A stretch of DNA of 64,000 nucleotides from NCBI RefSeq assembly GCF_013166655.1, contig NZ_JABKCA010000017.1:1-64000 (forward strand). The letters are read 5' to 3'. The stretch comes from Lentimicrobium sp. L6. Lineage in GTDB: Bacteria > Bacteroidota > Bacteroidia > Bacteroidales > UBA12170. Positions 1-64,000 of this stretch are shown here, piece by piece. Every line of letters starts with the position of its first letter. Position 1 is the first letter of the stretch. The notes beneath the pieces were generated by a model. That model ran no database searches and was not told the DNA's origin. It was given only the letters and a program-made list of their open reading frames with translations. A program made the translations under genes and the position numbers.

Positions 1-920
1 CCCCATTCCCATTCAACCTCAGTAGGGAGTCTGAATTCGTTCACAGCCACTTCACCTTTCTGATGTAACCACCTGTTCATCAAATCTGTTCTCCAATAAC
101 TAAAAGCTTTTGCTTGTTTCCAGTTTACACCAACAACAGGATAATTATCATAAGTTGGATGCCAAAAATAATTTTTAGCCATTGGATCATTATAACTATA
201 GGTAAAATCATGAATCCAACATAGTGTATCAGGATAAATATTGATATTTTCTGTTCTAATATAAATACTTCTGTCTTCGTAACCTTCTGGCCTATTTGCA
301 AAACCTCCTCTATCGGAAGGATAATCACCATCGGAAACTACATAACCCCGAGTATCTCTGGAATACTCCTTTTTAGCCGCAGCATGAAGATCAATCCAGT
401 AGTATTGATAAATCAATTTACGAGAATCAATTTGCTTTTTACGATAAAACCTTTCGTGAGTAGGAAGGTACATAACTTCTAATGCATCTCTAACTTCCTC
501 ATCTTCACTTTTCCAATCTATCTCGGTTTCCCAGTTTAAAAATGGAGGATCATATAACTCACCGGTTTCTTCATTCTCGGTGATTAAAAATTCTTCCTCA
601 TTTATTTGACCTAAATAGCCACGAGCTATTGAATCTCGCACCCAATTTACAAACTGTCGGTACTCATTGTTAGTAATTTCAGTTTCGTCCATATAAAAGG
701 ACTGAGTAGAAACAGTCTTGGGCTCGTGAACATGAGCGTAGGGTACATCTTGATCACTTGCACCCATCGTAAAGCTACCTAATGGTATGAAAACCATACC
801 ATAAGGAGCTGCCTGATAAAAGGCAGGGCGATCCTGTACACCTATTAATTCACCATTACCACTATTACTACAGCTTGTAGCAATAACCGCAATCAGTAAA
901 TAAAAAAACAGTTTTTTCAT
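1..920 (-). CDS. gldK: GldK/PorK-like gliding and T9SS lipoprotein (3' end cut by window edge)
   Basis: The reverse strand is open from an ATG at 918-920 to the window edge, about 306 codons without a stop. The product starts with a short hydrophobic signal ending in the lipobox IATSC, so it should be a lipoprotein. The body reads as a formylglycine-generating-enzyme-like (SUMF1) fold: MVFIPLGSFTMGASD near the start, MDETEITNNEYRQFV, and PVVGVNWKQAKAFSYWRT followed by FRLPTEVEWEW at the edge. This architecture is GldK/PorK, which forms the periplasmic ring of the type IX secretion system with GldN/PorN. It lies 73 bp downstream of porP in the same direction, the usual order porP-gldK-gldL-gldM-gldN; the rest of the operon would lie to the left. 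The lipobox plus FGE-like fold and the porP neighbour make the call strong. Confidence 0.9.
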   Translation of the reverse strand, partial: MKKLFFYLLIAVIATSCSNSGNGELIGVQDRPAFYQAAPYGMVFIPLGSFTMGASDQDVPYAHVHEPKTVSTQSFYMDETEITNNEYRQFVNWVRDSIARGYLGQINEEEFLITENEETGELYDPPFLNWETEIDWKSEDEEVRDALEVMYLPTHERFYRKKQIDSRKLIYQYYWIDLHAAAKKEYSRDTRGYVVSDGDYPSDRGGFANRPEGYEDRSIYIRTENINIYPDTLCWIHDFTYSYNDPMAKNYFWHPTYDNYPVVGVNWKQAKAFSYWRTDLMNRWLHQKGEVAVNEFRLPTEVEWEW

Positions 921-993
921 ATTAACTCCTGTCATTGATCTCAATATTATTACCAGAAAACATAGCAAATCTATAATAAAATATTCAATTATG

Positions 994-1923
994 CTATAAA
1001 AATCTAGTATTTTTATAACTTCTATTAGGTTTCTCAATCTCTAATTTAAAACAATATCCAAGCCTGATTTCATGCGACCCTCCGTTTTTTAGAGCATTCA
1101 TATTTATATCGTATGCATATCCAACTTTAATATTCTTATAATTCACTCCTGCCATTAGAGCAACTCCTTCTTGATGCTTATAAACAACGCCTCCCCAAAA
1201 GGATTTATTGTACTCGCCGATCACACCGACATTTAATAGGATTGGTGAATTTTGAGTGTATGCTAAAAACACAGAAGGTCTTACTTCAATTTTCGGCATT
1301 CTTACAAACTTCAAATTATAACCGCCAGTAAAATAATACCTTCTTTTTAGTTGTGTTTTACCTCCTGCCACCTCCATGGTTCCTTGATTTATCTGTGTAG
1401 AAGATAAGCCTAAATACCATTTATCGGATTTTTGATAATACAATCCAGCATCTATGTCAAAGATCATTCCCGATTCTTCTTCGGTAGAGGTTAGTAAAGG
1501 ATCTTCTCCTTGCACATTGAAGTAAGAAAAATCGACTTTCTTATTAGCCAAACCTATCCCAACTCCTATTCCCAACAAAGCATTACCAACTTTACGATGG
1601 TACGCATAGTTTAGTTTAACTTTTGTGGTACTAAATCCTCCAATCTGATCTGATGAAATAACACCACCCAAACCTCCTTTTAGCATTTTCACCGGGGACT
1701 CCAAGCTAACGGCATACACAGTTGGGGCTCCTTCGAGGCCTACCCACTGTTGTTTCATAATTCCAGTGGCGCAAATGGCATTTCTACTGCCCGTAAAACC
1801 TGGATTATAAACCGAAGGGACAAACATATACTGAGTGAATGTTTGCTCCTGCTGGGCCACCGAATCATTAACTATTACTAATATTATAATAAAAAAAGCT
1901 AAGGCTTTTTTAAACATATTCAT
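994..1923 (-). CDS. porP: Type IX secretion system membrane protein, PorP/SprF family
   Basis: 309 residues with a Sec signal peptide (cleavage probably after SVA, residue 23), then QQEQTFTQYMFVPSVYNPGFTGSR, the conserved opening of the PorP/SprF family, here seen as QYMFVPSVYNPGFTGS. The remainder alternates short beta strands and ends in an aromatic outer-membrane strand region (HEIRLGYCF), as expected for a barrel of about 14 strands. PorP proteins anchor T9SS cargo or adhesins at the cell surface and bind the trans-envelope core. This copy heads the operon that continues into gldK, so it is probably the core-operon PorP rather than one of the many cargo-linked SprF paralogues. An alternative start at the second Met (two residues in) is possible. 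Confidence 0.9.
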   Translation of the reverse strand: MNMFKKALAFFIIILVIVNDSVAQQEQTFTQYMFVPSVYNPGFTGSRNAICATGIMKQQWVGLEGAPTVYAVSLESPVKMLKGGLGGVISSDQIGGFSTTKVKLNYAYHRKVGNALLGIGVGIGLANKKVDFSYFNVQGEDPLLTSTEEESGMIFDIDAGLYYQKSDKWYLGLSSTQINQGTMEVAGGKTQLKRRYYFTGGYNLKFVRMPKIEVRPSVFLAYTQNSPILLNVGVIGEYNKSFWGGVVYKHQEGVALMAGVNYKNIKVGYAYDINMNALKNGGSHEIRLGYCFKLEIEKPNRSYKNTRFL

Positions 1924-2397
1924 TTGTTTTGGTTTTCTGATTATGGCCTTTAAATACTTGTGTAATATCGTTTATTTAAAGCTTTTCTCAGTTTTCATTT
2001 CTCATCCCTACAAACTTGCAAAACAAGGCCGTAAAAGTATAAAGTTTTTTCTAAAAATTAAAACAAACAAATAAGACATTTCAATAATGATTTCAACAGT
2101 CTGATTCATGCTATTATACTCAGTTTCAATTATAAAGTTTCAAGAAAAAAAATATCTTATTAAATCTGAATCGTTTCACTTAAAACAAATCGACTAAATA
2201 AATCCTAAACTGTCCATATCCATCATTTTATCGTGGTCTTTTTTGATTGCATTAATGATTTGATTTTTAGTGACTACAGTTACATACTTAGCCGTAGAAT
2301 ACTGAACCTATAACGCAATGAAATTAATTTTAGTATAAGTGGCTTTAGGTATTGATAATATATTACTTTTGCCACCGTTTTTTTAAGTATCACAACT
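1924..2397. other. Intergenic region between divergent porP and yitT-like gene
   Basis: A 474-bp AT-rich spacer between divergently transcribed genes; it must hold both promoters. A TACTTTTG -7 element for the right-hand gene is at 2364-2371. On the minus strand 2194-2307 there is a short open stretch ending MMDMDSLGFI-stop with no start codon; I could not link it to a family and treat it as chance or a much-decayed remnant. No tRNA, strong hairpin or repeat was seen. Confidence 0.5.
2364..2371 (+). promoter_or_regulatory. Putative -7 promoter element for the YitT-family gene
   Basis: TACTTTTG matches the Bacteroidota sigma-ABfr -7 consensus TAnnTTTG and lies 26 bp upstream of the ATG at 2398. 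No clear TTG -33 element sits 19-21 bp further up, so the assignment rests on the -7 box and its position. Confidence 0.45.
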
Positions 2398-3282
2398 ATG
2401 TCATTTGTAACAAAAGAAAAGCTTTTTAGTCTAGACTGGTTCAAAGTCTACAGCCTAATTTTACTAGGAACATTTATTATGTCTGCTGGCTTTGTATTCT
2501 TTATAAGCCCTTATAAAATGGCTCCTGGAGGCGTTTATGGGGTAGCCATCATTCTACACCACATGCTTGGATTACCCATAGGGATGGTCGGATTAGCATT
2601 AGACATTCCACTCACCTTAATTGGTATTAAAATACTAGGACCACGCTTCGGCATTAAAACTGTAGTTGGGTTTGTAAGTACTTCACTTTGGATCACCCTA
2701 CTGGAGAATCTTTGGGGTTATGAGGCTTTAGTGGACAACGCTCCTCTCCTTTCTTCAATTTATGGTGGTGCCTTGATTGGAGTTGGCCTAGGGATGGTAT
2801 TTAAAGCCAAAGCTACAAGTGGCGGTACAGATATTATTGCAATGATAGTCTCTAAGTATACCAAACTACCCGTTGGTCAAGCATTAATTATTATTGATTC
2901 AGTTATTGTATTGGGAGGATTAGTTGCCTTTGGAGACTGGATGATCCCTCTTTTAAGTTGGCTGGTTATCTTCCTAACTGGTAAAATTATTGATGCCATG
3001 GTAGAAGGAGTTGGCTACGAAAAATCGGTGATGATTATTTCTGAAAAGCATGAATTAATAAGAGATAAGATTATTAATGATATGAGACGTGGAGGAACTT
3101 ATTTAAATGGCACAGGCATGTATCAAGGTGCTGAGAAAAAAATCATCATGACTGTGGTTACTAGAAGAGAATTGGTGCTATTAAAACATTTCATCGGAAG
3201 TATTGATAACAAAGCTTTCATTATGGTTTCTGATGCAAATGAAATCATGGGAGATGGTTTTAAATCTCTTAATGACGATTAA
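2398..3282 (+). CDS. YitT family integral membrane protein
   Basis: 294 residues. The N-terminal 200 residues hold five or six hydrophobic segments with the family's recognisable KMAPGGVYGVAIILHH and KATSGGTDIIAMIVSK glycine-rich motifs. The C-terminal ~85 residues form a soluble DUF2179 domain, with RRGGTYLNGTGMYQGAEKK and a VSDANEIMGDGFK tail. The length and two-domain layout match the YitT family (DUF161 plus DUF2179), an inner-membrane family of unsettled transport function. It is a single-gene unit: upstream lies a divergent gene, and a strong terminator follows within 20 bp. Start chosen at the ATG that follows the promoter box. Confidence 0.9.
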   Translation: MSFVTKEKLFSLDWFKVYSLILLGTFIMSAGFVFFISPYKMAPGGVYGVAIILHHMLGLPIGMVGLALDIPLTLIGIKILGPRFGIKTVVGFVSTSLWITLLENLWGYEALVDNAPLLSSIYGGALIGVGLGMVFKAKATSGGTDIIAMIVSKYTKLPVGQALIIIDSVIVLGGLVAFGDWMIPLLSWLVIFLTGKIIDAMVEGVGYEKSVMIISEKHELIRDKIINDMRRGGTYLNGTGMYQGAEKKIIMTVVTRRELVLLKHFIGSIDNKAFIMVSDANEIMGDGFKSLNDD

Positions 3283-3299
3283 TAATACTATTCGAATAT

Positions 3300-3339
3300 A
3301 AAAACAAAGGGCTACGAAATTTCGTAGCCCTTTGTTTTT
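3300..3339. terminator. Bidirectional rho-independent terminator
   Basis: A perfect 40-bp palindrome: AAAAACAAAGGGCTACGAAA is followed directly by its reverse complement. The GC-rich core is flanked by an A-run and a T-run, so it can terminate transcription on both strands. It sits between the convergent yitT-like gene (stop 3282) and S46 peptidase gene (stop 3355). Confidence 0.9.
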
Positions 3340-3354
3340 ATGGCATCATCAGCT

Positions 3355-5517
3355 TTATTTAATCAAAGACATTTCTTCAACCAAATGGCCAGCACCAGCA
3401 AACTTATCTATGATAAATAGACAATATCTAATATCTAATGTAATATTTCTACATTGGTCAGGATCATAAACGATATCGCTCATGGTTCCTTCCCAGTTTC
3501 TATCAAAATTTATTCCGATTAAATGGCCATCGGCATTAAACACTGGACTGCCTGAGTTACCTCCAGTAGTATGATTAGAAGCTGCAAAACACACATTCAT
3601 CTGACCTTCTTTATTGGCATAAGCTCCAAAATCCTTCTCTTGATAAAGCTTTTTCAATTGATCTTTCACCACATAGTCGTAAATATCTGGATTTTCTTTT
3701 TGCATGATTCCATCTAAGGTGGTAAAGTGCTCATAATAGACTCCATCTCTAGGAAAGTACCCATCCACCTGACCATAAGCAATACGCATAGTGAAATTTG
3801 CATCAGGATAGAAAACCTCTGTGGGTTGATAATCCATCTGCATTTGCATATACGCTCTATCCAAGCCTTGTAAACCACTTGTTAAATCTTCTGAAGCCTC
3901 CTTAATCTCTTCACTTTTATTTGTTAAACTTTGAGAAAATTGAAAGGCAGGATCTTTTTTTATGGTTTTCAGAAACTTCTTATCATGCTTAGCCAAAAGA
4001 CTGGTTAAATCATCTTGTTGGGTAAAGATAGACTTTTCAAATAAGTAAGAAACATACTTTTTAAAATCATTTTTATATTTCTTCTCAATAAAAGTAAAAT
4101 AATCTGGAAGGTCTTCAGTATCTACTCCTACATAATACTCATCCAACAAACGCACAGCAATAGCTTCATCAATAGGCTGATAATAGTTTTTGAAGAAACT
4201 TGCAATACTCTTGTCCAACTTTACTGCCATCTCCTCGATTTTAGTTTCATCAAGCTCCTCTTTTTCCAATTCCTCTATGATATTTTGAAATCTAGAAGCA
4301 AACGAAACTAATTCTATACCCATCCCCGCTTCACGATAATACTGATATTGCTTCGTCCATGGGCTAAGTTCTGCATATAGTTTCCTATATTCAGGTATAA
4401 CATCAGAATACTTGGCTTTCATTTCAGGATTTTCATCCATCCACTTTATCATCTCATTTTCTTTAATAAACTTGTTTTCAATGGCATTCATTCTTTTAAT
4501 ACCTTTATTTTCACCTTGCCATTTTTTCCAGCCATTAGCCAACGAGGCCACTTTACCTGCATATTGAATTCTAACTTTTGGATCTAAGTTTTGTGCCGCT
4601 TTCATGATATCTAAGCGAATGGTACGCATTTTTATCTTGATCGGATTTTCTTCTTCGGTAATTAATTTCACTGCATCTGAAACCAAATATTCTCTAGTAG
4701 TTCCGGGATATCCATAAACGAAAGTGAAGTCTCCTTTTTCAACACCTTGCAGGGAAATCTTTAAATGTTTCTTTGGATTGTATGGAACATTATCTTTAGC
4801 ATATTTAGCTGGACGATTGTTCTCATCAGCATAAATTCTGAAAAGGCTAAAGTCACCAGTATGACGCGGCCACATCCAGTTATCTGTATCACCACCGAAC
4901 TTGCCAATATTGCTTGGAGGTGCACCAACCAATCGAATGTCCTTATAAACTTCGTAGAAGAACATGAAATATCTGTTTCCAGAGAAGAATGGTTTAATGA
5001 CAATATCAATGCCATTATCCATAGCATTGGCTTCTTTTAGCTTCTTGATATTGTCCTTTACTAATTCATCTCGTTTTTTCTCGTCCAACTGCTCATCTAT
5101 TCCTTTTAAAACCTCCTCAGTTACTTCTCTCATTTCCACAAGAAAAGTAGCAGTCAGGCCAGGGTTAACTAACTCCTCACCTTTATCCATGGCCCAAAAA
5201 CCATCGGTTAAATAATCATGCTCAATACTACTATGAGATTGGATTTGTCCATAACCACAATGGTGATTGGTTAAAAGTAATCCTTGATCACTGATCAATT
5301 CACCTGTGCATCCTCTACCAAAAATCACGATGGCATCTTTTAAGCTGGCATTATTTATACTATAAATATCTTCTGCCGTAATATTCATACCCATTTCTTT
5401 CATCTGTGCCTCGTTCAATTCTCCAAGAAATAAAGGAATCCACATGCCTTCTTTTGCAGAAAGTTGCGAGGTAAAAACAGTGAGAAACAGAAGAAAAATG
5501 ATACTAATTCTTTTCAT
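3355..5517 (-). CDS. S46 family dipeptidyl-peptidase, DPP11-like (Asp/Glu-specific)
   Basis: 720 residues with a Sec signal peptide (residues 1-21, ending QLSA) and a mature start KEGMWIPLF typical of S46 enzymes. The serine-protease triad is readable: His85 in LTNHHCGYG, Asp222 in PRHTGDFS, Ser655 in TGGNSGSP. The residue 18 after the serine is Arg673 (GINFDRNWEG); in characterised Porphyromonas enzymes Arg at this place marks DPP11 (acidic P1 residue) and Gly marks DPP7. The numbering of His85, Ser655 and Arg673 coincides with what I recall for the P. gingivalis enzyme. It would release dipeptides from peptides in the periplasm. The gene begins 8 bp after ridA and is probably co-transcribed with it. 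Family assignment is very secure; the specificity is an inference from one residue. Confidence 0.93.
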   Translation of the reverse strand: MKRISIIFLLFLTVFTSQLSAKEGMWIPLFLGELNEAQMKEMGMNITAEDIYSINNASLKDAIVIFGRGCTGELISDQGLLLTNHHCGYGQIQSHSSIEHDYLTDGFWAMDKGEELVNPGLTATFLVEMREVTEEVLKGIDEQLDEKKRDELVKDNIKKLKEANAMDNGIDIVIKPFFSGNRYFMFFYEVYKDIRLVGAPPSNIGKFGGDTDNWMWPRHTGDFSLFRIYADENNRPAKYAKDNVPYNPKKHLKISLQGVEKGDFTFVYGYPGTTREYLVSDAVKLITEEENPIKIKMRTIRLDIMKAAQNLDPKVRIQYAGKVASLANGWKKWQGENKGIKRMNAIENKFIKENEMIKWMDENPEMKAKYSDVIPEYRKLYAELSPWTKQYQYYREAGMGIELVSFASRFQNIIEELEKEELDETKIEEMAVKLDKSIASFFKNYYQPIDEAIAVRLLDEYYVGVDTEDLPDYFTFIEKKYKNDFKKYVSYLFEKSIFTQQDDLTSLLAKHDKKFLKTIKKDPAFQFSQSLTNKSEEIKEASEDLTSGLQGLDRAYMQMQMDYQPTEVFYPDANFTMRIAYGQVDGYFPRDGVYYEHFTTLDGIMQKENPDIYDYVVKDQLKKLYQEKDFGAYANKEGQMNVCFAASNHTTGGNSGSPVFNADGHLIGINFDRNWEGTMSDIVYDPDQCRNITLDIRYCLFIIDKFAGAGHLVEEMSLIK

Positions 5518-5525
5518 ATTTGATA

Positions 5526-5903
5526 CTATTTAATAGCTAAAGTTTCAATTTCTACTAAAACACCTAATGGTAATTCTTTTACAGCAAAAGCAGCACGTGC
5601 TGGAGGATTCTCTGGATAATATTTACCGTAAACTTCATTCATTGCGGCAAAGTTTGACATATCAGAAAGCAAACATGTAGATTTTACTACATCAGAAAAA
5701 GAATAACCCGCGGATTGTAAAATGGATTCAATATTCTTCATGACCTGCTCTGTTTGTTCCGTAATTCCACCTTCTACGACTTTAGAAGTTGCAGGATCAA
5801 CTGGAACTTGACCAGAAACAAATAATTGTCCATTTTTCTCAATGGCCTGACTGTAAGGGCCGATAGCCTTAGGAGCCTTTTCGGTAAATATAACTTTTTT
5901 CAT
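5526..5903 (-). CDS. ridA: RidA family reactive intermediate/imine deaminase
   Basis: 125 residues, full length for the YjgF/YER057c/UK114 family. The signature is present: GPYSQAI near residue 15, LFVSGQVPVDP, and PPARAAFAVKELPLGVLVEIE, with Arg103 that binds the substrate carboxylate and Glu120 of the active site. RidA hydrolyses enamine/imine intermediates released by PLP enzymes such as threonine dehydratase, protecting other PLP enzymes. It is the first gene of a two-gene unit with the S46 peptidase and has its own well-formed promoter just upstream. Confidence 0.95.
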   Translation of the reverse strand: MKKVIFTEKAPKAIGPYSQAIEKNGQLFVSGQVPVDPATSKVVEGGITEQTEQVMKNIESILQSAGYSFSDVVKSTCLLSDMSNFAAMNEVYGKYYPENPPARAAFAVKELPLGVLVEIETLAIK

Positions 5904-5941
5904 TTGAGTGTATTTAATTGTGTAACATTAAAAAATCAGCC

Positions 5942-5972
5942 CAAAGATAGACTGAATTTATAATTTCACCAA
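5942..5972 (-). promoter_or_regulatory. Promoter of the ridA-dpp11 operon
   Basis: On the minus strand TTG (5970-5972) is followed after 20 bp by TATCTTTG (5942-5949), an exact match to the Bacteroidota arrangement TTG-N19-21-TAnnTTTG. It lies about 40 bp upstream of the ridA start. Confidence 0.7.
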
Positions 5973-5990
5973 AGAAGTAAAAGAAGGTAA

Positions 5991-8702
5991 TTAATAATCG
6001 AGGTGACTCTTTTTCTTCTCCACTTTTAGGTCCTTAAACATGGAAGATTTAATATTGATACTGAAGTTCCAACTTTTCCAAGTTCCGAATGGGGTCCAGT
6101 TGAAACGCATTTCCCAGCAATGGAGGTCTCTAACAATATCAATCATGGTAGTAGTCAATTTTTCGTTTTTGAAATCATAACCCGATCGAAAATTCATCTT
6201 CCAATTTGGAGTGAGTTGCAGATTCGCTGTAAATCCCAAAGTTTGGGTGACATCATTATCTCTGATTAATTCATAATTAAGATAATCATGCCTCATATTA
6301 TAACTTAAATTATAAGATAAATTTATAGACCAAGGTATAGTTCCTGACTTGGTTTCTTCCTTCTTTTTATCTATTGACTTTGGTTTGTCTTCTTTTTTAA
6401 ACAACCCATCTTTTAGGGTATTATTATTTAATGTCAAGTTTAAACCCGTGGACCAACTCATATTCTCCATTCTATAAAGCCTACGATTCACACTCCACTC
6501 TGTTTGGTTCAAATTCTTGGTTCCTGCTGAGTCAAGAATATATGGATCCCAAAGACTATTATATCTGATATCGATATTCTTAAATAATTTAGTCCTACCA
6601 CTAATCCTCAATGGTTGCCAATTTAAAGAATCTACGGCCATATTATAGGAAGTTGTAAAAGTTAGGTTATCAATCAAAACGATTTTGCGATCTCCAGTCA
6701 CCGTATCATTTCTATCTCTAACTTTCATTTCAATATTATTGGCTAATGAAAAGTTAAGATTCCCACTTTTGCCACTTCCTGGACTGCCATAAATTCCGTT
6801 AGCAAATAGAGAATACTCCACAACCTCCTCTGTGTAGGCATTAATATAAGAATCATAATAACCATATTGAGATTCACTAAAATCAGGGCGATAAGAGAAA
6901 CCTACAGTTGGAGTTACCACATGCCTAATGGCTTTTACTGGTGAATTCTTCCCAAAAGAATACATCCCATATAACTTTGTAGATACATTGGAACTCAAGC
7001 TAAAATCATTGGCCGTAATAAATCCACTAATTGTATCTTGTCCCATTGAACCTAGAGTATCATTATCAATATTAGTAGCGTCGATCCAATACCTATCAAT
7101 ATGCTGTGAATACCACCTTGATGTTAAATTAATAGAATTGGTCCAGTTTAAATACTTCAAAATCTTAACACTACTACTGATAGGGATTTTGTGCTGCATC
7201 CCATTATTAAAATACTGTTCCCAACCTGGGGCAAACATCATAGAATCGGCAACAGACACTGTATTCTTAGCATCCATGGTATAAGTCAAGTAAATATTAT
7301 CGTACCATTTTAATGCACCTGCCTTGTCTTTTTTTCTAAAAGGATAAAAACGAGTTCCGCTCAATGAGATTTGCGGCAAGGTCATGGTTACTATTTTTGT
7401 TTGAGTATTCTGACTATGCGACAAGTTGGCATTAAAGTTCCAATTCTCGCCAAAACGAGTAGAATAGTTTACACTTGACTGAAAAGTACTAGATACTTTA
7501 TCTTCATAGGTATTGCTAAGCTCATATTGATTATAAGAACTTGAACGCATATTCACATTGGCTGAAAATTTACTTTTCGGTCTGGATTTAGGGTCTTGGG
7601 AGTGACTCCATTGAATGGCAAAGTCATTACTTTTATTATAATCTGGAGAACCTTCGCTTCCCACAATATTTATGGCATATTTTAAATTTAGATTACCTGT
7701 ATACCTATATCTTTTCTTATAAGAAGCTTTGGTATTAAGAGCCCACGAACCTCTTGTATAAATACTTCCTAAAAATTCTAGGTCCATATAATCGCTTACC
7801 GCCCAATAATATCCCCCATCCCTAAAATAAAAACCCTGTGAAGCAGATTCTCCATAAGAAGGTATAATGATACCGCTTTGTTTTCCACTTTGGTTAGGAA
7901 ATAACCCAAAAGGAACCAGCAGAGGAGTCGGCACATCAGCAATCTCAAAATAAGCTGGACCTGTGATAATTTTATCACCAGGTATTACTTTCGATTTACG
8001 AAAACGGAAGGCATAATGTGGATGGTCGAGATCACAAGTGGTAAACCTACCTCCCTGTATATAAGCAGTATTATCTGGCATTTTCTTAATTTTCTCACCA
8101 TGTAAAAATCCACCACTTTCTTCTGTGGAAACTCCAGATATTAATCCTTTTTTAGTATCGAAATTATATTTCATCTCCACACTAGCAAATTCATCATCAG
8201 ATTCTTTAAAGATAGGCTCCCCCATCACTTTTCCAGTACTGTCTTCCATTCCTCGTGAATAAATCTCATTTTTAGTAAAATCTATTTCCATATAATCACC
8301 TTGCAGATTAATACTACCATAAGTGATGTTATCTTCTTTATACAAAAAGACCTTTCGAGTTCTTAAATCAAAACGAAGGGAATCTTTGGCCTGATAATCT
8401 ACTTGCGCATCCAAAGTGGAGGATTGCATGGGGGGAATTGAATCCATCGCTACAGAATCATTAGCAATTGTATCCATTTTTATGAGCAACGAATCAACAA
8501 TTTTTATTGAATCTGGCATCAAAATTGAAGAAGAATCCACCAATATGGGATTTAACAGGCTGTCTTTTCCTGCATCAACCGTGCTATTATTTTGCCCACT
8601 TACATTGAGTATGAGGCTAAACAATAGAACTGTTGACAGAAAGCGAAAGCAATTTCCTGTTGATAAATTCGTTAACAATTTGTATATGATGTTATTAGAC
8701 AA
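5991..8702 (-). CDS. lptD: LPS-assembly outer membrane protein LptD, Bacteroidota type
   Basis: 903 residues. There is a signal segment (LLFSLILNVSGQ) and then an S/D-rich linker to about residue 100. An OstA/jellyroll-like domain follows (LRTRKVFLYKEDNITYGSIN, LQGDYMEIDFTKNEIYSRG). A long C-terminal barrel with many alternating aromatic strands comes next, including the LptD motif PYFEIADVPTPLLVPFGLFP-like run at about residues 250-270 and YYWAVSDYMDLEFLGSIYTR. The protein inserts LPS into the outer leaflet of the outer membrane. No LptE is visible in the window. It is divergent from the amidase gene with overlapping promoter boxes, and a second OstA-domain protein lies 2.4 kb away, so this is an envelope-assembly neighbourhood. 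Confidence 0.88.
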   Translation of the reverse strand: MSNNIIYKLLTNLSTGNCFRFLSTVLLFSLILNVSGQNNSTVDAGKDSLLNPILVDSSSILMPDSIKIVDSLLIKMDTIANDSVAMDSIPPMQSSTLDAQVDYQAKDSLRFDLRTRKVFLYKEDNITYGSINLQGDYMEIDFTKNEIYSRGMEDSTGKVMGEPIFKESDDEFASVEMKYNFDTKKGLISGVSTEESGGFLHGEKIKKMPDNTAYIQGGRFTTCDLDHPHYAFRFRKSKVIPGDKIITGPAYFEIADVPTPLLVPFGLFPNQSGKQSGIIIPSYGESASQGFYFRDGGYYWAVSDYMDLEFLGSIYTRGSWALNTKASYKKRYRYTGNLNLKYAINIVGSEGSPDYNKSNDFAIQWSHSQDPKSRPKSKFSANVNMRSSSYNQYELSNTYEDKVSSTFQSSVNYSTRFGENWNFNANLSHSQNTQTKIVTMTLPQISLSGTRFYPFRKKDKAGALKWYDNIYLTYTMDAKNTVSVADSMMFAPGWEQYFNNGMQHKIPISSSVKILKYLNWTNSINLTSRWYSQHIDRYWIDATNIDNDTLGSMGQDTISGFITANDFSLSSNVSTKLYGMYSFGKNSPVKAIRHVVTPTVGFSYRPDFSESQYGYYDSYINAYTEEVVEYSLFANGIYGSPGSGKSGNLNFSLANNIEMKVRDRNDTVTGDRKIVLIDNLTFTTSYNMAVDSLNWQPLRISGRTKLFKNIDIRYNSLWDPYILDSAGTKNLNQTEWSVNRRLYRMENMSWSTGLNLTLNNNTLKDGLFKKEDKPKSIDKKKEETKSGTIPWSINLSYNLSYNMRHDYLNYELIRDNDVTQTLGFTANLQLTPNWKMNFRSGYDFKNEKLTTTMIDIVRDLHCWEMRFNWTPFGTWKSWNFSINIKSSMFKDLKVEKKKSHLDY

Positions 8703-8728
8703 ATAGTCTTATTCAATAATTTTAAAGC

Positions 8729-8746
8729 CAAAACTAAATAAATTTG
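8729..8746. promoter_or_regulatory. Back-to-back -7 elements for lptD (-) and amidase (+)
   Basis: On the minus strand TAGTTTTG occupies 8729-8736; on the plus strand TAAATTTG occupies 8739-8746, only 2 bp away. A minus-strand TTG at 8755-8757 lies 18 bp upstream of the first box. Both boxes lie within 35 bp of their start codons, so the two promoters must overlap and could exclude each other. Confidence 0.55.
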
Positions 8747-8759
8747 CCATAAAACAAGT

Positions 8760-10046
8760 ATGACTACAAACACAAAATCAAATAGCTTAGTGTTTTTAAC
8801 TTTGGTTAACACTAAAACCCGATATTTTACCCAAAACATCCTTTTTTTCTTATTGATATTATTCATTTTTCTTCCACACGAAAAAATAACCGCTCAAAAC
8901 ACCTTAAACAAAATCGTAATTGACGCCGGTCATGGAGGAAAAGACCCCGGAGCTTCCGGAAAATACAGCCGTGAAAAAGATGTAGTGCTTTCGATTGCAC
9001 TAAAAACTGGCCAATTAATTAAACAAAAACATCCAGAAGTTGAAATTATATACACCAGAAAAACTGATGTTTTTATTCCCTTAAAGGAAAGAGCAGAAAT
9101 CGCAAATAAATCAAATGCTGATCTATTCATCTCTATCCATTGTAATTCCAACAAATCATCACAACCACATGGCAGCGAAACTTACGTGATGGGATTACAT
9201 AAAAGCGAAGCCAATTTAAACGTAGCAAAAGCTGAAAATGCGGCCATACTTTTTGAGGATGATTACGAAACTAATTATGATGGTTTTGATCCAACCTCTG
9301 AAGAAAGTCATATAATTTTTAACTTTTTTCAAAATAGTTTTAGTTCTCACAATCTAGACTTAGCTACAAAAATGCAATATCAATTTACCAACAAAACCCC
9401 TCTAAAAGACAGAGGAGTAAAACAAGCTGGATTTTGGGTATTATATAAAACTACAATGCCTGGTGTGCTTTTGGAGCTTGGATTTTTAAGTAATACCAAT
9501 GATGAAAAGTTTTTAAATAGCACAAATGGACAGAAGAAATTAAGTGATGCTATTGCTGTGGCTGTCAGTGATTATAAAAAAAGTCATGATGCCATAGAAA
9601 AAGATAAGGCGAAACACAAAAATCATGATATCACCTCTTCTCCTTCTGATGACGAAAAGAAAAATGAAATGACAACTATCAAGCCAGAGGAAAATGTTAT
9701 TGTACCAACTCTAATTGAGGAGGAAAAAACAAAAACGGAGGCTAAGCCTATTGAAGAAGAGAAACCAGTTATTGCTTCAGAAAAGGTTATTTATAAGGTT
9801 CAATTCTTAAGCCTCTCTACGCAAAAAAAATTAGAAGGTGGAAAATATTCTAGCCTACCCACCATCTCATCTTATCCACATAAAGGAATGTATAGATACA
9901 CTTCTGGGGAGTCTGATAATTATGAGGAAGCCTTAGTATTACAGGCAAAAGTGCGCAAAGCCGGTTTTAATGATGCTTTTTTAGTGGCTTTTTTAAATGG
10001 CGTAAGAATCAGCATTAAAGAAGCTAGAGCTAAGAATAGAGAGTGA
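8760..10046 (+). CDS. N-acetylmuramoyl-L-alanine amidase (AmiC-type) with C-terminal SPOR-like region
   Basis: 428 residues: an unusually long N-terminus with a hydrophobic signal/anchor at about residues 27-46, then an Amidase_3 domain from residue 50 to 275. The zinc site is readable: His58 (IDAGHGGKDPG), Glu72 (REKD), His127 (FISIHCNS) and the catalytic Glu239 (GVLLELGFLSN). A charged low-complexity linker rich in E/K (275-345) leads to a C-terminal part (VIYKVQFLSLSTQKK ... AKVRKAGFNDAFLVAF) that looks like a SPOR peptidoglycan-binding domain. It cleaves the amide bond between MurNAc and the stem peptide during daughter-cell separation. The start at 8760 leaves a leader of only about 10 nt after the -7 box. 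Confidence 0.9.
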   Translation: MTTNTKSNSLVFLTLVNTKTRYFTQNILFFLLILFIFLPHEKITAQNTLNKIVIDAGHGGKDPGASGKYSREKDVVLSIALKTGQLIKQKHPEVEIIYTRKTDVFIPLKERAEIANKSNADLFISIHCNSNKSSQPHGSETYVMGLHKSEANLNVAKAENAAILFEDDYETNYDGFDPTSEESHIIFNFFQNSFSSHNLDLATKMQYQFTNKTPLKDRGVKQAGFWVLYKTTMPGVLLELGFLSNTNDEKFLNSTNGQKKLSDAIAVAVSDYKKSHDAIEKDKAKHKNHDITSSPSDDEKKNEMTTIKPEENVIVPTLIEEEKTKTEAKPIEEEKPVIASEKVIYKVQFLSLSTQKKLEGGKYSSLPTISSYPHKGMYRYTSGESDNYEEALVLQAKVRKAGFNDAFLVAFLNGVRISIKEARAKNRE

Positions 10047-10129
10047 TTTTCGGCTTCTGTTTTCAGGAAATAAGACAAATTAACACTTAGCTTCGGCAAA
10101 TTATTCAGATATTTGAAAAAAATTCTAAG

Positions 10130-11077
10130 ATGAAGATCAATAGAGAGACAAAAATTGGAATTATATTTATAGTAGCTGCAGGATTATTATACTGGGGTTA
10201 TAATTTCCTGAAGGGAAAAGATGTTTTTATTAAAGAGAGAACCTTCTATGCCAGGTACTACGATGTAAGCGGACTATCTAAATCAGACCCTGTTTTTATT
10301 AATGGTCTTAGAGCTGGAAATGTAAAAACCCTATATTTTGAGCCTGATAATAGCGGACGAATCATGGTAGAGTTACAGCTGACCCAAGACTTTCCACTAC
10401 CCTCCAATACCATAGCAAAAATTATAAGCACTGACCTAATGGGCACTAAGGCCATTAGTTTACACATTGGAGACACTCCTCATTTATTGATGGATGGCGA
10501 CACCATGAAAACCAGTATAGAAAGCACTTTACAAGAACAAATGGAACAAACTATTGGGCCATTAAAGCATAAAGCAGAAGAGCTTCTATCTTCGGTAGAT
10601 GAAATTATTGGAAACTTACAAACCATACTTAACAGCGAAACCTCTGAGAATATTAAAAGCAGCTTGGGTCATCTAGAGAAATCCCTAGTCAATGTGGAAT
10701 CAGTTACAGGAAACTTAGATTCTTTATTAAGTCAGGAAACTAGTAGTATAAAGAGGATTTTAGACAATGCTGAGTCCATTACAAGTAATTTAAGGGATAA
10801 TAATGAGCATTTAACGGCTATTCTTACCAATTTCCATGAGATTAGTGATAGCTTGGCGGCGGCTGATATGGCTTCCACATTAAGGTATGCCAATAAATCC
10901 TTAGCTGATTTCTCTATGGTTATGAATAAGATTAATAATGGAGAAGGCTCTATGGGTGCCTTAATGAATAATGACACACTTTATATTGAAATGGAAAAAT
11001 CAGCAAGAGATTTGAATTTATTATTAGAAGATATTAAAGCAAATCCTGGAAGATATGTGAAATTTAGTTTATTCTAA
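10130..11077 (+). CDS. MlaD/MCE family protein
   Basis: 315 residues: one N-terminal membrane anchor (residues 8-25, IGIIFIVAAGLLYWGYNFL), then an MCE domain (YARYYDVSGLSKSDPVFINGLRAGNV, seen as DVSGLSKSDPVFINGLRAG) to about residue 120, and a long helical/coiled tail. MCE proteins are periplasmic lipid-binding parts of phospholipid transporters (Mla-type). No MlaE permease or MlaF ATPase is adjacent here, which is common in Bacteroidota where this gene follows the amidase. It lies 83 bp downstream of the amidase and in the same direction, so the two are likely co-transcribed. Confidence 0.88.
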   Translation: MKINRETKIGIIFIVAAGLLYWGYNFLKGKDVFIKERTFYARYYDVSGLSKSDPVFINGLRAGNVKTLYFEPDNSGRIMVELQLTQDFPLPSNTIAKIISTDLMGTKAISLHIGDTPHLLMDGDTMKTSIESTLQEQMEQTIGPLKHKAEELLSSVDEIIGNLQTILNSETSENIKSSLGHLEKSLVNVESVTGNLDSLLSQETSSIKRILDNAESITSNLRDNNEHLTAILTNFHEISDSLAAADMASTLRYANKSLADFSMVMNKINNGEGSMGALMNNDTLYIEMEKSARDLNLLLEDIKANPGRYVKFSLF

Positions 11078-11108
11078 ACTCTATCTTCTCGATTTACTTT
11101 TTTTCAAC

Positions 11109-12650
11109 TTATTCTTCTATTTCACCTTCTTTTCTGAAGATATCTGCCCTTTTTCTTGGTCGATAATCGTCTTTCCAAATGAATCCTCTCAATTTTTCTT
11201 GTGAAGCTTTAACGAATTGAGTTGGAGTTAAGGTTGCTGTTGGCTTATCGATATAGGTAATGGTTTCTAATTGCTGATCTTTTAGAAAAATCAACATGTC
11301 TTTCGATTCTATTTTGTTCATACCTACTGGAGTTCCATCTTCTTCCCACATAAAATAGAGTGTTTCTGATTTTCCAAGCATCAGGATTTTTCTCATATCT
11401 CCCTCTCTAAACCAAGCATGCATATTTTTCCCGCTCACCTGATTATAAAATCGTGGTTCAACAGTATCCTGGCTCACCAAAAACACATCGGATTGGAAAG
11501 AAGCAGAATCTAATTCGCCGTTTTTCGAGATTAAATCTATTCTTTGGCAGCTAATTTGATTGTCTTCAAACCAGAGGAATGGGTTAGAGTGAAATTGCAA
11601 GGTAGAATCATTAAAAAAATAAACCAAACTATCAGCCATACCTTGCATATCTTTAGAAAAGAATTTCATGTGATTGTATGCAAATAAAAACTCTGGCTTT
11701 TCAATGCTATCGAAACGAATCATCAAGGTATCGGCATGCAGAAAGGAGGAATCCCCATTATCAACAAAAATAGCTTGTGCGCTATCTACCATAAAAGCAA
11801 AAAACTTAGCTTTATTATAAACTCCAAATTCTCCAGTCACCAAAACGTCATTGGCTGTATCGGTCATCACCACATTTCTAAAGACCTTAGAAAGGCCTCT
11901 TTCTTTGCTATAAAAGATACTATCGCCACTAATGGTATTGGTCTTATTTTGAACAAAAGCATTCTCACTTAAGCGAGCTTCTTGATTTTGAGTATCATAA
12001 AACCCACTCTCTGCATACATATAGGAACTATCCCCTACAATAGTACTAGGACCCATAAAATATACACGCTCTGTATTGGTTTCATATTTCAAGGTGTCTG
12101 ACTTCATCACAAAATCAGGGTTTATTACCACCACACTATCCTTGAAGTAAACAGTTTCTATTTGATTATAATAATATCCTTTTTTACTGGTTAAAACATT
12201 GGTAGAATCTTCGATTCTTCCCCAAACAAAATACCTCCCTATACCTGAATTCCTATCATAGATTAGCTCATCTGTGTATAATGTGGCTTTCTTGTCAACT
12301 AATCGAACATTATTATAAAACTCAGCCACTTTGATATTACCATCATAAAACAGCTGATCACCATACATGTCAAGAGTATCATTCACAATAATATGAACTT
12401 GACCAAAAGCATCGATACTATTATTATCGTAGAGGTATGCACTATCGCAAAAGAAAAGGGAGCCCTCGTGTTCTGCTCTAACTTTTCCAATTAGTTTTTG
12501 GGCACTTTGTCCTGACACATTATCGAAACGACCTACATCAGCATGGAGAAGATTTATCTGTTTAACCTCCTCTGGGGATTTGCTAACTTGCGCCATCAAG
12601 GATATTGCATAAATAGTAAGAAATACAAGAAAATATAGTTTTAGTTTCAT
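11109..12650 (-). CDS. OstA/LptA-like periplasmic protein
   Basis: 513 residues with a Sec signal peptide (ending ISLMAQ). The mature part is a long series of repeating beta strands with D/N-rich turns (AEHEGSLFFCDSAYLYDNNSIDAFG as its opening, then repeated units such as DTLDMYGDQLFYDGN). This is the OstA-like fold of LptA extended over several modules. In Bacteroidota this larger protein is the candidate periplasmic LPS bridge that works with LptD. It faces the mlaD gene convergently with only 31 bp between stops. The acidic C-terminus (DIFRKEGEIEE) lies outside the jellyroll. Family assignment is good, but its exact role in LPS export is inferred. Confidence 0.82.
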   Translation of the reverse strand: MKLKLYFLVFLTIYAISLMAQVSKSPEEVKQINLLHADVGRFDNVSGQSAQKLIGKVRAEHEGSLFFCDSAYLYDNNSIDAFGQVHIIVNDTLDMYGDQLFYDGNIKVAEFYNNVRLVDKKATLYTDELIYDRNSGIGRYFVWGRIEDSTNVLTSKKGYYYNQIETVYFKDSVVVINPDFVMKSDTLKYETNTERVYFMGPSTIVGDSSYMYAESGFYDTQNQEARLSENAFVQNKTNTISGDSIFYSKERGLSKVFRNVVMTDTANDVLVTGEFGVYNKAKFFAFMVDSAQAIFVDNGDSSFLHADTLMIRFDSIEKPEFLFAYNHMKFFSKDMQGMADSLVYFFNDSTLQFHSNPFLWFEDNQISCQRIDLISKNGELDSASFQSDVFLVSQDTVEPRFYNQVSGKNMHAWFREGDMRKILMLGKSETLYFMWEEDGTPVGMNKIESKDMLIFLKDQQLETITYIDKPTATLTPTQFVKASQEKLRGFIWKDDYRPRKRADIFRKEGEIEE

Positions 12651-12678
12651 TAGAAATTTATAGCAAAAACATAAAGCG

Positions 12679-12686
12679 CAAAGTTA
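12679..12686 (-). promoter_or_regulatory. -7 element upstream of the OstA-like gene
   Basis: TAACTTTG on the minus strand, about 28 bp upstream of the start codon at 12650, matches TAnnTTTG. A -33 element is not clear. Confidence 0.45.
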
Positions 12687-12713
12687 GCACTTAGATTAGA
12701 AATCAAGAATATT

Positions 12714-13100
12714 TTAAGCAAATTTAATAGCCAATTCCATTTTTGTTCTAATATCATCGCGAACACAATTTAAAGCAGGATTTCCAATGAAGTCGAACAA
12801 GACTTTACTCTCTATGGCTACAATTCTAGTTTCTGTTTCTGAAACAAATTGCACAGCGAGTTTGCAAGGAAGTATTAATCCTAGATCCTCCTCTTTAGTG
12901 ATGGCATCGTAGGCATATTGAGGATTACAAGCTCCAATAACCTTATATCTGCGAAAATCTTTTCCAAGTTTATTTTTAAAAACCTGATCAAGATCAATTT
13001 CCGTTAATATACCAAAACCTTCATTTTGTAGGGAGTCAGTTAAGCGCTGAACTGCGGTATCGAAATCGCAATCCAACTTTCTTCCAATAGAATATTCCAT
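12714..13100 (-). CDS. DUF302 domain-containing protein
   Basis: 128 residues, no signal peptide. The sequence opens MEYSIGRKLDCDFDTAVQRL and carries the family pattern of a short alpha/beta fold: ALQxEGFGILTEIDL-like helix and strand, then FRRYKVIGACNPQYAYDAI and the LPCKLAV strand. DUF302 proteins are small and of unknown biochemical function. It starts 1 bp after the response-regulator stop and so is the third gene of the two-component operon, which suggests it is co-expressed with, or is an accessory to, that system. Confidence 0.85.
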   Translation of the reverse strand: MEYSIGRKLDCDFDTAVQRLTDSLQNEGFGILTEIDLDQVFKNKLGKDFRRYKVIGACNPQYAYDAITKEEDLGLILPCKLAVQFVSETETRIVAIESKVLFDFIGNPALNCVRDDIRTKMELAIKFA

Positions 13101-13101
13101 A

Positions 13102-13803
13102 TTAATTATCGCTTACCTCTAACTTAAACCCTGTTCCGTGAACATTGGTAATGGTAATATTCGGATCAATTTTCAACATCTTACGAAGCTTGGCAATAAA
13201 CACATCCATACTTCTACCAATGAAATAATCACTAGAACCCCAAATCTTTTCAAGCGCATATTCTCTTTCAACCAATTGGTTTTTATTTTCAGCCAATAAT
13301 TTAAGAAGGGCCGCTTCTTTTCTTGTTAAAGAATAATCCTTACCTCCATGAATAAGAATCATATTCTTATGATCGAATTGAATAGTACCCAATTCAAAAA
13401 TATCTGGAATCTTCTTCTGACGGTATTGAATTTCGCTTCTCTTGAGGATGGCACCAATACGAAGACTTAATTCTTCGGTACTAAATGGCTTTGTAATATA
13501 ATCGTCACATCCCGCTTTAAACCCAGCAATCCTATCTTCTTTCAGCGACTTTGCGGTGAGGAAAATAAGAGGAATATCAGCATTTATTGCCCTAATGTCT
13601 TTTGCCAATCTGAAACCATCTTTCTTTGGCATCATTACATCTAAAATACACAGGCTAAATTCATTTTCTTTAAACGCTTCGAGGCCTTCTTCACCGTCGT
13701 TACGCAATACGGTTTCGTATCCCAACATTTCCAAATAATCTTTAAGGACCATACTTAGGTTGGCATCATCTTCCACTAAAAGGATTCTTGTTTTATCTTC
13801 CAT
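13102..13803 (-). CDS. OmpR/PhoB-family DNA-binding response regulator
   Basis: 233 residues. Receiver domain 1-120 with the acidic pocket (LLVEDDANL), phosphoacceptor Asp55 (CILDVMMPKKDG), Thr/Ser switch (FLTAKS) and Lys (ITKPFS). The C-terminal winged helix runs 130-230 (LTRKEAALLKLLAENKN, IWGSSDYFIGRSMDVFIAKLRKML). It resembles RprY of Bacteroides in type. It is 5 bp downstream of the histidine kinase gene and 1 bp upstream of the DUF302 gene. OmpR-type regulators bind direct repeats spaced 10-11 bp, and exactly such an array (TTAACA x4) lies upstream of the kinase gene at 15204-15241, making it the obvious candidate target. Confidence 0.95.
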   Translation of the reverse strand: MEDKTRILLVEDDANLSMVLKDYLEMLGYETVLRNDGEEGLEAFKENEFSLCILDVMMPKKDGFRLAKDIRAINADIPLIFLTAKSLKEDRIAGFKAGCDDYITKPFSTEELSLRIGAILKRSEIQYRQKKIPDIFELGTIQFDHKNMILIHGGKDYSLTRKEAALLKLLAENKNQLVEREYALEKIWGSSDYFIGRSMDVFIAKLRKMLKIDPNITITNVHGTGFKLEVSDN

Positions 13804-13808
13804 AATTA

Positions 13809-15098
13809 CTATTTTACTTCTATGTTAAAAGGGAAAAACACTTCAAATATACTGCCTTTTCCCCATTCACTGGTCAATTTAATATTTCCTCCATGAGCAT
13901 CGGTAATCAGACTCACATAATAAAGTCCTAATCCAAAACCTTTTACGTCATGAATATTCCCTGTATGAACACGGTGAAATTGTTTAAAAATATCTTTTTG
14001 GTCCTCCGATTTTATTCCAATCCCATTGTCTTCTATGCTGATAATAAGACCTTTTTTATTATTTCTAGTTCGAATAATGATAACAGGTGTACTTGGGGTA
14101 TATTTTATTGCATTATCAAGCAAATTACTAATTACATTAACAAAATGCATTTTATCAGCCCATATCTTGGGATAGTTGGCAGCAAAATAAGTTTTTATAA
14201 CTCCTCCTTTACTTGAAACGGAAATCTCCATTTTATTAATCAAGTCATTGAGCACCTTGTGGGTATCTACATCTTTTTTTCTAATCTTCAATTCACCTTT
14301 ATCAATCACCGCAATCTGTAACACCTGTTCCACCTGATGTTTAAGTCTTTGATTTTCATCATAAATCACCTTAGCGTATCTTCTTGCTTTCGGAAGATCA
14401 CTAAGTATTTCATCACGTAAAAGCATTTCTGAAGTTAACGAAACCGTAGCTATAGGAGTTTTAAACTCGTGAGTCATGTTATTAACAAAGTCATTTTTAA
14501 TAAGTGAAATTCTTTTCTGCCGGAAAGACACATAGATAATATAGATAAAACTAAAGCCAATAATTAAAACGAAAATTGCAGAAATAAGAATTCCTGTAAT
14601 CATTTGTTCAAATATGATATGACCTTGATTAGGGAAATATATTGACAAATAATAAGTTTCTCGATGATTATATAAACACGACAACGAAACGCAGTATGAA
14701 CTTGATAATAATTCATCCCCATAGTCACCAATATGACCTCCTGATAAGCTTCTATGATTTTGTTCTTCTCTATAAACAGCGTAATAATAATTCTTTTTAA
14801 TACGAATACTAGCTAATTCTGCAGCCAATATACTATCCAAAACTGGATACTCTACATGATGTTTTGCATCATCAAGAATGTGATTACAGCTTGGGTTAAA
14901 CATATTAACATTCTCATAAGTATTTTGAATGGTATACAGGTTATTTACAACCGTTTTTAATGTAACCTGTACTTGGTCTACAAACTGTTCCTTTTTTAAA
15001 TTGATTGCATTATCAATCCAAATAAACTGAGTTATAACAACGCCAAAAATAGATAGACCCGACAAAATAATAATTAGAATTCCTGTGCTTTTCTTCAT
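13809..15098 (-). CDS. Membrane sensor histidine kinase
   Basis: 429 residues: TM1 at about 7-27, a periplasmic sensor region 30-165 containing three cysteines (71, 136, 141), and TM2 at about 168-190. A HisKA domain follows directly, with phosphorylation site His210 (NMTHEFKTP). The HATPase_c domain has N box LLDNAIKYTP, G1 DNGIGI and G2 GFGLGLYYV. There is no HAMP domain between TM2 and the H box. The periplasmic domain matches no family I recognise. First gene of the kinase-regulator-DUF302 operon on the minus strand; it sits divergently from the small secreted protein at 15303. Confidence 0.93.
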   Translation of the reverse strand: MKKSTGILIIILSGLSIFGVVITQFIWIDNAINLKKEQFVDQVQVTLKTVVNNLYTIQNTYENVNMFNPSCNHILDDAKHHVEYPVLDSILAAELASIRIKKNYYYAVYREEQNHRSLSGGHIGDYGDELLSSSYCVSLSCLYNHRETYYLSIYFPNQGHIIFEQMITGILISAIFVLIIGFSFIYIIYVSFRQKRISLIKNDFVNNMTHEFKTPIATVSLTSEMLLRDEILSDLPKARRYAKVIYDENQRLKHQVEQVLQIAVIDKGELKIRKKDVDTHKVLNDLINKMEISVSSKGGVIKTYFAANYPKIWADKMHFVNVISNLLDNAIKYTPSTPVIIIRTRNNKKGLIISIEDNGIGIKSEDQKDIFKQFHRVHTGNIHDVKGFGLGLYYVSLITDAHGGNIKLTSEWGKGSIFEVFFPFNIEVK

Positions 15099-15138
15099 AA
15101 AAACATAAATGAACTGAAGATTAATATTTAGAATTTAA

Positions 15139-15146
15139 CAAAATTA
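15139..15146 (-). promoter_or_regulatory. -7 element for the two-component operon
   Basis: TAATTTTG on the minus strand, about 40 bp upstream of the kinase start, matches TAnnTTTG. Located 58 bp from the nearest TTAACA repeat, so the array could also affect this promoter (autoregulation). Confidence 0.45.
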
Positions 15147-15203
15147 CAAATATTCTAGGCAATGTCTTAGGAAAATCGAAAAGAAAGGCCTATTGTTGTT
15201 TAA

Positions 15204-15241
15204 TTAACAGCTCCTTAACAGAAGTTAACAGGGGATTAACA
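15204..15241 (+). promoter_or_regulatory. Four phased TTAACA direct repeats (likely response-regulator operator)
   Basis: Perfect hexamers TTAACA begin at 15204, 15215, 15225 and 15236, i.e. spacing 11, 10 and 11 bp, one DNA helical turn each. Such an array of two tandem dimers is the usual binding layout for OmpR/PhoB-family regulators; the hexamer and spacing resemble the Pho box described for Bacillus PhoP (TT(A/T/C)ACA repeats). The array ends 21 bp before the TACATTTG -7 box of the small secreted protein, where a -33 element would normally be, and none is visible there. The adjacent operon encodes an OmpR-family regulator. Confidence 0.75.
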
Positions 15242-15262
15242 CGAGTCAATGGAAGTCAGACA

Positions 15263-15270
15263 TACATTTG
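15263..15270 (+). promoter_or_regulatory. -7 element of the small secreted protein gene
   Basis: TACATTTG fits TAnnTTTG and lies 32 bp upstream of the ATG. No TTG is present at the -33 position; TTAACA repeats occupy that region instead, as expected for an activator-dependent promoter. Confidence 0.55.
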
Positions 15271-15302
15271 TTGACATAAAAAAATAATTAAACTCAAAGA
15301 AC

Positions 15303-15584
15303 ATGAAAAAATTAATTTTAAGTTTAGCTCTTGCAGCTTTTATTGGTGGAAGTTCACTTGCTATTGCAGGTACAACAAATAGTACAGATCAAAACGCCAA
15401 CATGGTTGAGATGATTCAAGATGGTAAGAAAAAAGCCACTTCAACAACTAAAGATGCTAAGAAAGAAGGTTGCGACAAGAAAGCTAAAAGCGACTGTAAA
15501 AGTAACGATGTATTAAAGAAGAAAAGCTGCTGTTCTGATGGCAAAGCCACAAAAGAAAAAGCTGCTAAACCAGAAAAAAAATAA
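15303..15584 (+). CDS. Small secreted Lys- and Cys-rich protein of unknown function
   Basis: 93 residues. Signal peptide 1-22 (KKLILSLALAAFIGG, cleavage near AIA-G). The mature ~70 residues are strongly basic and disordered-looking, with about one third lysine and four cysteines in the order ...EGC-, SDC-, SCC-. I know no family for it. The likely export, the cysteine cluster and the lysine runs could suit metal binding, polyanion binding or redox buffering, but nothing in the sequence decides. It has its own promoter preceded by the TTAACA array and its own terminator, so it is a single-gene unit likely to be controlled by the divergent two-component system. Confidence 0.8.
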   Translation: MKKLILSLALAAFIGGSSLAIAGTTNSTDQNANMVEMIQDGKKKATSTTKDAKKEGCDKKAKSDCKSNDVLKKKSCCSDGKATKEKAAKPEKK

Positions 15585-15603
15585 TTGAAGCTTTATATTA
15601 AGG

Positions 15604-15625
15604 GCAATCTAAGGATTGCTTTTTT
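15604..15625 (+). terminator. Rho-independent terminator
   Basis: GCAATC-TAAG-GATTGC, a 6-bp stem and 4-nt loop, followed by six T residues, 20 bp after the stop of the small secreted protein. Confidence 0.75.
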
Positions 15626-15703
15626 ATAAAATCAATTTACTTTTCATTTAGTTTTGCCCCCTGATCGTTAGAGATGGGGGTTTCTTTATATAATAACATC
15701 TCA

Positions 15704-17989
15704 TTAAAACCAGAATCCAATATTTAAGAATCCTGAAATAGTTCTATAATTAGAACCCATTACTGATAATTCTACTGGACCAATCACACTGTCATATCCC
15801 CAGGTCAAACCATATCCGATAGCGCTATTATCTACATAAAACAAATCTGATTTAATGAAAGTAGTATTTCCGACGTCCACCGTAGCCATTAAATAGTGGC
15901 GTTTATGAATATTATACTGCAAGCGTAACCTACCTGCTAGCATCTGAGTCCCATACAATTGAAACACATTTAACCCACTAAAAGAAGTCATGCCTGGTAA
16001 ATAATGAGCCCCTTGACCACCTAACATAAACATATGACTAACATAGATTCCTGTTCCAAAAGTCAAACCTAGGCTCACTCTAGGACGAAAAGTCCATTTT
16101 GAACTAAGTGGAATGGCCTTATCATAGGTTCCAGACAATATGGTAGCTTTCTCACCAAAATTTAAATTTCCACCTTGTAAAAATTCCGTAATAAAAACTG
16201 CATTCACATCAACTTTACCCCCTCTAGTAGGAAAGAAGCTATGATCCCATCTGTCTACTTTTAAAAATGCAAAGAAATTGAAGAAAGACTGTGAAAACTG
16301 TGAATTATTCACACCAAAATCAATTCCAATATTATTTCGCAAACTGGAAACTTCCATTTGCACCCCACCACCTAATGATACATTTCTTCGACTTATTGAC
16401 TGTAAATACAATTCCACCAATAAATTTGACATCTGATATTCACCCACTTTATCTTTACCATTTAAATAATCGATAAAAGAAAAGCTAAACCATTTGGTAG
16501 CAAATCCGAAACTAGGTAACAAACTTCTATTCTGATAATATTTCAAACCTAAATGAGGATTCTCACTTAAGCCAAGAGTAGTTTCAAGAAGTGTATTTTT
16601 GAAAAGCAAATTCCTAAACCGACTGGTGACCAATATACCTGCCTTATAATCAGAATCGTAATGAAGACCCAAACCAATACTCCCTAACTCATCTTCCTCC
16701 ACTTCTATCTTTAGGATTGCACCTTGTTTGCCTGGAATCAAACTGTACTTTGCCGTTTTGAAAAACAAACTTCCATAAACCTGCTCTATCGCCCCCTCCA
16801 AATCTTCAATTTCTACCACATCCCCCTTTTTCTCATTAAAAAGCTTTTTTAAGGTTTGGGTAGAAACAATCTCGTTTCCAACTACAACAACAGAATCTAA
16901 AACAAAGTGCGAGATGGGCTGAAGGTCTCTTATCTTTAATTCATAATCGGGAAACTTTTTAAGATATGATGCTAAACTATCCAACCGTGACTTATTCTTC
17001 AGACCAGCCCTTTCTCCACGCAGCATGATACTATCATAATCAGCAAATGAGCCTACTCCATATCCTGTAATATCAGGTTGAATATAGTAATCTACATATT
17101 TCATGGCTGTATCGTTCAATGCTTTTCGATAAAACCCTGCACTTCTATCAAGTATTGAAGTAATTGTATTCAGATCCTCCACTTTATAATCGATATGGCT
17201 CTGCACATCCACTCCAATAATAATATCGCATCCTCGCTCAGCTAATTCCTTTGCAGGAAAATTATTTACCAAACCTCCATCAACCACAAGCTTCCCTTTA
17301 ACCACAACAGGGGTAAATACTGTTGGAATAGCCATACTTGCTCTCATAGCTTCTGCCAAACTCCCATCTTCAATTATCACCGACTCTCCATTTGCAATGG
17401 CTGTTCCAATACACAAAAATGGAGTTTGAAAATCTTTAAAACTATGATGTTGGTATACTGGAGTTGTTAGAGTGGATAACAATAATGATATATTCTGACC
17501 ATATTTTATTCCAAATGGAAGACTTATCTTTTCTTTTGTGACAGGAAAACTAATAAATTGCTGTTCATTATAATTTTTCTCATCAAGACTTAATTGCCTT
17601 CTACTTATTTTATCTAAAAGAAGATCAGTCCAATTCTGACTTCTAACTAAATTCTCAATAAATTCGGGGCTATAACCAATGGCATATAATCCACCTACGA
17701 TACTACCCATACTCGTTCCAGCTACATAATCCACTTCGATTCCAGCATCTCTAATCACCTTTAACGCACCAATATGTGCAAACCCCTTAGCTCCCCCTCC
17801 ACTGAGCACAAGACCTACTTTTGGCCTCGTTTTACGAGTTGTATCGAGTTTTACAGGTTCTGCAATTAAATTTAATGAAAACAATATTAGCATCAAAAGC
17901 AGTATTGTTCTTTTCAAAAAACACAATATAATGATTTGAGAACTAAACAAAAAATTGCTCCATGAACGATATGTCATCACTTTTTTCAT
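15704..17989 (-). CDS. Patatin-like phospholipase with POTRA and outer-membrane barrel (type Vd-like)
   Basis: 761 residues. After a hydrophobic export signal (about residues 25-43, preceded by an atypically long N-terminus, so the true start may be internal) comes a patatin lipase domain. Its parts are the oxyanion loop GGGAKGFAHIG, nucleophile GTSMGS and catalytic Asp in VDGGLVNNFPA. A POTRA-like segment (SHFVLDSVVVVGNEIVSTQTLKKL) lies at about 385-450. The C-terminal 300 residues form a BamA/D15-type barrel ending in the aromatic GFLNIGFWF. This domain order is that of PlpD-type (type Vd) autotransporters. It lies 8 bp downstream of a paralogue and is surely co-transcribed with it. Confidence 0.88.
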   Translation of the reverse strand: MKKVMTYRSWSNFLFSSQIIILCFLKRTILLLMLILFSLNLIAEPVKLDTTRKTRPKVGLVLSGGGAKGFAHIGALKVIRDAGIEVDYVAGTSMGSIVGGLYAIGYSPEFIENLVRSQNWTDLLLDKISRRQLSLDEKNYNEQQFISFPVTKEKISLPFGIKYGQNISLLLSTLTTPVYQHHSFKDFQTPFLCIGTAIANGESVIIEDGSLAEAMRASMAIPTVFTPVVVKGKLVVDGGLVNNFPAKELAERGCDIIIGVDVQSHIDYKVEDLNTITSILDRSAGFYRKALNDTAMKYVDYYIQPDITGYGVGSFADYDSIMLRGERAGLKNKSRLDSLASYLKKFPDYELKIRDLQPISHFVLDSVVVVGNEIVSTQTLKKLFNEKKGDVVEIEDLEGAIEQVYGSLFFKTAKYSLIPGKQGAILKIEVEEDELGSIGLGLHYDSDYKAGILVTSRFRNLLFKNTLLETTLGLSENPHLGLKYYQNRSLLPSFGFATKWFSFSFIDYLNGKDKVGEYQMSNLLVELYLQSISRRNVSLGGGVQMEVSSLRNNIGIDFGVNNSQFSQSFFNFFAFLKVDRWDHSFFPTRGGKVDVNAVFITEFLQGGNLNFGEKATILSGTYDKAIPLSSKWTFRPRVSLGLTFGTGIYVSHMFMLGGQGAHYLPGMTSFSGLNVFQLYGTQMLAGRLRLQYNIHKRHYLMATVDVGNTTFIKSDLFYVDNSAIGYGLTWGYDSVIGPVELSVMGSNYRTISGFLNIGFWF

Positions 17990-17997
17990 TGTTATTA

Positions 17998-20235
17998 TTA
18001 AAATCTAAAACCTAAATTTAAATCTAGAACCAGTTTTCCTTTTGGATATGCTTTAGCCACTGAAAAACTTACAGGCCCTAAAGGACTATAGTAACTGTAA
18101 GATAATTGCCAACCACTATAAAATTTATTATCTTCAAATGACTTATCAAAATCAAAATTCAGCGATAATAAATTTCCTTTGGCCGTTAAATAATGTTTCT
18201 TCCAGAAATTATATCTCAAACTTAATCTAGGGTTAAAAGCAGTATGCCCTCCAAGTTCCATAAAATCATATCCAGGGAAAACAGTGTAATTTACAAAATA
18301 CGATGGTTGAAAGCCACCAAACTTAGCCTGCTTTGAAATGGGTACTTTCTCAGCCAAAATCTTATAAAAATAAGCATCAGGTATTATAACCCAAGCTTTA
18401 CGAAGAGTTATGATACCATTAAACTCTACAAATAAAGATGTATAGTCATAATCATAAGTATCATATACTACAAGGCCAGCATCATCTGTATCAATATCAG
18501 TATTTTCACCAGCTCCAAATTCCATCTTACCCCTAAAGCGCATGCCTGTATTTGGAAAGTATAACTTATCATATGTATCCACTAAAATGTCAGCAAATAA
18601 TCCAACACTTACATTATCAGCATTATCAAAATCATAAACTGAGACGTCCTGACTCACAGTATTTTGCCTCAGGTTATAACCTAATTTAAATCGCAGTAAG
18701 TTCTTATAGGTCAAAAGTCCAAAACCATTAGTCTGAAAAACACCATTATTAAAACTAACATTTGACTTGCCATTCTTATACCGAAACCCCGGTTGAGAAA
18801 AAGCAATTAAATCGACTCCATAACCGGGTTTAAATCCATTATCAACAACATATTCAGCAGCAAACCTTGCCACTGTACCTAATACTAGATCAACAGATAA
18901 ACGTCCATTTTGCGCGCCGAAATTTCGCGCTGTCAAATTGAGTAACAAAGCTGCTTTAGTAAATTCATTATAATGTGCTCCTACATTTAAATCAAATAAG
19001 CTGGCCTCCTCCACTGTAATTTTGATTATTGTTTCTCCATTCCCAGTTCTACTTAACTGATAGTCTACTGTATGAAACAATTTGGTCCCATACAATTCAT
19101 TAATTCTATCATTGAGCTCAAATACAGAAATCAAATCACCTGAAAATACATCTAATTTACTTTTCAAATAAGAATCGGACACCCTCTTATTTCCAATAAA
19201 CTTCACATGATCAACATATAACACATCCATAGATGGGAAAGCATCTTGATCCCCTCTAACTTTTTCTCTTTTAAATGAAATAGAATCAAGGAAAGCCCTT
19301 ATTTGGGGAACCATTTGTCGGGCTTTTCTTTCACCTCTTGCTATTAAAGAATCGGCCCTATTAAAATCCATTGCTGTGAAGGGATCAATTTCAGGTTTGA
19401 TGAAGAGGTCAATAAGCTCAAGGTTCTTCTCATAATTATCTTCTCCGCTCAGAAAAATAGATTGAGATAATACTTGAACTAAATTAGTAATGTCTTCTTG
19501 TGGGTATAAAGGAGTCTGTATATCTACACCTATTAAATAGTCTGCACCAAGTTTTTTAACCTCCTTAGCAGGGAAATTATCTATAATTCCTCCATCAACC
19601 AAATAATAAGGACCCCATTTAACTGGAGCGAAAGCTGATGGAACCGACATAGAAGCACGAATAGCTAATGCGATATTTCCGGTATCGAGCTTGATGGCTT
19701 GCCCACTCAATAAATCTGTAGCCATACAAAAAAATGGCTTATCTAAATCTGAAAAACTTTCGACATGATATACGGGGTTTGACAAAGTGGTGAGCATTAA
19801 CATGACATTCTGTCCATAAACCAGACCTGGAGGAATACTCAGCTTACGTCCCTTTAAACCTAGAGAAAAAACATACCGTTCACTGTCCAGCTTCTCATAT
19901 ATACCTAAATCTCTACGACTTACCTTATCATTCAAAACCAAATCCCAATCTTGAGTTAAGGCCATCTTCTCAATTTCAGATATGGAATAACCCATAGAGT
20001 ATAAACCTCCAACAACAGCCCCCATACTCGTTCCACCAATGAGTTCTACGTCGATCCCCTCCTCTTCTAATACTTTTATCACCCCAATATGTGCAAAGCC
20101 CCTAGCTCCGCCACCACTCAAAACCAAACCAATTCGAGGGTTTTCCACATCAGAATTCTGACCATAGACTTGAGAAACCCCAATCAATAGAATTAGAATA
20201 AAATATAGATTTTTTTTGACAAACTTATTATGCAT
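17998..20235 (-). CDS. Patatin-like phospholipase with POTRA and outer-membrane barrel (type Vd-like), paralogue
   Basis: 745 residues: signal peptide (LILLIGVSQVYGQ), patatin domain with GGGARGFAHIG, GTSMGA and VDGGIIDNFPAKE, a POTRA-like domain (VDHVKFIGNKRVSDSYLKSKL) near 345-410, and a barrel ending in LVLDLNLGFRF. The catalytic Ser/Asp dyad is intact, so both tandem copies should be active lipases exposed by a surface barrel. Compared with its neighbour the order of domains is identical but sequence is well diverged, indicating an old duplication. It is 105 bp downstream of secA and follows a terminator, so its transcription is probably separate from secA. Confidence 0.88.
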   Translation of the reverse strand: MHNKFVKKNLYFILILLIGVSQVYGQNSDVENPRIGLVLSGGGARGFAHIGVIKVLEEEGIDVELIGGTSMGAVVGGLYSMGYSISEIEKMALTQDWDLVLNDKVSRRDLGIYEKLDSERYVFSLGLKGRKLSIPPGLVYGQNVMLMLTTLSNPVYHVESFSDLDKPFFCMATDLLSGQAIKLDTGNIALAIRASMSVPSAFAPVKWGPYYLVDGGIIDNFPAKEVKKLGADYLIGVDIQTPLYPQEDITNLVQVLSQSIFLSGEDNYEKNLELIDLFIKPEIDPFTAMDFNRADSLIARGERKARQMVPQIRAFLDSISFKREKVRGDQDAFPSMDVLYVDHVKFIGNKRVSDSYLKSKLDVFSGDLISVFELNDRINELYGTKLFHTVDYQLSRTGNGETIIKITVEEASLFDLNVGAHYNEFTKAALLLNLTARNFGAQNGRLSVDLVLGTVARFAAEYVVDNGFKPGYGVDLIAFSQPGFRYKNGKSNVSFNNGVFQTNGFGLLTYKNLLRFKLGYNLRQNTVSQDVSVYDFDNADNVSVGLFADILVDTYDKLYFPNTGMRFRGKMEFGAGENTDIDTDDAGLVVYDTYDYDYTSLFVEFNGIITLRKAWVIIPDAYFYKILAEKVPISKQAKFGGFQPSYFVNYTVFPGYDFMELGGHTAFNPRLSLRYNFWKKHYLTAKGNLLSLNFDFDKSFEDNKFYSGWQLSYSYYSPLGPVSFSVAKAYPKGKLVLDLNLGFRF

Positions 20236-20271
20236 AAATTTTTCAATGATATGAATTGATTTTCAAAGTAT

Positions 20272-20315
20272 AAAAATAAAAAAAATCTGCTTCATATATT
20301 AATAAAGCAGATTTT
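20272..20315 (-). terminator. Terminator after secA
   Basis: AAAATCTGCTT (20282-20292) pairs with AAGCAGATTTT (20305-20315), an 11-bp perfect stem with a 12-nt loop. On the minus strand it is followed by a run of T residues, consistent with termination of secA, whose stop is at 20341. Confidence 0.75.
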
Positions 20316-20340
20316 ATATTTTTAAATAATCTATATCCAA

Positions 20341-23300
20341 TTATCTACCATGACATTGCTTGTACTTCTTCCCACTCCCACAGGGACAAGGTTCGTTTCT
20401 ACCAATTTGTTTTTCAGCAATAATTGGTTGCGATTTTTGCTTGGTTTGTGTATCACTATGTGACTGAGAAAGCAAGTCATCTCTACCTTCGGTTAAATTC
20501 TTTTGACTACTTGGTAACTTAGCCTCCTCTAATTTAGCTTCAGCTTTTGGTAAGTCTCCCTTAACTAGAAAAGTGGTAATTTCTTTATTATTTCTTTGAA
20601 TCATATCCTTAAATAAATTGAAAGATTCAAATTTATAAATCAATAAAGGATCTTTTTGCTCATAGGTAGCATTCTGGACAGACTGTTTTAAGTCATCCAT
20701 TTCTCTTAAATGCTCTTTCCAGCTGTTATCGATAATACTTAATGTAATCCCTTTTTCCACTGATAAAGGAATTTCTTTTCCGCCATCATTAAATGATTTC
20801 TCCAAATTGGCCACTACATTTATGGTCTTAATTCCGTCAGTAATTGGAATAGCGATATTTTCGTAATGATTCTGCTTTTCATAAACATCCTTTATCACTG
20901 GATATACATTTTCTGAAATCCTAATATTCTTTTCCTTATAATTTGAATAAGCTTTATTATAAATCTTCTCTGTGAGCTCTGAAGCATTAACATTCATAAA
21001 CTCTTCTCTTCCCACAGGGCTTTCCATTGTTAATGATGAAAGCAACTCCATATTAAATGCATCGAAATCTTTATTCTCTATGTACTCACTTACCATTTGC
21101 TCTACATAGTCAAACATCATATTGCTCACATCTACTGCTAAACGCTCGCCAAATAAAGCATGATGACGTTTCTTATAAATCACTTCTCTTTGAGAGTTCA
21201 TTACATCATCGTATTCCAATAATCTTTTACGAATACCAAAGTTATTCTCTTCCACTTTCTTTTGCGCTCTCTCAATACTTTTGGTAATCATACCATGCTG
21301 AATCACCTCTCCCTCTTGAAGGCCAAGGCGATCCATTATTTTAGAAATCCTATCAGAACCAAACATCCTCATCAAGTTATCCTCGAGAGAAACATAGAAT
21401 TGAGAGCTACCGGAATCTCCCTGACGACCAGCACGACCTCTTAACTGTCTGTCGACACGACGAGAATCGTGACGTTCTGTACCTAAAATGGCTAAACCAC
21501 CAGCTGCAATTACCTTCTTACTCAATTTAATATCGGTACCACGACCAGCCATATTGGTAGCTATAGTTACCGTACCTTCTTGTCCAGCTTCAGCTACAAT
21601 ATCAGCCTCTCGTTGATGCAATTTCGCATTCAAGACATTATGTTTAATTTTTTGACGAGTCAACATTCTACTCAACAACTCTGAAGTTTCAACAGAAGTG
21701 GTACCCACCAAAACAGGACGTCCAGCTTTTACTAACTCCTCAATTTCATTGGCAACTGCATTAAATTTCTCACGAGTAGTTTTAAATACTAAATCTTCTC
21801 TATCATCTCTAACGATTGGTCTATTAGTAGGTATTACAACCACATCCAATTTATAGATATCCCATAATTCTCCCGCTTCTGTTTCCGCAGTACCAGTCAT
21901 ACCTGCTAACTTGCGATACATTCTAAAGTAATTCTGAAGGGTAATAGTAGCATAGGTTTGAGTGGCTGCTTCTACTTTTACATTTTCCTTTGCCTCAATA
22001 GCTTGGTGGAGTCCATCAGAATAACGACGTCCTTCCATAATACGACCCGTTTGCTCGTCAACAATTTTAATCTTATTGTCCATTAACACATATTCCACAT
22101 CCTTTTCGAAAAGTGCATATGCTTTTAGTAATTGATTAACGGTATGTACTCTTTCAGATTTAATAGAGAAATTTCTTAATATCTCCGATTTTTTCTCTAT
22201 TTTTTCTTTTTCATCACCAGCATCTTTATCAAGCATAGCTAACTCCGCGGCAATATCTGGTAGGATATAAAACTCAGCCTCCTCATAAGAATCGGTAAGG
22301 ATATCAATACCCTTATCTGTTAGCTCAATAGAGTTGGTTTTTTCTTCAATCACAAAATACAATTCATCATCGATGATATGCATATGCTTAGCTTGTTCAG
22401 CAAGATAGAAATTCTCAGTCTTTTGCATGAGTGTTCTCTTACCTTCTTCACTTAAATATTTGATAATTGCTTTATTCTTTGGCAATCCTCTAAAAGCACG
22501 AAACAATAACTCTCCACCTTTTTTCTCTTGTTCTGAGTTAGGATTAGAGCCTAATATCTTTTTGGCTTCTGCTAATAAGCTGGTTACTAATTTCCTTTGG
22601 GCCTGATACAAGCGCTCCACATTAGGCTTCAGGTTATCATACTCCTGATGGTCACCTCTTGGAGTTGGACCAGAAATAATCAATGGTGTACGAGCATCAT
22701 CAATCAATACTGAATCGACCTCATCCACAATCGCATAGTTTGGTTCTCGCTGTACTAATTCATCTGGATTTGAAGTCATATTATCTCTCAGATAATCAAA
22801 ACCAAATTCATTATTAGTTCCATAAGTAATATCTGCATTATAAGCTTGTCTTCTTTCTTCAGAATTAGGCTGGTGTTTATCAATACAATCAATTGTTAAA
22901 CCATGAAACTCGTATAACATCCCCATCCACTCTGCATCTCGTTTTGCTAAGTAATCGTTCACTGTAACAACATGAACTCCTTTACCTGAAAGCGCATTAA
23001 GGAACACAGGCAATGTTGCTACTAAAGTCTTACCCTCCCCAGTTGCCATCTCAGCAACCTTGCCTTGATGTAAAACGGTACCACCAATAAGCTGAACATC
23101 ATAATGAACCATTTCCCATTTGATCATGCTACCACCGGCAATCCATTCATTATTATAAAAGGCTTTATCGCCTTTAATATTCACATTCTCCATTCGAGCA
23201 GCAAGGTCCCTATCATGCTCACTGGCAGTAACTTCCAGTTTTTCATTATCCATGAACAATTTGGCTGTTGCTTTTACTACAGCAAAAACCTCAGGAAGAA

Positions 23301-23619
23301 TATTATCAAGCACAGTTTGAGTAGTTTCATAAATACTGTCCTTCAGCTTATCCATTTGTTCATAAAGCTTTTCCTTTTCATGGATATCTATATCAACTTG
23401 GTCATTTATCTGCTGTAAGATAGCAGCCATCTGATCCTCATCAGCCTTTGTAGCATCAGCTATTTGTTTTTTGAATCCTAATGTTTTAGCACGAAGCTCA
23501 TCAGCACTTAGTTTTGAAATTTGCTCATAAGCCTTAATAGCCTTATCAGAATAAGGTTTTATGTCTTTTATATCACGATCGGATTTACTTCCGAGAATTT
23601 TCTTAAAAATACCTAGCAT
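20341..23619 (-). CDS. secA: Preprotein translocase ATPase SecA
   Basis: 1092 residues. DEAD motor motifs are all present: Walker [31 protein letters not shown], helicase motif [11 protein letters not shown] and the [13 protein letters not shown] arginine-finger region. The preprotein cross-linking and scaffold domains follow, and the C-terminus carries the zinc site [18 protein letters not shown], which binds SecB or the ribosome. The protein is longer than the ~900-residue E. coli form because of insertions usual in Bacteroidota. It drives Sec-dependent export, the first step for the many secreted proteins in this window. Confidence 0.98.
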
Positions 23620-23711
23620 ATTACTCTTTTTTTTGCTGTAAATATGATATTGTTAATCAATTATCATACTCTATTTTAAAATATGACTAATTGACACCCA
23701 ATTCAAGTTTG

Positions 23712-23719
23712 CAAAAGTA
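23712..23719 (-). promoter_or_regulatory. -7 element upstream of secA
   Basis: TACTTTTG on the minus strand matches TAnnTTTG; it would give a leader of about 90 nt before the secA start codon. Confidence 0.45.
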
Positions 23720-23786
23720 AAAAAAAACACCGTTTAATAATACCAATCTAAAAATCAATAAATTCTTAACCTTTGCAATCAATTAT

Positions 23787-23794
23787 TATTTTTG
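23787..23794 (+). promoter_or_regulatory. -7 element upstream of the C1 peptidase
   Basis: TATTTTTG on the plus strand, 27 bp before the ATG at 23821; matches TAnnTTTG. No matching -33 element seen. Confidence 0.45.
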
Positions 23795-23820
23795 CATGAA
23801 ATAAAAAAAACACCAACGGC

Positions 23821-25200
23821 ATGAAAAAAATTAGCTTCATTATTATAGGTCTTTTGGCTTATAGTTTAAGTTTCGGACAGGAATTGAATCATGAGGACCT
23901 AAAGAAAATGGCTTTAGAACTGAATAATAATCCTGCAAAAACAGCCTTAACCAACGCCATTAGCAATAATAGCATTAAAAAATTAGCCCTTGACCAAGAG
24001 AATAAAGGCAAAGTAAATTTCTTTATCAATAATAAAGTGGAAACAAAAGGCATCACCAATCAGAAAAGCAGCGGAAGGTGTTGGATGTTCACAGGATTAA
24101 ATGTTCTTAGAGCAAAAGTGATTACTAAATATGAATTGGAATCTTTCACTTTTTCTCATACTTATTTGTTTTTCTACGATCAATTAGAAAAAGCCAACCT
24201 GTTTTATAATGGAATGATTGAAACAGCATTTCTTCCTCTTACAGATAGAGAAGTGGAATGGCTACTAAAAAATCCTATTGGTGATGGTGGACAATGGACA
24301 GGAGTTGTGGATTTAGTAAGTAAATATGGCTTAGTGCCAACAAGTGCAATGCCTGAGACTTATCAGAGTGAAAACACAGCCATGATGAGCAAACTTATTA
24401 GAAGAAAGCTAAGAGAGGATGGTTTAAAACTAAGAGAGCTGGGAAAAACTAAAATGTCTCGTGAAATGCTAATGGAGATGAAGAACGAGAAATTAGCAGA
24501 GATTTATCAAATTCTTGCATTTAGCCTCGGTGAACCTCCTCTTGACTTCCAGTGGCAGTACAAAGGAAAAGATGGGAAAATTAGCGAAGCTAAAACTTTC
24601 ACTCCAATGGAATTCTTTGAAGAAGTCATTGATATCAATTTCGATGATTATGTGATGTTGATGAATGACCCAGGCAAAGAAATGAATCAACTTTATGAAA
24701 TCAGGTATGATAGACATATGCAAGAAGGTGGAAACTGGAAATATATCAATTTAGAAGCCGACCAGATTAAAAAGTTTGCCATTGCATCTATTAAAGATAA
24801 TGAAGGAATGTATTTTAGTTGTGATGTTGGAAAACAATTAGAAGCTGAAAAAGGATATCTTGATATAAATACTTACGATTATGCTAATCTTTTTGGTGTA
24901 GATTTCAATATGGATAAAAAACAGAGAATTCAAACTTTTGAAAGTGGAAGCTCACATGGAATGGCTTTGATGGGCGTAAATATTCTAGAAGATGGCAGCT
25001 CAGACAAGTGGTTATTAGAGAACAGCTGGGGTAAAAAAGGTCATGATGGACACCTTATTATGACCGATGAATGGTTCGATGAGTTTATGTTTAGATTAGT
25101 TATTCACAAAAAATACATCGACCCGAAAGTACTGAAGATACTAGAGACAGAAGCCGAGCTACTCCCACCATGGGACCCCATGTTTATGATGGACAAATAG
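23821..25200 (+). CDS. Secreted C1 family cysteine peptidase (bleomycin hydrolase/PepC type)
   Basis: 459 residues with a clear Sec signal peptide (KKISFIIIGLLAYSLSFGQ). The papain-like triad of the bleomycin hydrolase/aminopeptidase C group is present: Cys87 in SGRCWMFTGLN, His in SSHGMALMGV, and Asn in LLENSWGKKG. Cytoplasmic PepC has no signal, so this is an exported version, common in Bacteroidota, that should act in the periplasm on short peptides. Single gene, divergent from secA, followed by a terminator and the candidate origin. Confidence 0.92.
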   Translation: MKKISFIIIGLLAYSLSFGQELNHEDLKKMALELNNNPAKTALTNAISNNSIKKLALDQENKGKVNFFINNKVETKGITNQKSSGRCWMFTGLNVLRAKVITKYELESFTFSHTYLFFYDQLEKANLFYNGMIETAFLPLTDREVEWLLKNPIGDGGQWTGVVDLVSKYGLVPTSAMPETYQSENTAMMSKLIRRKLREDGLKLRELGKTKMSREMLMEMKNEKLAEIYQILAFSLGEPPLDFQWQYKGKDGKISEAKTFTPMEFFEEVIDINFDDYVMLMNDPGKEMNQLYEIRYDRHMQEGGNWKYINLEADQIKKFAIASIKDNEGMYFSCDVGKQLEAEKGYLDINTYDYANLFGVDFNMDKKQRIQTFESGSSHGMALMGVNILEDGSSDKWLLENSWGKKGHDGHLIMTDEWFDEFMFRLVIHKKYIDPKVLKILETEAELLPPWDPMFMMDK

Positions 25201-25828
25201 TTATACAAAACAAATGATTCATGAACTATTTTTCAAAGGGAAATAATATGGTCTAAGTTAAGTAATCATTAACACAGTGTTCAAAAAAGTGTTCAAAAGT
25301 CGTCGTTAAAATCATTTTTTAACGGCGATTTTTTTTGGATTTTATGGCCAACGGATGAAAAACGATTTTCATCCTGTAATAATATAATCCAAGTATTTCT
25401 AGCCGATTTTATCAACATTTTCGTCAACACTTTGTTAACAAAGGATTTTTAGATAAGATACTCAGGAATGTTCTAATTTTTAAAAAAAGAAACCTCCACC
25501 GCAACAGACTCCATAACATCTAATTACCAATCTATTAAGAAGCTACAACCCCAATATCATACAATATCATATAATATCAACAAATAGGCTAAGCGCCTTA
25601 TTTTAGTTATTTAAATCAACAAAGTCAACAAAAAATAAAAATATTTTTCGACTTGTTTGAGTTGATATTTGTGTCAGCCAAAAAGAAATGAAAAATTGTG
25701 TTGTTAGGGAGTAGATTTTGTAAAAATATTCCTTTTTGTTGTGCATACAAAACATTTCTAAGATATTTAAGAAACTAATTAATTACACTTTCCTATTTGT
25801 TGTGGAATAGGATATAATTTACCATTTA
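25201..25828. other. Candidate replication origin region upstream of dnaA
   Basis: A 628-bp AT-rich non-coding spacer, the longest in the window, next to dnaA. It holds DnaA-box-like 9-mers TTATCAACA (25409-25417), TCGTCAACA (25421-25429) and TTGTTAACA (25432-25440), regularly spaced by 11-12 bp. Further nnrTCAACA copies start at 25574, 25613 and 25622. An ATATCAT-type repeat cluster at 25550-25580 (three near-tandem AATATCAT units) could be the unwinding element. A perfect 9-bp hairpin (GGATGAAAA/TTTTCATCC) is at 25353-25374. None of the 9-mers is the canonical TTATCCACA, so the call is provisional. Confidence 0.5.
25300..25336 (+). terminator. Rho-independent terminator after the C1 peptidase
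   Basis: TCGTCGTTAAAA (25300-25311) pairs with TTTTAACGGCGA (25317-25328) allowing one G-U pair, loop of 5, then eight T residues. Confidence 0.8.
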
Positions 25829-27274
25829 ATGGAGAGAAATCAGAATACAATATGGGATAGATGTTTGGAATTCGTTAGGGATAACGTAAGTATCCAAGCC
25901 TATAAAACTTGGTTTGAGCCCATCAAACCTATTCAACTCCAAAACGACGTATTGACTATTGAAGTACCTAGCCAATTCTTTTATGAATGGTTAGAGGAGC
26001 ACTATATTAAATTACTTAAGATGGTGGTTAAAAAGGAACTCGGACCCAATGGTAGCCTAGAATATAGTATTGTAATGGACAATACTACTAGTGATAAGAA
26101 TGAGGCTCCTTACACTATTAAACTCCCTACTTCGAATGCAAGAGCTACCAGAAACCCATCGGTAACTCCACCTTATGATATGCAAAAAGATAATAATAAA
26201 GACATTCCTAATCCTTTTATCATTCCTGGAATTAAAAAGGTGAAAGTGAATTCAAATTTGGTAGAAAGCAATTCTTTTGAAAACTATGTAGAAGGTGACT
26301 GTAACAGATTGGCTCGTTCTGCTGGTTATGCAGTTGCTGAAAACCCTGGTAAAACATCTTTTAATCCTTTATTTTTATACAGCCCAACTGGACTAGGAAA
26401 AACACACCTTTCTCAGGCCATTGGAATTCAGGTGAAAAATAATTTCCCAGAAAAAACTGTATTATATGTGCATAGTAATCAGTTCATGCAGCAGTTTATC
26501 GAATCCATTAGGAATAATAATCAAAATGATTTTATCCATTTTTATCAAATGGTAGATGTTTTAATTGTTGATGATGTTCACCACCTAGCTGGAAAAGAAA
26601 AGACTTTAGATGTATTCTTCCAAGTATTCAACTATTTACATCAAAAAGACAAGCAAATCATTATTACTTCTGATATTCCTCCAGTAGAATTGAGTGGTTT
26701 CAATAACAGACTTCTCTCTAGATTTAAATGGGGGTTAGCAGCCGATTTACAAACTCCTGATTTAGAAACTAGAATTGCCATCATTGGTAAGAAACTTTAT
26801 AATGAAGGTATCGAAATGCCAAGAGATGTGATTGAGTATTTAGCTTATAGCATCACCAATAATGTGAGAGAACTGGAAGGCGCTTTAATTTCTATCCTAG
26901 CTCAATCTTCGTTAAACAGAAAAGAAATTACTATTGATTTAGCTAAGCAGATTATCGACAAATACGTAAAATCTACCAATAGAGAAATCAGTATAGAATA
27001 CATACAAAAAGTGGTTTGCGAATATTTCCAATTACCATTGGATGTTATCAATAGTAAAACTCGTAAGCGCGAAGTGGTACAAGCCCGACAGTTGGCCATG
27101 TTCTTTAGTAAAAGACATACTAAATCATCTTTGGCTCATATTGGCAAACAATGTGGAAATAAAGATCATGCTACTGTTCTTCACGCTGTAAAAACTATCA
27201 ACAACCTATCGGAAACCGATAAGAAGTTTAGAGTTTATGTAGCAGAATTGGAAAAGAAAATCAAATTGCAATAG
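25829..27274 (+). CDS. dnaA: Chromosomal replication initiator DnaA
   Basis: 481 residues with all four domains: N-terminal domain I (IWDRCLEFVRDNVSIQAYKTWF), a variable linker (about 95-140), AAA+ domain with Walker A SPTGLGKTHLS and Walker B VLIVDDVHHLAG, and C-terminal DNA-binding domain IV with the signature GNKDHATVLHAVKTI. Normal length. It binds DnaA boxes and melts oriC; the long spacer directly upstream carries candidate boxes, so autoregulation and origin function there are both plausible. Followed by a terminator at 27297, so it is monocistronic. Confidence 0.98.
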   Translation: MERNQNTIWDRCLEFVRDNVSIQAYKTWFEPIKPIQLQNDVLTIEVPSQFFYEWLEEHYIKLLKMVVKKELGPNGSLEYSIVMDNTTSDKNEAPYTIKLPTSNARATRNPSVTPPYDMQKDNNKDIPNPFIIPGIKKVKVNSNLVESNSFENYVEGDCNRLARSAGYAVAENPGKTSFNPLFLYSPTGLGKTHLSQAIGIQVKNNFPEKTVLYVHSNQFMQQFIESIRNNNQNDFIHFYQMVDVLIVDDVHHLAGKEKTLDVFFQVFNYLHQKDKQIIITSDIPPVELSGFNNRLLSRFKWGLAADLQTPDLETRIAIIGKKLYNEGIEMPRDVIEYLAYSITNNVRELEGALISILAQSSLNRKEITIDLAKQIIDKYVKSTNREISIEYIQKVVCEYFQLPLDVINSKTRKREVVQARQLAMFFSKRHTKSSLAHIGKQCGNKDHATVLHAVKTINNLSETDKKFRVYVAELEKKIKLQ

Positions 27275-27296
27275 CATTTTGCAATTCCAAGATAGA

Positions 27297-27328
27297 AACT
27301 GCTCTTTTATAAAGGGCAGTTTTTTTTT
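27297..27328 (+). terminator. Rho-independent terminator after dnaA
   Basis: AAACTGCTC pairs with GGGCAGTTT (one G-U) around the loop TTTTATAAA, followed by a long T-run; 22 bp after the dnaA stop. Confidence 0.8.
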
Positions 27329-27383
27329 GAGGTTTTTTTTGAAGCAATTTTGATAATTTTTCTAACTTTGAAAAAAAACAAAT

Positions 27384-28106
27384 TTGAAAGCATTTATTTT
27401 CGCTGCTGGTCTTGGCACCAGACTTTATCCCTATACTAAATCCACTCCCAAAGCTTTGGTTCCCTTGCAAGGAAGACCTATGCTTGGTCATTTGATATTG
27501 AAGCTTAAATCTTTTGGCATGACAGATATCATTATCAATATTCATCATTATGGGGAACAGATTATTTCTTATTTAAAAGAGAATAAAAACTTCGGGTGTA
27601 ATATCATCATTTCCAATGAAAGAGAGGAATTATTAGATACCGGAGGAGGCCTAAAAAAGGCATTAAATTTGCTTGAAAATGAAGAAGACTTATTGGTTCA
27701 TAACGTGGATATCCTAACTGACTTTGATTTAAACAAACTGATTAATCATCATCAAAACTCCAATTCCAAAGTCACACTATTAGTGCAGAACAGAAGGACA
27801 TCAAGGTATCTATTGTTTGATGAGCACAACAAGTTAAAAGGTTGGACGAATATAAAAACTAGAAAAACCAAGCCCGAAAACATAAAAGTCGAAAACTATA
27901 AACCATTTGCCTTTAATGGAGTTCATGTGATTAATAAAAGCACCCTCCCCTATTTCAATGTAGATAATGCTTTCCCAATCATTCCAGTATATATTCAGAT
28001 GAGTCAAAGTGAAGAAATAAGTGCCCTAGAAATTGACGAAAGCTTTTGGATGGATTTAGGAAAGCCTGAAGCCATTGACAAAGCTAATAAATGGCTGAGC
28101 TCATGA
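27384..28106 (+). CDS. Nucleotidyltransferase family protein (sugar-1-phosphate, MurU-like)
   Basis: 240 residues. Begins MKAFIFAAGLGTRLYPYTKSTPKAL, the G-x-G-T-R-x6-KxxL nucleotide-binding signature of NTP_transferases (seen as AAGLGTRLYPYTKSTPKA). It continues with PMLGHLILKL and metal-binding VHNVDILTDFD, and ends with DLGKPEAIDKAN. Size and motifs fit small single-domain enzymes such as MurU (MurNAc-1-phosphate uridylyltransferase) rather than fused GlmU; the exact substrate cannot be told. The start codon must be TTG at 27384, because an in-frame TGA lies 12 bp upstream and no ATG fits the conserved N-terminus. First gene of a four-gene plus-strand run. Confidence 0.85.
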   Translation: MKAFIFAAGLGTRLYPYTKSTPKALVPLQGRPMLGHLILKLKSFGMTDIIINIHHYGEQIISYLKENKNFGCNIIISNEREELLDTGGGLKKALNLLENEEDLLVHNVDILTDFDLNKLINHHQNSNSKVTLLVQNRRTSRYLLFDEHNKLKGWTNIKTRKTKPENIKVENYKPFAFNGVHVINKSTLPYFNVDNAFPIIPVYIQMSQSEEISALEIDESFWMDLGKPEAIDKANKWLSS

Positions 28107-30901
28107 GAAAGTTTATAGATGAGATAGCGGACGCTTTTGTGAGTAAAAATGATATTTCTGCACTAAAAAGATGTATCATTACTCCCAATAGAAGAGCCAG
28201 CAGGTTTATAAAAAAAGGGATTATGGAAAGAAATCCTAAAGGAGGATTTCTACCCCAAATATTTTCCATTGATGAGTTTATCTTCCATCACCTACAGCTG
28301 ATTAAGCTGGATGAAGTGGACCTCACCTTTCACCTTTTTGAGACGATGCAACAACAAGATCCTTCCACAGAAATTGAGTTCGAGGTATTCTTAAATTATT
28401 CGTCTACTTTAATCCACGATTTTAATGAGATTGACATGAATATGGCCAATGGGAAATCCATATTCTCCTACCTTAGTGAAGCCAAAGCCATACAACAATG
28501 GAATCCGGATGGTAGCCCTTTGAGTGCTTCTCAAAAAGAATATTTGAGCTTTTATAATCAAATGGCTTTTGTTTATGAAGATTTTAGAGCACGGCTCTAT
28601 AAAGAGCAAGCTTGCTATCAAGGAATGGCCTACCGTCATTTTGCAGAGAATTGCGATGATTTATTGCTTCACCTGGAATGGGCTAACATTACGGTTGCCG
28701 GATTTAATGCATTAACCACAAGTGAAGAAATCATTATTAAAAAACTAGTGAGAATGCCTATTACTCAAGTGCTTTGGGATGTGGATCATTATTATTTGGA
28801 TGATGGATTAATGGAAGCCGGTTTTTATATGCGAAAGCATAGAACATGGAGTGCAGAAGTGGAAGAACAAGCTTCTAGTTTTTTCATGCAAAACGACAAA
28901 CATATCAACATTATTGGTAGCCCTGGAGTATTGGGACAAGCACGACTGACCAATCAGATTTTGGAGGCTAAAAACGCACAGGAATTATCTCAAACAGTAG
29001 TTATTCCGGCTGATGAAAACTTATTATTACCTTTATTAAATAGCCTCTCCAAAGAGCTATTAGAGAAACTCAATATTACCATGGGTTTTCCCATTACACA
29101 CAGCCACGCCTATAGGCTGATAGAATCATTTATCCGATTACACTTGCATGCTCATAAACTCAATGCTCTCGATTCACCACAATTTCGCATTCACAAAACT
29201 AATTTAATAGAAGTTCTGAATAATGAACTCCTGAAACAGGATCATAAAGACTCCTCAAAACTTTCTCACACCATACCCTTACACTTCGTTGGAACAGAGA
29301 TGGTATCGGCTATTTTACAAGAAGCAGGCGTATACAAACTCTCTAACATATTCAATAACCATGAAAATAATGCTCAGCATTTAAATGATTCTATTTCCTT
29401 ACTAATTGATTTTATTCTAGAAACAAAAAGTTTGGAGATTGGGAATACTTCAGAACAAGAAATTGATGCTTTAATGCAAATCAAATCCATTATTGTTCGT
29501 TTATCGCATTTGATAAAGAAGAACGGGCAACCTAAAAGTTTCCAAACTTATCATACTTTTTATAAGCAACTCATCAAAACTATAAAACAATCGTTTTTAG
29601 GCAAGTTTGATGAAGGCTTACAGCTTATGGGATTATTAGAAACCAGATTAATGGATTTTAAAAATATCATTCTTTTAAGTACTAATGAGGATATTTTACC
29701 AGCTTCTACTCATATCAATTCCTTTATTCCTGCTGATATTCGTTACGAATACGAATTACCAGGAGTACAAGAGCGAACCGCCGTTTTTGCCTATCACTTC
29801 TATCGCCTGATTCAAAGAGCAAAAAATATTGAAATCATATATTCCACCACCAAAAGAAAAATGAGTGGTGGTGAAAAAAGCAGATTCATCAAACAATTAC
29901 AGTTTGAACTTCCTCGATACAATAGAGAAGTTTCTATGCATGAGAAATTATTAAGTTTTGAAGATTTAAAGCTTTCAGAAATAGAGGAAATTACCATAGA
30001 AAAAGATGAAAATTGCATAGATAAGCTGGAAACCATTGCTAAGCTTGGGTTATCTCCAACTCACATTATTAGCTATGTTCGTTGCCCATTGCAGTTTTAT
30101 TTCAAGAAAATAGCCAAAATCAAAGAACCTGATGAATTTGTTGAAACTATTGATGAACGAATGATAGGAAATGTGATTCATCATTTATTAGAAGATTTTT
30201 ACAAGCCATTTATCGGAATTGACTTTCCATTTGAGAAACTAGAAAATTTACAAAAGGATTTGCCTGAGCTGCTGAAAGAGTATTTTGCTAAAAACGATTT
30301 CAAAGGACAATTGGAAGAGGGCGCTAATTATTTAAGTTATAAAGATACTTTACACTATCTTCAACACTTCATTAAGCATGAAATAAAAGTAGCCAAAAGC
30401 CAAAAATCAGCATTAAAAATAATTGCAGTAGAAGATCAGTTGGAACGAGAATTGGAGTTGAAGGGCAGCAAACAGAAAGTTCTCATTAAAGGAATTGCAG
30501 ACCGAATAGACTTTTATGAAAATCAGTTGAGAATCCTGGATTATAAAACAGGAAAGGTAGAGGAAAAGAATGTCAAAATCCCCGATTATAAAAGGGAGGA
30601 TGACTTGAATAAAATTTTTACAAATCCTGAATACGACAAAGCACTACAGCTTTATATCTATTATTGGATGTATGACAATCAGTTATATCAATCGACCATA
30701 TCTGGGATCATCTCTTTCCGAAAAATCCAAACACCTTACTTGATGTTAAAAACAGGAAAAGTAGACTTGGAACAGCTTGATGAAGATTTCACAGCCTTAA
30801 TCACTGAGATTTTCAATCCCGAGGTTCCATTCACACAAACAAATGAAGAAAAAACTTGCAGGTTTTGTATTTATAAGCAAATTTGCGATAAAAAAGTATA
30901 A
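28091..30901 (+). CDS. PD-(D/E)XK nuclease family protein, AddB-like
   Basis: 936 residues. The N-terminal two thirds look like a degenerate helicase fold without a usable Walker A, as in AddB. The C-terminal ~250 residues carry the RecB-type nuclease: ERMIGNVIHHLLEDF, then KGIADRIDFYEN and ILDYKTGKV, which supply the D-x(n)-D-Y-K catalytic set. The iron-sulfur staple typical of AddB is visible: a cysteine in VRCPLQFYF ahead of the nuclease and C-x2-C-x5-C at the end (TCRFCIYKQICDKK). AddB works with AddA in double-strand-break end processing, but no AddA is in this window. ATG at 28091 overlaps the previous gene by 16 bp; the ATG at 28103, overlapping its stop as ATGA, is an equally good start. 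Confidence 0.85.
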   Translation: MAELMRKFIDEIADAFVSKNDISALKRCIITPNRRASRFIKKGIMERNPKGGFLPQIFSIDEFIFHHLQLIKLDEVDLTFHLFETMQQQDPSTEIEFEVFLNYSSTLIHDFNEIDMNMANGKSIFSYLSEAKAIQQWNPDGSPLSASQKEYLSFYNQMAFVYEDFRARLYKEQACYQGMAYRHFAENCDDLLLHLEWANITVAGFNALTTSEEIIIKKLVRMPITQVLWDVDHYYLDDGLMEAGFYMRKHRTWSAEVEEQASSFFMQNDKHINIIGSPGVLGQARLTNQILEAKNAQELSQTVVIPADENLLLPLLNSLSKELLEKLNITMGFPITHSHAYRLIESFIRLHLHAHKLNALDSPQFRIHKTNLIEVLNNELLKQDHKDSSKLSHTIPLHFVGTEMVSAILQEAGVYKLSNIFNNHENNAQHLNDSISLLIDFILETKSLEIGNTSEQEIDALMQIKSIIVRLSHLIKKNGQPKSFQTYHTFYKQLIKTIKQSFLGKFDEGLQLMGLLETRLMDFKNIILLSTNEDILPASTHINSFIPADIRYEYELPGVQERTAVFAYHFYRLIQRAKNIEIIYSTTKRKMSGGEKSRFIKQLQFELPRYNREVSMHEKLLSFEDLKLSEIEEITIEKDENCIDKLETIAKLGLSPTHIISYVRCPLQFYFKKIAKIKEPDEFVETIDERMIGNVIHHLLEDFYKPFIGIDFPFEKLENLQKDLPELLKEYFAKNDFKGQLEEGANYLSYKDTLHYLQHFIKHEIKVAKSQKSALKIIAVEDQLERELELKGSKQKVLIKGIADRIDFYENQLRILDYKTGKVEEKNVKIPDYKREDDLNKIFTNPEYDKALQLYIYYWMYDNQLYQSTISGIISFRKIQTPYLMLKTGKVDLEQLDEDFTALITEIFNPEVPFTQTNEEKTCRFCIYKQICDKKV

Positions 30902-30904
30902 TTG

Positions 30905-31978
30905 ATGAAGGAAACCAAAATAGTAACCCAAAACTATCCCATCTACATCTGCGAATCGGCAGGTGAGCAATTAGATTCCTATATCTCCAAAAATGAATAT
31001 TGCAAAATATTTATTTTAATGGATGAAAATATAATGGACCATTGCTGGCCAATCTTACAACACGAATCGGAGGAAATTAAAAAAGCCGAAGTATTAGTAA
31101 TAGAAGCTGGAGAATCATCGAAGGATATAGAAATAGCAGCTCAATTATGGCATGCTTTGGGTGAATATGAAGCCGATCGCTCAAGTTTATTGGTCAATTT
31201 TGGAGGTGGAATGATTTCTGACCTGGGTGGCTTTATCGCTTCCACATTTAAAAGAGGAATGGATTTTGTCAATATCCCCACCAGCCTTTTATCTATGGTA
31301 GACGCCAGTATTGGAGGAAAAACAGCCGTTAATCTGGGACATTTTAAAAACCAAGTAGGATTGTTTAGCGAACCTAAGTCACTATTTATACAATACTCTT
31401 TTTTAAATACTCTAGACGACCGCCAAATTCTAAGCGGATGGGCAGAAATGTTGAAACATGGCTTGATCACGGATAAAAAGCATTGGGAAGCGCTCACTCA
31501 GGTTAAAGATTTGAAGGTGGATACCATTCTAGGTTTCATCGAAAATAGTATTCAGATTAAAAAAGAAGTTGTAGAACAAGATTTCACAGAAAAAAACATC
31601 AGAAAAACACTGAATTTTGGCCATACCTTAGGCCATGCTTTGGAAAGCTATTCCATGAAAAACGATAAAATTCCTTTGCTACATGGCGAGGCTGTAGCCA
31701 TAGGAATGATACTAGAATCCTATTTATCTGTTAAAAAAGGCCTTCTCAGCCAAGATGAATTTAGCATCATCAGAAATGAAATATCTAGTTACTACAATCC
31801 TTACGAAATCACAGAAGACTTTATTGAACAAGTAGAAACCTTATTATGGCAAGATAAAAAGAAGAGTGGGAATGAATTAAATCTTACCTTTGTATCATCC
31901 ATTGGGGAATCAATCATCAACCAAAACTCAAGTTTGGAAGATATCAAAGAATCAATCAAATTTTATAAAGCGAACTAA
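30905..31978 (+). CDS. aroB: 3-dehydroquinate synthase
   Basis: About 357 residues from the ATG at 30905 (a TTG three bases earlier is also possible). Motifs of the family: GGGMISDLGGFIASTFKRG, NIPTSLLSMVDASIGGKTAVN, GWAEMLKHGLITD and NFGHTLGHALES with the zinc-binding histidines and glutamate. It converts DAHP to 3-dehydroquinate, the second step of the shikimate pathway. It starts 3 bp after the AddB-like gene's stop and its stop overlaps the region of the aroA start, so aroB and aroA are translated from one message. Confidence 0.96.
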   Translation: MKETKIVTQNYPIYICESAGEQLDSYISKNEYCKIFILMDENIMDHCWPILQHESEEIKKAEVLVIEAGESSKDIEIAAQLWHALGEYEADRSSLLVNFGGGMISDLGGFIASTFKRGMDFVNIPTSLLSMVDASIGGKTAVNLGHFKNQVGLFSEPKSLFIQYSFLNTLDDRQILSGWAEMLKHGLITDKKHWEALTQVKDLKVDTILGFIENSIQIKKEVVEQDFTEKNIRKTLNFGHTLGHALESYSMKNDKIPLLHGEAVAIGMILESYLSVKKGLLSQDEFSIIRNEISSYYNPYEITEDFIEQVETLLWQDKKKSGNELNLTFVSSIGESIINQNSSLEDIKESIKFYKAN

Positions 31979-31979
31979 G

Positions 31980-33227
31980 ATGAGTTATATCGTTAGAAAG
32001 GCCAACAAAGAATTGAAGGGCGATATTTATTTGCCTGCATCAAAAAGCGAAAGCAATAGACTGCTAGTTATAGATGCCATATTAGGCTCTGATGATTTAC
32101 AAATAGAAAATCTTTCTAAAAGTAATGACACCAAAGTACTTCATAATGCTTTAGAAACTCTATTGCGTTTGAAAGGCACCAATATATCTGTTACTCTAGA
32201 TATGCAAGATTCTGGTACCGCTATGCGATTTATTACCGCTTATGCTTCTGCCATTAATGTAAAATCTTTAATCACCGGTTCTGAGAGAATGAAAGAGCGT
32301 CCACTAGAGATACTAGTAGATACTTTGAAACAAATTGGCGCGAACATTAGATATGTTGAAAACCCAGGCTTTCCTCCTATTTTAGTTGAAGGAAAGAGAA
32401 TCAAAGGTGGTGTTATCGATATTGATGCTACAGTAAGTTCCCAGTATATTTCTGCCCTAATGTTGATGGCGCCAAAGATGACAAATGGCCTTATCATGTA
32501 TTTAAAAGGCGAAGTAGCCTCTATGCCTTATATCAAAATGACTGCCCGAGTAATGGAGCATTTTGGAATCGAAATATTGATGCACGAAAATGCTATCGCC
32601 ATTAAGAAACAACAATATTCAAGTAGAAGGGAATATTTTGTGGAGAGTGACTGGAGTGCGGCCTCTTATTGGTACGAAATGGCAGCCTTTTCTGAGGATG
32701 TTGATTTATTTCTACATGGCTTAAAGAAAGACAGCATACAAGGTGATGCCATGATTGCAGAAGTTTACGAACAGTTTGGAGTTCATAGTGAGTTTTTAGA
32801 GAACGGTGTTCGCTTAACCAAAACCAATAACCATTGTCAGCACTTCAAGCACGATTTCTTAGATTACCCCGACATGGTTCAAACCTTAGTTTGTACTTCT
32901 GCAGGCTTAGGTATTAGTGGGGAATTTCATGGATTACACAACCTCCGATTTAAAGAAACAGATAGAATTCATGCCTTGCATACAGAATTAAAAGACATGG
33001 GACTAAAATTAGATACTTCTGAAGATAGTATCAAAATGGAGGCGTCTAATGCAAAAGTGACTCGTGCTATTAGAACATTTGCTGATCATCGAATGGCCAT
33101 GTCCTTTGCTCCTCTGGCTATACCTTTTGGTGAAATCACCATAGAAAGCCCCAATGTGGTTAATAAATCTTATCCTGATTTCTGGAATGATTTAAAGAAA
33201 GTTGGATTTGTTATGGAGGAGGTTTAA
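31980..33227 (+). CDS. aroA: 3-phosphoshikimate 1-carboxyvinyltransferase (EPSP synthase)
   Basis: About 415 residues starting at the ATG at 31980, 1 bp after the aroB stop; the upstream extension that is open in this frame overlaps aroB and lacks family similarity. Key motifs are LPASKSESNRLLV (PEP/shikimate binding), DSGTAMRFITAYAS, LITGSERMKERP and FKETDRIHALHTEL with FADHRMAMSFAPLA near the end. Full length. It joins PEP to shikimate 3-phosphate in the pathway to chorismate. No other shikimate genes are in the window. Confidence 0.95.
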   Translation: MSYIVRKANKELKGDIYLPASKSESNRLLVIDAILGSDDLQIENLSKSNDTKVLHNALETLLRLKGTNISVTLDMQDSGTAMRFITAYASAINVKSLITGSERMKERPLEILVDTLKQIGANIRYVENPGFPPILVEGKRIKGGVIDIDATVSSQYISALMLMAPKMTNGLIMYLKGEVASMPYIKMTARVMEHFGIEILMHENAIAIKKQQYSSRREYFVESDWSAASYWYEMAAFSEDVDLFLHGLKKDSIQGDAMIAEVYEQFGVHSEFLENGVRLTKTNNHCQHFKHDFLDYPDMVQTLVCTSAGLGISGEFHGLHNLRFKETDRIHALHTELKDMGLKLDTSEDSIKMEASNAKVTRAIRTFADHRMAMSFAPLAIPFGEITIESPNVVNKSYPDFWNDLKKVGFVMEEV

Positions 33228-33284
33228 TTTTCTAATTCCAAAACCCAATTTACCTATTACATAAGACTCAATTTCATTAAATTC

Positions 33285-33860
33285 ATGATTGAACAACCCT
33301 ACGCTAGTAGAACGAAGATTGAATCGGATAAATTCAATCTGAAAATTCTAATTCCGTCAAAGAAAAACTGGTTTATTATATTATTTCTAAGTATTTGGTT
33401 AGTGGGATGGTTTTTAGGTGAGAAATCAGCCATTATCGACCTTTTAGATTCTAATAACACTGGTATAGTTTTATTTATGATGGTTTGGCTTGCAGGTTGG
33501 ACTTTTGGAGGAGTATTTTCAATTATTATATTACTTTGGAATCTAGCAGGGAAGGAAACAATTTATATAGACAAAGGAATATTTCAGATTGACAAAAGTA
33601 TCTTTAGCATCATTATTAGAAGCAAGAAATATGAAACGAAATCAATCAAAAACCTTGAATTAAATCCTGCCCAAAACATAGCGAGCTTATTTGCCCAAAA
33701 GAATATTGGGGATTTCTGGGGATTAACTGGTGGAAAGCTTAGATTTGATTACGGAATGAAAACTATTAAATTTGGAATAGGTATAGATGAGGCAGAAGTT
33801 AGACATTTAATTACAGAGATAACTAGTAAAGGTTTTCACTCACAAGAATCCACAAGTTAA
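33285..33860 (+). CDS. Hypothetical membrane protein with PH-like tail
   Basis: 191 residues: two transmembrane helices (about 29-48 and 62-86, NNTGIVLFMMVWLAGWTFGG region) separated by a short loop, followed by about 100 soluble residues. These begin ETIYIDKGIFQIDKSIF and continue as beta strands ending in a helix (DEAEVRHLITEI). This layout resembles the bacterial PH-domain/DUF-type small membrane proteins, but I could not match a named family. Separated from aroA by 57 bp and possibly part of the same transcript. Confidence 0.65.
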   Translation: MIEQPYASRTKIESDKFNLKILIPSKKNWFIILFLSIWLVGWFLGEKSAIIDLLDSNNTGIVLFMMVWLAGWTFGGVFSIIILLWNLAGKETIYIDKGIFQIDKSIFSIIIRSKKYETKSIKNLELNPAQNIASLFAQKNIGDFWGLTGGKLRFDYGMKTIKFGIGIDEAEVRHLITEITSKGFHSQESTS

Positions 33861-33971
33861 ACCTATTTTTCAGATAACATATAGGCTAGCTGATTCGTAA
33901 TTAACAATAAAAGTAAATAGGGATACTTTACAAAAAGTATTTTATATTGCAACTCCCACACCAAATTCTCA

Positions 33972-34769
33972 CTAAACCGGATTAAACTCCTTATCCAAGA
34001 AATTTTTAAGCTGATGCGCTTGAACATTTTGAACCACCACCCCATTTTTACAATAGGAAATATGACCTGTTTCTTCTGATACAATTAGAGAAATACAATC
34101 AGTAGCTTCTGTAATACCTATTGCTGCTCTATGTCTTAATCCCAATGAAACATCTATGCTTCTATTTTTAGAAACCGGCAAAATACACCCCGCAGCTTGA
34201 ATAATATTGTCACTAATCACCATGGCTCCATCGTGAAGTGGACTGTTTTTAAAGAAGATATTCTCTATTAATTGATCTGAAACTCTAGCATTCATAACCT
34301 CCCCGGTCTCAATAATATCATTTAATTCATGTTGATGAGTAACCACAATTAGGGCTCCCGTTTTGTCATCACTCATACTATGACAAGCTTTAACAATTTT
34401 ATCGGTATCTAAATTAGCTTGTTCAGGCTGGAAATTTCGAAACATAAATTTCAACCGTTCAGGAAGGATTTCTAAGACTTTGGGAGTACCAAATACAAGT
34501 AAAAACTGACGCAATTCAGGCTGAAAAACTATGATTAAAGCGATGAAACCCACTCCAATAAAGGCTCCCAATATCTGACTCAACATTTCCATTTGCAAGG
34601 CTACTACCAATCTCCAAATAAAATAGATAGCAGCGATACCTGCAAAAATATTAATGGCAACAGTTCCTTTAAGCAAAGCATAAAGCATATACAAAAGCAC
34701 CGCCACTAGGGCGATATCTAATACATCGAGGAATCTCAGCTCAATAAAACCTGTTACAAATGTTAGCAT
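33972..34769 (-). CDS. cdaA: Diadenylate cyclase CdaA
   Basis: 265 residues: three N-terminal transmembrane helices (about 15-33, 38-56, 65-82) and a DisA_N cyclase domain with the two catalytic motifs, Asp180-Gly-Ala (LHDGAMVIS) and Arg212-His-Arg (GLRHRAAIGI). It makes the second messenger c-di-AMP at the inner membrane, controlling potassium and osmotic balance. No CdaR-type regulator follows. It lies 89 bp downstream of folP with its own promoter, the folP-cdaA order being usual in Bacteroidota. A K+ channel is in the same window but 17 kb away. Confidence 0.95.
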   Translation of the reverse strand: MLTFVTGFIELRFLDVLDIALVAVLLYMLYALLKGTVAINIFAGIAAIYFIWRLVVALQMEMLSQILGAFIGVGFIALIIVFQPELRQFLLVFGTPKVLEILPERLKFMFRNFQPEQANLDTDKIVKACHSMSDDKTGALIVVTHQHELNDIIETGEVMNARVSDQLIENIFFKNSPLHDGAMVISDNIIQAAGCILPVSKNRSIDVSLGLRHRAAIGITEATDCISLIVSEETGHISYCKNGVVVQNVQAHQLKNFLDKEFNPV

Positions 34770-34793
34770 TTAGTAGTACTTATATTAAGGCGG

Positions 34794-34801
34794 CAAAGGT
34801 A
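34794..34801 (-). promoter_or_regulatory. -7 element upstream of cdaA
   Basis: TACCTTTG on the minus strand, 24 bp before the cdaA start, matches TAnnTTTG. It would allow cdaA to be expressed apart from folP. Confidence 0.45.
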
Positions 34802-34858
34802 TTTTAAAAATCTAATCTGAGGATGCTATTTATACGAATTCACCCAAATATTGATAAC

Positions 34859-35722
34859 CTAGCTTTCTTTTTCACCTCTTTTATACAGTGAAAATAGTTG
34901 AATGGTTTCACGAGCTTCTTTAGCATCATGAACACGGAGAACTTTAGCCCCATTTAGTAATGCCAATATATTTAATGCAGTTGTTCCATTCAAAGCTTCC
35001 TGTGGGCTTATCCCTAGGGCTCTAAAAATCATAGACTTCCTACTCAATCCAGCTAAAATTGGATATCCAAAGGCTTCCAATTGACTCATTTTGCCCAACA
35101 ACTCATAATTCTGTTCCAAAGTCTTTGCAAAACCAAAACCCGGATCCAAAATGATATTTTTAAAATCAAGCTCATTAAGCTTCTTGATACCCTCCTCAAA
35201 ATAATTCTTCACTTCATCAATTACTGAAGAATATGTTGTTTGATTCTGCATGGTTTTAGGCTCTCCTTTAATATGCATCATCACATAGGCCATTTGGTAT
35301 TGGGCCACTTCAGCGTACATTTGTGAATCCCAAGTACCACCAGAAATATCGTTAATAATATTAACCCCAAGATGGTTGCACTTTTTTACTTGCCCAGCAT
35401 TATAAGTATCAACCGATAATAGAATACTTGGATATTTCTTCCTCAAAACTTGCAAGGGCTTCTCTAAAATCCTCCATTCCTCTTGTTCGTCTATCAATTC
35501 TGCTCCTGGACGAGTTGAAGCCGCTCCAATGTCAATAATAGTACAACCTTCCACCACTAATTTCTCAGCTCTCGATAAAAATCCATCCCCTTTATTATAT
35601 CTTCCTCCATCAAAAAAACTGTCATCAGTCAAGTTCAGAATCCCCATCAGCTGAGGGACTTCCAAGTCTATTTCCAAATCTCCACATTGAAATTTTGAAA
35701 AAGAGCTGTTGTTTTCACTCAT
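34859..35722 (-). CDS. folP: Dihydropteroate synthase
   Basis: 287 residues, a complete TIM-barrel DHPS. Opening signature MGILNLTDDSFFDGGRY, followed by GCTIIDIGAASTRPGAE, LSVDTYNAGQVK, INDISGG, VMMHIKGEPKTMQ and ILDPGFGFAKTLEQN. The enzyme condenses p-aminobenzoate with dihydropterin pyrophosphate in folate synthesis and is the sulfonamide target. Divergent from the DUF1599 gene (38-bp spacer) and upstream of cdaA in the same direction. Confidence 0.96.
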   Translation of the reverse strand: MSENNSSFSKFQCGDLEIDLEVPQLMGILNLTDDSFFDGGRYNKGDGFLSRAEKLVVEGCTIIDIGAASTRPGAELIDEQEEWRILEKPLQVLRKKYPSILLSVDTYNAGQVKKCNHLGVNIINDISGGTWDSQMYAEVAQYQMAYVMMHIKGEPKTMQNQTTYSSVIDEVKNYFEEGIKKLNELDFKNIILDPGFGFAKTLEQNYELLGKMSQLEAFGYPILAGLSRKSMIFRALGISPQEALNGTTALNILALLNGAKVLRVHDAKEARETIQLFSLYKRGEKES

Positions 35723-35727
35723 TTAAT

Positions 35728-35735
35728 TAATTTTG
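35728..35735 (+). promoter_or_regulatory. -7 element upstream of the DUF1599 gene
   Basis: TAATTTTG, 25 bp before the start at 35761, matches TAnnTTTG; TTG occurs 16 bp upstream, a little closer than usual. Confidence 0.4.
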
Positions 35736-35760
35736 TGGCTAAATTAAGAAGATATAATCA

Positions 35761-36303
35761 ATGTCAAATACTAGCCAACAATTCAAAGAAGCCATCGCAT
35801 TATGTAAAAGTGTATTCATGAATAAGATGATTGATTATGGTAGCGCATGGAGAATACTAAGGCCAAGCTCATTAACAGACCAAATCTATATAAAAGCTAG
35901 TAGAATTCGTTCCATTCAAGAAAAAGGAAGCAGCAAAGTAAACGAAGGAATCGAACCTGAATTTATTGGCATTGTAAACTATTCTGTAATGGCTCTTATT
36001 CAATTGGAAAGAGGCCATGGAGAAAGTGGTGATATCGAACCAATTGAACTTGAAAAACTCTATGATACTCATGTCACTGGTTCTATGTCGTTAATGGAAG
36101 ACAAAAACCATGATTACGATGAAGCCTGGAGAAATATGCGTATTTCTTCTTTAGATGATATTATACTTATGAAGCTGCTTAGAATTAAATCAATAGAAGA
36201 TAATGAAGGCAAGACGATTGTCTCTGAAGGTTTAGATGCCAATTATCAAGATATGATTAACTATGCGCTGTTTGCTTTGATTCTTTTATCTGAAAAGAAA
36301 TAA
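35761..36303 (+). CDS. DUF1599 domain protein (nucleotide modification associated domain 1), internally duplicated
   Basis: 180 residues without signal or membrane segment. The protein is two copies of one ~80-residue unit. Compare DYGSAWRILRPSSLTDQIYI with DYDEAWRNMRISSLDDIILM, then RIRSIQ with RIKSIE, and IVNYSVMALIQLE with MINYALFALILLS. This repeated D-Y-x3-W-R pattern is the DUF1599 family, conserved in Bacteroidota and weakly tied to nucleotide metabolism by name only. It is divergent from folP, which supports a link to pterin or nucleotide chemistry, but no catalytic role is shown. Confidence 0.85.
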   Translation: MSNTSQQFKEAIALCKSVFMNKMIDYGSAWRILRPSSLTDQIYIKASRIRSIQEKGSSKVNEGIEPEFIGIVNYSVMALIQLERGHGESGDIEPIELEKLYDTHVTGSMSLMEDKNHDYDEAWRNMRISSLDDIILMKLLRIKSIEDNEGKTIVSEGLDANYQDMINYALFALILLSEKK

Positions 36304-36329
36304 AATCATTTTCATTAAGTTATTATTAT

Positions 36330-36734
36330 ATGAAAAATTCATTATTATTTCTATTATCCATCATTGTATTTGGGTCCTGTGGATACGAACCAATGGCTAG
36401 TGTTGATTATACCTTCACGAACAAGTCTAGCACCCATATATCATTGATTTTAAACTATTCTTATATAATAAAGAAAGATACTATTAGAATTGAAACTGAA
36501 TCTTTTCATATGTTTAAACACTCTTATGAAGATCAGGATTCACCTCCACCCCCTTTTTATAGCAATGGTATCGACACCATATTTTTAATTGTCCAAGACA
36601 CCATACATACAACATATTATAAGGGCAGTTCAGGAAAATCTCCTTTTAGCCTTGACTCATATACAGGAGGCCAAATAAGTAAAAAAAGAGGAATGCATTA
36701 CTTTTCCTATGTCTATGATATTAATATAGATTAA
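36330..36734 (+). CDS. Hypothetical lipoprotein
   Basis: 134 residues. Signal peptide with lipobox FGSC (cysteine at residue 17), then a short beta-rich periplasmic domain (VDYTFTNKSSTHISLILNYS as its opening strand pattern). I recognise no family. It begins 26 bp after the DUF1599 gene and could be read from the same message. The proline run SPPPPF at about 71-76 is the only odd local feature. Confidence 0.65.
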   Translation: MKNSLLFLLSIIVFGSCGYEPMASVDYTFTNKSSTHISLILNYSYIIKKDTIRIETESFHMFKHSYEDQDSPPPPFYSNGIDTIFLIVQDTIHTTYYKGSSGKSPFSLDSYTGGQISKKRGMHYFSYVYDINID

Positions 36735-36894
36735 TAGCCTCTCACAACATTCAAAGTTTATAATTTTGAATTATTTTTTGATTTTTCTGTAATATTTACA
36801 TTTCATTCACTAAATTTTAGGGATTAAAGTGTCTTATATCTGCAAAATTGTGCAAATTTGCATGCATTAGCATTTTTATTAAAATATTTACCCA

Positions 36895-37995
36895 ATGATA
36901 CGAATTGCAAGAATAATCAGCAGGTTATTTGTAGGACTAGTTTTTATATTTTCAGGATTTGTAAAAGGAGTTGATCCCCTAGGAACAGCTTATAAAATAG
37001 AAGATTATTTTATTGCCTTTGGTACCGACTGGGCTATTCCTTTCGCTTTACCATTAGCTGTTTTACTTTGCGTGGCTGAGTTTTCTCTTGGAGTATTTTT
37101 AGTCTTCAATATTTTTAAGAAGACTACAGCATGGTTGGTAGCCTTAATGATGATACTCTTTACATTCCTCACCCTCAATGATGCTATTTACAATCCAGTT
37201 CCTGATTGTGGGTGCTTTGGAGATTTTATCATCCTCACCAATTGGGAAACATTTTATAAGAACTTGGTGATTGACTTCTTCTTGATATTTATTTTCTTTA
37301 CCAGAAACTCATTCGACAATGTTTACAAGAAAACTACGGAATGGTCAATTGCAATTTTGATTGTGATTGGTTTCACCTTATTCAACTCATATAATATCAA
37401 TCGTCTACCTCTTCTTGATTTCAGATCATGGAAAGTGGGCACCAACCTCAAAGTAGAAAACCCAAAACCCTTAGAGTACTATCTTATCTATAAAAATAAA
37501 AACACAGGTGAAACAGAAGAATATCTTTCACCCAATTATCCATATAACGATAGTATTTGGATGAGTCAATGGGAATATTCTGATATGCGAGTGGTAGATC
37601 CAAATGAAAGAGTTTCTGATATCCGCTTCTTCGATTTAGCTGGACAAGATATTACAGATAATATTGTTGACGATCCTATGTATCACTTTTTATTAATCTC
37701 TTATGATTTAAACGAAGGTGATTGGGAACACCTGGAACAGATGAAAGAATTAAAAAGGCGAGCCACAGAAAACGCCTACTCCTTTAGCTTAATCACAGCA
37801 AGTAGTGAAGAAATCATCGACCAGTTTCAAAAAGAAAAAAGATTCTACTCAGATTTATATCAAAGCGATGATATAGATTTAAAAACAATTATCCGCTCTA
37901 ATCCAGGATTAGTAGTTTTGAAAAATGGTGTAATCATGGGCAAATGGGCACAAGGTCACCTTCCTCAATATGAGGAAATAATAAAACTGAAATAG
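36895..37995 (+). CDS. BT_3928-family membrane protein with DoxX-like N-terminus
   Basis: 366 residues. The N-terminal ~150 residues hold four transmembrane helices and begin IARIISRLFVGLVFIFSGFVKGVDPLGTA (seen as FIFSGFVKGVDPLGTAYKI), typical of DoxX-like proteins, with PVPDCGCFGDFI carrying a paired-cysteine loop. The C-terminal soluble part (about 180-366) includes a thioredoxin-like arrangement (FFDLAGQDIT ... YHFLLISYDL ... NPGLVVLKNGVIMGKWAQGH). Together this is the BT_3928 family of Bacteroidota, function unknown, possibly membrane redox. It overlaps the following permease start by 1 nt. Confidence 0.82.
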   Translation: MIRIARIISRLFVGLVFIFSGFVKGVDPLGTAYKIEDYFIAFGTDWAIPFALPLAVLLCVAEFSLGVFLVFNIFKKTTAWLVALMMILFTFLTLNDAIYNPVPDCGCFGDFIILTNWETFYKNLVIDFFLIFIFFTRNSFDNVYKKTTEWSIAILIVIGFTLFNSYNINRLPLLDFRSWKVGTNLKVENPKPLEYYLIYKNKNTGETEEYLSPNYPYNDSIWMSQWEYSDMRVVDPNERVSDIRFFDLAGQDITDNIVDDPMYHFLLISYDLNEGDWEHLEQMKELKRRATENAYSFSLITASSEEIIDQFQKEKRFYSDLYQSDDIDLKTIIRSNPGLVVLKNGVIMGKWAQGHLPQYEEIIKLK

Positions 37996-39047
37996 TGCTG
38001 CCTTTTATTCTCAAAAGACTCCTCTATGGATTTTGGGTACTACTTGGCGTAGCTACTTTGGTGTTCTTCTTATTTAATATTTTACCTGGTGATCCTGCTA
38101 GAATGATGTTGGGGCAAAGAGCAGATATCGCATCGGTAGAAGCTATCAACAAAGAACTAGGGAGGGACAAATCCATCTATATTCAATATCTCAATTTCTT
38201 ACACGACTTATCGCCTATCGGAATAAAAGAAAAAACGGAGGAGTCTGCAGGATTTCAAATTTCACCAAACATCAAGAACCATCATCTTCAAATAAAACCA
38301 CCCTACTTGCGAAAAAGCTTTCAGAGCAACAGAGAGGTAACGAGTATTTTAACAGAAGCTTTTCCGAAAACCTTATTACTAGCAGCCGTATCCATGGGGT
38401 TTGCCTTAGTTGTTGGGGTGTTCCTAGGGATGGTCAACATTGTATATCCAAATAAATTTTTAAATTCCTTCATATTTGGTTTGAGCGTATTCGGTATGTC
38501 GTTACCCAGCTTTTTTGCCAGTATCTTAATGGCTTGGCTTTTTGCTTTTGTATTGGCCGATTATACCGGTTTAAACTTGTTCGGCTCCCTTTATGAAGTT
38601 GACGATTTGGGCAATGGCAAACATCTGGCACTCAAAAACCTGATTCTTCCAGCAATCACCCTAGGCATTCGACCACTAGCCATTATTACAGAATTAACTT
38701 CCTCTAGCTTGAAAGAAGTTTTAGCAAAAGACTATATCCGAACTGCACGAGCTAAAGGTCTTACAGAATGGCAAATCCTTAGAAAACACGCCCTAAAAAA
38801 TGCGCTAAATCCTATTATCACAACCATTTCCGGATGGTTTGCCTCACTTTTGGCAGGTGCTGTTTTTGTAGAATACGTTTTCGATTGGAAAGGAATGGGA
38901 CTTGTTATCGTTAATTCGCTTGAGAAATACGATTTTCCTGTTCTCATGGGCTCAGTACTTTTTGTGGCCGTTCTCCTCATTCTTGTGAACATAGTAGTAG
39001 ATATCCTTTATCGAGTAATCGATCCTAGAGTGGAACTGGAAACTTAA
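37995..39047 (+). CDS. ABC transporter permease, DppB/OppB-like (orphan)
   Basis: 350 residues from a GTG that shares one base with the preceding TAG (TAGTG). Family start MLPFILKRLLYGFWVLLGVATLVFFLFNILPGDPARMMLG-type, seen as LFNILPGDPARMMLGQ; five to six transmembrane helices; EAA loop (DYIRTARAKGLTEWQI) that contacts the ATPase; and terminal DILYRVIDPRVELE. A ~70-residue hydrophilic insert (about 60-115) lies after the first membrane helix. No second permease, ATPase or binding protein is adjacent, so the partner genes must be elsewhere. Confidence 0.9.
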   Translation: MLPFILKRLLYGFWVLLGVATLVFFLFNILPGDPARMMLGQRADIASVEAINKELGRDKSIYIQYLNFLHDLSPIGIKEKTEESAGFQISPNIKNHHLQIKPPYLRKSFQSNREVTSILTEAFPKTLLLAAVSMGFALVVGVFLGMVNIVYPNKFLNSFIFGLSVFGMSLPSFFASILMAWLFAFVLADYTGLNLFGSLYEVDDLGNGKHLALKNLILPAITLGIRPLAIITELTSSSLKEVLAKDYIRTARAKGLTEWQILRKHALKNALNPIITTISGWFASLLAGAVFVEYVFDWKGMGLVIVNSLEKYDFPVLMGSVLFVAVLLILVNIVVDILYRVIDPRVELET

Positions 39048-39115
39048 TGCTGGCTTTTGGTAATTAGCTTTTGGCCTTTATCTGTTGAATTCTAGCCATG
39101 ATTTTTCGTTTTAAC

Positions 39116-39325
39116 CAATAGCATCCTAATAATTATTAAAGATTCCTCGCTACGCATCGGAATGACAGGTGTTTTGGCAACTCATAAGGAAGAAAGGCTT
39201 TGCTTTTTTCAATGCCAAAAGCAAAGCCCTTCTTCCTCCTTATAAAATCCGAACACCTTGTCATTCAGAACGTAATGCAATGAAGTGAAGAATCTTTTTT
39301 GATATGGAACTTCATTTGGACAGTT
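39116..39325 (+). repeat. MITE-like intergenic repeat, copy 1
   Basis: This segment and 54019-54230 are alike over their whole length and in the same orientation, from CAATAGC to CAGT. The centre is a long hairpin: here AAGGAAGAAAGGCTTTGCTTTT (39186-39207) against AAAAGCAAAGCCCTTCTTCC (from 39217) with a 9-nt loop. Outer arms GGAATGACAGG and a CCTTGTCATTC region form a second, nested inverted repeat. No open reading frame is present. Non-coding, two copies in intergenic spacers of similar position relative to genes: the profile of a non-autonomous mobile element or a REP-like repeat. Confidence 0.85.
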
Positions 39326-39332
39326 TTGATTT

Positions 39333-39367
39333 TTAACTATTAACTGTTAAATATTAACTTTTAACTA
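39333..39367 (+). repeat. Short tandem heptamer repeat
   Basis: Five consecutive 7-mers: TTAACTA, TTAACTG, TTAAATA, TTAACTT, TTAACTA. The array ends 16 bp before the -7 promoter box of the M23 peptidase gene, covering its -33 region. Confidence 0.7.
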
Positions 39368-39382
39368 TCAAACGAAATTTCC

Positions 39383-39390
39383 TATTTTTG
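39383..39390 (+). promoter_or_regulatory. -7 element of the M23 peptidase gene
   Basis: TATTTTTG, 29 bp upstream of the ATG at 39419, matches TAnnTTTG. Confidence 0.5.
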
Positions 39391-39418
39391 CAAACCCCAA
39401 AATAAATGAACAAGTTTT

Positions 39419-41119
39419 ATGAAATTCAAATATATCCTACTGATTTTTCTTTCTAGCGTCCTTTTTCAACATTTAAATGCTCAAACTAAGTCAAAATATC
39501 CACAAGATTATTTTCGTTCACCTGTAGAAGGTAGAATTTATCTTTCTGGAACATTTGGGGAATTACGCTCCAATCACTTTCATGGCGGAATAGACATTAA
39601 AACTGGAGGAGTAGAAGGAAAGAATATTTACGCAGCAGCTGATGGCTGGGTAAGTCGTATTAAAATTTCGCCTTGGGGTTATGGAAATGCTGTTTATATC
39701 GATCATCCAAACGGATACACCACCGTTTATGGTCACCTGAAAGAACTCAAAGGAGATGCTGCCAAATACGTTGAACAGCAACAATACAAAAACCAAAGTT
39801 TTAGTGTAGACTTATATGTAAAAGCTGGGCAATTTCCAGTTAAAAAAGGAGACATTATTGCCTTAAGTGGAAATACAGGTGGTTCTGGAGGACCTCATCT
39901 TCATTTTGAAATTCGTGAAACGGCCAATCAAGAAATCATCAACCCATTACTTTTCGGATTCAAAGTTAAAGACTTCATTACCCCTACCATAAGTTCGATA
40001 AGAATATACCCAGCAGAAGAACAGGCTAAAATCGAGGGAAAACAAAATGCTCAAACTTTCACTCTAAAAGGTTGGGGAAGTGATTATTTACTGAAAGAAA
40101 AGGATACCTTAGAAATTGCTGGAGACTTTTATCTAGGTATCAACACCATTGACAAACAAAATGATACTCAAAATAAAAATGGAGTTTATGAGATAGAAAT
40201 TTTCGTGGATTCTAATCTCGTATATTCACACAATGTGGAAAGACTAAATTTTGCTAGCACCAGATATATCAACACACTCATTGATTTTGATTTCTATAAA
40301 AAGAAAGGAAGGAGTTATCAAAGAACTTATCAGAGCCCCAATAACAAACTTCCTATTTATGACAAGATTGTAAATAAGGGGGTTTTCTCTTTTAACGATA
40401 ATCAATACCATCAGATAAAATACATTGTAAAAGACATACATGACAATAAAGCCATCCTCAATTTCACCGTTTTTTCAAAGACTATTGAGAATAATGAGTC
40501 ATTAAGCAGTGGCAATTTATACTATCCTTTGGGTGAAAATAATTATGAGGACGAAAATATAAAGGTCTATTTCCCGAGTAGAAGTTTATATGATACTTTG
40601 AGCTTTAGCTCCTCCATTGAAGAAAGCGACAAATCGATCAATGGAAAGAAATATCATATTGGTAAAGTAGGTGCTGGTTTACAAGAGCATATTCACGTGA
40701 AGTTGAAGAATATTGAAATCGAAGAGGACCTAAAAAATAATATTTATATTGGTGAATATTATAAAAAAAGTATCAGCGCTTATTCTTCTTCATGGGAAAA
40801 CACTAATGACTTGAGTTATAAAACCAGAGATTTTGGCGAATACCTCATTTTAGTTGACACCATTGCGCCCTCTATAAAAGTGAGAACAAAATTAGAAAAT
40901 AACAAAACACCCAAAAGCCTTTCTTTTACTATTACAGATCAAGAAAGTGGAATTTCTGATTATAATGCTTGGTTCAACGGTTCCTGGATTTTGATGAGTT
41001 ATGATCCAAAGAAGTCTCGTTTGACTTGCCATCTGAATAATATTCAAGAAAAAAATGTCTTCAAAATCATTATCAAGGATGGCGTAGGTAATATTTCTGA
41101 AAAAATACTTCATTTTTAG
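39419..41119 (+). CDS. M23 family (LytM-type) metallopeptidase
   Basis: 566 residues with a Sec signal peptide (ending HLNAQ). The peptidase domain is unusually close to the N-terminus (35-175): zinc ligands His55 and Asp59 (NHFHGGIDIKTGG) and His160-x-His162 (GGPHLHFEIRE), with the flap motif DGWVSRIKISPWGYGN. The remaining ~390 residues are beta-rich, with no known catalytic motif, and may be several Ig-like or binding domains. Likely a peptidoglycan endopeptidase or an activator of amidases; the intact zinc ligands favour activity. The N-terminal domain placement with a long C-terminal tail is common in Bacteroidota. Confidence 0.9.
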   Translation: MKFKYILLIFLSSVLFQHLNAQTKSKYPQDYFRSPVEGRIYLSGTFGELRSNHFHGGIDIKTGGVEGKNIYAAADGWVSRIKISPWGYGNAVYIDHPNGYTTVYGHLKELKGDAAKYVEQQQYKNQSFSVDLYVKAGQFPVKKGDIIALSGNTGGSGGPHLHFEIRETANQEIINPLLFGFKVKDFITPTISSIRIYPAEEQAKIEGKQNAQTFTLKGWGSDYLLKEKDTLEIAGDFYLGINTIDKQNDTQNKNGVYEIEIFVDSNLVYSHNVERLNFASTRYINTLIDFDFYKKKGRSYQRTYQSPNNKLPIYDKIVNKGVFSFNDNQYHQIKYIVKDIHDNKAILNFTVFSKTIENNESLSSGNLYYPLGENNYEDENIKVYFPSRSLYDTLSFSSSIEESDKSINGKKYHIGKVGAGLQEHIHVKLKNIEIEEDLKNNIYIGEYYKKSISAYSSSWENTNDLSYKTRDFGEYLILVDTIAPSIKVRTKLENNKTPKSLSFTITDQESGISDYNAWFNGSWILMSYDPKKSRLTCHLNNIQEKNVFKIIIKDGVGNISEKILHF

Positions 41120-41235
41120 TTTCATACCCACCCTTTTGTTAAGTAAAACCACTGCGCTTAGTCATTGAATCATTCCATTTGCACATTTTTCTCCAACATT
41201 TAATAATCGTTTAATATTAGTTCTAAAAGAGCACT

Positions 41236-41243
41236 TATATTTG
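41236..41243 (+). promoter_or_regulatory. -7 element of the predicted small RNA
   Basis: TATATTTG matches TAnnTTTG, 4 bp before the first hairpin. No -33 element is clear. Confidence 0.5.
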
Positions 41244-41246
41244 CAT

Positions 41247-41326
41247 AAGAAATATTAGTGAATAATATTTCTTTGGTTAATTATGGTTTGTGTTTGAGGT
41301 GCGACTGGTTATCGCACCTTTTTTTT
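41247..41326 (+). ncRNA. Predicted small RNA (~80 nt)
   Basis: Between a -7 box (41236-41243) and a strong intrinsic terminator there is no usable start codon with a frame of any length. A perfect 11-bp hairpin AAGAAATATTA-GTGAA-TAATATTTCTT fills 41247-41273. After about 23 nt of single-stranded GU-rich sequence comes AGGTGCGA-CTGGTTA-TCGCACCT with eight T residues (41297-41326). The M23 gene stops 130 bp upstream and ffh starts 155 bp downstream with its own promoter, so the terminator belongs to neither. The arrangement of promoter, two hairpins and T-run is that of a stand-alone sRNA; the family is unknown to me. Confidence 0.5.
41297..41326 (+). terminator. Intrinsic terminator of the predicted sRNA
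   Basis: 8-bp perfect stem AGGTGCGA/TCGCACCT with a 7-nt loop, then an uninterrupted T-run. Confidence 0.85.
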
Positions 41327-41450
41327 ATACTTTCACTTTTCTAAATCCAATCAAAAGTCCCTTTTATACCAATATCATAAAGGCATATCGTTTAATTTCA
41401 ATAACAAAAACCAAGCATCATTTTAACAAGGAATTTTCATAGAAAATTAC

Positions 41451-41458
41451 TATTTTTG
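41451..41458 (+). promoter_or_regulatory. -7 element of ffh
   Basis: TATTTTTG, 23 bp before the ATG at 41482, matches TAnnTTTG. Confidence 0.5.
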
Positions 41459-41481
41459 CAGCCCTAAAATTCCAAAAGAAT

Positions 41482-42816
41482 ATGTTTGAAGGATTAAATG
41501 ATAGACTAGAACGTTCGTTCAAAATACTTAAAGGCCAAGGCAAAATCTCTGAGATTAATGTGGCCGAGACTATTAAAGAAATCAGAAAAGCCTTATTAGA
41601 GGCCGATGTGAGCTATAAAATCGCTAAAACTTTTACTGCTAATGTAAAGGATAAAGCCTTAGGACTCGATGTTCTAAATGCCGTATCTCCTAAGCAATTA
41701 ATGGTAAAAATAGTACACGATGAGTTGGCCGAATTAATGGGCGGTACTGCAACAGAACTAAATATAGATAATAATCCTGCTGTAATTTTAATGGCCGGAC
41801 TTCAAGGCTCTGGTAAAACAACACATACTGCTAAATTAGCTCATTACCTTAAAACCAAAAAAGGAAAGAAACCTTTAATGGTGGCATGTGATGTTTATCG
41901 TCCTGCTGCGATTGAGCAATTAAAAGTACTTGGTGGCGAAATTGGAGTTGATGTTTATACTGAAGAAGACAATAAAAACCCCGTAGATATTGCGCGTAAC
42001 GCGGTAAAACGAGCGCACGAGAGTAGCTATAATGTGGTTCTTGTGGATACTGCTGGTCGTTTGGCTATAGATGAGCAAATGATGAAGGAAATTTCCGAAA
42101 TCAAAAAAGCCATTAAACCTCACGATACTTTGTTTGTGGTAGATTCCATGACTGGTCAAGATGCTGTAAACACCGCCAAAGCCTTTAACGATCAATTAAA
42201 CTTTGATGGGGTTATCCTTACCAAATTAGATGGTGATACTCGTGGTGGTGCTGCGCTAACTATCCGTTCGGTAGTTACTAAGCCCATCAAGTTTGTGGGT
42301 ATTGGAGAAAAAATGGACGCTCTTGATGTATTCCATCCTAGCCGAATGGCCGATAGGATTTTAGGTATGGGTGATATTGTTTCTCTTGTAGAAAGAGCCC
42401 AAGAGCAATTTGATGAAGAAGAAGCTAAAAAACTTCAAAAGAAAATTGCTAAAAATCAATTCAATTTCAATGATTTCTTGAATCAAATCAAGCAAATTAA
42501 GAAAATGGGTAATGTAAAAGACTTGATGGGTATGATTCCAGGTATGGGAAAAGCCTTAAAGAATGTAGATATTGACGATGATGCTTTCAAAGGCATAGAA
42601 GCTATTATATATTCCATGACCCCTGCAGAAAGAGAGAATCCGAAAATCATAGATGGAAGTCGCAGAAGAAGGATTGCATTGGGAGCAGGTACAGAAGTGA
42701 GAGAAGTAAATCAACTTCTTAAACAATTTGCCGAAACCAGCAAAATGATGAAAATGATGAGCGGTGGTGGTGGCAAAAACATGATGAATATGATGAATAA
42801 AATGAGAAGAAGATAA
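41482..42816 (+). CDS. ffh: Signal recognition particle protein Ffh/SRP54
   Basis: 444 residues, three-domain SRP54. N domain 1-85; GTPase G domain with P-loop GLQGSGKTTHTAK, VDTAGRLA, TKLDGDTRGGAALT and the IGEKMDALDVF insertion; methionine-rich M domain 300-444 with NFNDFLNQIKQIKKMG and the RNA-binding SRRRRIALGAGT. The tail MMKMMSGGGGKNMMNMMNKM is extremely Met-rich. It binds signal sequences and 4.5S RNA. folD begins 2 bp after its stop, so the two form an operon. Confidence 0.97.
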   Translation: MFEGLNDRLERSFKILKGQGKISEINVAETIKEIRKALLEADVSYKIAKTFTANVKDKALGLDVLNAVSPKQLMVKIVHDELAELMGGTATELNIDNNPAVILMAGLQGSGKTTHTAKLAHYLKTKKGKKPLMVACDVYRPAAIEQLKVLGGEIGVDVYTEEDNKNPVDIARNAVKRAHESSYNVVLVDTAGRLAIDEQMMKEISEIKKAIKPHDTLFVVDSMTGQDAVNTAKAFNDQLNFDGVILTKLDGDTRGGAALTIRSVVTKPIKFVGIGEKMDALDVFHPSRMADRILGMGDIVSLVERAQEQFDEEEAKKLQKKIAKNQFNFNDFLNQIKQIKKMGNVKDLMGMIPGMGKALKNVDIDDDAFKGIEAIIYSMTPAERENPKIIDGSRRRRIALGAGTEVREVNQLLKQFAETSKMMKMMSGGGGKNMMNMMNKMRRR

Positions 42817-42818
42817 TC

Positions 42819-43700
42819 ATGAGCAAGTTAATCGACGGAAAAGTCACCTCTAAGAAAATTAAAGATAAAATAGCTGCTCAGGTAGCTAAAATGATTGATA
42901 ACGATGAGAAAGCTCCTCATTTAGCAGCCGTTTTAGTGGGTGCAGATCCAGCAAGCGAGTTTTATGTAAAAAGTAAGGAAAAAGCTTGTCGTTCGGTTGG
43001 TATCACTTCTTCACTTTATAAATATTCTGAGAAAACTACTGAAGCTGAGCTGATCGAAATCATCGACTTTTTGAATAATGATCCTGATGTGGATGGATTT
43101 ATTGTTCAACTTCCGCTTCCAGATCATATTGACGTGGATAGAGTCATCAACAAAATAGATCCCTCAAAAGATGTAGATGGTTTTCATCCTATCAATATTG
43201 GCAAAATGGTGACTGGTGCACCAACTTATCTACCTGCTACTCCCTATGGTATCATGATGATGATTGAAGAATATAAAATCGAAACATCTGGTAAAAATGT
43301 AGTTGTTTTAGGTAGATCTAATATCGTAGGAACTCCTATTTCTATCATGTTAAGTAGAAAAAGTAATCCTGGCGATGCCACTGTTACCCTATGCCATAGC
43401 AGAACCAAAAACCTGAAAGAAATAACTGCCCAAGCGGATATCATTATTGCCGCTATTGGCCAACCAGAATTCTTAACAGAGGATATGGTAAAAAAAGATG
43501 CCGTAATTATTGATGTTGGGATTCACAGAAAAAATGACAATTCAGAAAAAGGATATAAAATAGTGGGGGATGTGAAATTTGATGAGGTGAGCAAAAAAGC
43601 AAGCCTAATTACTCCTGTTCCTGGTGGTGTTGGTCTCATGACCATTGCTGCACTTTTAGAAAACACTCTTAAAGCTTCTAAGAAAGAAGTTTACAGATAG
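42819..43700 (+). CDS. folD: Bifunctional methylenetetrahydrofolate dehydrogenase/cyclohydrolase FolD
   Basis: 293 residues, full length. Conserved motifs are AVLVGADPASEFYVKSKEKAC with the active-site Tyr and Lys, QLPLPDHID, DVDGFHPINIG and VVLGRSNIVGTPISIMLS, and it ends in ITPVPGGVGLMTIA. It interconverts methylene- and formyl-tetrahydrofolate using NADP, feeding one-carbon units to purines and formyl-Met. Two-gene operon with ffh. The window also has folP (folate synthesis) and gcvP (which supplies methylene-THF), though these are not linked to it. Confidence 0.96.
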   Translation: MSKLIDGKVTSKKIKDKIAAQVAKMIDNDEKAPHLAAVLVGADPASEFYVKSKEKACRSVGITSSLYKYSEKTTEAELIEIIDFLNNDPDVDGFIVQLPLPDHIDVDRVINKIDPSKDVDGFHPINIGKMVTGAPTYLPATPYGIMMMIEEYKIETSGKNVVVLGRSNIVGTPISIMLSRKSNPGDATVTLCHSRTKNLKEITAQADIIIAAIGQPEFLTEDMVKKDAVIIDVGIHRKNDNSEKGYKIVGDVKFDEVSKKASLITPVPGGVGLMTIAALLENTLKASKKEVYR

Positions 43701-43735
43701 TTTTTACTTCCGTTCTTATCATAAATCCCACACTT

Positions 43736-44971
43736 ATGAAGAATCTTCTTTTGATTATTGCGTTTATCTTCCCAATAAGTTATTCTTGGGCTCAATTAGG
43801 TTGTACGGATCCCAATGCCAATAATTATAACTCCATGGCGCAAGAAAATGATGGATCGTGTTTATATGATCCTGTGCTCATGGAGCCAGAAATAATCATC
43901 GAAGAATTGGCTTCGGAAGTATCAGAAACCAGCGGATTAATTTGGTTCAGAAATGCTCCCTGGACCCATAATGACTCTGGAGGAGAACCTGCTATTTATC
44001 GTTTAGATGAATCTACGGGTGAAGTCACGCAAAAAATATTGCTCAGAGGAGCTATTAATTTCGATTATGAAGATATCACTCAGGATGAAAATTTTATTTA
44101 TATTGGTGATTTTGGAAATAACTATGGCACCAGAGACGATCTTACCATCTATAAAATTTTAAAATCAGAAATCCCTGAGGAGGGTAATACTGAAGTTAAT
44201 ACTGAAAAAATTACATTTGCCTATCAAGATCAGATCAACTTTAATAAGCAAAACAGAAGCAATAATTACGATTGTGAATCAGTAGCCTCAATGGGTAACT
44301 TTCTCTATATTTTTACAAAAAACTGGGTAAACCAACAAACCAGTTGCTATAAAATCCCTAAACAAGCTGGTCACTATTTACTAGAAATCCACGACCAGTT
44401 TAATGTGAGAGGATTATTAACAGGTGCCGACTATTTTGAAGAGGAAAATATTTTGGCCCTCGTAGGTTATGAGAATTTCGTTCCTTTTGTTTGGGTGATT
44501 TGGGACTTTAAGAATGATGAGTTTTTTGGTGGAAACAAGAAACGAGTGGACTTTGCTCATATACAAGGAGCTCAAACAGAATCTATTTGCTTTAAAGATA
44601 AAGACCATTTATTAATGACTTGTGAGGATTCATTTATTCCTCCACGACTTTATCAACTCGACTTAATACAAATCATAAACGCATCTCGTATAAACTCACC
44701 ATTATTTAAACCCTTTGAAATCATCCTAAAGCCCAATCCTTCAGAAGGAAAAGTTATAGTCAGTATCAAAGGATTAAAGAAACCTAATTTCGATGTGGAA
44801 ATCTATAATTTAAGCTGGCAGAAAGTAAGCCAATTTAGTTTCGTAGAAAACCAATTTCAAAAAGGAGTCAGTGTTAAAATTAATACTTCTGAGTTGGGAC
44901 AAGGGATTTTCTTTGTCCGAGTGAAAGAAGGAAAAAACATTGGTTTCCAAAAACTAATGATTACAGAATAA
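43736..44971 (+). CDS. T9SS type A sorting domain-containing secreted protein
   Basis: 411 residues. Signal peptide (ending YSWA), then a calcium-repeat-like motif GCTDPNANNYNSMAQENDGS at the mature N-terminus, common in Bacteroidota surface proteins. Residues ~55-320 look like a beta-propeller-like domain, with SETSGLIWFRNAPWTHNDSG and IGDFGNNYG resembling the SMP-30/esterase-like or NHL type. The C-terminal ~80 residues are a type A sorting domain (FEIILKPNPSEGKVIV ... VEIYNLSWQKV ... GIFFVRVKEGKNIGFQKLMI). It should cross the outer membrane through the T9SS whose operon starts at the left edge of the window and be attached to, or released from, the surface. Confidence 0.87.
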   Translation: MKNLLLIIAFIFPISYSWAQLGCTDPNANNYNSMAQENDGSCLYDPVLMEPEIIIEELASEVSETSGLIWFRNAPWTHNDSGGEPAIYRLDESTGEVTQKILLRGAINFDYEDITQDENFIYIGDFGNNYGTRDDLTIYKILKSEIPEEGNTEVNTEKITFAYQDQINFNKQNRSNNYDCESVASMGNFLYIFTKNWVNQQTSCYKIPKQAGHYLLEIHDQFNVRGLLTGADYFEEENILALVGYENFVPFVWVIWDFKNDEFFGGNKKRVDFAHIQGAQTESICFKDKDHLLMTCEDSFIPPRLYQLDLIQIINASRINSPLFKPFEIILKPNPSEGKVIVSIKGLKKPNFDVEIYNLSWQKVSQFSFVENQFQKGVSVKINTSELGQGIFFVRVKEGKNIGFQKLMITE

Positions 44972-45606
44972 TGACAAAAGAACAAGAGGATATATTGTTA
45001 GATGAGGGAAAAATGCTTCCATTAATGGAAGAATTTTATACCATACAAGGAGAGGGAGCCAATACAGGACAAGCCGCTTACTTTATCAGAATTGGAGGTT
45101 GTGACGTGGGCTGTAAATGGTGTGATGTGAAAGAGAGTTGGAATCGAAAGATGCATCCTCCTACCCTTACTGATGATATTGTAAAAAATGCTGCTGCTCA
45201 GCCCGCAAAGGCAGTTGTGGTTACTGGTGGTGAACCGTTAATGAACAACTTGGACTACCTATGTGCAGAATTGAAAAAAAATAATGTGACACGCTATTTA
45301 GAAAGTAGTGGCGCTCACCCCTATTCTGGTGAATGGGAATGGATATGCGTTTCACCAAAGAAAAAATCACCACCGGTGGAGTCTGTTTACTCCAGAGCCA
45401 GTGAATTAAAAGTAGTTATTGAAACCGAAGAAGACTTTGCTTGGGCCGAAGCCAATGCTAAACTCGTAAACTCAGATTGCCTTTTATTCCTTCAACCAGA
45501 ATGGAGTAAAGCAGATCAAATGATGCATGCGATAACAGAATATGTAATGAAGAATCCTCAATGGAATATCTCTATTCAAAGCCACAAATACATGAAAATT
45601 CCATAA
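44971..45606 (+). CDS. queE: 7-carboxy-7-deazaguanine synthase QueE
   Basis: 211 residues. Start at ATG 44971 sharing a base with the upstream TAA (TAATG). Radical SAM motif C-x3-C-x2-C at Cys44, Cys48, Cys51 (GGCDVGCKWCDVKESW), with the FYTIQGEGANTGQAAYFIR opening and VVTGGEPLMNNLD SAM-binding motif. It makes CDG on the queuosine/7-deazaguanine path. Only this gene of the pathway is present here. The product is short, as for QueE enzymes lacking a complete TIM barrel. Confidence 0.93.
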   Translation: MTKEQEDILLDEGKMLPLMEEFYTIQGEGANTGQAAYFIRIGGCDVGCKWCDVKESWNRKMHPPTLTDDIVKNAAAQPAKAVVVTGGEPLMNNLDYLCAELKKNNVTRYLESSGAHPYSGEWEWICVSPKKKSPPVESVYSRASELKVVIETEEDFAWAEANAKLVNSDCLLFLQPEWSKADQMMHAITEYVMKNPQWNISIQSHKYMKIP

Positions 45607-45935
45607 TCCGATGTAAATACCTAGCAAACAACATATTGCTATACATTAAAAAATAGGTAATAAGCTACTGAATTTCGGTATTTTATTACCTATTTCTTTT
45701 GAAATTAGGATAGGACTTAGTACTTTTGGCCAACAAATTTCTTTAAGTTATATCTTTATTCCTAATCGTTGGTTTTTATGTCATTTAGAGTTGTAAAACT
45801 GTTCAAGAAAAAGAAATAATCACAAGGCTTTTAGGAGTTTAGAAAATTCATTTTACAGTAATTATGGGAAATTTAAAATTTTTGTTAATTTTTTTCCTAT
45901 TTTCACAGAAGAAAAACAAAATCAAATTATAACAT
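45607..45935. other. Intergenic region with terminator and probable promoter
   Basis: 329 bp. The terminator at 45651-45699 closes the queE transcript. Near the right end TTTTCCTATTTTCAC contains a box close to TAnnTTTG (TATTTTCA, about 45899-45906), 30 bp before the Fe-S protein start. Nothing else stands out. Confidence 0.5.
45651..45699 (+). terminator. Terminator after queE
   Basis: AAATAGGTAATAA (45651-45663) pairs perfectly with TTATTACCTATTT (45683-45695); loop of 19 nt, then CTTTT. Confidence 0.65.
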
Positions 45936-46922
45936 ATGTCAGATAATAATTCAAACCCCAAATCAAGGAGAGATTTCCTGAAAATCGGCTCTTTAATTGG
46001 GATTGGTGCGGTGGCAGCCGGAGCAGCGGGATATGCTGGCTTTGCCGCTCAAGATGGTAAAGAAGGACATGGTGGCGAAGCTGAGTCTGCTTTATCGGAT
46101 TCCGAAAAAAAGATTAAAGTGCTGACTGAAGATGGTCAGTTGGCAGAAATTAAAGCCAGTGAACTAAGTCCTGTTCAAAAGGATCAATATACATCAGCTT
46201 TACAAGAACAAGGTCGCGAAGGAATCCCAGGTAAGCATTGGGTGATGGTGATAGACTTAGCTCGTTGTAGAAACGTAAGAGCATGTATGGCTTCTTGCCA
46301 AAATGCACACCATTTGCGTGAAGAGCAACATCACATCAATGTATTGCGTATGCAAGAATCGGAGCATACAGAGCCATATTTCATGCCCAAGCCTTGTTTC
46401 CATTGTGACAACCCTCCATGCACTAAGGTTTGTCCTGTTGATGCTACTTTTAAACGCCAAGATGGAATTGTTTTAATTGATAATGAAAGATGTATAGGTT
46501 GCCGTTTCTGTATAGCAGCTTGTCCTTATTCTGCAAGGGTTTTCAACTGGTTTGAGCCTAAGAATCACGAAGAGGATGAAGATTTGCTTTATAATGTCGA
46601 GCTTAATGTTCCACAAAAAAAAGGAACTATTTCAAAATGTTTATTTAGTGCCGACCGCTTAAGAGAAGGAAAACTTCCTTATTGTGTTTCCGCATGTCCC
46701 AATGGAGTTTATTATTTTGGTGATTTAAATGAGGATGCTGTTACCAATGGTACCTCAGGAGAAACCACTCGTTTTAGCGAATTGATTCGTAAAAATGCAG
46801 GATATACGCTACTCCCAGAATTAGGAACTAAACCAAACGTGTATTATTTACCACCAAAAAACAGAATGTTTCCATTCGAATATAATGGTAAAACCACTTT
46901 GGAAGACGAACATCACGTTTAA
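45936..46922 (+). CDS. Tat-exported 4Fe-4S ferredoxin-type electron transfer subunit with altered cluster motifs
   Basis: 328 residues. The N-terminus has a twin-arginine signal (SRRDFLKIGSLIG), so it is folded before export. Four ferredoxin motifs follow, but two are incomplete. Motif 1 is C111-x2-V114-x2-C117-x3-C121, with Val where the second Cys should be. Motif 4 is C235-x2-S238-x11-C250-x3-C254, with Ser in the same place. Motifs 2 (C154, C157, C162, C166) and 3 (C186, C189, C192, C196) are complete. In related PsrB/DmsB/NarH proteins motif 1 and motif 4 share clusters, and loss of one Cys there can give a [3Fe-4S] cluster. The gene starts a three-gene unit with NrfD and cytochrome c, so it probably passes electrons between the quinone pool and the cytochrome. 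Confidence 0.88.
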   Translation: MSDNNSNPKSRRDFLKIGSLIGIGAVAAGAAGYAGFAAQDGKEGHGGEAESALSDSEKKIKVLTEDGQLAEIKASELSPVQKDQYTSALQEQGREGIPGKHWVMVIDLARCRNVRACMASCQNAHHLREEQHHINVLRMQESEHTEPYFMPKPCFHCDNPPCTKVCPVDATFKRQDGIVLIDNERCIGCRFCIAACPYSARVFNWFEPKNHEEDEDLLYNVELNVPQKKGTISKCLFSADRLREGKLPYCVSACPNGVYYFGDLNEDAVTNGTSGETTRFSELIRKNAGYTLLPELGTKPNVYYLPPKNRMFPFEYNGKTTLEDEHHV

Positions 46923-46958
46923 AAAATCATTTGAAAAATCAATAAAAAAATAAAAGAT

Positions 46959-48305
46959 ATGTCTGAATCTTTATCAAAAGAACAAGCCAAGAAATTGGTT
47001 GATAAGTATGCTGAAGATGCTATCAGACCCATGAAGAACCATAAGGGATTTTTACCTTGGATGGGATTCTTGGGATTGGTAATGGTGGTCTTTGGCTATG
47101 CCTATTATATTCAGCTTACTGAAGGATTAGGTGTAACAGCCATGCGCGATTATGTGAGTTGGGGATTGTACATTTCCAATTTTGTATTCTTTGTTGCTGT
47201 GAGTTTGGTTGGAATGCTAGTGAGTGCAGTTTTAGGATTAGCAGGGCAAAAATGGGTAAAGCCTATCACTAGAGTTTCCGAAATTATTGCTTTAGGATTT
47301 GTAATGGTAGCCGGTTTGGTTATTATCACAGATATGGGTCGTCCGGATAGGTTTTTAAATCTATTCCTTCACGGAAGACTACAATCTCCTATTGTTTGGG
47401 ATGTTACAGTAATTACAACTTATGTAGCTATTAGCACCCTCCTCTTTATTTTACCTTTAATTCCTGATTTAGCTTTTATCAAAAAGAAAATGAAGGATAT
47501 GCCTGTTTGGCAATATCAATTGTATAATATCCTTAGTTTAGGTTGGATTGGTACTCCAGAGCAATATAAAATTCTTCATAAGAGTATTAGAATGCTAAGT
47601 ATCATCATCATACCAGTAGCTATGGCTATTCATACGGTAACATCTTGGCTATTTGCATCTACTTTGCGAATTGGCTGGGACACTACTGTTTTTGGTCCTT
47701 ATTTCGTAGCTGGAGCTTTTGTAGCAGGAACAGCAGCCGTCATTATTGTGATGTATATTCTTCGTTCTAATTACAAACTTCAAGACTATTTTACGGATCA
47801 TCATTTTGATATGATGGGTAGATTATTAGTATTGGTTTCTTTATTGTATGCTTATTTCAATATTAATGAATTCTTAGTTCCTGCTTATAAAATGAAGACT
47901 GGTGAAGCCGTTCATTTGCATACTCTTTTCCAAGGAGCCTATGCTGGCTTATTTTGGGTGGTTCAAATCATTGGAATGGGATTACCCATTTTCTTTATGA
48001 TATTTAAACATTGGAGAAAGCCAAATAACTTAACATTTATTGCAGTCATTGTTCTTATTGGAGCATTTCTAAAAAGAATTATCATTGTTGTTCCTACTTT
48101 ACTTCATCCACATTTGCCTATCCAAAATGTGCCTGATGAATTCCATAAATACATGCCTACTTGGATTGAAGTGGCAGTTACAGCTGGAGCTTTTGCAATG
48201 GCTCTAATGATCATTACCATTCTTCTTAAGATTTTCCCTGTCATTCCAATGTGGGAATTAGCCGAAGAAAAAGGAATTACTGAAGAATTTGAAAAATATG
48301 ATTAG
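46959..48305 (+). CDS. NrfD/PsrC family polysulfide reductase-type membrane subunit
   Basis: 448 residues with eight to ten transmembrane helices. It matches NrfD/PsrC quinone-interacting subunits: FLGLVMVVFGYAYYIQLTEG (first helix), DMGRPDRFLNLFLHGRL with the conserved Asp/Arg, SWLFASTLRIGWDTTVFGPYFVAG-like region (ASTLRIGWDTTVFGPYFVAG), and histidine-rich membrane ends. Such proteins bind menaquinol and may translocate protons. It is longer than many NrfD (~320) and resembles the ActC/HmeB-type form. Start is 36 bp after the Fe-S gene, and the cytochrome start follows 4 bp after its stop. Confidence 0.9.
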   Translation: MSESLSKEQAKKLVDKYAEDAIRPMKNHKGFLPWMGFLGLVMVVFGYAYYIQLTEGLGVTAMRDYVSWGLYISNFVFFVAVSLVGMLVSAVLGLAGQKWVKPITRVSEIIALGFVMVAGLVIITDMGRPDRFLNLFLHGRLQSPIVWDVTVITTYVAISTLLFILPLIPDLAFIKKKMKDMPVWQYQLYNILSLGWIGTPEQYKILHKSIRMLSIIIIPVAMAIHTVTSWLFASTLRIGWDTTVFGPYFVAGAFVAGTAAVIIVMYILRSNYKLQDYFTDHHFDMMGRLLVLVSLLYAYFNINEFLVPAYKMKTGEAVHLHTLFQGAYAGLFWVVQIIGMGLPIFFMIFKHWRKPNNLTFIAVIVLIGAFLKRIIIVVPTLLHPHLPIQNVPDEFHKYMPTWIEVAVTAGAFAMALMIITILLKIFPVIPMWELAEEKGITEEFEKYD

Positions 48306-48309
48306 TGCT

Positions 48310-49236
48310 ATGAAGACAAAAACGATAACAATAAATATTTTGGCTGTTTTAGTCCTAATGATGCCATTTAGCCTAATGGCTCAAAGCGATTGGAAAGTAA
48401 GCGATGCCAAGCGAAAAGACAGCAATCCAATTGCTTATTCTGACAAAAGCGTTAAAGCTGGGAAAGTAGTATTTTTAGCTAATTGTAAATCTTGCCACGG
48501 CGATGTGGGTAAAAACAATGGTTTGCCATTGATTCCTAAACCTACTGATTTTGGTGAACAAGCTTTCCATGATGCCAATACTGAAGGTAGCATTTTCCAT
48601 AAAATAACTGATGGTCGTGCTACAATGCCAGCCTATGGTGCTATTCTTTCTGAGCAACAAAGAGGTGATGTGGTCAATTATATCCGCTCTTTTGATGCTA
48701 ACTTTAAGCCTACAGCAAGTGCTCAAGTAGTTGAAACTCCAAAATCTAATGATACAGAAGTAGGTGCTCCATATTTCCTTGAAGTAAAAGTAGACGAGGC
48801 CAATAGCGAAGTAAGCGCCATTTTAATGGGTACCTTCAATGGCGCAAAAGCTCCAGTCGTCGATGCTGAAATCTTCATAGGAATCAAGCGTTATTTCAAT
48901 AATCTTCCGATTATGGAAGCTGGTGCTATAACCAATGAGGAGGGTGTTATTAAAGCTATTTATCCTGCCGATTTACCAAGTGGTGAAAAAGGTATAGGAG
49001 AACTAGTAGTCTATGTAGTAGACCAAGAAAAATTTGGTGAATTAAATCAATCTGCTGAATTAAAACTTATTGCTACTCATCCAAGTCACTTTAGTGAAAC
49101 TCGTGCCCTATGGGCCAATCGAGGAAATTTCCCAATTTGGTTATTGGTCACCTATCTTTCTATGGTTTTAATTGCATGGGGAGTAATGGGAAAAGTAGTT
49201 ATGAATCTATTTAAAATAAAGAAAATCGGAAACTAA
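48310..49236 (+). CDS. Membrane-anchored monoheme cytochrome c
   Basis: About 308 residues starting at the ATG at 48310, 4 bp after the NrfD stop (a TTG at 48289 that overlaps NrfD is less likely). Signal peptide (LMMPFSLMAQ), a cytochrome c domain with one CKSCH heme motif (ANCKSCHGDVG), and an IPKPTDFGEQAFHDA loop. A distal methionine candidate lies in RATMPAYG. Then follow a beta-sandwich region (about 165-270, ILMGTFNGAKAPVVDAEIFIG) and a single C-terminal transmembrane helix (PIWLLVTYLSMVLIAWGVMG). It likely links the NrfD complex to a downstream oxidase or reductase. No catalytic molybdopterin subunit is in the operon. Confidence 0.88.
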   Translation: MKTKTITINILAVLVLMMPFSLMAQSDWKVSDAKRKDSNPIAYSDKSVKAGKVVFLANCKSCHGDVGKNNGLPLIPKPTDFGEQAFHDANTEGSIFHKITDGRATMPAYGAILSEQQRGDVVNYIRSFDANFKPTASAQVVETPKSNDTEVGAPYFLEVKVDEANSEVSAILMGTFNGAKAPVVDAEIFIGIKRYFNNLPIMEAGAITNEEGVIKAIYPADLPSGEKGIGELVVYVVDQEKFGELNQSAELKLIATHPSHFSETRALWANRGNFPIWLLVTYLSMVLIAWGVMGKVVMNLFKIKKIGN

Positions 49237-49259
49237 AATTTCTGTTCTGACAATAGATA

Positions 49260-49289
49260 AAACCGAGTCGATTTATTGACTCGGTTTTT
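49260..49289 (+). terminator. Terminator of the Fe-S/NrfD/cytochrome operon
   Basis: AAACCGAGTC (49260-49269) and GACTCGGTTT (49278-49287), 10-bp perfect stem, 8-nt loop, T-run. It ends 1 bp before the next gene's -7 box. Confidence 0.85.
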
Positions 49290-49290
49290 A

Positions 49291-49298
49291 TATTTTTG
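49291..49298 (+). promoter_or_regulatory. -7 element of the DUF481 gene
   Basis: TATTTTTG directly after the terminator, 18 bp before the ATG at 49317. The TTG that could extend the reading frame upstream lies inside this box, so the ATG is the better start. Confidence 0.55.
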
Positions 49299-49316
49299 CT
49301 ATACAAAACATTTAAA

Positions 49317-50351
49317 ATGAAACATCACATAATTTATATTCTTCTACTCCTATGCCTAATTTTACCATTACTCTCTTATGCACAAAGCGACACCTTAATC
49401 ACTAAGGACCAAACTAGATTATATGGCGAGATAAAGCAAATGGAGCGCGGAGTCTTAATATTTAAAACCAGCTATAGCGAAAAGGATTTCCAAATAGAAT
49501 GGCTGGAGATTAGCCAAGTTATTTCTACTAGAAATTTTAGAGTCACCTTAAATTCTGGCGAACGACTATTTGGTAAAATACAAAAAGACACCACCAATCA
49601 TAGTATTAGAATTACGGACTATGTGAATGGAATGATAAGCACAGAAATCGAGGATGTTGTTTATTTAAAACAAGTAGACGATGGAAAAATATTTGATATC
49701 ATGAACCTGTCATTGGATTTTGGATACTCCTTCACCAAAACCAATAATCTACATCAGTTGAACAGTAATATTCATGCTGACTATTATAGAATTAAATGGG
49801 GTATTGCTAGTAGCTTTAACGTGATTCGAAATGTTCAAGATAATGCACCAAGTACGAAAAGAACAACAGGTATGTTAGACTTCAAATACTTCATGAAAAA
49901 CGATTTCTTTTCTTCTGCAATAGCCAATTATTATAGTAATACTGAACAACAGCTTGATCTGAGAAGCACCTATAATTTAAGCATTGGTCAATATCTTATT
50001 CATACGAATAAAGTTTATTTCAACTATTCATTTGGTATCGCATATACGCTAGAGAACTTTGTTGATAATCCAGATAACCCTGCTGATTTAAATAGTATAG
50101 AAGGAACCTTGAAATTAGAATATAACATGTTTGATATGGGGGATTTAAGCATGTTTACCAACATTACTGTTTATCCAAGTTTTTCAGAAAGAGGACGAGT
50201 AAGAATGATCAGCAAGGTCAGTGCCAAATACGAATTACCTCGAGACTTTTATATCAGAGGAACTTTTGATTATAATATAGACAATAAACCTATTTCAGAT
50301 GCTACTCCAGAAGACTATGTTTATACTGTTGGCCTAGGTTGGGAATTATAA
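49317..50351 (+). CDS. DUF481 domain-containing outer membrane protein
   Basis: About 344 residues from ATG 49317. Signal peptide (LLLLCLILPLLSYAQ), then an SH3-like repeat region that recurs as LYGEIKQMERGVLIFKTSYS and LFGKIQKDTTNHSIRI. From about residue 120 to the end come beta strands of a small barrel (LSLDFGYSFTKTNN ... YVYTVGLGWEL) as in DUF481/YdiY-type salt-induced outer membrane proteins. The role is not known. Its stop overlaps the convergent DUF1543 gene by 6 bp. Confidence 0.82.
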   Translation: MKHHIIYILLLLCLILPLLSYAQSDTLITKDQTRLYGEIKQMERGVLIFKTSYSEKDFQIEWLEISQVISTRNFRVTLNSGERLFGKIQKDTTNHSIRITDYVNGMISTEIEDVVYLKQVDDGKIFDIMNLSLDFGYSFTKTNNLHQLNSNIHADYYRIKWGIASSFNVIRNVQDNAPSTKRTTGMLDFKYFMKNDFFSSAIANYYSNTEQQLDLRSTYNLSIGQYLIHTNKVYFNYSFGIAYTLENFVDNPDNPADLNSIEGTLKLEYNMFDMGDLSMFTNITVYPSFSERGRVRMISKVSAKYELPRDFYIRGTFDYNIDNKPISDATPEDYVYTVGLGWEL

Positions 50352-50603
50352 AGAATACTTAGAGTTGGTGCTCAATTTACTCGTTTCACCCTCTTGCTTT
50401 TCCAATTTTATTTTGAAACCATCTACCTGATCTATTCTTTGAGTTCCATCCACATGAACCTCCTCCGCTTGCCATTTATGCTTAGCTAACTTTCTAGCTT
50501 TAGGTTCATTTTCAGCAATAACAAATACCAAATGGTGATCTTCCATTAAATGATTTGCTCTTAATTTCCCGCCTAATAATATGGCATATAAATGCTTTTC
50601 CAT
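50346..50603 (-). CDS. DUF1543 domain protein
   Basis: About 85 residues from the ATG at 50603 (a longer version starts at 50621). The start EKHLYAILLGGKLRANHLMEDHH, seen as LYAILLGGKLRANHLMEDHH, and the closing QRIDQVDGFKIKL are the DUF1543 hallmarks: a small alpha/beta protein of unknown function. No signal peptide. Convergent with the DUF481 gene, with 6 bp of overlap at the stops. A lysine-rich tail follows the domain. Confidence 0.75.
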   Translation of the reverse strand: MEKHLYAILLGGKLRANHLMEDHHLVFVIAENEPKARKLAKHKWQAEEVHVDGTQRIDQVDGFKIKLEKQEGETSKLSTNSKYSL

Positions 50604-50679
50604 GATGTTAATTTTAGTCAATTAGTAATGCTAAATTAAATATTCCTAATAAATATCTTTTATAAAAAAGGTGTATAAA

Positions 50680-50706
50680 AAAAGCCTGAGAATTTCTCAA
50701 GCTTCA
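50680..50706 (-). terminator. Terminator after the aquaporin gene
   Basis: On the minus strand GCTTGAG-AAATT-CTCAGGC (one G-U pair) is followed by seven T residues; 23 bp beyond the aquaporin stop. Confidence 0.65.
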
Positions 50707-50728
50707 TATTATTAATTGTATTCTCGTA

Positions 50729-51418
50729 TTATGCTTTTTCTTCAGGAGAAAGGAATTTATAAACCAATCCAGCCAATAGGGCTCCTATGATAGGCGCAAG
50801 CCAAAATAGCCATAGTTGATCTATAGCCCAATCGCCTACAAAAATAGCTTGACTAGTTGAACGTGCAGGGTTTACGGAAGTATTAGTAACCGGAATACTG
50901 ATCAAGTGAATCAATGTTAAACCCAAGCCAATAGCGAGTCCCGCTAAATATTTAGGTGCTTTAGAATGTGTAGCTCCTAAAATGATAATCAAGAACATAA
51001 AGGTCATTACAATTTCAGTAATTAAAGCTGATGCCATTGAAAATCCACCTGGAGAATGCTCACCATATCCATTTGCGGCAAAGCCACCTAACTCAAAACC
51101 AGGTTTTCCACTCACAATTAAATAGAGTATTCCAGCACCTGCGATCCCACCTAAAACTTGAGCTGCAATATAAGGTAATAATTCTTTCTTATCGAATCGT
51201 CCTCCGGCCCATAAACCAATAGAAACTGCAGGATTCAAATGACATCCTGAAATATGACCAATCGCGTAAGCCATTGTCACTACCGTAAGTCCAAAAGCTA
51301 GTGCAACACCAGCAAAACCAATTCCTAATTCAGGAAAACCTGCTGCCAATACAGCGCTTCCACAACCACCAAGAACCAACCAAAGGGTTCCTATAAATTC
51401 TGCTACTAATTTTTTCAT
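50729..51418 (-). CDS. aqpZ: Aquaporin Z-type water channel
   Basis: About 229 residues from the ATG at 51418; the longer open frame upstream is non-conserved. Six membrane helices and two NPA boxes, [11 protein letters not shown] and [10 protein letters not shown]. Opening [34 protein letters not shown] is classic (seen as [19 protein letters not shown]). The SVNPARS box and the length fit AqpZ rather than the glycerol facilitator, which has an Asp after the second NPA. Single gene, transcribed leftwards. Confidence 0.93.
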
Positions 51419-51865
51419 AAAAATTATTTTAGATGAATAACATTGATTTAAAGAATCCAAATATAAGAGAATTATTAGAACATTAAAAACCAACCTTACA
51501 ATACACACTGGATAAAAGCATACTTTTATTTTGTCCGCGCATTATCACGAACTGAAGCACAGAGAGCTCACTGATAGTAATTAACACGGATGATAAACCA
51601 TGGATAACAAAGCTAACCATGGTTTATAATAAAAATTTGTGGAAATTAACGGAATCCGTAGATGGATTTTCTCTTTATTAAAGTACATGTCATTTTTATG
51701 CTTAAACCTAAAGAGTATGTTAACCTAGAACAATACAAACCTCTAGAATACTAATTATCTGAAAATATAGTACTATTCGAGGTCGAATAAAAGCAAAAAA
51801 TACACAAGCAATTGAAGCATAGAATATGCTTATAGATACCTCAAATTAATCGACAAACTAAAGAA
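51419..51865. other. Intergenic region between aquaporin and ion channel genes
   Basis: 447 bp. The one clear structure is a perfect 11-bp inverted repeat at 51593-51603 and 51617-51627 (ATAAACCATGG / CCATGGTTTAT, loop 13). It lacks a T-run, so it may be an operator or an RNA hairpin rather than a terminator. No ORF or RNA gene recognised. Confidence 0.5.
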
Positions 51866-52684
51866 TTAATTCTTAAAATGGCTATGAGGAAGCTCTTCTC
51901 CACAATGAGGGCAATGATAAGTATTGTAATTTGCAGGTCTTTTTCTCTCTTGAACTTTACTAATAAAACCAGCACTTACAATACCAGTAGGAAGGGCAAC
52001 TATCCCAATACCCATTAAAGCAATTACTCCACTAATCACCTTCCCCATGGCAGTTATAGGGTACACGTCACCATACCCAACAGTTGTCAATGTACTTATG
52101 GCCCACCAAAACGATTCTAAAACATTTGGAAATAGTTCTGGTTGCTTTTCGCCCTCCACATAATACATTAGAAAAGAAGCCACAAGAAGGGTTAAAAAGG
52201 TAACAAAACCTGTAACGCCAAGTTCTGATTTCTTTTCTTTAATCACATCCCAGATCAGTTTAAAAGAATGATCGTATCTATTTATTTTGAGGATTCTTAA
52301 AAATCGCATTAGCCTTAAAGTCCGTAAAAATCTCAAATCAATTTTGAAAATCAAGGGAAGGTAAAATGGTAAAATGGATAATAAGTCAATGAGTCCGTAG
52401 GGAGAGAATATGAATTTAAGAGCCGATTTTAGTCTACTATTTGAAGGATACATTAAATCAGAAACATAAAGCCTCAATAAATATTCTATGGTAAATACAA
52501 CTATAGAGAAAAGGTTAAAAGCCCTTAGATAATTCCCGTATTCCATGTTTACTTCAGAAATCGATTCTAGAACTATAGATATGACACTCAATATTATCAG
52601 TGACATGATAAAATAATCGAAAAACAAATTAAGACGCTTTCCATGGGCGCCTTTTTCAAGAATTTTATAAAGCTTATGTTTCAT
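51866..52684 (-). CDS. Voltage-gated potassium channel-type ion transporter
   Basis: 272 residues. Six-helix voltage-gated layout: S1 near 22-41, S4 with regular basic residues (DLRFLRTLRLMRFLRILK), pore and selectivity filter TLTTVGYGDVYP, and S6. The C-terminus (from about 250) ends in YHCPHCGEELPHSHF, a C-x2-C plus two histidines that could form a small zinc or metal site. K+ conduction is predicted from the GYG filter. c-di-AMP, made by the cdaA product in this window, controls K+ channels in other bacteria, but no c-di-AMP-binding domain is visible here. Confidence 0.9.
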   Translation of the reverse strand: MKHKLYKILEKGAHGKRLNLFFDYFIMSLIILSVISIVLESISEVNMEYGNYLRAFNLFSIVVFTIEYLLRLYVSDLMYPSNSRLKSALKFIFSPYGLIDLLSILPFYLPLIFKIDLRFLRTLRLMRFLRILKINRYDHSFKLIWDVIKEKKSELGVTGFVTFLTLLVASFLMYYVEGEKQPELFPNVLESFWWAISTLTTVGYGDVYPITAMGKVISGVIALMGIGIVALPTGIVSAGFISKVQERKRPANYNTYHCPHCGEELPHSHFKN

Positions 52685-52883
52685 AAATAGGAATTTTTTG
52701 TATTTCCAATAGCTCCAACGAATATAGAAGTTATAACCGTTTATTTTATTTCAGGAATATTCAATTTATTAACCAACTTAACAACTTATCATTTAATAAA
52801 AATAGCGGCTGATTACAAGTTCATTAACAAAACAATGAAAGCAAATTTTCTACAAAAACCCTAATATTGTAAAAACGTATTTT

Positions 52884-53315
52884 ATGAATGAGAAAAAAAT
52901 CATCAGCTATGGCTATACCTGGATGAGATATCTTTTCATCCCTTTCATATTGGTATTTATATTTGGAATTCTTGTTGGAGATTTTAAAGATGGCTGGACC
53001 TTTGTTCTTCTCTTCAGTTCTATTGGCTTTTTTCTATTATTTAAGAGAGCGAGAAAACTAAAACACGATGATGAGTATTTTTTTATTATTCATGATAAAA
53101 AGGAAAAAGCCATTCACTTCACTAATATCATCAGCATAAAAAAGAGTAGATCAAAAGTTAACGGTAGTAGATATTGGATTTTAAAATACAAAAACGAAGA
53201 AGAAAAAGTAAAATCTTGCTGGTTTTTCTCTTCTTTTGATGGCGAATTTCATCGAAGTGTAAGAACTATCAATCCGGACGTAGTAATATGGGAACATCCA
53301 TTTTTCAATCACTAA
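52884..53315 (+). CDS. Hypothetical small membrane protein
   Basis: 143 residues: two adjacent transmembrane helices (about 15-32 and 38-54) followed by a soluble, basic beta-rich domain (KKEKAIHFTNIISIKKSRSK) ending EHPFF. The arrangement resembles bacterial PH-domain membrane proteins such as the one at 33285, though sequences are not obviously alike. I recognise no family. Converges with the lipoprotein gene; 3 bp between stops. Confidence 0.6.
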   Translation: MNEKKIISYGYTWMRYLFIPFILVFIFGILVGDFKDGWTFVLLFSSIGFFLLFKRARKLKHDDEYFFIIHDKKEKAIHFTNIISIKKSRSKVNGSRYWILKYKNEEEKVKSCWFFSSFDGEFHRSVRTINPDVVIWEHPFFNH

Positions 53316-53318
53316 GAC

Positions 53319-53999
53319 CTAATACTCAGACACTCGCAAATAAGTGATATCTTCCACACCTCGTAAGGTATAAAATGCATTTACCTCTTGGCCATTGGCT
53401 TTCACCATCATTTCATCTACATAATATTCAAACTCAAAAACCTCACCTGATTTATCGGTGATGCTTATACTTCCAGGCAAATCACTTATGGTAGGACTTT
53501 CAGCTCCACTCAAAACTCCATTTACTTTTTTCCAATTATCACTCACCTCTGGAGCATAGTCTCCCATTAAGGATTTGCCTTGAAAATGCATATCTATCAG
53601 GCGATTCTCTAATTCACTTGTATAATAGAAACTAGCATATTTACCAATAAGCAGATCTATAGATTTTGGATCAATATTGGCATATTCCATGTTTAGATTA
53701 AAATCCATTTGAAATTCTCGCTCTGGAAATTCAATGGTTACTATAAACATGGGGTAAATTCCATCTTCAATATTTGAGATGATACCAAATTCTCTAATCT
53801 CGTCATCTGTTGGTTCTCGTTCTCCTATATCTTCAATAAATATACTCTCTTCAATAACTTCTACTTCTATATTTTCTGAGGATGCCAATTCAGTAGAATC
53901 CTCTACTACATCTTGTTGGGCTTGCAGATTTGAATTTCCACAAGAGTTTAAAAAGAGTAAAATGGTGAAAAGCGTGAAAATATTTAATAGTGATCTCAT
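53319..53999 (-). CDS. Hypothetical acidic lipoprotein
   Basis: 226 residues, signal peptide with lipobox LNSC (cysteine at residue 20), then an acidic linker rich in E/S/D (EDSTELASSENIEVEVIEES) and a beta-rich domain (MFIVTIEFPEREFQMDFNLN) with a C-terminal YTLRGVEDITYLRV. No recognised family. It lies directly upstream, on the minus strand, of the repeat element copy 2. Confidence 0.65.
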   Translation of the reverse strand: MRSLLNIFTLFTILLFLNSCGNSNLQAQQDVVEDSTELASSENIEVEVIEESIFIEDIGEREPTDDEIREFGIISNIEDGIYPMFIVTIEFPEREFQMDFNLNMEYANIDPKSIDLLIGKYASFYYTSELENRLIDMHFQGKSLMGDYAPEVSDNWKKVNGVLSGAESPTISDLPGSISITDKSGEVFEFEYYVDEMMVKANGQEVNAFYTLRGVEDITYLRVSEY

Positions 54000-54018
54000 A
54001 TGACTTTAGTTTTGGTTT

Positions 54019-54230
54019 CAATAGCGTCCGAATAATTATTAAGATTCCTCGCTATGCATCGGAATGACAGGTATTTTGGCAACTCATAAGGAAGAAGGGC
54101 TTTGCTTTTTTCAATGCCAAAAGCAAAGCCCTTCTTCCTTCCTGTCAAATCCTAACACCCTGTCATTCTGAACGTAATGAAATGAGGTGAAGAATCTTTT
54201 TTAATATAGAACTTCTTTTGGACAGTATTG
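54019..54230 (+). repeat. MITE-like intergenic repeat, copy 2
   Basis: Same orientation and nearly the same length as 39116-39325. The central hairpin is perfect here: the 22-bp arm AAGGAAGAAGGGCTTTGCTT (its first 20 bases) reappears as its exact reverse complement ending CCCTTCTTCCTT after the loop TTCAATGCC. Outer arms GGAATGACAGG and the CCTGTCATTCT region are a further inverted repeat, and the ends show GATTCCTC versus GAAGAATC. No coding capacity. Confidence 0.85.
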
Positions 54231-54296
54231 TTTTGGTTTGTATTTTAACTGTGTGCAAGTTAAACTATTTTGAAATGCCCTGATTGTTAGTTTTTT

Positions 54297-54328
54297 GTAA
54301 AAAAAGCCCAAGAAAAAAATCTTGGGCT
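54297..54328 (-). terminator. Terminator of the hydroxyproline dehydratase operon
   Basis: Minus strand: AGCCCAAGA (54320-54328 complement) and TCTTGGGCT form a 9-bp stem with a 6-nt loop, followed by seven T residues; located about 60 bp past the hypD stop. Confidence 0.8.
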
Positions 54329-54386
54329 CAGGTCAATCACCTTCTGTGTTTAAAGGTGTCAATTTAAATACTTACGGTATTTGTCT

Positions 54387-56753
54387 TTAAAACTCATCGT
54401 GCTCTGTACGACGAATAATTTCATCTTGTAATTCCTCGGTTAGCTCAATAAAATAGTCGCTATAACCTGCTACCCGAACAATTAAATCGCGATTGGCTTC
54501 TGGGTCTTTTTTCGCTTTACGAAGGGTTTCAGCAGTCACCACATTAAATTGAATATGATGCCCATCCATTTTAAAATAGGTCCTCACCAAGTTTTTTACT
54601 TGTTCTATTCCCAAATCATTATCTAAGAAAGCTGGAGTAAATTTCTGATTCAATAAAGTTCCACCTGTTCTTAAATGATCAATTTTAGAGGCTGACTTAA
54701 TCACCGAAGTGGGTCCATTTCTATCTGCTCCTTGGAATGGAGAAATGCCTTCAGATAATGGCTTATTGGCTTTTCGTCCATCGGGTAACGCTCCTATCAC
54801 ACTTCCAAAGTACACATGAGAAGTGGTTGGCAAGAGGTTGATTCTATATTTCGCACCTCTTGGTGATGGCCTTCCATCTATGGCTCCATGGAATACCTCA
54901 AATACCTCGCGCATAATATCATCGGCACGGTCATCATCATTTCCGTATTTAGGCGTTTCATTAATTAGCTTGTTCCTAAATTCTTCTGCTTCTTCAAAAT
55001 CGCTTTTCAATACGGCTAAAAAGTCACCCATTGTTAAAGTTGAATCCTCAAAAACATGATGCTTGATGGCACTCAAAGAATCTGTAATACTAGCCATTCC
55101 AACACCTTGAACATAACTGGTATTATATCTGGCTCCTCCAGCATTATAATCCATTCCATTGGCAATACAATCATCGATAAAAACCGATAAAAATGGAGCT
55201 GGCATATGCTTTGCCCACATGATTTCTATGATGTTATTTCCTTTAATCTTTAAATCTGCAAAATAATTGACTTGGGTTTTCCATGCTTCCATTAAAGCTT
55301 CAAAGCTTTTGAATTCTGCAGCATTCCCAGTTTGTGGGCCTAATTGCTGCTTTGTTCTTGGGTCAAAACCATTATTTAAGGTTAGTTCTAAAATCTTGGC
55401 CAAGTTGAAATAGCCTGTCAACATATAGGCTTCGGTTCCAAATGCTCCAGTTTCCACACAACCACTGGCACCGCCATTTCTGGCATCCACTATACTTTTA
55501 CCTTGGTTCATGAGTTCTTGAATAATAGCATCGGTATTAAAAATACTGGGCTGTCCAAAACCTGTTTTCACCACTTTTAATGCTCGCTTGATAAAACGAT
55601 CCGGATTTTTCTTGCTCAACTGAACCATAGAACTAGGTTGTAAGATTCGCATCTCTTCAATAATATCGAGTATGATATAACTCATATCATTTACAGCATC
55701 GCTCCCATCAGCTTTAACTCCTCCCACATTAATTAAAGCAAAATCAGTAAAAGTATTGCTCTCTTTTGCCGTAATTCCAGTTTTTGGTGGTGATGGATGG
55801 TTATTGAACTTCACCCAAAAAGCTTGGAGGAGCTCACGCATTTCAGCATCCGTATAATCGTTTTGGTCTAGTGCTTTCTGATAAAATGGCATCAGATGTT
55901 GGTCGAGTCGACCTGGGTTAAAGGAGTCCCAAGGGTTTAGCTCCGTTATCACTCCTTGGTGCACATACCAATAATACTGCAATGCCTCCCAAATGTCATT
56001 AGGCTTGTTTTCTGGCACATTGGAGCTCACACTTATCATCTTGTCCAACTCTTGCTGACGTTTCTCGTCTTGCTCAGCTTCTCGTAAAACCCTTAACTTG
56101 TCCACATGTCTTTGCGCAAAAACAGAAACCGCGTCCAAGCTTAGCTTCATAGCTTTAAGCTCCTCTAATCGCTCCACTGCACGAGGATCATTATAATAAT
56201 CAACTCCCTCTATTTCTTTTTCTATTCTTGCTCTAATATCCTTAAACCCTTGACGATAGATAACATCACCTAGAACGGTATGTCCTGGAGCTCTTTGCTC
56301 TAGAAACTCAGTATAAATGCCCGCATAATAAGCATCTACCCATTCTTGTGGAAGCACAGAAAAGATTCTATCTCTTTGGCTTCTACCAGTCCAAAATGGA
56401 ATTAAATCTTTTCTGAAAACCTCTTTGGTTTCATCGCTCACCTTAAAACTTACCTTTGGTCTTTCATCCACAATTTCTAAATCTTGAATGGAATGAATAC
56501 AAACCTCAGGATAAGTGGGTGTTTGCTGTGGCGCTGGACCACGCTCACCAACTATCATTTCACCATCTCCAATATAAATGGTTTTATTGGACATCAAATA
56601 ATGAAAAGCCTTGGCTCTGAGCATAGGAACAGACAATCCTTTGGCTTCTTTACTTTGGTAAAATTCGGTCATCAACACGCCTCTTTCTTCCGAAATGGAG
56701 GGACGAGTGCTTAAACTTAAATCTCTTAATTTTTTAATTCTATCTGTTATCAT
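54387..56753 (-). CDS. hypD: trans-4-hydroxy-L-proline dehydratase (glycyl radical enzyme)
   Basis: 788 residues. Glycyl radical loop VRVAGYSDYF (Gly763) and thiyl-radical Cys432 with Glu434 (GASGCVETGAFG). The positions that contact hydroxyproline in the Clostridioides HypD structure are all kept at a constant offset of two residues: His158 (APGHTVLGD), Asp276 (NPWDSFNPGRLDQHL), Ser332 and Phe338 (ESNTFTDFALIN). This set separates HypD from glycerol, choline and propanediol dehydratases. The enzyme dehydrates trans-4-hydroxyproline to pyrroline-5-carboxylate by radical chemistry and is oxygen-sensitive. The substrate comes mainly from collagen. It lies 34 bp downstream of its activase. Confidence 0.92.
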   Translation of the reverse strand: MITDRIKKLRDLSLSTRPSISEERGVLMTEFYQSKEAKGLSVPMLRAKAFHYLMSNKTIYIGDGEMIVGERGPAPQQTPTYPEVCIHSIQDLEIVDERPKVSFKVSDETKEVFRKDLIPFWTGRSQRDRIFSVLPQEWVDAYYAGIYTEFLEQRAPGHTVLGDVIYRQGFKDIRARIEKEIEGVDYYNDPRAVERLEELKAMKLSLDAVSVFAQRHVDKLRVLREAEQDEKRQQELDKMISVSSNVPENKPNDIWEALQYYWYVHQGVITELNPWDSFNPGRLDQHLMPFYQKALDQNDYTDAEMRELLQAFWVKFNNHPSPPKTGITAKESNTFTDFALINVGGVKADGSDAVNDMSYIILDIIEEMRILQPSSMVQLSKKNPDRFIKRALKVVKTGFGQPSIFNTDAIIQELMNQGKSIVDARNGGASGCVETGAFGTEAYMLTGYFNLAKILELTLNNGFDPRTKQQLGPQTGNAAEFKSFEALMEAWKTQVNYFADLKIKGNNIIEIMWAKHMPAPFLSVFIDDCIANGMDYNAGGARYNTSYVQGVGMASITDSLSAIKHHVFEDSTLTMGDFLAVLKSDFEEAEEFRNKLINETPKYGNDDDRADDIMREVFEVFHGAIDGRPSPRGAKYRINLLPTTSHVYFGSVIGALPDGRKANKPLSEGISPFQGADRNGPTSVIKSASKIDHLRTGGTLLNQKFTPAFLDNDLGIEQVKNLVRTYFKMDGHHIQFNVVTAETLRKAKKDPEANRDLIVRVAGYSDYFIELTEELQDEIIRRTEHDEF

Positions 56754-56787
56754 CTATGTGTTTTTTCTTTTTTTAAAATGCTTATTT

Positions 56788-57564
56788 TTAACCAATCAGG
56801 ACTTCAAAACCACCAATTTCAAAATAATCCTTCACCAAATCAACTCTAGCATTACTTGGTTCTTCAATTCCAGCCATCCTATTTTTCATTCCCAGCTTCT
56901 CATATTTTCCCGATGCTATTTTATGATAGGGCAAAAGATGGATTCTTTTGATAGCGGTATTTCTTTGAAGATATTGCATCATTTCAATTAAATTCTTTTC
57001 CTCATCATTCAAGCCTGGCATCATGGGAAACCGGATATGCACTTCTTTGCCACTTTCCACTAAATAATTGAGGTTTCTAAGAATGGGCTTATTACTAACA
57101 CCAGTAAATTCAAAATGAGCTTTCTCGTTCATGTGCTTCAAATCGAATAAAATCAAATCCATTAAGTCTGCTGATTCTTGAAACTTTTTCTCGGCTGCAT
57201 ATCCTGTGGTGTCTAATGTTAAATGCAATTCTTTAGATTTAAATAAAGCAGCTGTTTCATTTAAGAACTTGGCTTGTATCATGGGTTCGCCACCTGTAAA
57301 AGTCACCCCTCCACCAGATTCATCAAAGAAAGCGCTGTCCTTTTCAACCTCCACTAGAAGTTGTTCTGCTGTGGTTTCCCAACCTAATGTTGAACTTCCT
57401 TTGAATTCAAAGTCTAATTTCTGAACTCCTGTAGCGCAGCTCTCTGGATTATGACACCACCAACAAGTCAAAGGGCATCCTTTGAAAAATATACTGGTTC
57501 TAATTCCAGGGCCATCGTGAATGGCAAAACGCTTGATATCAAAAACAATACCTCGCATGATCAA
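56788..57564 (-). CDS. Glycyl radical enzyme activating enzyme (HypD activase)
   Basis: 258 residues. Radical SAM motif C-x3-C-x2-C at Cys30, Cys34, Cys37 (GCPLTCWWCHNPE) with GGGVTFTGGEPMIQ and the DLILFDLKHMN strand. It uses SAM to place the glycyl radical on the partner. Most activases of this group carry an additional ferredoxin-like insert with two extra [4Fe-4S] clusters between the radical SAM motif and GGEP; here that insert is absent: only a short cysteine-free loop (TGVQKLDFEFKGSSTLGW) occupies the place, as in pyruvate formate-lyase activase. The start may be the third Met. First gene of the operon with hypD. Confidence 0.9.
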   Translation of the reverse strand: MIMRGIVFDIKRFAIHDGPGIRTSIFFKGCPLTCWWCHNPESCATGVQKLDFEFKGSSTLGWETTAEQLLVEVEKDSAFFDESGGGVTFTGGEPMIQAKFLNETAALFKSKELHLTLDTTGYAAEKKFQESADLMDLILFDLKHMNEKAHFEFTGVSNKPILRNLNYLVESGKEVHIRFPMMPGLNDEEKNLIEMMQYLQRNTAIKRIHLLPYHKIASGKYEKLGMKNRMAGIEEPSNARVDLVKDYFEIGGFEVLIG

Positions 57565-58013
57565 ATAAATTTAATGATTAATGAAATGATACCATTTTCA
57601 AAAGGTTTTTAGTGACCTCTGTAGTGGTATGATGCCGATATTGAATTAAAAATATTTGAGAAAAATCGTAAAGTTCACACTTCATTCAATTCATCGTCGG
57701 CATGAAATACTGGAAAGAATGGATTGATCAAAAAATCCAGCACTCAAACAGATGCTGATGGCTATCACCCAAAAGTTGAGTTGCAATATATATATTAGCG
57801 TTTTTATTCATTTCAGTTTCAAAAATACGATAATTTCTTTTTCATTAGCAAATTGAATGTTTAAAGAATTACAATACTGTTCTTTTTCAAAAAACACTCT
57901 AAATAATCAACAAAAAAGAGGCTTATAAAAAACTAATTTCGACAAAATAACCCTCCCAATAACCATCAAAATTTCACAATTGATTTTATCTGTAATTGCT
58001 CTAACTTTGCGCC
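57565..58013. other. Divergent regulatory region between hypD activase and mutS2
   Basis: 449 bp. An imperfect inverted repeat, TGATGCCGATATTGAATTAAA (57630-57650, first 20 bases similar) against a site at 57685-57705 (reverse complement TCATGCCGACGATGAATTGA), 16 of 21 positions matching, sits about 65-140 bp upstream of the activase start. It could be a regulator site or an RNA structure for the operon. Near the right end is the mutS2 promoter. No ORF of note. Confidence 0.5.
57980..58009 (+). promoter_or_regulatory. Promoter of mutS2
   Basis: TTG (57980-57982), 19 bp, TAACTTTG (58002-58009): an exact TTG-N19-TAnnTTTG promoter. Transcription would start a few bases on, at or next to the ATG at 58014, giving a leaderless or nearly leaderless mRNA. 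Confidence 0.7.
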
Positions 58014-60479
58014 ATGATTTATCCGAATAACTTCGAAACAAAAATAGGCTTCAATAAAATCCGACAAATGCTCTTGGACAACTGTGTGAGTAGCATGGGT
58101 GTGGAATGGGTGGACAAACTAAAATTCAGTTCCAATCATAAAAACATTGAGCTCTGGTTAATACAGGTTGAGGAAATGAAAGACCTTTTACTAACTGAAA
58201 CCTCCTTCCCTACTTATGATTATTTTGACCTACGTCAAGCGCTTGAGGGTATTAGACAAAAAGGAAGTCATATTCCACAAGAAGATTTATTCGATTTGTA
58301 TACTGCTCTAAAAGTGATGCATAAAATCATCATGATGCTGGATGATAGAGGCGACAAGAATATTGAGATTAGAAAGATTGCTGAACATTTAGAAACAGAT
58401 ATCTCCCTATTAAGAAGAATAGATCAGATTATTGATGATAAGGGTGATATTAAAGACCATGCTTCTGAGGAGCTCTTCGGAATTAGAAAAAAGTTAAGAA
58501 GCTTGCAGCGCAATAATGACAGTATTATTAAAGACAGTTTAAAGCTGGCTATTAGCAAGGGCTGGACAAGTCCTGATACAGAGCCAGCCATCAGAAACGG
58601 GAGAATGGTGATTCCTTTGGCAGCTTCACATAAGCGTAGAATCCAAGGTTTTATGCATGGTGAATCTGCTACCGGACAAACCGTTTTTGTGGAACCTGCT
58701 CAACTTTTCGAGATTAATAATGAGATTAAGGAATTAGAAGCTGCTGAAAAGAGAGCCATCATCAAAATCTTAACTGAAATCGCAGATTTACTGCGCCCAG
58801 ATATTGAATACTTAAAAAATGCTTTTGTTCAGCTCGGACTCATCGACTTTATCATCTCAAAGGCTCGATTGGCCATTGATTTACATGCCATTAAACCTGA
58901 TTTACAGGCAAGACCAAAAGTGGACTGGCATGGTGCTCGTCATCCCCTCCTCTACCTTTCGCATCGTGCTCAAAATAAGATGGTGGTTCCTCTAGATATC
59001 TCCTTAAGTGACTATAGAAGAATCCTCATCATTTCCGGACCTAATGCTGGTGGCAAATCCGTAAGCTTAAAAACGGTAGGACTAATTCAATATATGCTAC
59101 AATGTGGTTTACTCATTCCTGTTAAATCGACTTCCATTGCCGGAATATTTAGGCATTTCTTTATTGATATTGGAGACGAACAATCCATTGAAAATGACTT
59201 AAGTACCTATAGCTCTCATTTGCTCAATATGAAATATTTTCTTCAGAAAGCTGATGGAAAAACCATATTCCTTATTGATGAATTTGGTAGCGGAACAGAA
59301 CCCAATTTAGGAGGTGCTATTGCTGAGGCCATTCTAGAAGAACTCAATAATAAAAAATGCTTTGGTGTAATTACTACTCACTTTGCCAATTTGAAATTAT
59401 TACCCTCCCCAGACAATGGAATGGCTAATGCTGCCATGCTTTTCAACACCAAAGAACTCGAACCTTTATATCAATTGAAGATAGGTCGTCCTGGGAGCTC
59501 GTTTACCGTTGAAATTGCCAAGAAGATTGGATTTCCAGAGCGGGTTCTTAAAAAAATAGAATCAAAAGCTGATAGAAAACAATTGGACTTTGAAGAACAA
59601 TTGCAGCAATTAGATGTGGAGAAAAAGGAACTGGATCAGAAGAAGAAACATGTGGATCTATCTGATGATTTGCTTTCTGAAACCATAGAAAAATATCAAA
59701 GCCTTTATGCTCGTTTGCAAAGTGAAAAGAATACTATACTTCATGAAGCTGAAGCCAAAGCTGCTAAGATTTTAGATTCCAGTAATAAATTAATAGAACA
59801 AACTATTAAGGAAATAAAAGAAAATCAGGCTGACAAAAGTAAGACTTTAAAAGCAAGGCGAATATTAGAAGAGGAAAAGAGAAAACTAGAGAAAGAACAT
59901 TTTGACAAATCTAAGTCCTCAAAAAAACCTATTGTCAATATTCACCAAAGGGCTGCCGATGAACTAAAGGAACATACAAAACCTAAAGTAAAAAAAGAAG
60001 TTAAGATAGAGCTCAAAAAAGGTCAAAATGTGATCGTTAAAGGTCAGAAAAGAGCTGGAATTCTAAAGGAGATAAAAGGCAAAAAGGCGGTGGTGATATT
60101 TGATAATATCAGCATGAGCATTGACTTAAAAAACCTAGAAGGCATTAGCAAGACCAGAGCTCGTGATATGGATAGAAAGGTAACAAGTAATTATAGCAAA
60201 ATTGCTACTGAACTACATGATAAAGCGGCTAACTTTCAACTCAAACTCGACCTTAGAGGAGAAAGAGTGGAGGATGCTATTCATAAAGTACAGCATTTTA
60301 TTGACGAAGCCATCCTCTTGAGAATCTATGAAGTACAAATACTACATGGAAAAGGCACAGGAGCCCTAAGACAAGTGATACGAGAATATTTGAGTGGTAT
60401 CCCAGAAGTAGCCAACTATCAGGATGAACATGTGGAACGAGGTGGCCATGGTATTACTATTGCTACTTTAAGCTATTAG
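58014..60479 (+). CDS. mutS2: MutS2 family protein (recombination/ribosome rescue) with Smr domain
   Basis: 821 residues with the MutS2 domain order: core/clamp region, MutS ATPase (Walker A SGPNAGGKSVSLKT, Walker B TIFLIDEFGSGTEP), a long coiled-coil segment 515-640 rich in K/E, a KOW-like part (KKGQNVIVKGQKRAGILKEIKGK), and a C-terminal Smr endonuclease domain (LKLDLRGERVEDAI and LHGKGTGALR). The mismatch-binding N-terminal domains of MutS1 are lacking, as expected. MutS2 suppresses recombination and, in Bacillus, acts on collided ribosomes. Single gene with its own promoter. Confidence 0.96.
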   Translation: MIYPNNFETKIGFNKIRQMLLDNCVSSMGVEWVDKLKFSSNHKNIELWLIQVEEMKDLLLTETSFPTYDYFDLRQALEGIRQKGSHIPQEDLFDLYTALKVMHKIIMMLDDRGDKNIEIRKIAEHLETDISLLRRIDQIIDDKGDIKDHASEELFGIRKKLRSLQRNNDSIIKDSLKLAISKGWTSPDTEPAIRNGRMVIPLAASHKRRIQGFMHGESATGQTVFVEPAQLFEINNEIKELEAAEKRAIIKILTEIADLLRPDIEYLKNAFVQLGLIDFIISKARLAIDLHAIKPDLQARPKVDWHGARHPLLYLSHRAQNKMVVPLDISLSDYRRILIISGPNAGGKSVSLKTVGLIQYMLQCGLLIPVKSTSIAGIFRHFFIDIGDEQSIENDLSTYSSHLLNMKYFLQKADGKTIFLIDEFGSGTEPNLGGAIAEAILEELNNKKCFGVITTHFANLKLLPSPDNGMANAAMLFNTKELEPLYQLKIGRPGSSFTVEIAKKIGFPERVLKKIESKADRKQLDFEEQLQQLDVEKKELDQKKKHVDLSDDLLSETIEKYQSLYARLQSEKNTILHEAEAKAAKILDSSNKLIEQTIKEIKENQADKSKTLKARRILEEEKRKLEKEHFDKSKSSKKPIVNIHQRAADELKEHTKPKVKKEVKIELKKGQNVIVKGQKRAGILKEIKGKKAVVIFDNISMSIDLKNLEGISKTRARDMDRKVTSNYSKIATELHDKAANFQLKLDLRGERVEDAIHKVQHFIDEAILLRIYEVQILHGKGTGALRQVIREYLSGIPEVANYQDEHVERGGHGITIATLSY

Positions 60480-60511
60480 CTATTGGCTGTTCACTATTTG
60501 CCTATAGCCAA

Positions 60512-60541
60512 AAACCTCCATCCCAAAAGAAATGAAGGTTT
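60512..60541 (-). terminator. Terminator for the glutathione peroxidase gene
   Basis: On the minus strand AAACCTTCAT and ATGGAGGTTT pair with one U-G, loop of 10 nt, and T residues follow. It lies between the convergent mutS2 and gpx genes. Confidence 0.5.
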
Positions 60542-60564
60542 AGTTTTTAATTTTTATTGAGGTT

Positions 60565-61101
60565 TTATCCCTTTATCCAATTGATAATTTCTTCATCATC
60601 AGGTGATGTTTTTGTAGAAATCACTTTTTCTAATTGACCATCAGCACTAATTAAGTATTTCTGAAAATTCCATTTCACTTTAGAATCCTCAAATCCATTG
60701 AGTTCTTTTGATGTTAACCATTTATAAACATCAGATTGGTCATCACCTTTTACAGATATTTTACTCATCATAGGGAAGGTAACTCCATAATTAACTGAGC
60801 AAAAAGTTTTGATTTCTTCGTTGGTTCCTGGTTCTTGTTTCATGAAGTTATTGGCTGGAAAGCCAATGATTACGAAATCATCTCCACCGTATTCAGTATA
60901 AACTTGCTGTAATTGCTCGTACTGCTTGGTATAACCACATTTACTAGCCACGTTAACCACCATTACCTTTTTTCCTTTTAACTGCTCTAGAGCAAATGGT
61001 TCTCCATTAATATCTTCCACAGTATATGAGTAGAATGAGGATTGGGCATTTATAGCTGTGACCAACAAAATACTTATAAATATTAGACTGTATTTTTTCA
61101 T
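60565..61101 (-). CDS. Glutathione peroxidase family protein (Cys type), exported
   Basis: 178 residues with a signal peptide (ILLVTAINAQ), so it acts outside the cytoplasm. GPx motifs: VNVASKCGYTKQYEQLQ with active-site Cys in place of selenocysteine, FPANNFMKQEPGTNEEI, and VKWNFQKYLIS with the conserved Trp-Asn. Cysteine GPx of bacteria normally use thioredoxin. It reduces hydroperoxides and may protect the periplasm. Upstream promoter box TAACTTTG at 61129-61136. Confidence 0.93.
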   Translation of the reverse strand: MKKYSLIFISILLVTAINAQSSFYSYTVEDINGEPFALEQLKGKKVMVVNVASKCGYTKQYEQLQQVYTEYGGDDFVIIGFPANNFMKQEPGTNEEIKTFCSVNYGVTFPMMSKISVKGDDQSDVYKWLTSKELNGFEDSKVKWNFQKYLISADGQLEKVISTKTSPDDEEIINWIKG

Positions 61102-61128
61102 TGTTTTTTTTGTTTAAATTATTTTAAA

Positions 61129-61136
61129 CAAAGTTA
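61129..61136 (-). promoter_or_regulatory. -7 element of the glutathione peroxidase gene
   Basis: TAACTTTG on the minus strand, 28 bp before the gpx start, matches TAnnTTTG. Confidence 0.45.
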
Positions 61137-61390
61137 AACATAAAGAGCAATAGTTTATAGATTTATTTGTTAGAAAATAGTTAAGGAAGAATCGTTCTAG
61201 AAATCGTGAAGGATGATAGCCTTGGAGATTTACATAGAGCATAATTGAAATGCATGAATGGATAGCGTCATGAGTTCTTTAGATTCCAGGGCTCCAATCC
61301 TCTCGTACACTCAAGGCTTTGATCCCTTTCATTTCTCTAAACAAATACAGCTCAAGAGAGCTTTGTTACGACTAAAATCAAAAACAAAAC

Positions 61391-61415
61391 CCTTGTCAGT
61401 TAAACTAACAAGGGC
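61391..61415 (-). terminator. Terminator after gcvP
   Basis: Minus strand: CCCTTGT ... ACAAGGG, a 7-bp stem around an 11-nt loop (which itself can pair), then TTTTGTTTTTG. It lies about 42 bp past the gcvP stop. Confidence 0.65.
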
Positions 61416-61456
61416 TTTTCCATATCCTAAAATTCTATCTAAACTATTGACAAGAA

Positions 61457-64000
61457 TTAAATATAATCTTCAGTTGGGGCGCAAGTGCAGAATAAATTTC
61501 TATCACCATAGGCATCATCAATTCTTCCAACGGCTGGCCAATATTTATCTTCGTTAGACCAATCTCTTGGGAAGGCAGCTTGTTGACGACCATAAGGCTT
61601 GTCCCACTCATTTGCAGTAACCATTCCTGCTGTATGTGGTGCATTCTTAATAATATTGTCTTTCTTATCTGCTTTACCCTCCTCTATCTCTCTAATCTCT
61701 TCACGGATAGACTTCATGGCATCAATAAAACGATTCAACTCACTCAATGGCTCACTTTCTGTTGGCTCTACCATTAAAGTTCCAACTACAGGGAAAGCTA
61801 CTGTTGGCGCGTGGAAACCAAAGTCCATTAAACGCTTAGCAATATCTATTACCTGAAGCCCCGCTGTTTGAGAGAACTTATTACAATCGATAATCATTTC
61901 ATGAGCAACTCTACCTTTGTTTCCAGTATAAAGAATTGGATAATCATCCTTTAAGCTATCTTTCAAATAATTGGCATTTAATATAGCATACTTAGTAGCA
62001 TCTAATAATCCTTCACCACCTAAAAGCTTAATATATCCGTAAGAAATAGGTAAAATGGAAGCACTTCCAAATGGAGCTGCCGCGACAGGAGAAATTCCTT
62101 TTTTGCCACCAGTTTGAAATACTGGATGTCCAGGTAAGAATTCAACTAAATGAGCTGCTACACCAATAGGACCAACTCCAGGACCACCACCACCATGAGG
62201 GATAGAAAAAGTCTTATGTAAATTTAAGTGGCAAACGTCAGCACCAATAAAACCAGGATTGGTAATACCTACCTGAGCATTCATATTAGCACCATCCATA
62301 TAAACTTGTCCGCCATTGGCATGAACTATCTCTAGAGCTTCAGTAACACCTTTCTCATATACACCATGTGTACTGGGATAAGTCACCATTAAAGCACCTA
62401 AATTATCTTTATGTAATTCTGCTTTCTCGCGTAAATCATTAATATCAATTTCACCATTATCGGTGGCTTTCACAACGACTACCTTAAAACCAGCAACTAC
62501 AGAACTTGCAGGATTGGTTCCATGGGCAGAAGAAGGGATTAAACAGATATTTCTATCATGGTCTCCTCTACTTTCGTGATAAGCACGAATCACCATTAAT
62601 CCAGAATATTCACCATTGGCACCACTATTGGGTTGGAAAGACATACCAGCGAAACCAGTAATCTCACAAAGATCGCTTTCTAAATCTTGAATCAACTCTA
62701 AATAACCTTCCACCTGATCTCTTGGAACAAATGGGTGGATATTACCAAATTCTGGCCAGCTTAATGAAAACAAGGTTGCTGCAGGATTTAGCTTCATGGT
62801 ACAAGAGCCCAAAGGAATCATAGAGCGATTTAAAGATAAGTCTTTAATCTCTAATTTCTTTAAATATCTCATCATTTCAGTTTCTGAATGATAAGAATTA
62901 AATACCGCATGAGTTAAATAATCAGAAGTTCTTTGGAATGCTTCAGGAATGATATTCTCTGAAACCAAATCATCCATAGCTACTGATTCACCATCCTCAG
63001 ATTGAGCAAAAACTTCAAGAATATCGTTTAAATCATCTAAGGTAGTAGTTTCGTTAATGGAAATCCCTACTGCATCCTCAAAATACCTAAGGTTCATTTC
63101 TTTGTTTAAAGCAGCTTGAGCTATCAAAGCAATATTCTCTATACCAGAAATATATAAAGTATCAAAGAAAACTTCATTCTCTTGTTGATATCCTAAAGCT
63201 TCCAACCCATCAGATAATGCTACTGCATTTTGATGAATATCTTGAGCTATTTCTTTCAACCCTTTTGGACCATGATAAGCAGCATACATGGCAGCCATAC
63301 TCGCTAAAAGAGCTTGGGCTGTACAAATATTTGAAGTTGCTTTTTCGCGTTTGATATGTTGTTCGCGAGTTTGAAGTGCCATTCTTAAAGCAGGATTACC
63401 TTGGCTATCTTTGGAGATACCGATAATTCTACCTGGCATATTTCTTTTGAACTTATCAGAAGTGGCTAAGAAACCTGCATGAGGCCCACCAAAACCCATA
63501 GGAACACCAAAACGTTGAGATGACCCAATAACGATATCGGCACCCCACTCGCCTGGAGCTTTCAATAATAATAAGCTCATTAAATCAGCAGCAGCAATTA
63601 CCAATGCTTCTTGAGTATGAGCCATTTCAACCACCTTAGTATAATCAATAACTGCTCCTCTGTCATTTGGATATTGAAGAATGATTCCAAAATAAGTATC
63701 ATCCATTTCAACACATTGGAAATCGCCAATGATCAATTCAATGCCTAGTGGCTTCGATCTTGTTTCAAGTAAGGCAATAGTTTGAGGGAAGATATCTTTA
63801 TCCACAAAAAACTTATTGGCACCAGTCTTAGTTTTTGCTCTACTTCTGGCATTAAAAGCCATCAACATAGCCTCTGCTGCAGCTGTACCTTCGTCGAGAA
63901 GAGAACAATTGGAGAGTGGCATAGCTGTAAGATCTGAAATGACCGTTTGGAAATTCAATAAGGCTTCTAATCTACCTTGAGAAATCTCTGCTTGATAAGG
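61457..64000 (-). CDS. gcvP: Glycine dehydrogenase (aminomethyl-transferring), P-protein of the glycine cleavage system (5' end cut by window edge)
   Basis: The frame is open to the right edge (about 848 codons); upstream of the first in-frame Met the sequence continues [19 protein letters not shown], which is the normal gcvP context, so roughly 110 N-terminal residues lie outside. Both PLP-fold halves are seen: [15 protein letters not shown] in the first, and [13 protein letters not shown] with the PLP-binding lysine in [16 protein letters not shown] in the second. C-terminus [13 protein letters not shown] is typical. It decarboxylates glycine and hands the aminomethyl group to the H-protein. 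gcvT and gcvH are not in the window. Confidence 0.97.

Follow-up and report, generated by a model that had tools for sequence, protein, structure and literature searches.

Four TTAACA repeats beside a two-component operon of Lentimicrobium sp. L6 and their counterparts in related bacteria point to a conserved two-way control switch

In a stretch of 64,000 nucleotides from Lentimicrobium sp. L6 (hereafter the window), four TTAACA hexamers stand in a row between a two-component operon and the gene of a small protein, which raises the question of what this array does and which genes it serves. On the + strand the hexamers start at 15204, 15215, 15225 and 15236 (spacing 11/10/11 bp), and the first-pass annotation, which had reported four identical hexamers of this period, was correct at all four positions. 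Read as a repeat, the array consists of two tandem 21-bp units that are 71% alike (repeat family D2). Counting both strands, the window has 53 copies of TTAACA against a mean of 67.8 in shuffled sequence, and since it is rarer than expected, the hexamer cluster is not due to composition. The number of exact 11/10/11 TTAACA tetrads expected by chance in the window is 3.8e-9, and that of tetrads with any spacings of 9–12 is 2.4e-7. Tandem direct half-sites at 10–11 bp, as seen here, are one of the marks of OmpR/PhoB-family operators. We believe that the array very probably serves the adjacent OmpR/PhoB-family two-component system as its operator, on which two regulator dimers would switch on the gene of the secreted protein and, among most relatives, the operon of the kinase as well. 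The interpretation in the first-pass annotation is largely supported.

The features around the array are collected in Table 1. In the response regulator, the Pfam domains Response_reg (93.2 bits) and Trans_reg_C (57.4 bits) both scored above the cut-off, and a receiver plus Trans_reg_C winged-helix regulator beside the site is a second mark of an OmpR/PhoB-family operator. Assignment of this regulator to RprY (equivalog NF051850) was rejected, with 299.1 bits against a curated cut-off of 370. The DUF302 gene probably belongs to the same operon as the regulator. It was rejected as a part of the module, for among the loci searched it was found only in seven, namely three that represent the window and its nearest relative (L010, L011, L181) and four distant kinase loci (L213, L239, L251, L258). 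The product of 15303–15584 matched no Pfam family at E<=0.001, and its identification as an Asr acid-shock protein (NF033636) was rejected at 21.7 bits against a 50-bit cut-off. Further along, window positions 15704–20235 hold two tandem genes, each with a patatin-like phospholipase domain and an Omp85-type barrel.

Table 1. Features around the TTAACA array in the window
Feature	Position	Strand	Remarks
Operator, four TTAACA units	15204..15241	+	11/10/11 bp; sequence read, repeat search, conservation
-7 promoter box TACATTTG of the secreted-protein gene	15263..15270	+	27 bp after unit 4 start; without -33 element
Predicted secreted Lys/Cys-rich protein, 93 aa, presumed target	15303..15584	+	4 Cys, 21 Lys; hydrophobic start
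Hairpin GCAATC-TAAG-GATTGC then T6, likely terminator of the secreted-protein gene	15604..15625	+	read directly from the sequence
Candidate kinase-side -7 box	15139..15146	-	CAAAATTA on +, TAATTTTG on -; weak
Membrane sensor histidine kinase, 429 aa	13809..15098	-	HisKA + HATPase_c; divergent from the array
OmpR/PhoB-family response regulator, RprY-like, presumed array binder	13102..13803	-	Response_reg + Trans_reg_C
DUF302 protein	12714..13100	-	1 bp after the regulator gene

The box TACATTTG begins 21 bp past the last hexamer, and 19–21 bp upstream of it in the window neither TTTG nor TTG was found. This agrees with the earlier reading of an array 21 bp upstream of a TAnnTTTG box that has no -33 element. 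The first-pass annotation had further proposed that pairs of TTAACA near TAnnTTTG could be used to scan the genome. The pattern TTAACAN{4,5}TTAACA had 9 matches in the 5.14-Mb genome, of which 3 were the window array, against 3 for the reversed pattern; all six pairs outside the array lacked a box within approximately 65 bp downstream. The pair alone is therefore a poor signature and was rejected for genome-wide use, whereas the tetrad is a good one.

The tetrad was searched by DNA pattern alone. In 393 genomes of the same order, four TTAAC units at 11/10/11 with at most one mismatch were found at 116 places in 83 genomes, compared with 12 places for the reversed pattern. The 116 arrays were found again in the loci from the kinase and tetrad searches together with further stretches that were fetched, and three were dropped (a reverse-strand reading at L052, an overlapping register at L118, and a second array 107 bp further up at L059), leaving 113 arrays in 111 loci. 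In 92 of the 113 arrays TAnnTTTG followed the start of unit 4 at 26–28 bp, and in 75 at exactly 27 bp, the latter from a scan that took in all 116 arrays; random three-position windows in the same loci contained the box in 47 of 23,200 cases (0.2%). This fixed spacing supports the earlier claim that the array acts on the secreted-protein gene. In a class draw of 395 genomes with up to three mismatches, tetrad plus box occurred in 86 genomes, with 5 reversed hits in all, and in a phylum draw of 296 genomes with two mismatches it occurred in 11, the window's own included, with 0 reversed hits. Three one-mismatch arrays (L146, L148, L150) had the box at 27 bp and no kinase, and upstream of two of them (L146, L150) a 427-aa minus-strand ORF with a SAM-decarboxylase-like start was noticed by eye.

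These numbers bear on whether the repeats are an operator at all. A few one-mismatch matches (L112–L114) resemble low-complexity repeats, as they might if the repeats had arisen by chance, served replication or recombination, or were of a structural kind. Such an origin is contradicted by the chance number of about 4e-9 in the window, the excess over the reversed pattern, the conserved position between two divergent promoters and the fixed TAnnTTTG spacing, and we regard it as extremely improbable.

On the secreted-gene side, the scan of all 116 arrays found TTTG at 19–21 bp before the box in 0 of 77 cases and TTG in 1 of 77, against backgrounds of 2.5% and 6.7%; the expected -33 position is occupied by unit 4. 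Because unit 4 lies there, the bound regulator may substitute for the missing contact. In the mechanism that we propose, two regulator dimers would occupy the array one behind the other, each monomer on its own TTAACA unit and all on one face of the helix, and the bound regulator would replace the missing -33 contact and recruit RNA polymerase to the secreted-protein promoter. That the regulator binds here, that it activates instead of repressing, and what the exported protein does are inferred from arrangement and conservation.

The promoter on the other side was also examined. A kinase match (tblastn, E<=1e-5) was found at 86 of the 113 arrays, divergent in every case, and in 62 of these 86 a CAAAnnTA, which is TAnnTTTG read towards the kinase, ended 26–29 bp before the array (27 or 28 bp in 54 of the 62). 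The box was not at 26–29 bp in the other 24, both boxes were present in 56 of the 86, and random four-position windows contained the kinase-side box in 87 of 25,800 cases (0.34%). The usual geometry is 22 bp from the right end of the array to one -7 box and 27–28 bp from its left end to the other. These two fixed distances place the operator between two promoters, and because a kinase-facing -7 box lies 26–29 bp from the array, one operator could act in both directions; in most relatives it would serve both the exported protein and the kinase-regulator operon. The window itself differs. No kinase-side TAnnTTTG is present at the conserved 26–29 bp from its array, and its CAAAnnTA (CAAAATTA) lies 57 bp away, which makes autoregulation in the window doubtful. 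A fixed position relative to the promoter, a further mark of OmpR/PhoB-family operators, was seen across the loci, and on the kinase side it is absent from the window. The earlier suggestion that the divergent kinase operon may also be controlled from this array is thus supported across relatives and doubtful for the window.

The same distances help to decide between activation and repression. In 7 of 72 loci measured, again with all 116 arrays taken in, the array starts 10–23 bp from the kinase start codon as chosen by the script, so the kinase promoter there must overlap the array. Such an overlap suits a regulator that binds the array and represses one or both promoters, for example by keeping the kinase off while the secreted gene is on; moreover, the Porphyromonas gingivalis regulator RprY, in the accessible part of the literature on it, is said to act as a repressor and to bind at its own promoter. 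Against this, both -7 boxes usually keep a set distance from the array and do not overlap it, as would suit an activator site, and the secreted-gene promoter, having no -33 element, should be weak unaided. We therefore consider repression unlikely and prefer activation.

Conservation was also followed from the kinase. A kinase search of 60 genomes, the window's own included, gave a match at E<=1e-30 in 54. The nearest set was taken as the best full-length match per genome with at least 38% identity, a cut-off of our choice, and comprised 19 loci (L010–L028), that is, the window and 18 relatives. The first-pass annotation would have been contradicted if relatives with the same kinase-regulator pair had not kept the array; among the 19 loci the exact tetrad and the box at 26–28 bp occur together in 11, the window being one of them, and in another of the 11 (L014) the spacing is 11/9/11. 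The exact tetrad is missing in the other 8: L025 keeps three of the four units and the box, L026 and L027 have one hexamer pair left, and five have no array, L028 among them, whose sequence stops 60 bp past the kinase. Beside four arrayless kinases (L013, L016, L021, L022) no adjacent short secreted ORF was found; at L022 there is a 252-aa ORF with a hydrophobic start approximately 740 bp away. Conversely, L014 and L047 keep array and box, and no secreted ORF was found there. By eye, the reverse complement of L014 (2846–2990) shows a hairpin and a T run about 45 bases past the box, and the corresponding region of L047 is 1501–1700; L014 looks as if a short noncoding RNA or a gene remnant were transcribed.

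Among 80 named kinase relatives, an exact array, here meaning 11/10/11, 11/9/11 or 10/10/11, with the box at 26–27 bp was present at L181–L188, L193, L194 and L199. Many longer kinases in this set have 10/10/10 arrays that are often degenerate. At L196, L201, L202, L209, L211, L215, L254 and similar loci, the longer kinases, which we take to be of the RprX type, are accompanied by TTAAC-like units at 10/10/10, one of them often degenerate, and TAnnTTTG lies 17 bp after the start of unit 4, that is, 27 bp after the start of unit 3.

What stands beyond the box was then compared across loci. At 80 of the 92 box-bearing arrays an ORF with a minimum length of 40 aa began no more than 260 bp away, and 74 of these 80 have a strongly hydrophobic, signal-peptide-like start; the same ORF picker at random positions in the same loci gave an ORF with such a start in 314 of 2,320 cases. 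No downstream ORF was picked for the remaining 12 of the 92, L047 included. The exported ORFs were divided into class 1 (at most 140 aa with at least 3 Cys) and class 2 (at least 160 aa). Kinase-linked class 1 comprises 40 proteins of 67–124 aa with 3–14 Cys, and kinase-linked class 2 comprises 28 proteins of 162–438 aa with 0–8 Cys. The T9SS type A sorting domain was matched by 11 of 21 class-2 proteins, and Por_Secre_tail scored above the cut-off in 3 of 8 scanned. In the class-2 alignment (A2), the proteins of L082, L077, L070 and others often end in this sorting domain.

Which regulator reads the array can be judged from the regulators of the array operons. The recognition helix RS(M/L)DV(F/Y)I is nearly constant across 59 of them, and TTAAC likewise. 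A tree of all 59 full regulators, built irrespective of class and thus giving a view independent of how the exported ORFs were classified, splits into 31 and 28 rows with support 100/99, the bootstrap not having settled. In the 31-row clade 30 regulators are linked to class-1 proteins; in the 28-row clade 19 are linked to class 2, none to class 1, and the remaining 9 have no class. TTAAC is mostly followed by A at class-1 arrays, whereas in units 1–3 of class-2 arrays C or T prevails. Nine genomes have kinase-linked arrays of both clades, and the class-1 array is richer in A in 8 of them, with a tie in one; a tenth two-array genome (G367) was not counted, there being no kinase at its second array. 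Whether A or C/T follows TTAAC is correlated with regulator residues 195–196, which among the 59 are IG in 23, TT in 14 and TA in 11. Columns 148, 22, 16 and 60 fit the sixth base better than 195, and 196 is outside the best 15; that other columns fit as well or better is to be expected from ancestry, which confounds the correlation between regulator and base.

The genome of Lentimicrobium sp. L6 holds further arrays. A tetrad search with three mismatches gave 7 matches against 4 for the reversed pattern, so strong sites are few; two of the 7 are the window array, matched on each strand, one is on contig 18, one on contig 8 shares its strand with a different kinase, and there are three others. 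On contig 51 a kinase is accompanied by a degenerate tetrad with two intact units, TACATTTG at 27 bp and a downstream 147-aa exported DUF1573 protein (L263:4155–4695); by eye, L075 and L140 resemble this module. Contig 18 (L261:4446–5663) has a class-2 array, the box at 26 bp and then a 373-aa protein with a hydrophobic start, and no matching kinase beside the array. On contig 22 there are TTAAC units at 10-bp spacing with a box, and of four regulators scored the one there comes closest to RprY, with 328.8 bits against the cut-off of 370, which it does not reach.

That further RprY-like systems of the same genome own TTAAC arrays and that the recognition helix is common to the regulators would suit another OmpR-family regulator of the cell reading the array, the local pair being merely its neighbour. 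In addition, no kinase match was found in the stretch covered at 27 of the 113 arrays, of which at least one (L109) is merely cut by a contig end, and 15 of the 27 still have the box, so a distant regulator may act on some. For the array in general, this reading is opposed by the 86 of 113 arrays that adjoin a kinase and by the sixth base, which inside single genomes goes with the local clade (8 of 9), and we hold it to be even less likely than repression. The neighbouring regulator remains our preferred binder.

The kinase sensor may indicate what the exported protein does. Among the class-1 kinases whose H-box was found by pattern (33 of 37), 30 have a periplasmic part with at least 2 Cys, compared with 2 of 25 class-2 kinases, a correlation that goes back to a single deep division in the regulator tree, whose bootstrap had not settled. 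Cys141 (window kinase numbering) is present in 26 of the 28 aligned sensors of the larger class-1 group, or 26 of 37 with all class-1 kinases; left out of the alignment were L092, truncated at its start and without Cys141, and eight more distant kinases. The structure model of the kinase was of good quality, with a pLDDT of 85.4 and a pTM of 0.59, and the PDB matches listed were led by kinase cores such as HK853. The sensor alone (residues 28–159, pLDDT 85.7) had no Foldseek match at E<=0.001, and its best VIA-align row was a chemoreceptor sensor domain (Z 5.7, 103 residues, 3.4 A), which may reflect a common arrangement only.

A Cys-rich exported protein and periplasmic Cys in the kinase fit a cognate periplasmic pair. 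By analogy with CpxP and CpxA, our preferred guess is that the exported protein may act in the periplasm as a partner or effector within the pathway to which the kinase belongs. More broadly, we tentatively speculate, as a possibility rather than an expectation, that Bacteroidota have private three-part envelope circuits, in which a kinase, a regulator and a fast-evolving exported feedback or sensing partner are governed by one bidirectional tetrad operator. If this is true, the exported protein in the window clade would be a thiol or metal partner of the kinase, because most window-clade kinases have periplasmic Cys and the exported protein is rich in Cys and Lys; in the sister clade, kinase sensor and exported protein alike have few cysteines.

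That the same layout, at fixed distances from the adjoining promoters, turns up in dozens of relatives suggests a control switch that works both ways and has been conserved. It provides a testable DNA signature, namely four TTAAC units at 11/10/11, 22 bp and TAnnTTTG, as a rule mirrored by a box on the opposite side, by which two-component operons and their target genes can be found from sequence alone in Bacteroidia. It also hints at the way in which promoters lacking a -33 element may be driven in Bacteroidota, and it groups many nameless exported proteins with the kinases that they accompany.

Parts of this arrangement are known from other systems. The PhoP box of Bacillus subtilis consists of four TTAACA-like hexamers at approximately 11-bp spacing; in our literature search on this box, the word TTAACA was not found among the matches listed. 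B. subtilis belongs to another phylum and its PhoP acts with another sigma factor at another promoter type than the window array. In E. coli, an exported-protein gene in the cpx locus is divergent from its own two-component operon. The window shares this layout, with an exported gene divergent from a two-component operon and a regulator site, inferred here, between them. The product of 15303–15584 has no CpxP/Spy family match in Pfam at E<=0.001, so CpxP-CpxRA serves as a working analogy only; CpxP is reported, in the accessible part of the source, to interact with CpxA (PMC4160245). With regard to RprXY, RprY is the best NCBIfam match of the window regulator, at 299 bits below the equivalog cut-off, and the contig 22 regulator of the same genome is closer to it. 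The combination of tetrad, two-sided promoter spacing and a module of kinase and exported protein was not found in the literature searched, subscription papers lying outside it. The type of site is known, and its half-site has already been reported: for PhoP of Riemerella anatipestifer, another member of the Bacteroidota, the accessible part of the report gives a DAP-seq motif with the core TTTAACA, 583 peaks and binding to its own promoter, and describes no tetrad, fixed TAnnTTTG spacing or divergent secreted-protein module (PMC9603813). Judging from its name and ArcA-like motif, this PhoP presumably belongs to the OmpR family. As far as that part of the report goes, it resembles the window system in being a same-phylum response regulator with the same half-site and own-promoter binding, and it is a nearer precedent for the array than Bacillus PhoP.
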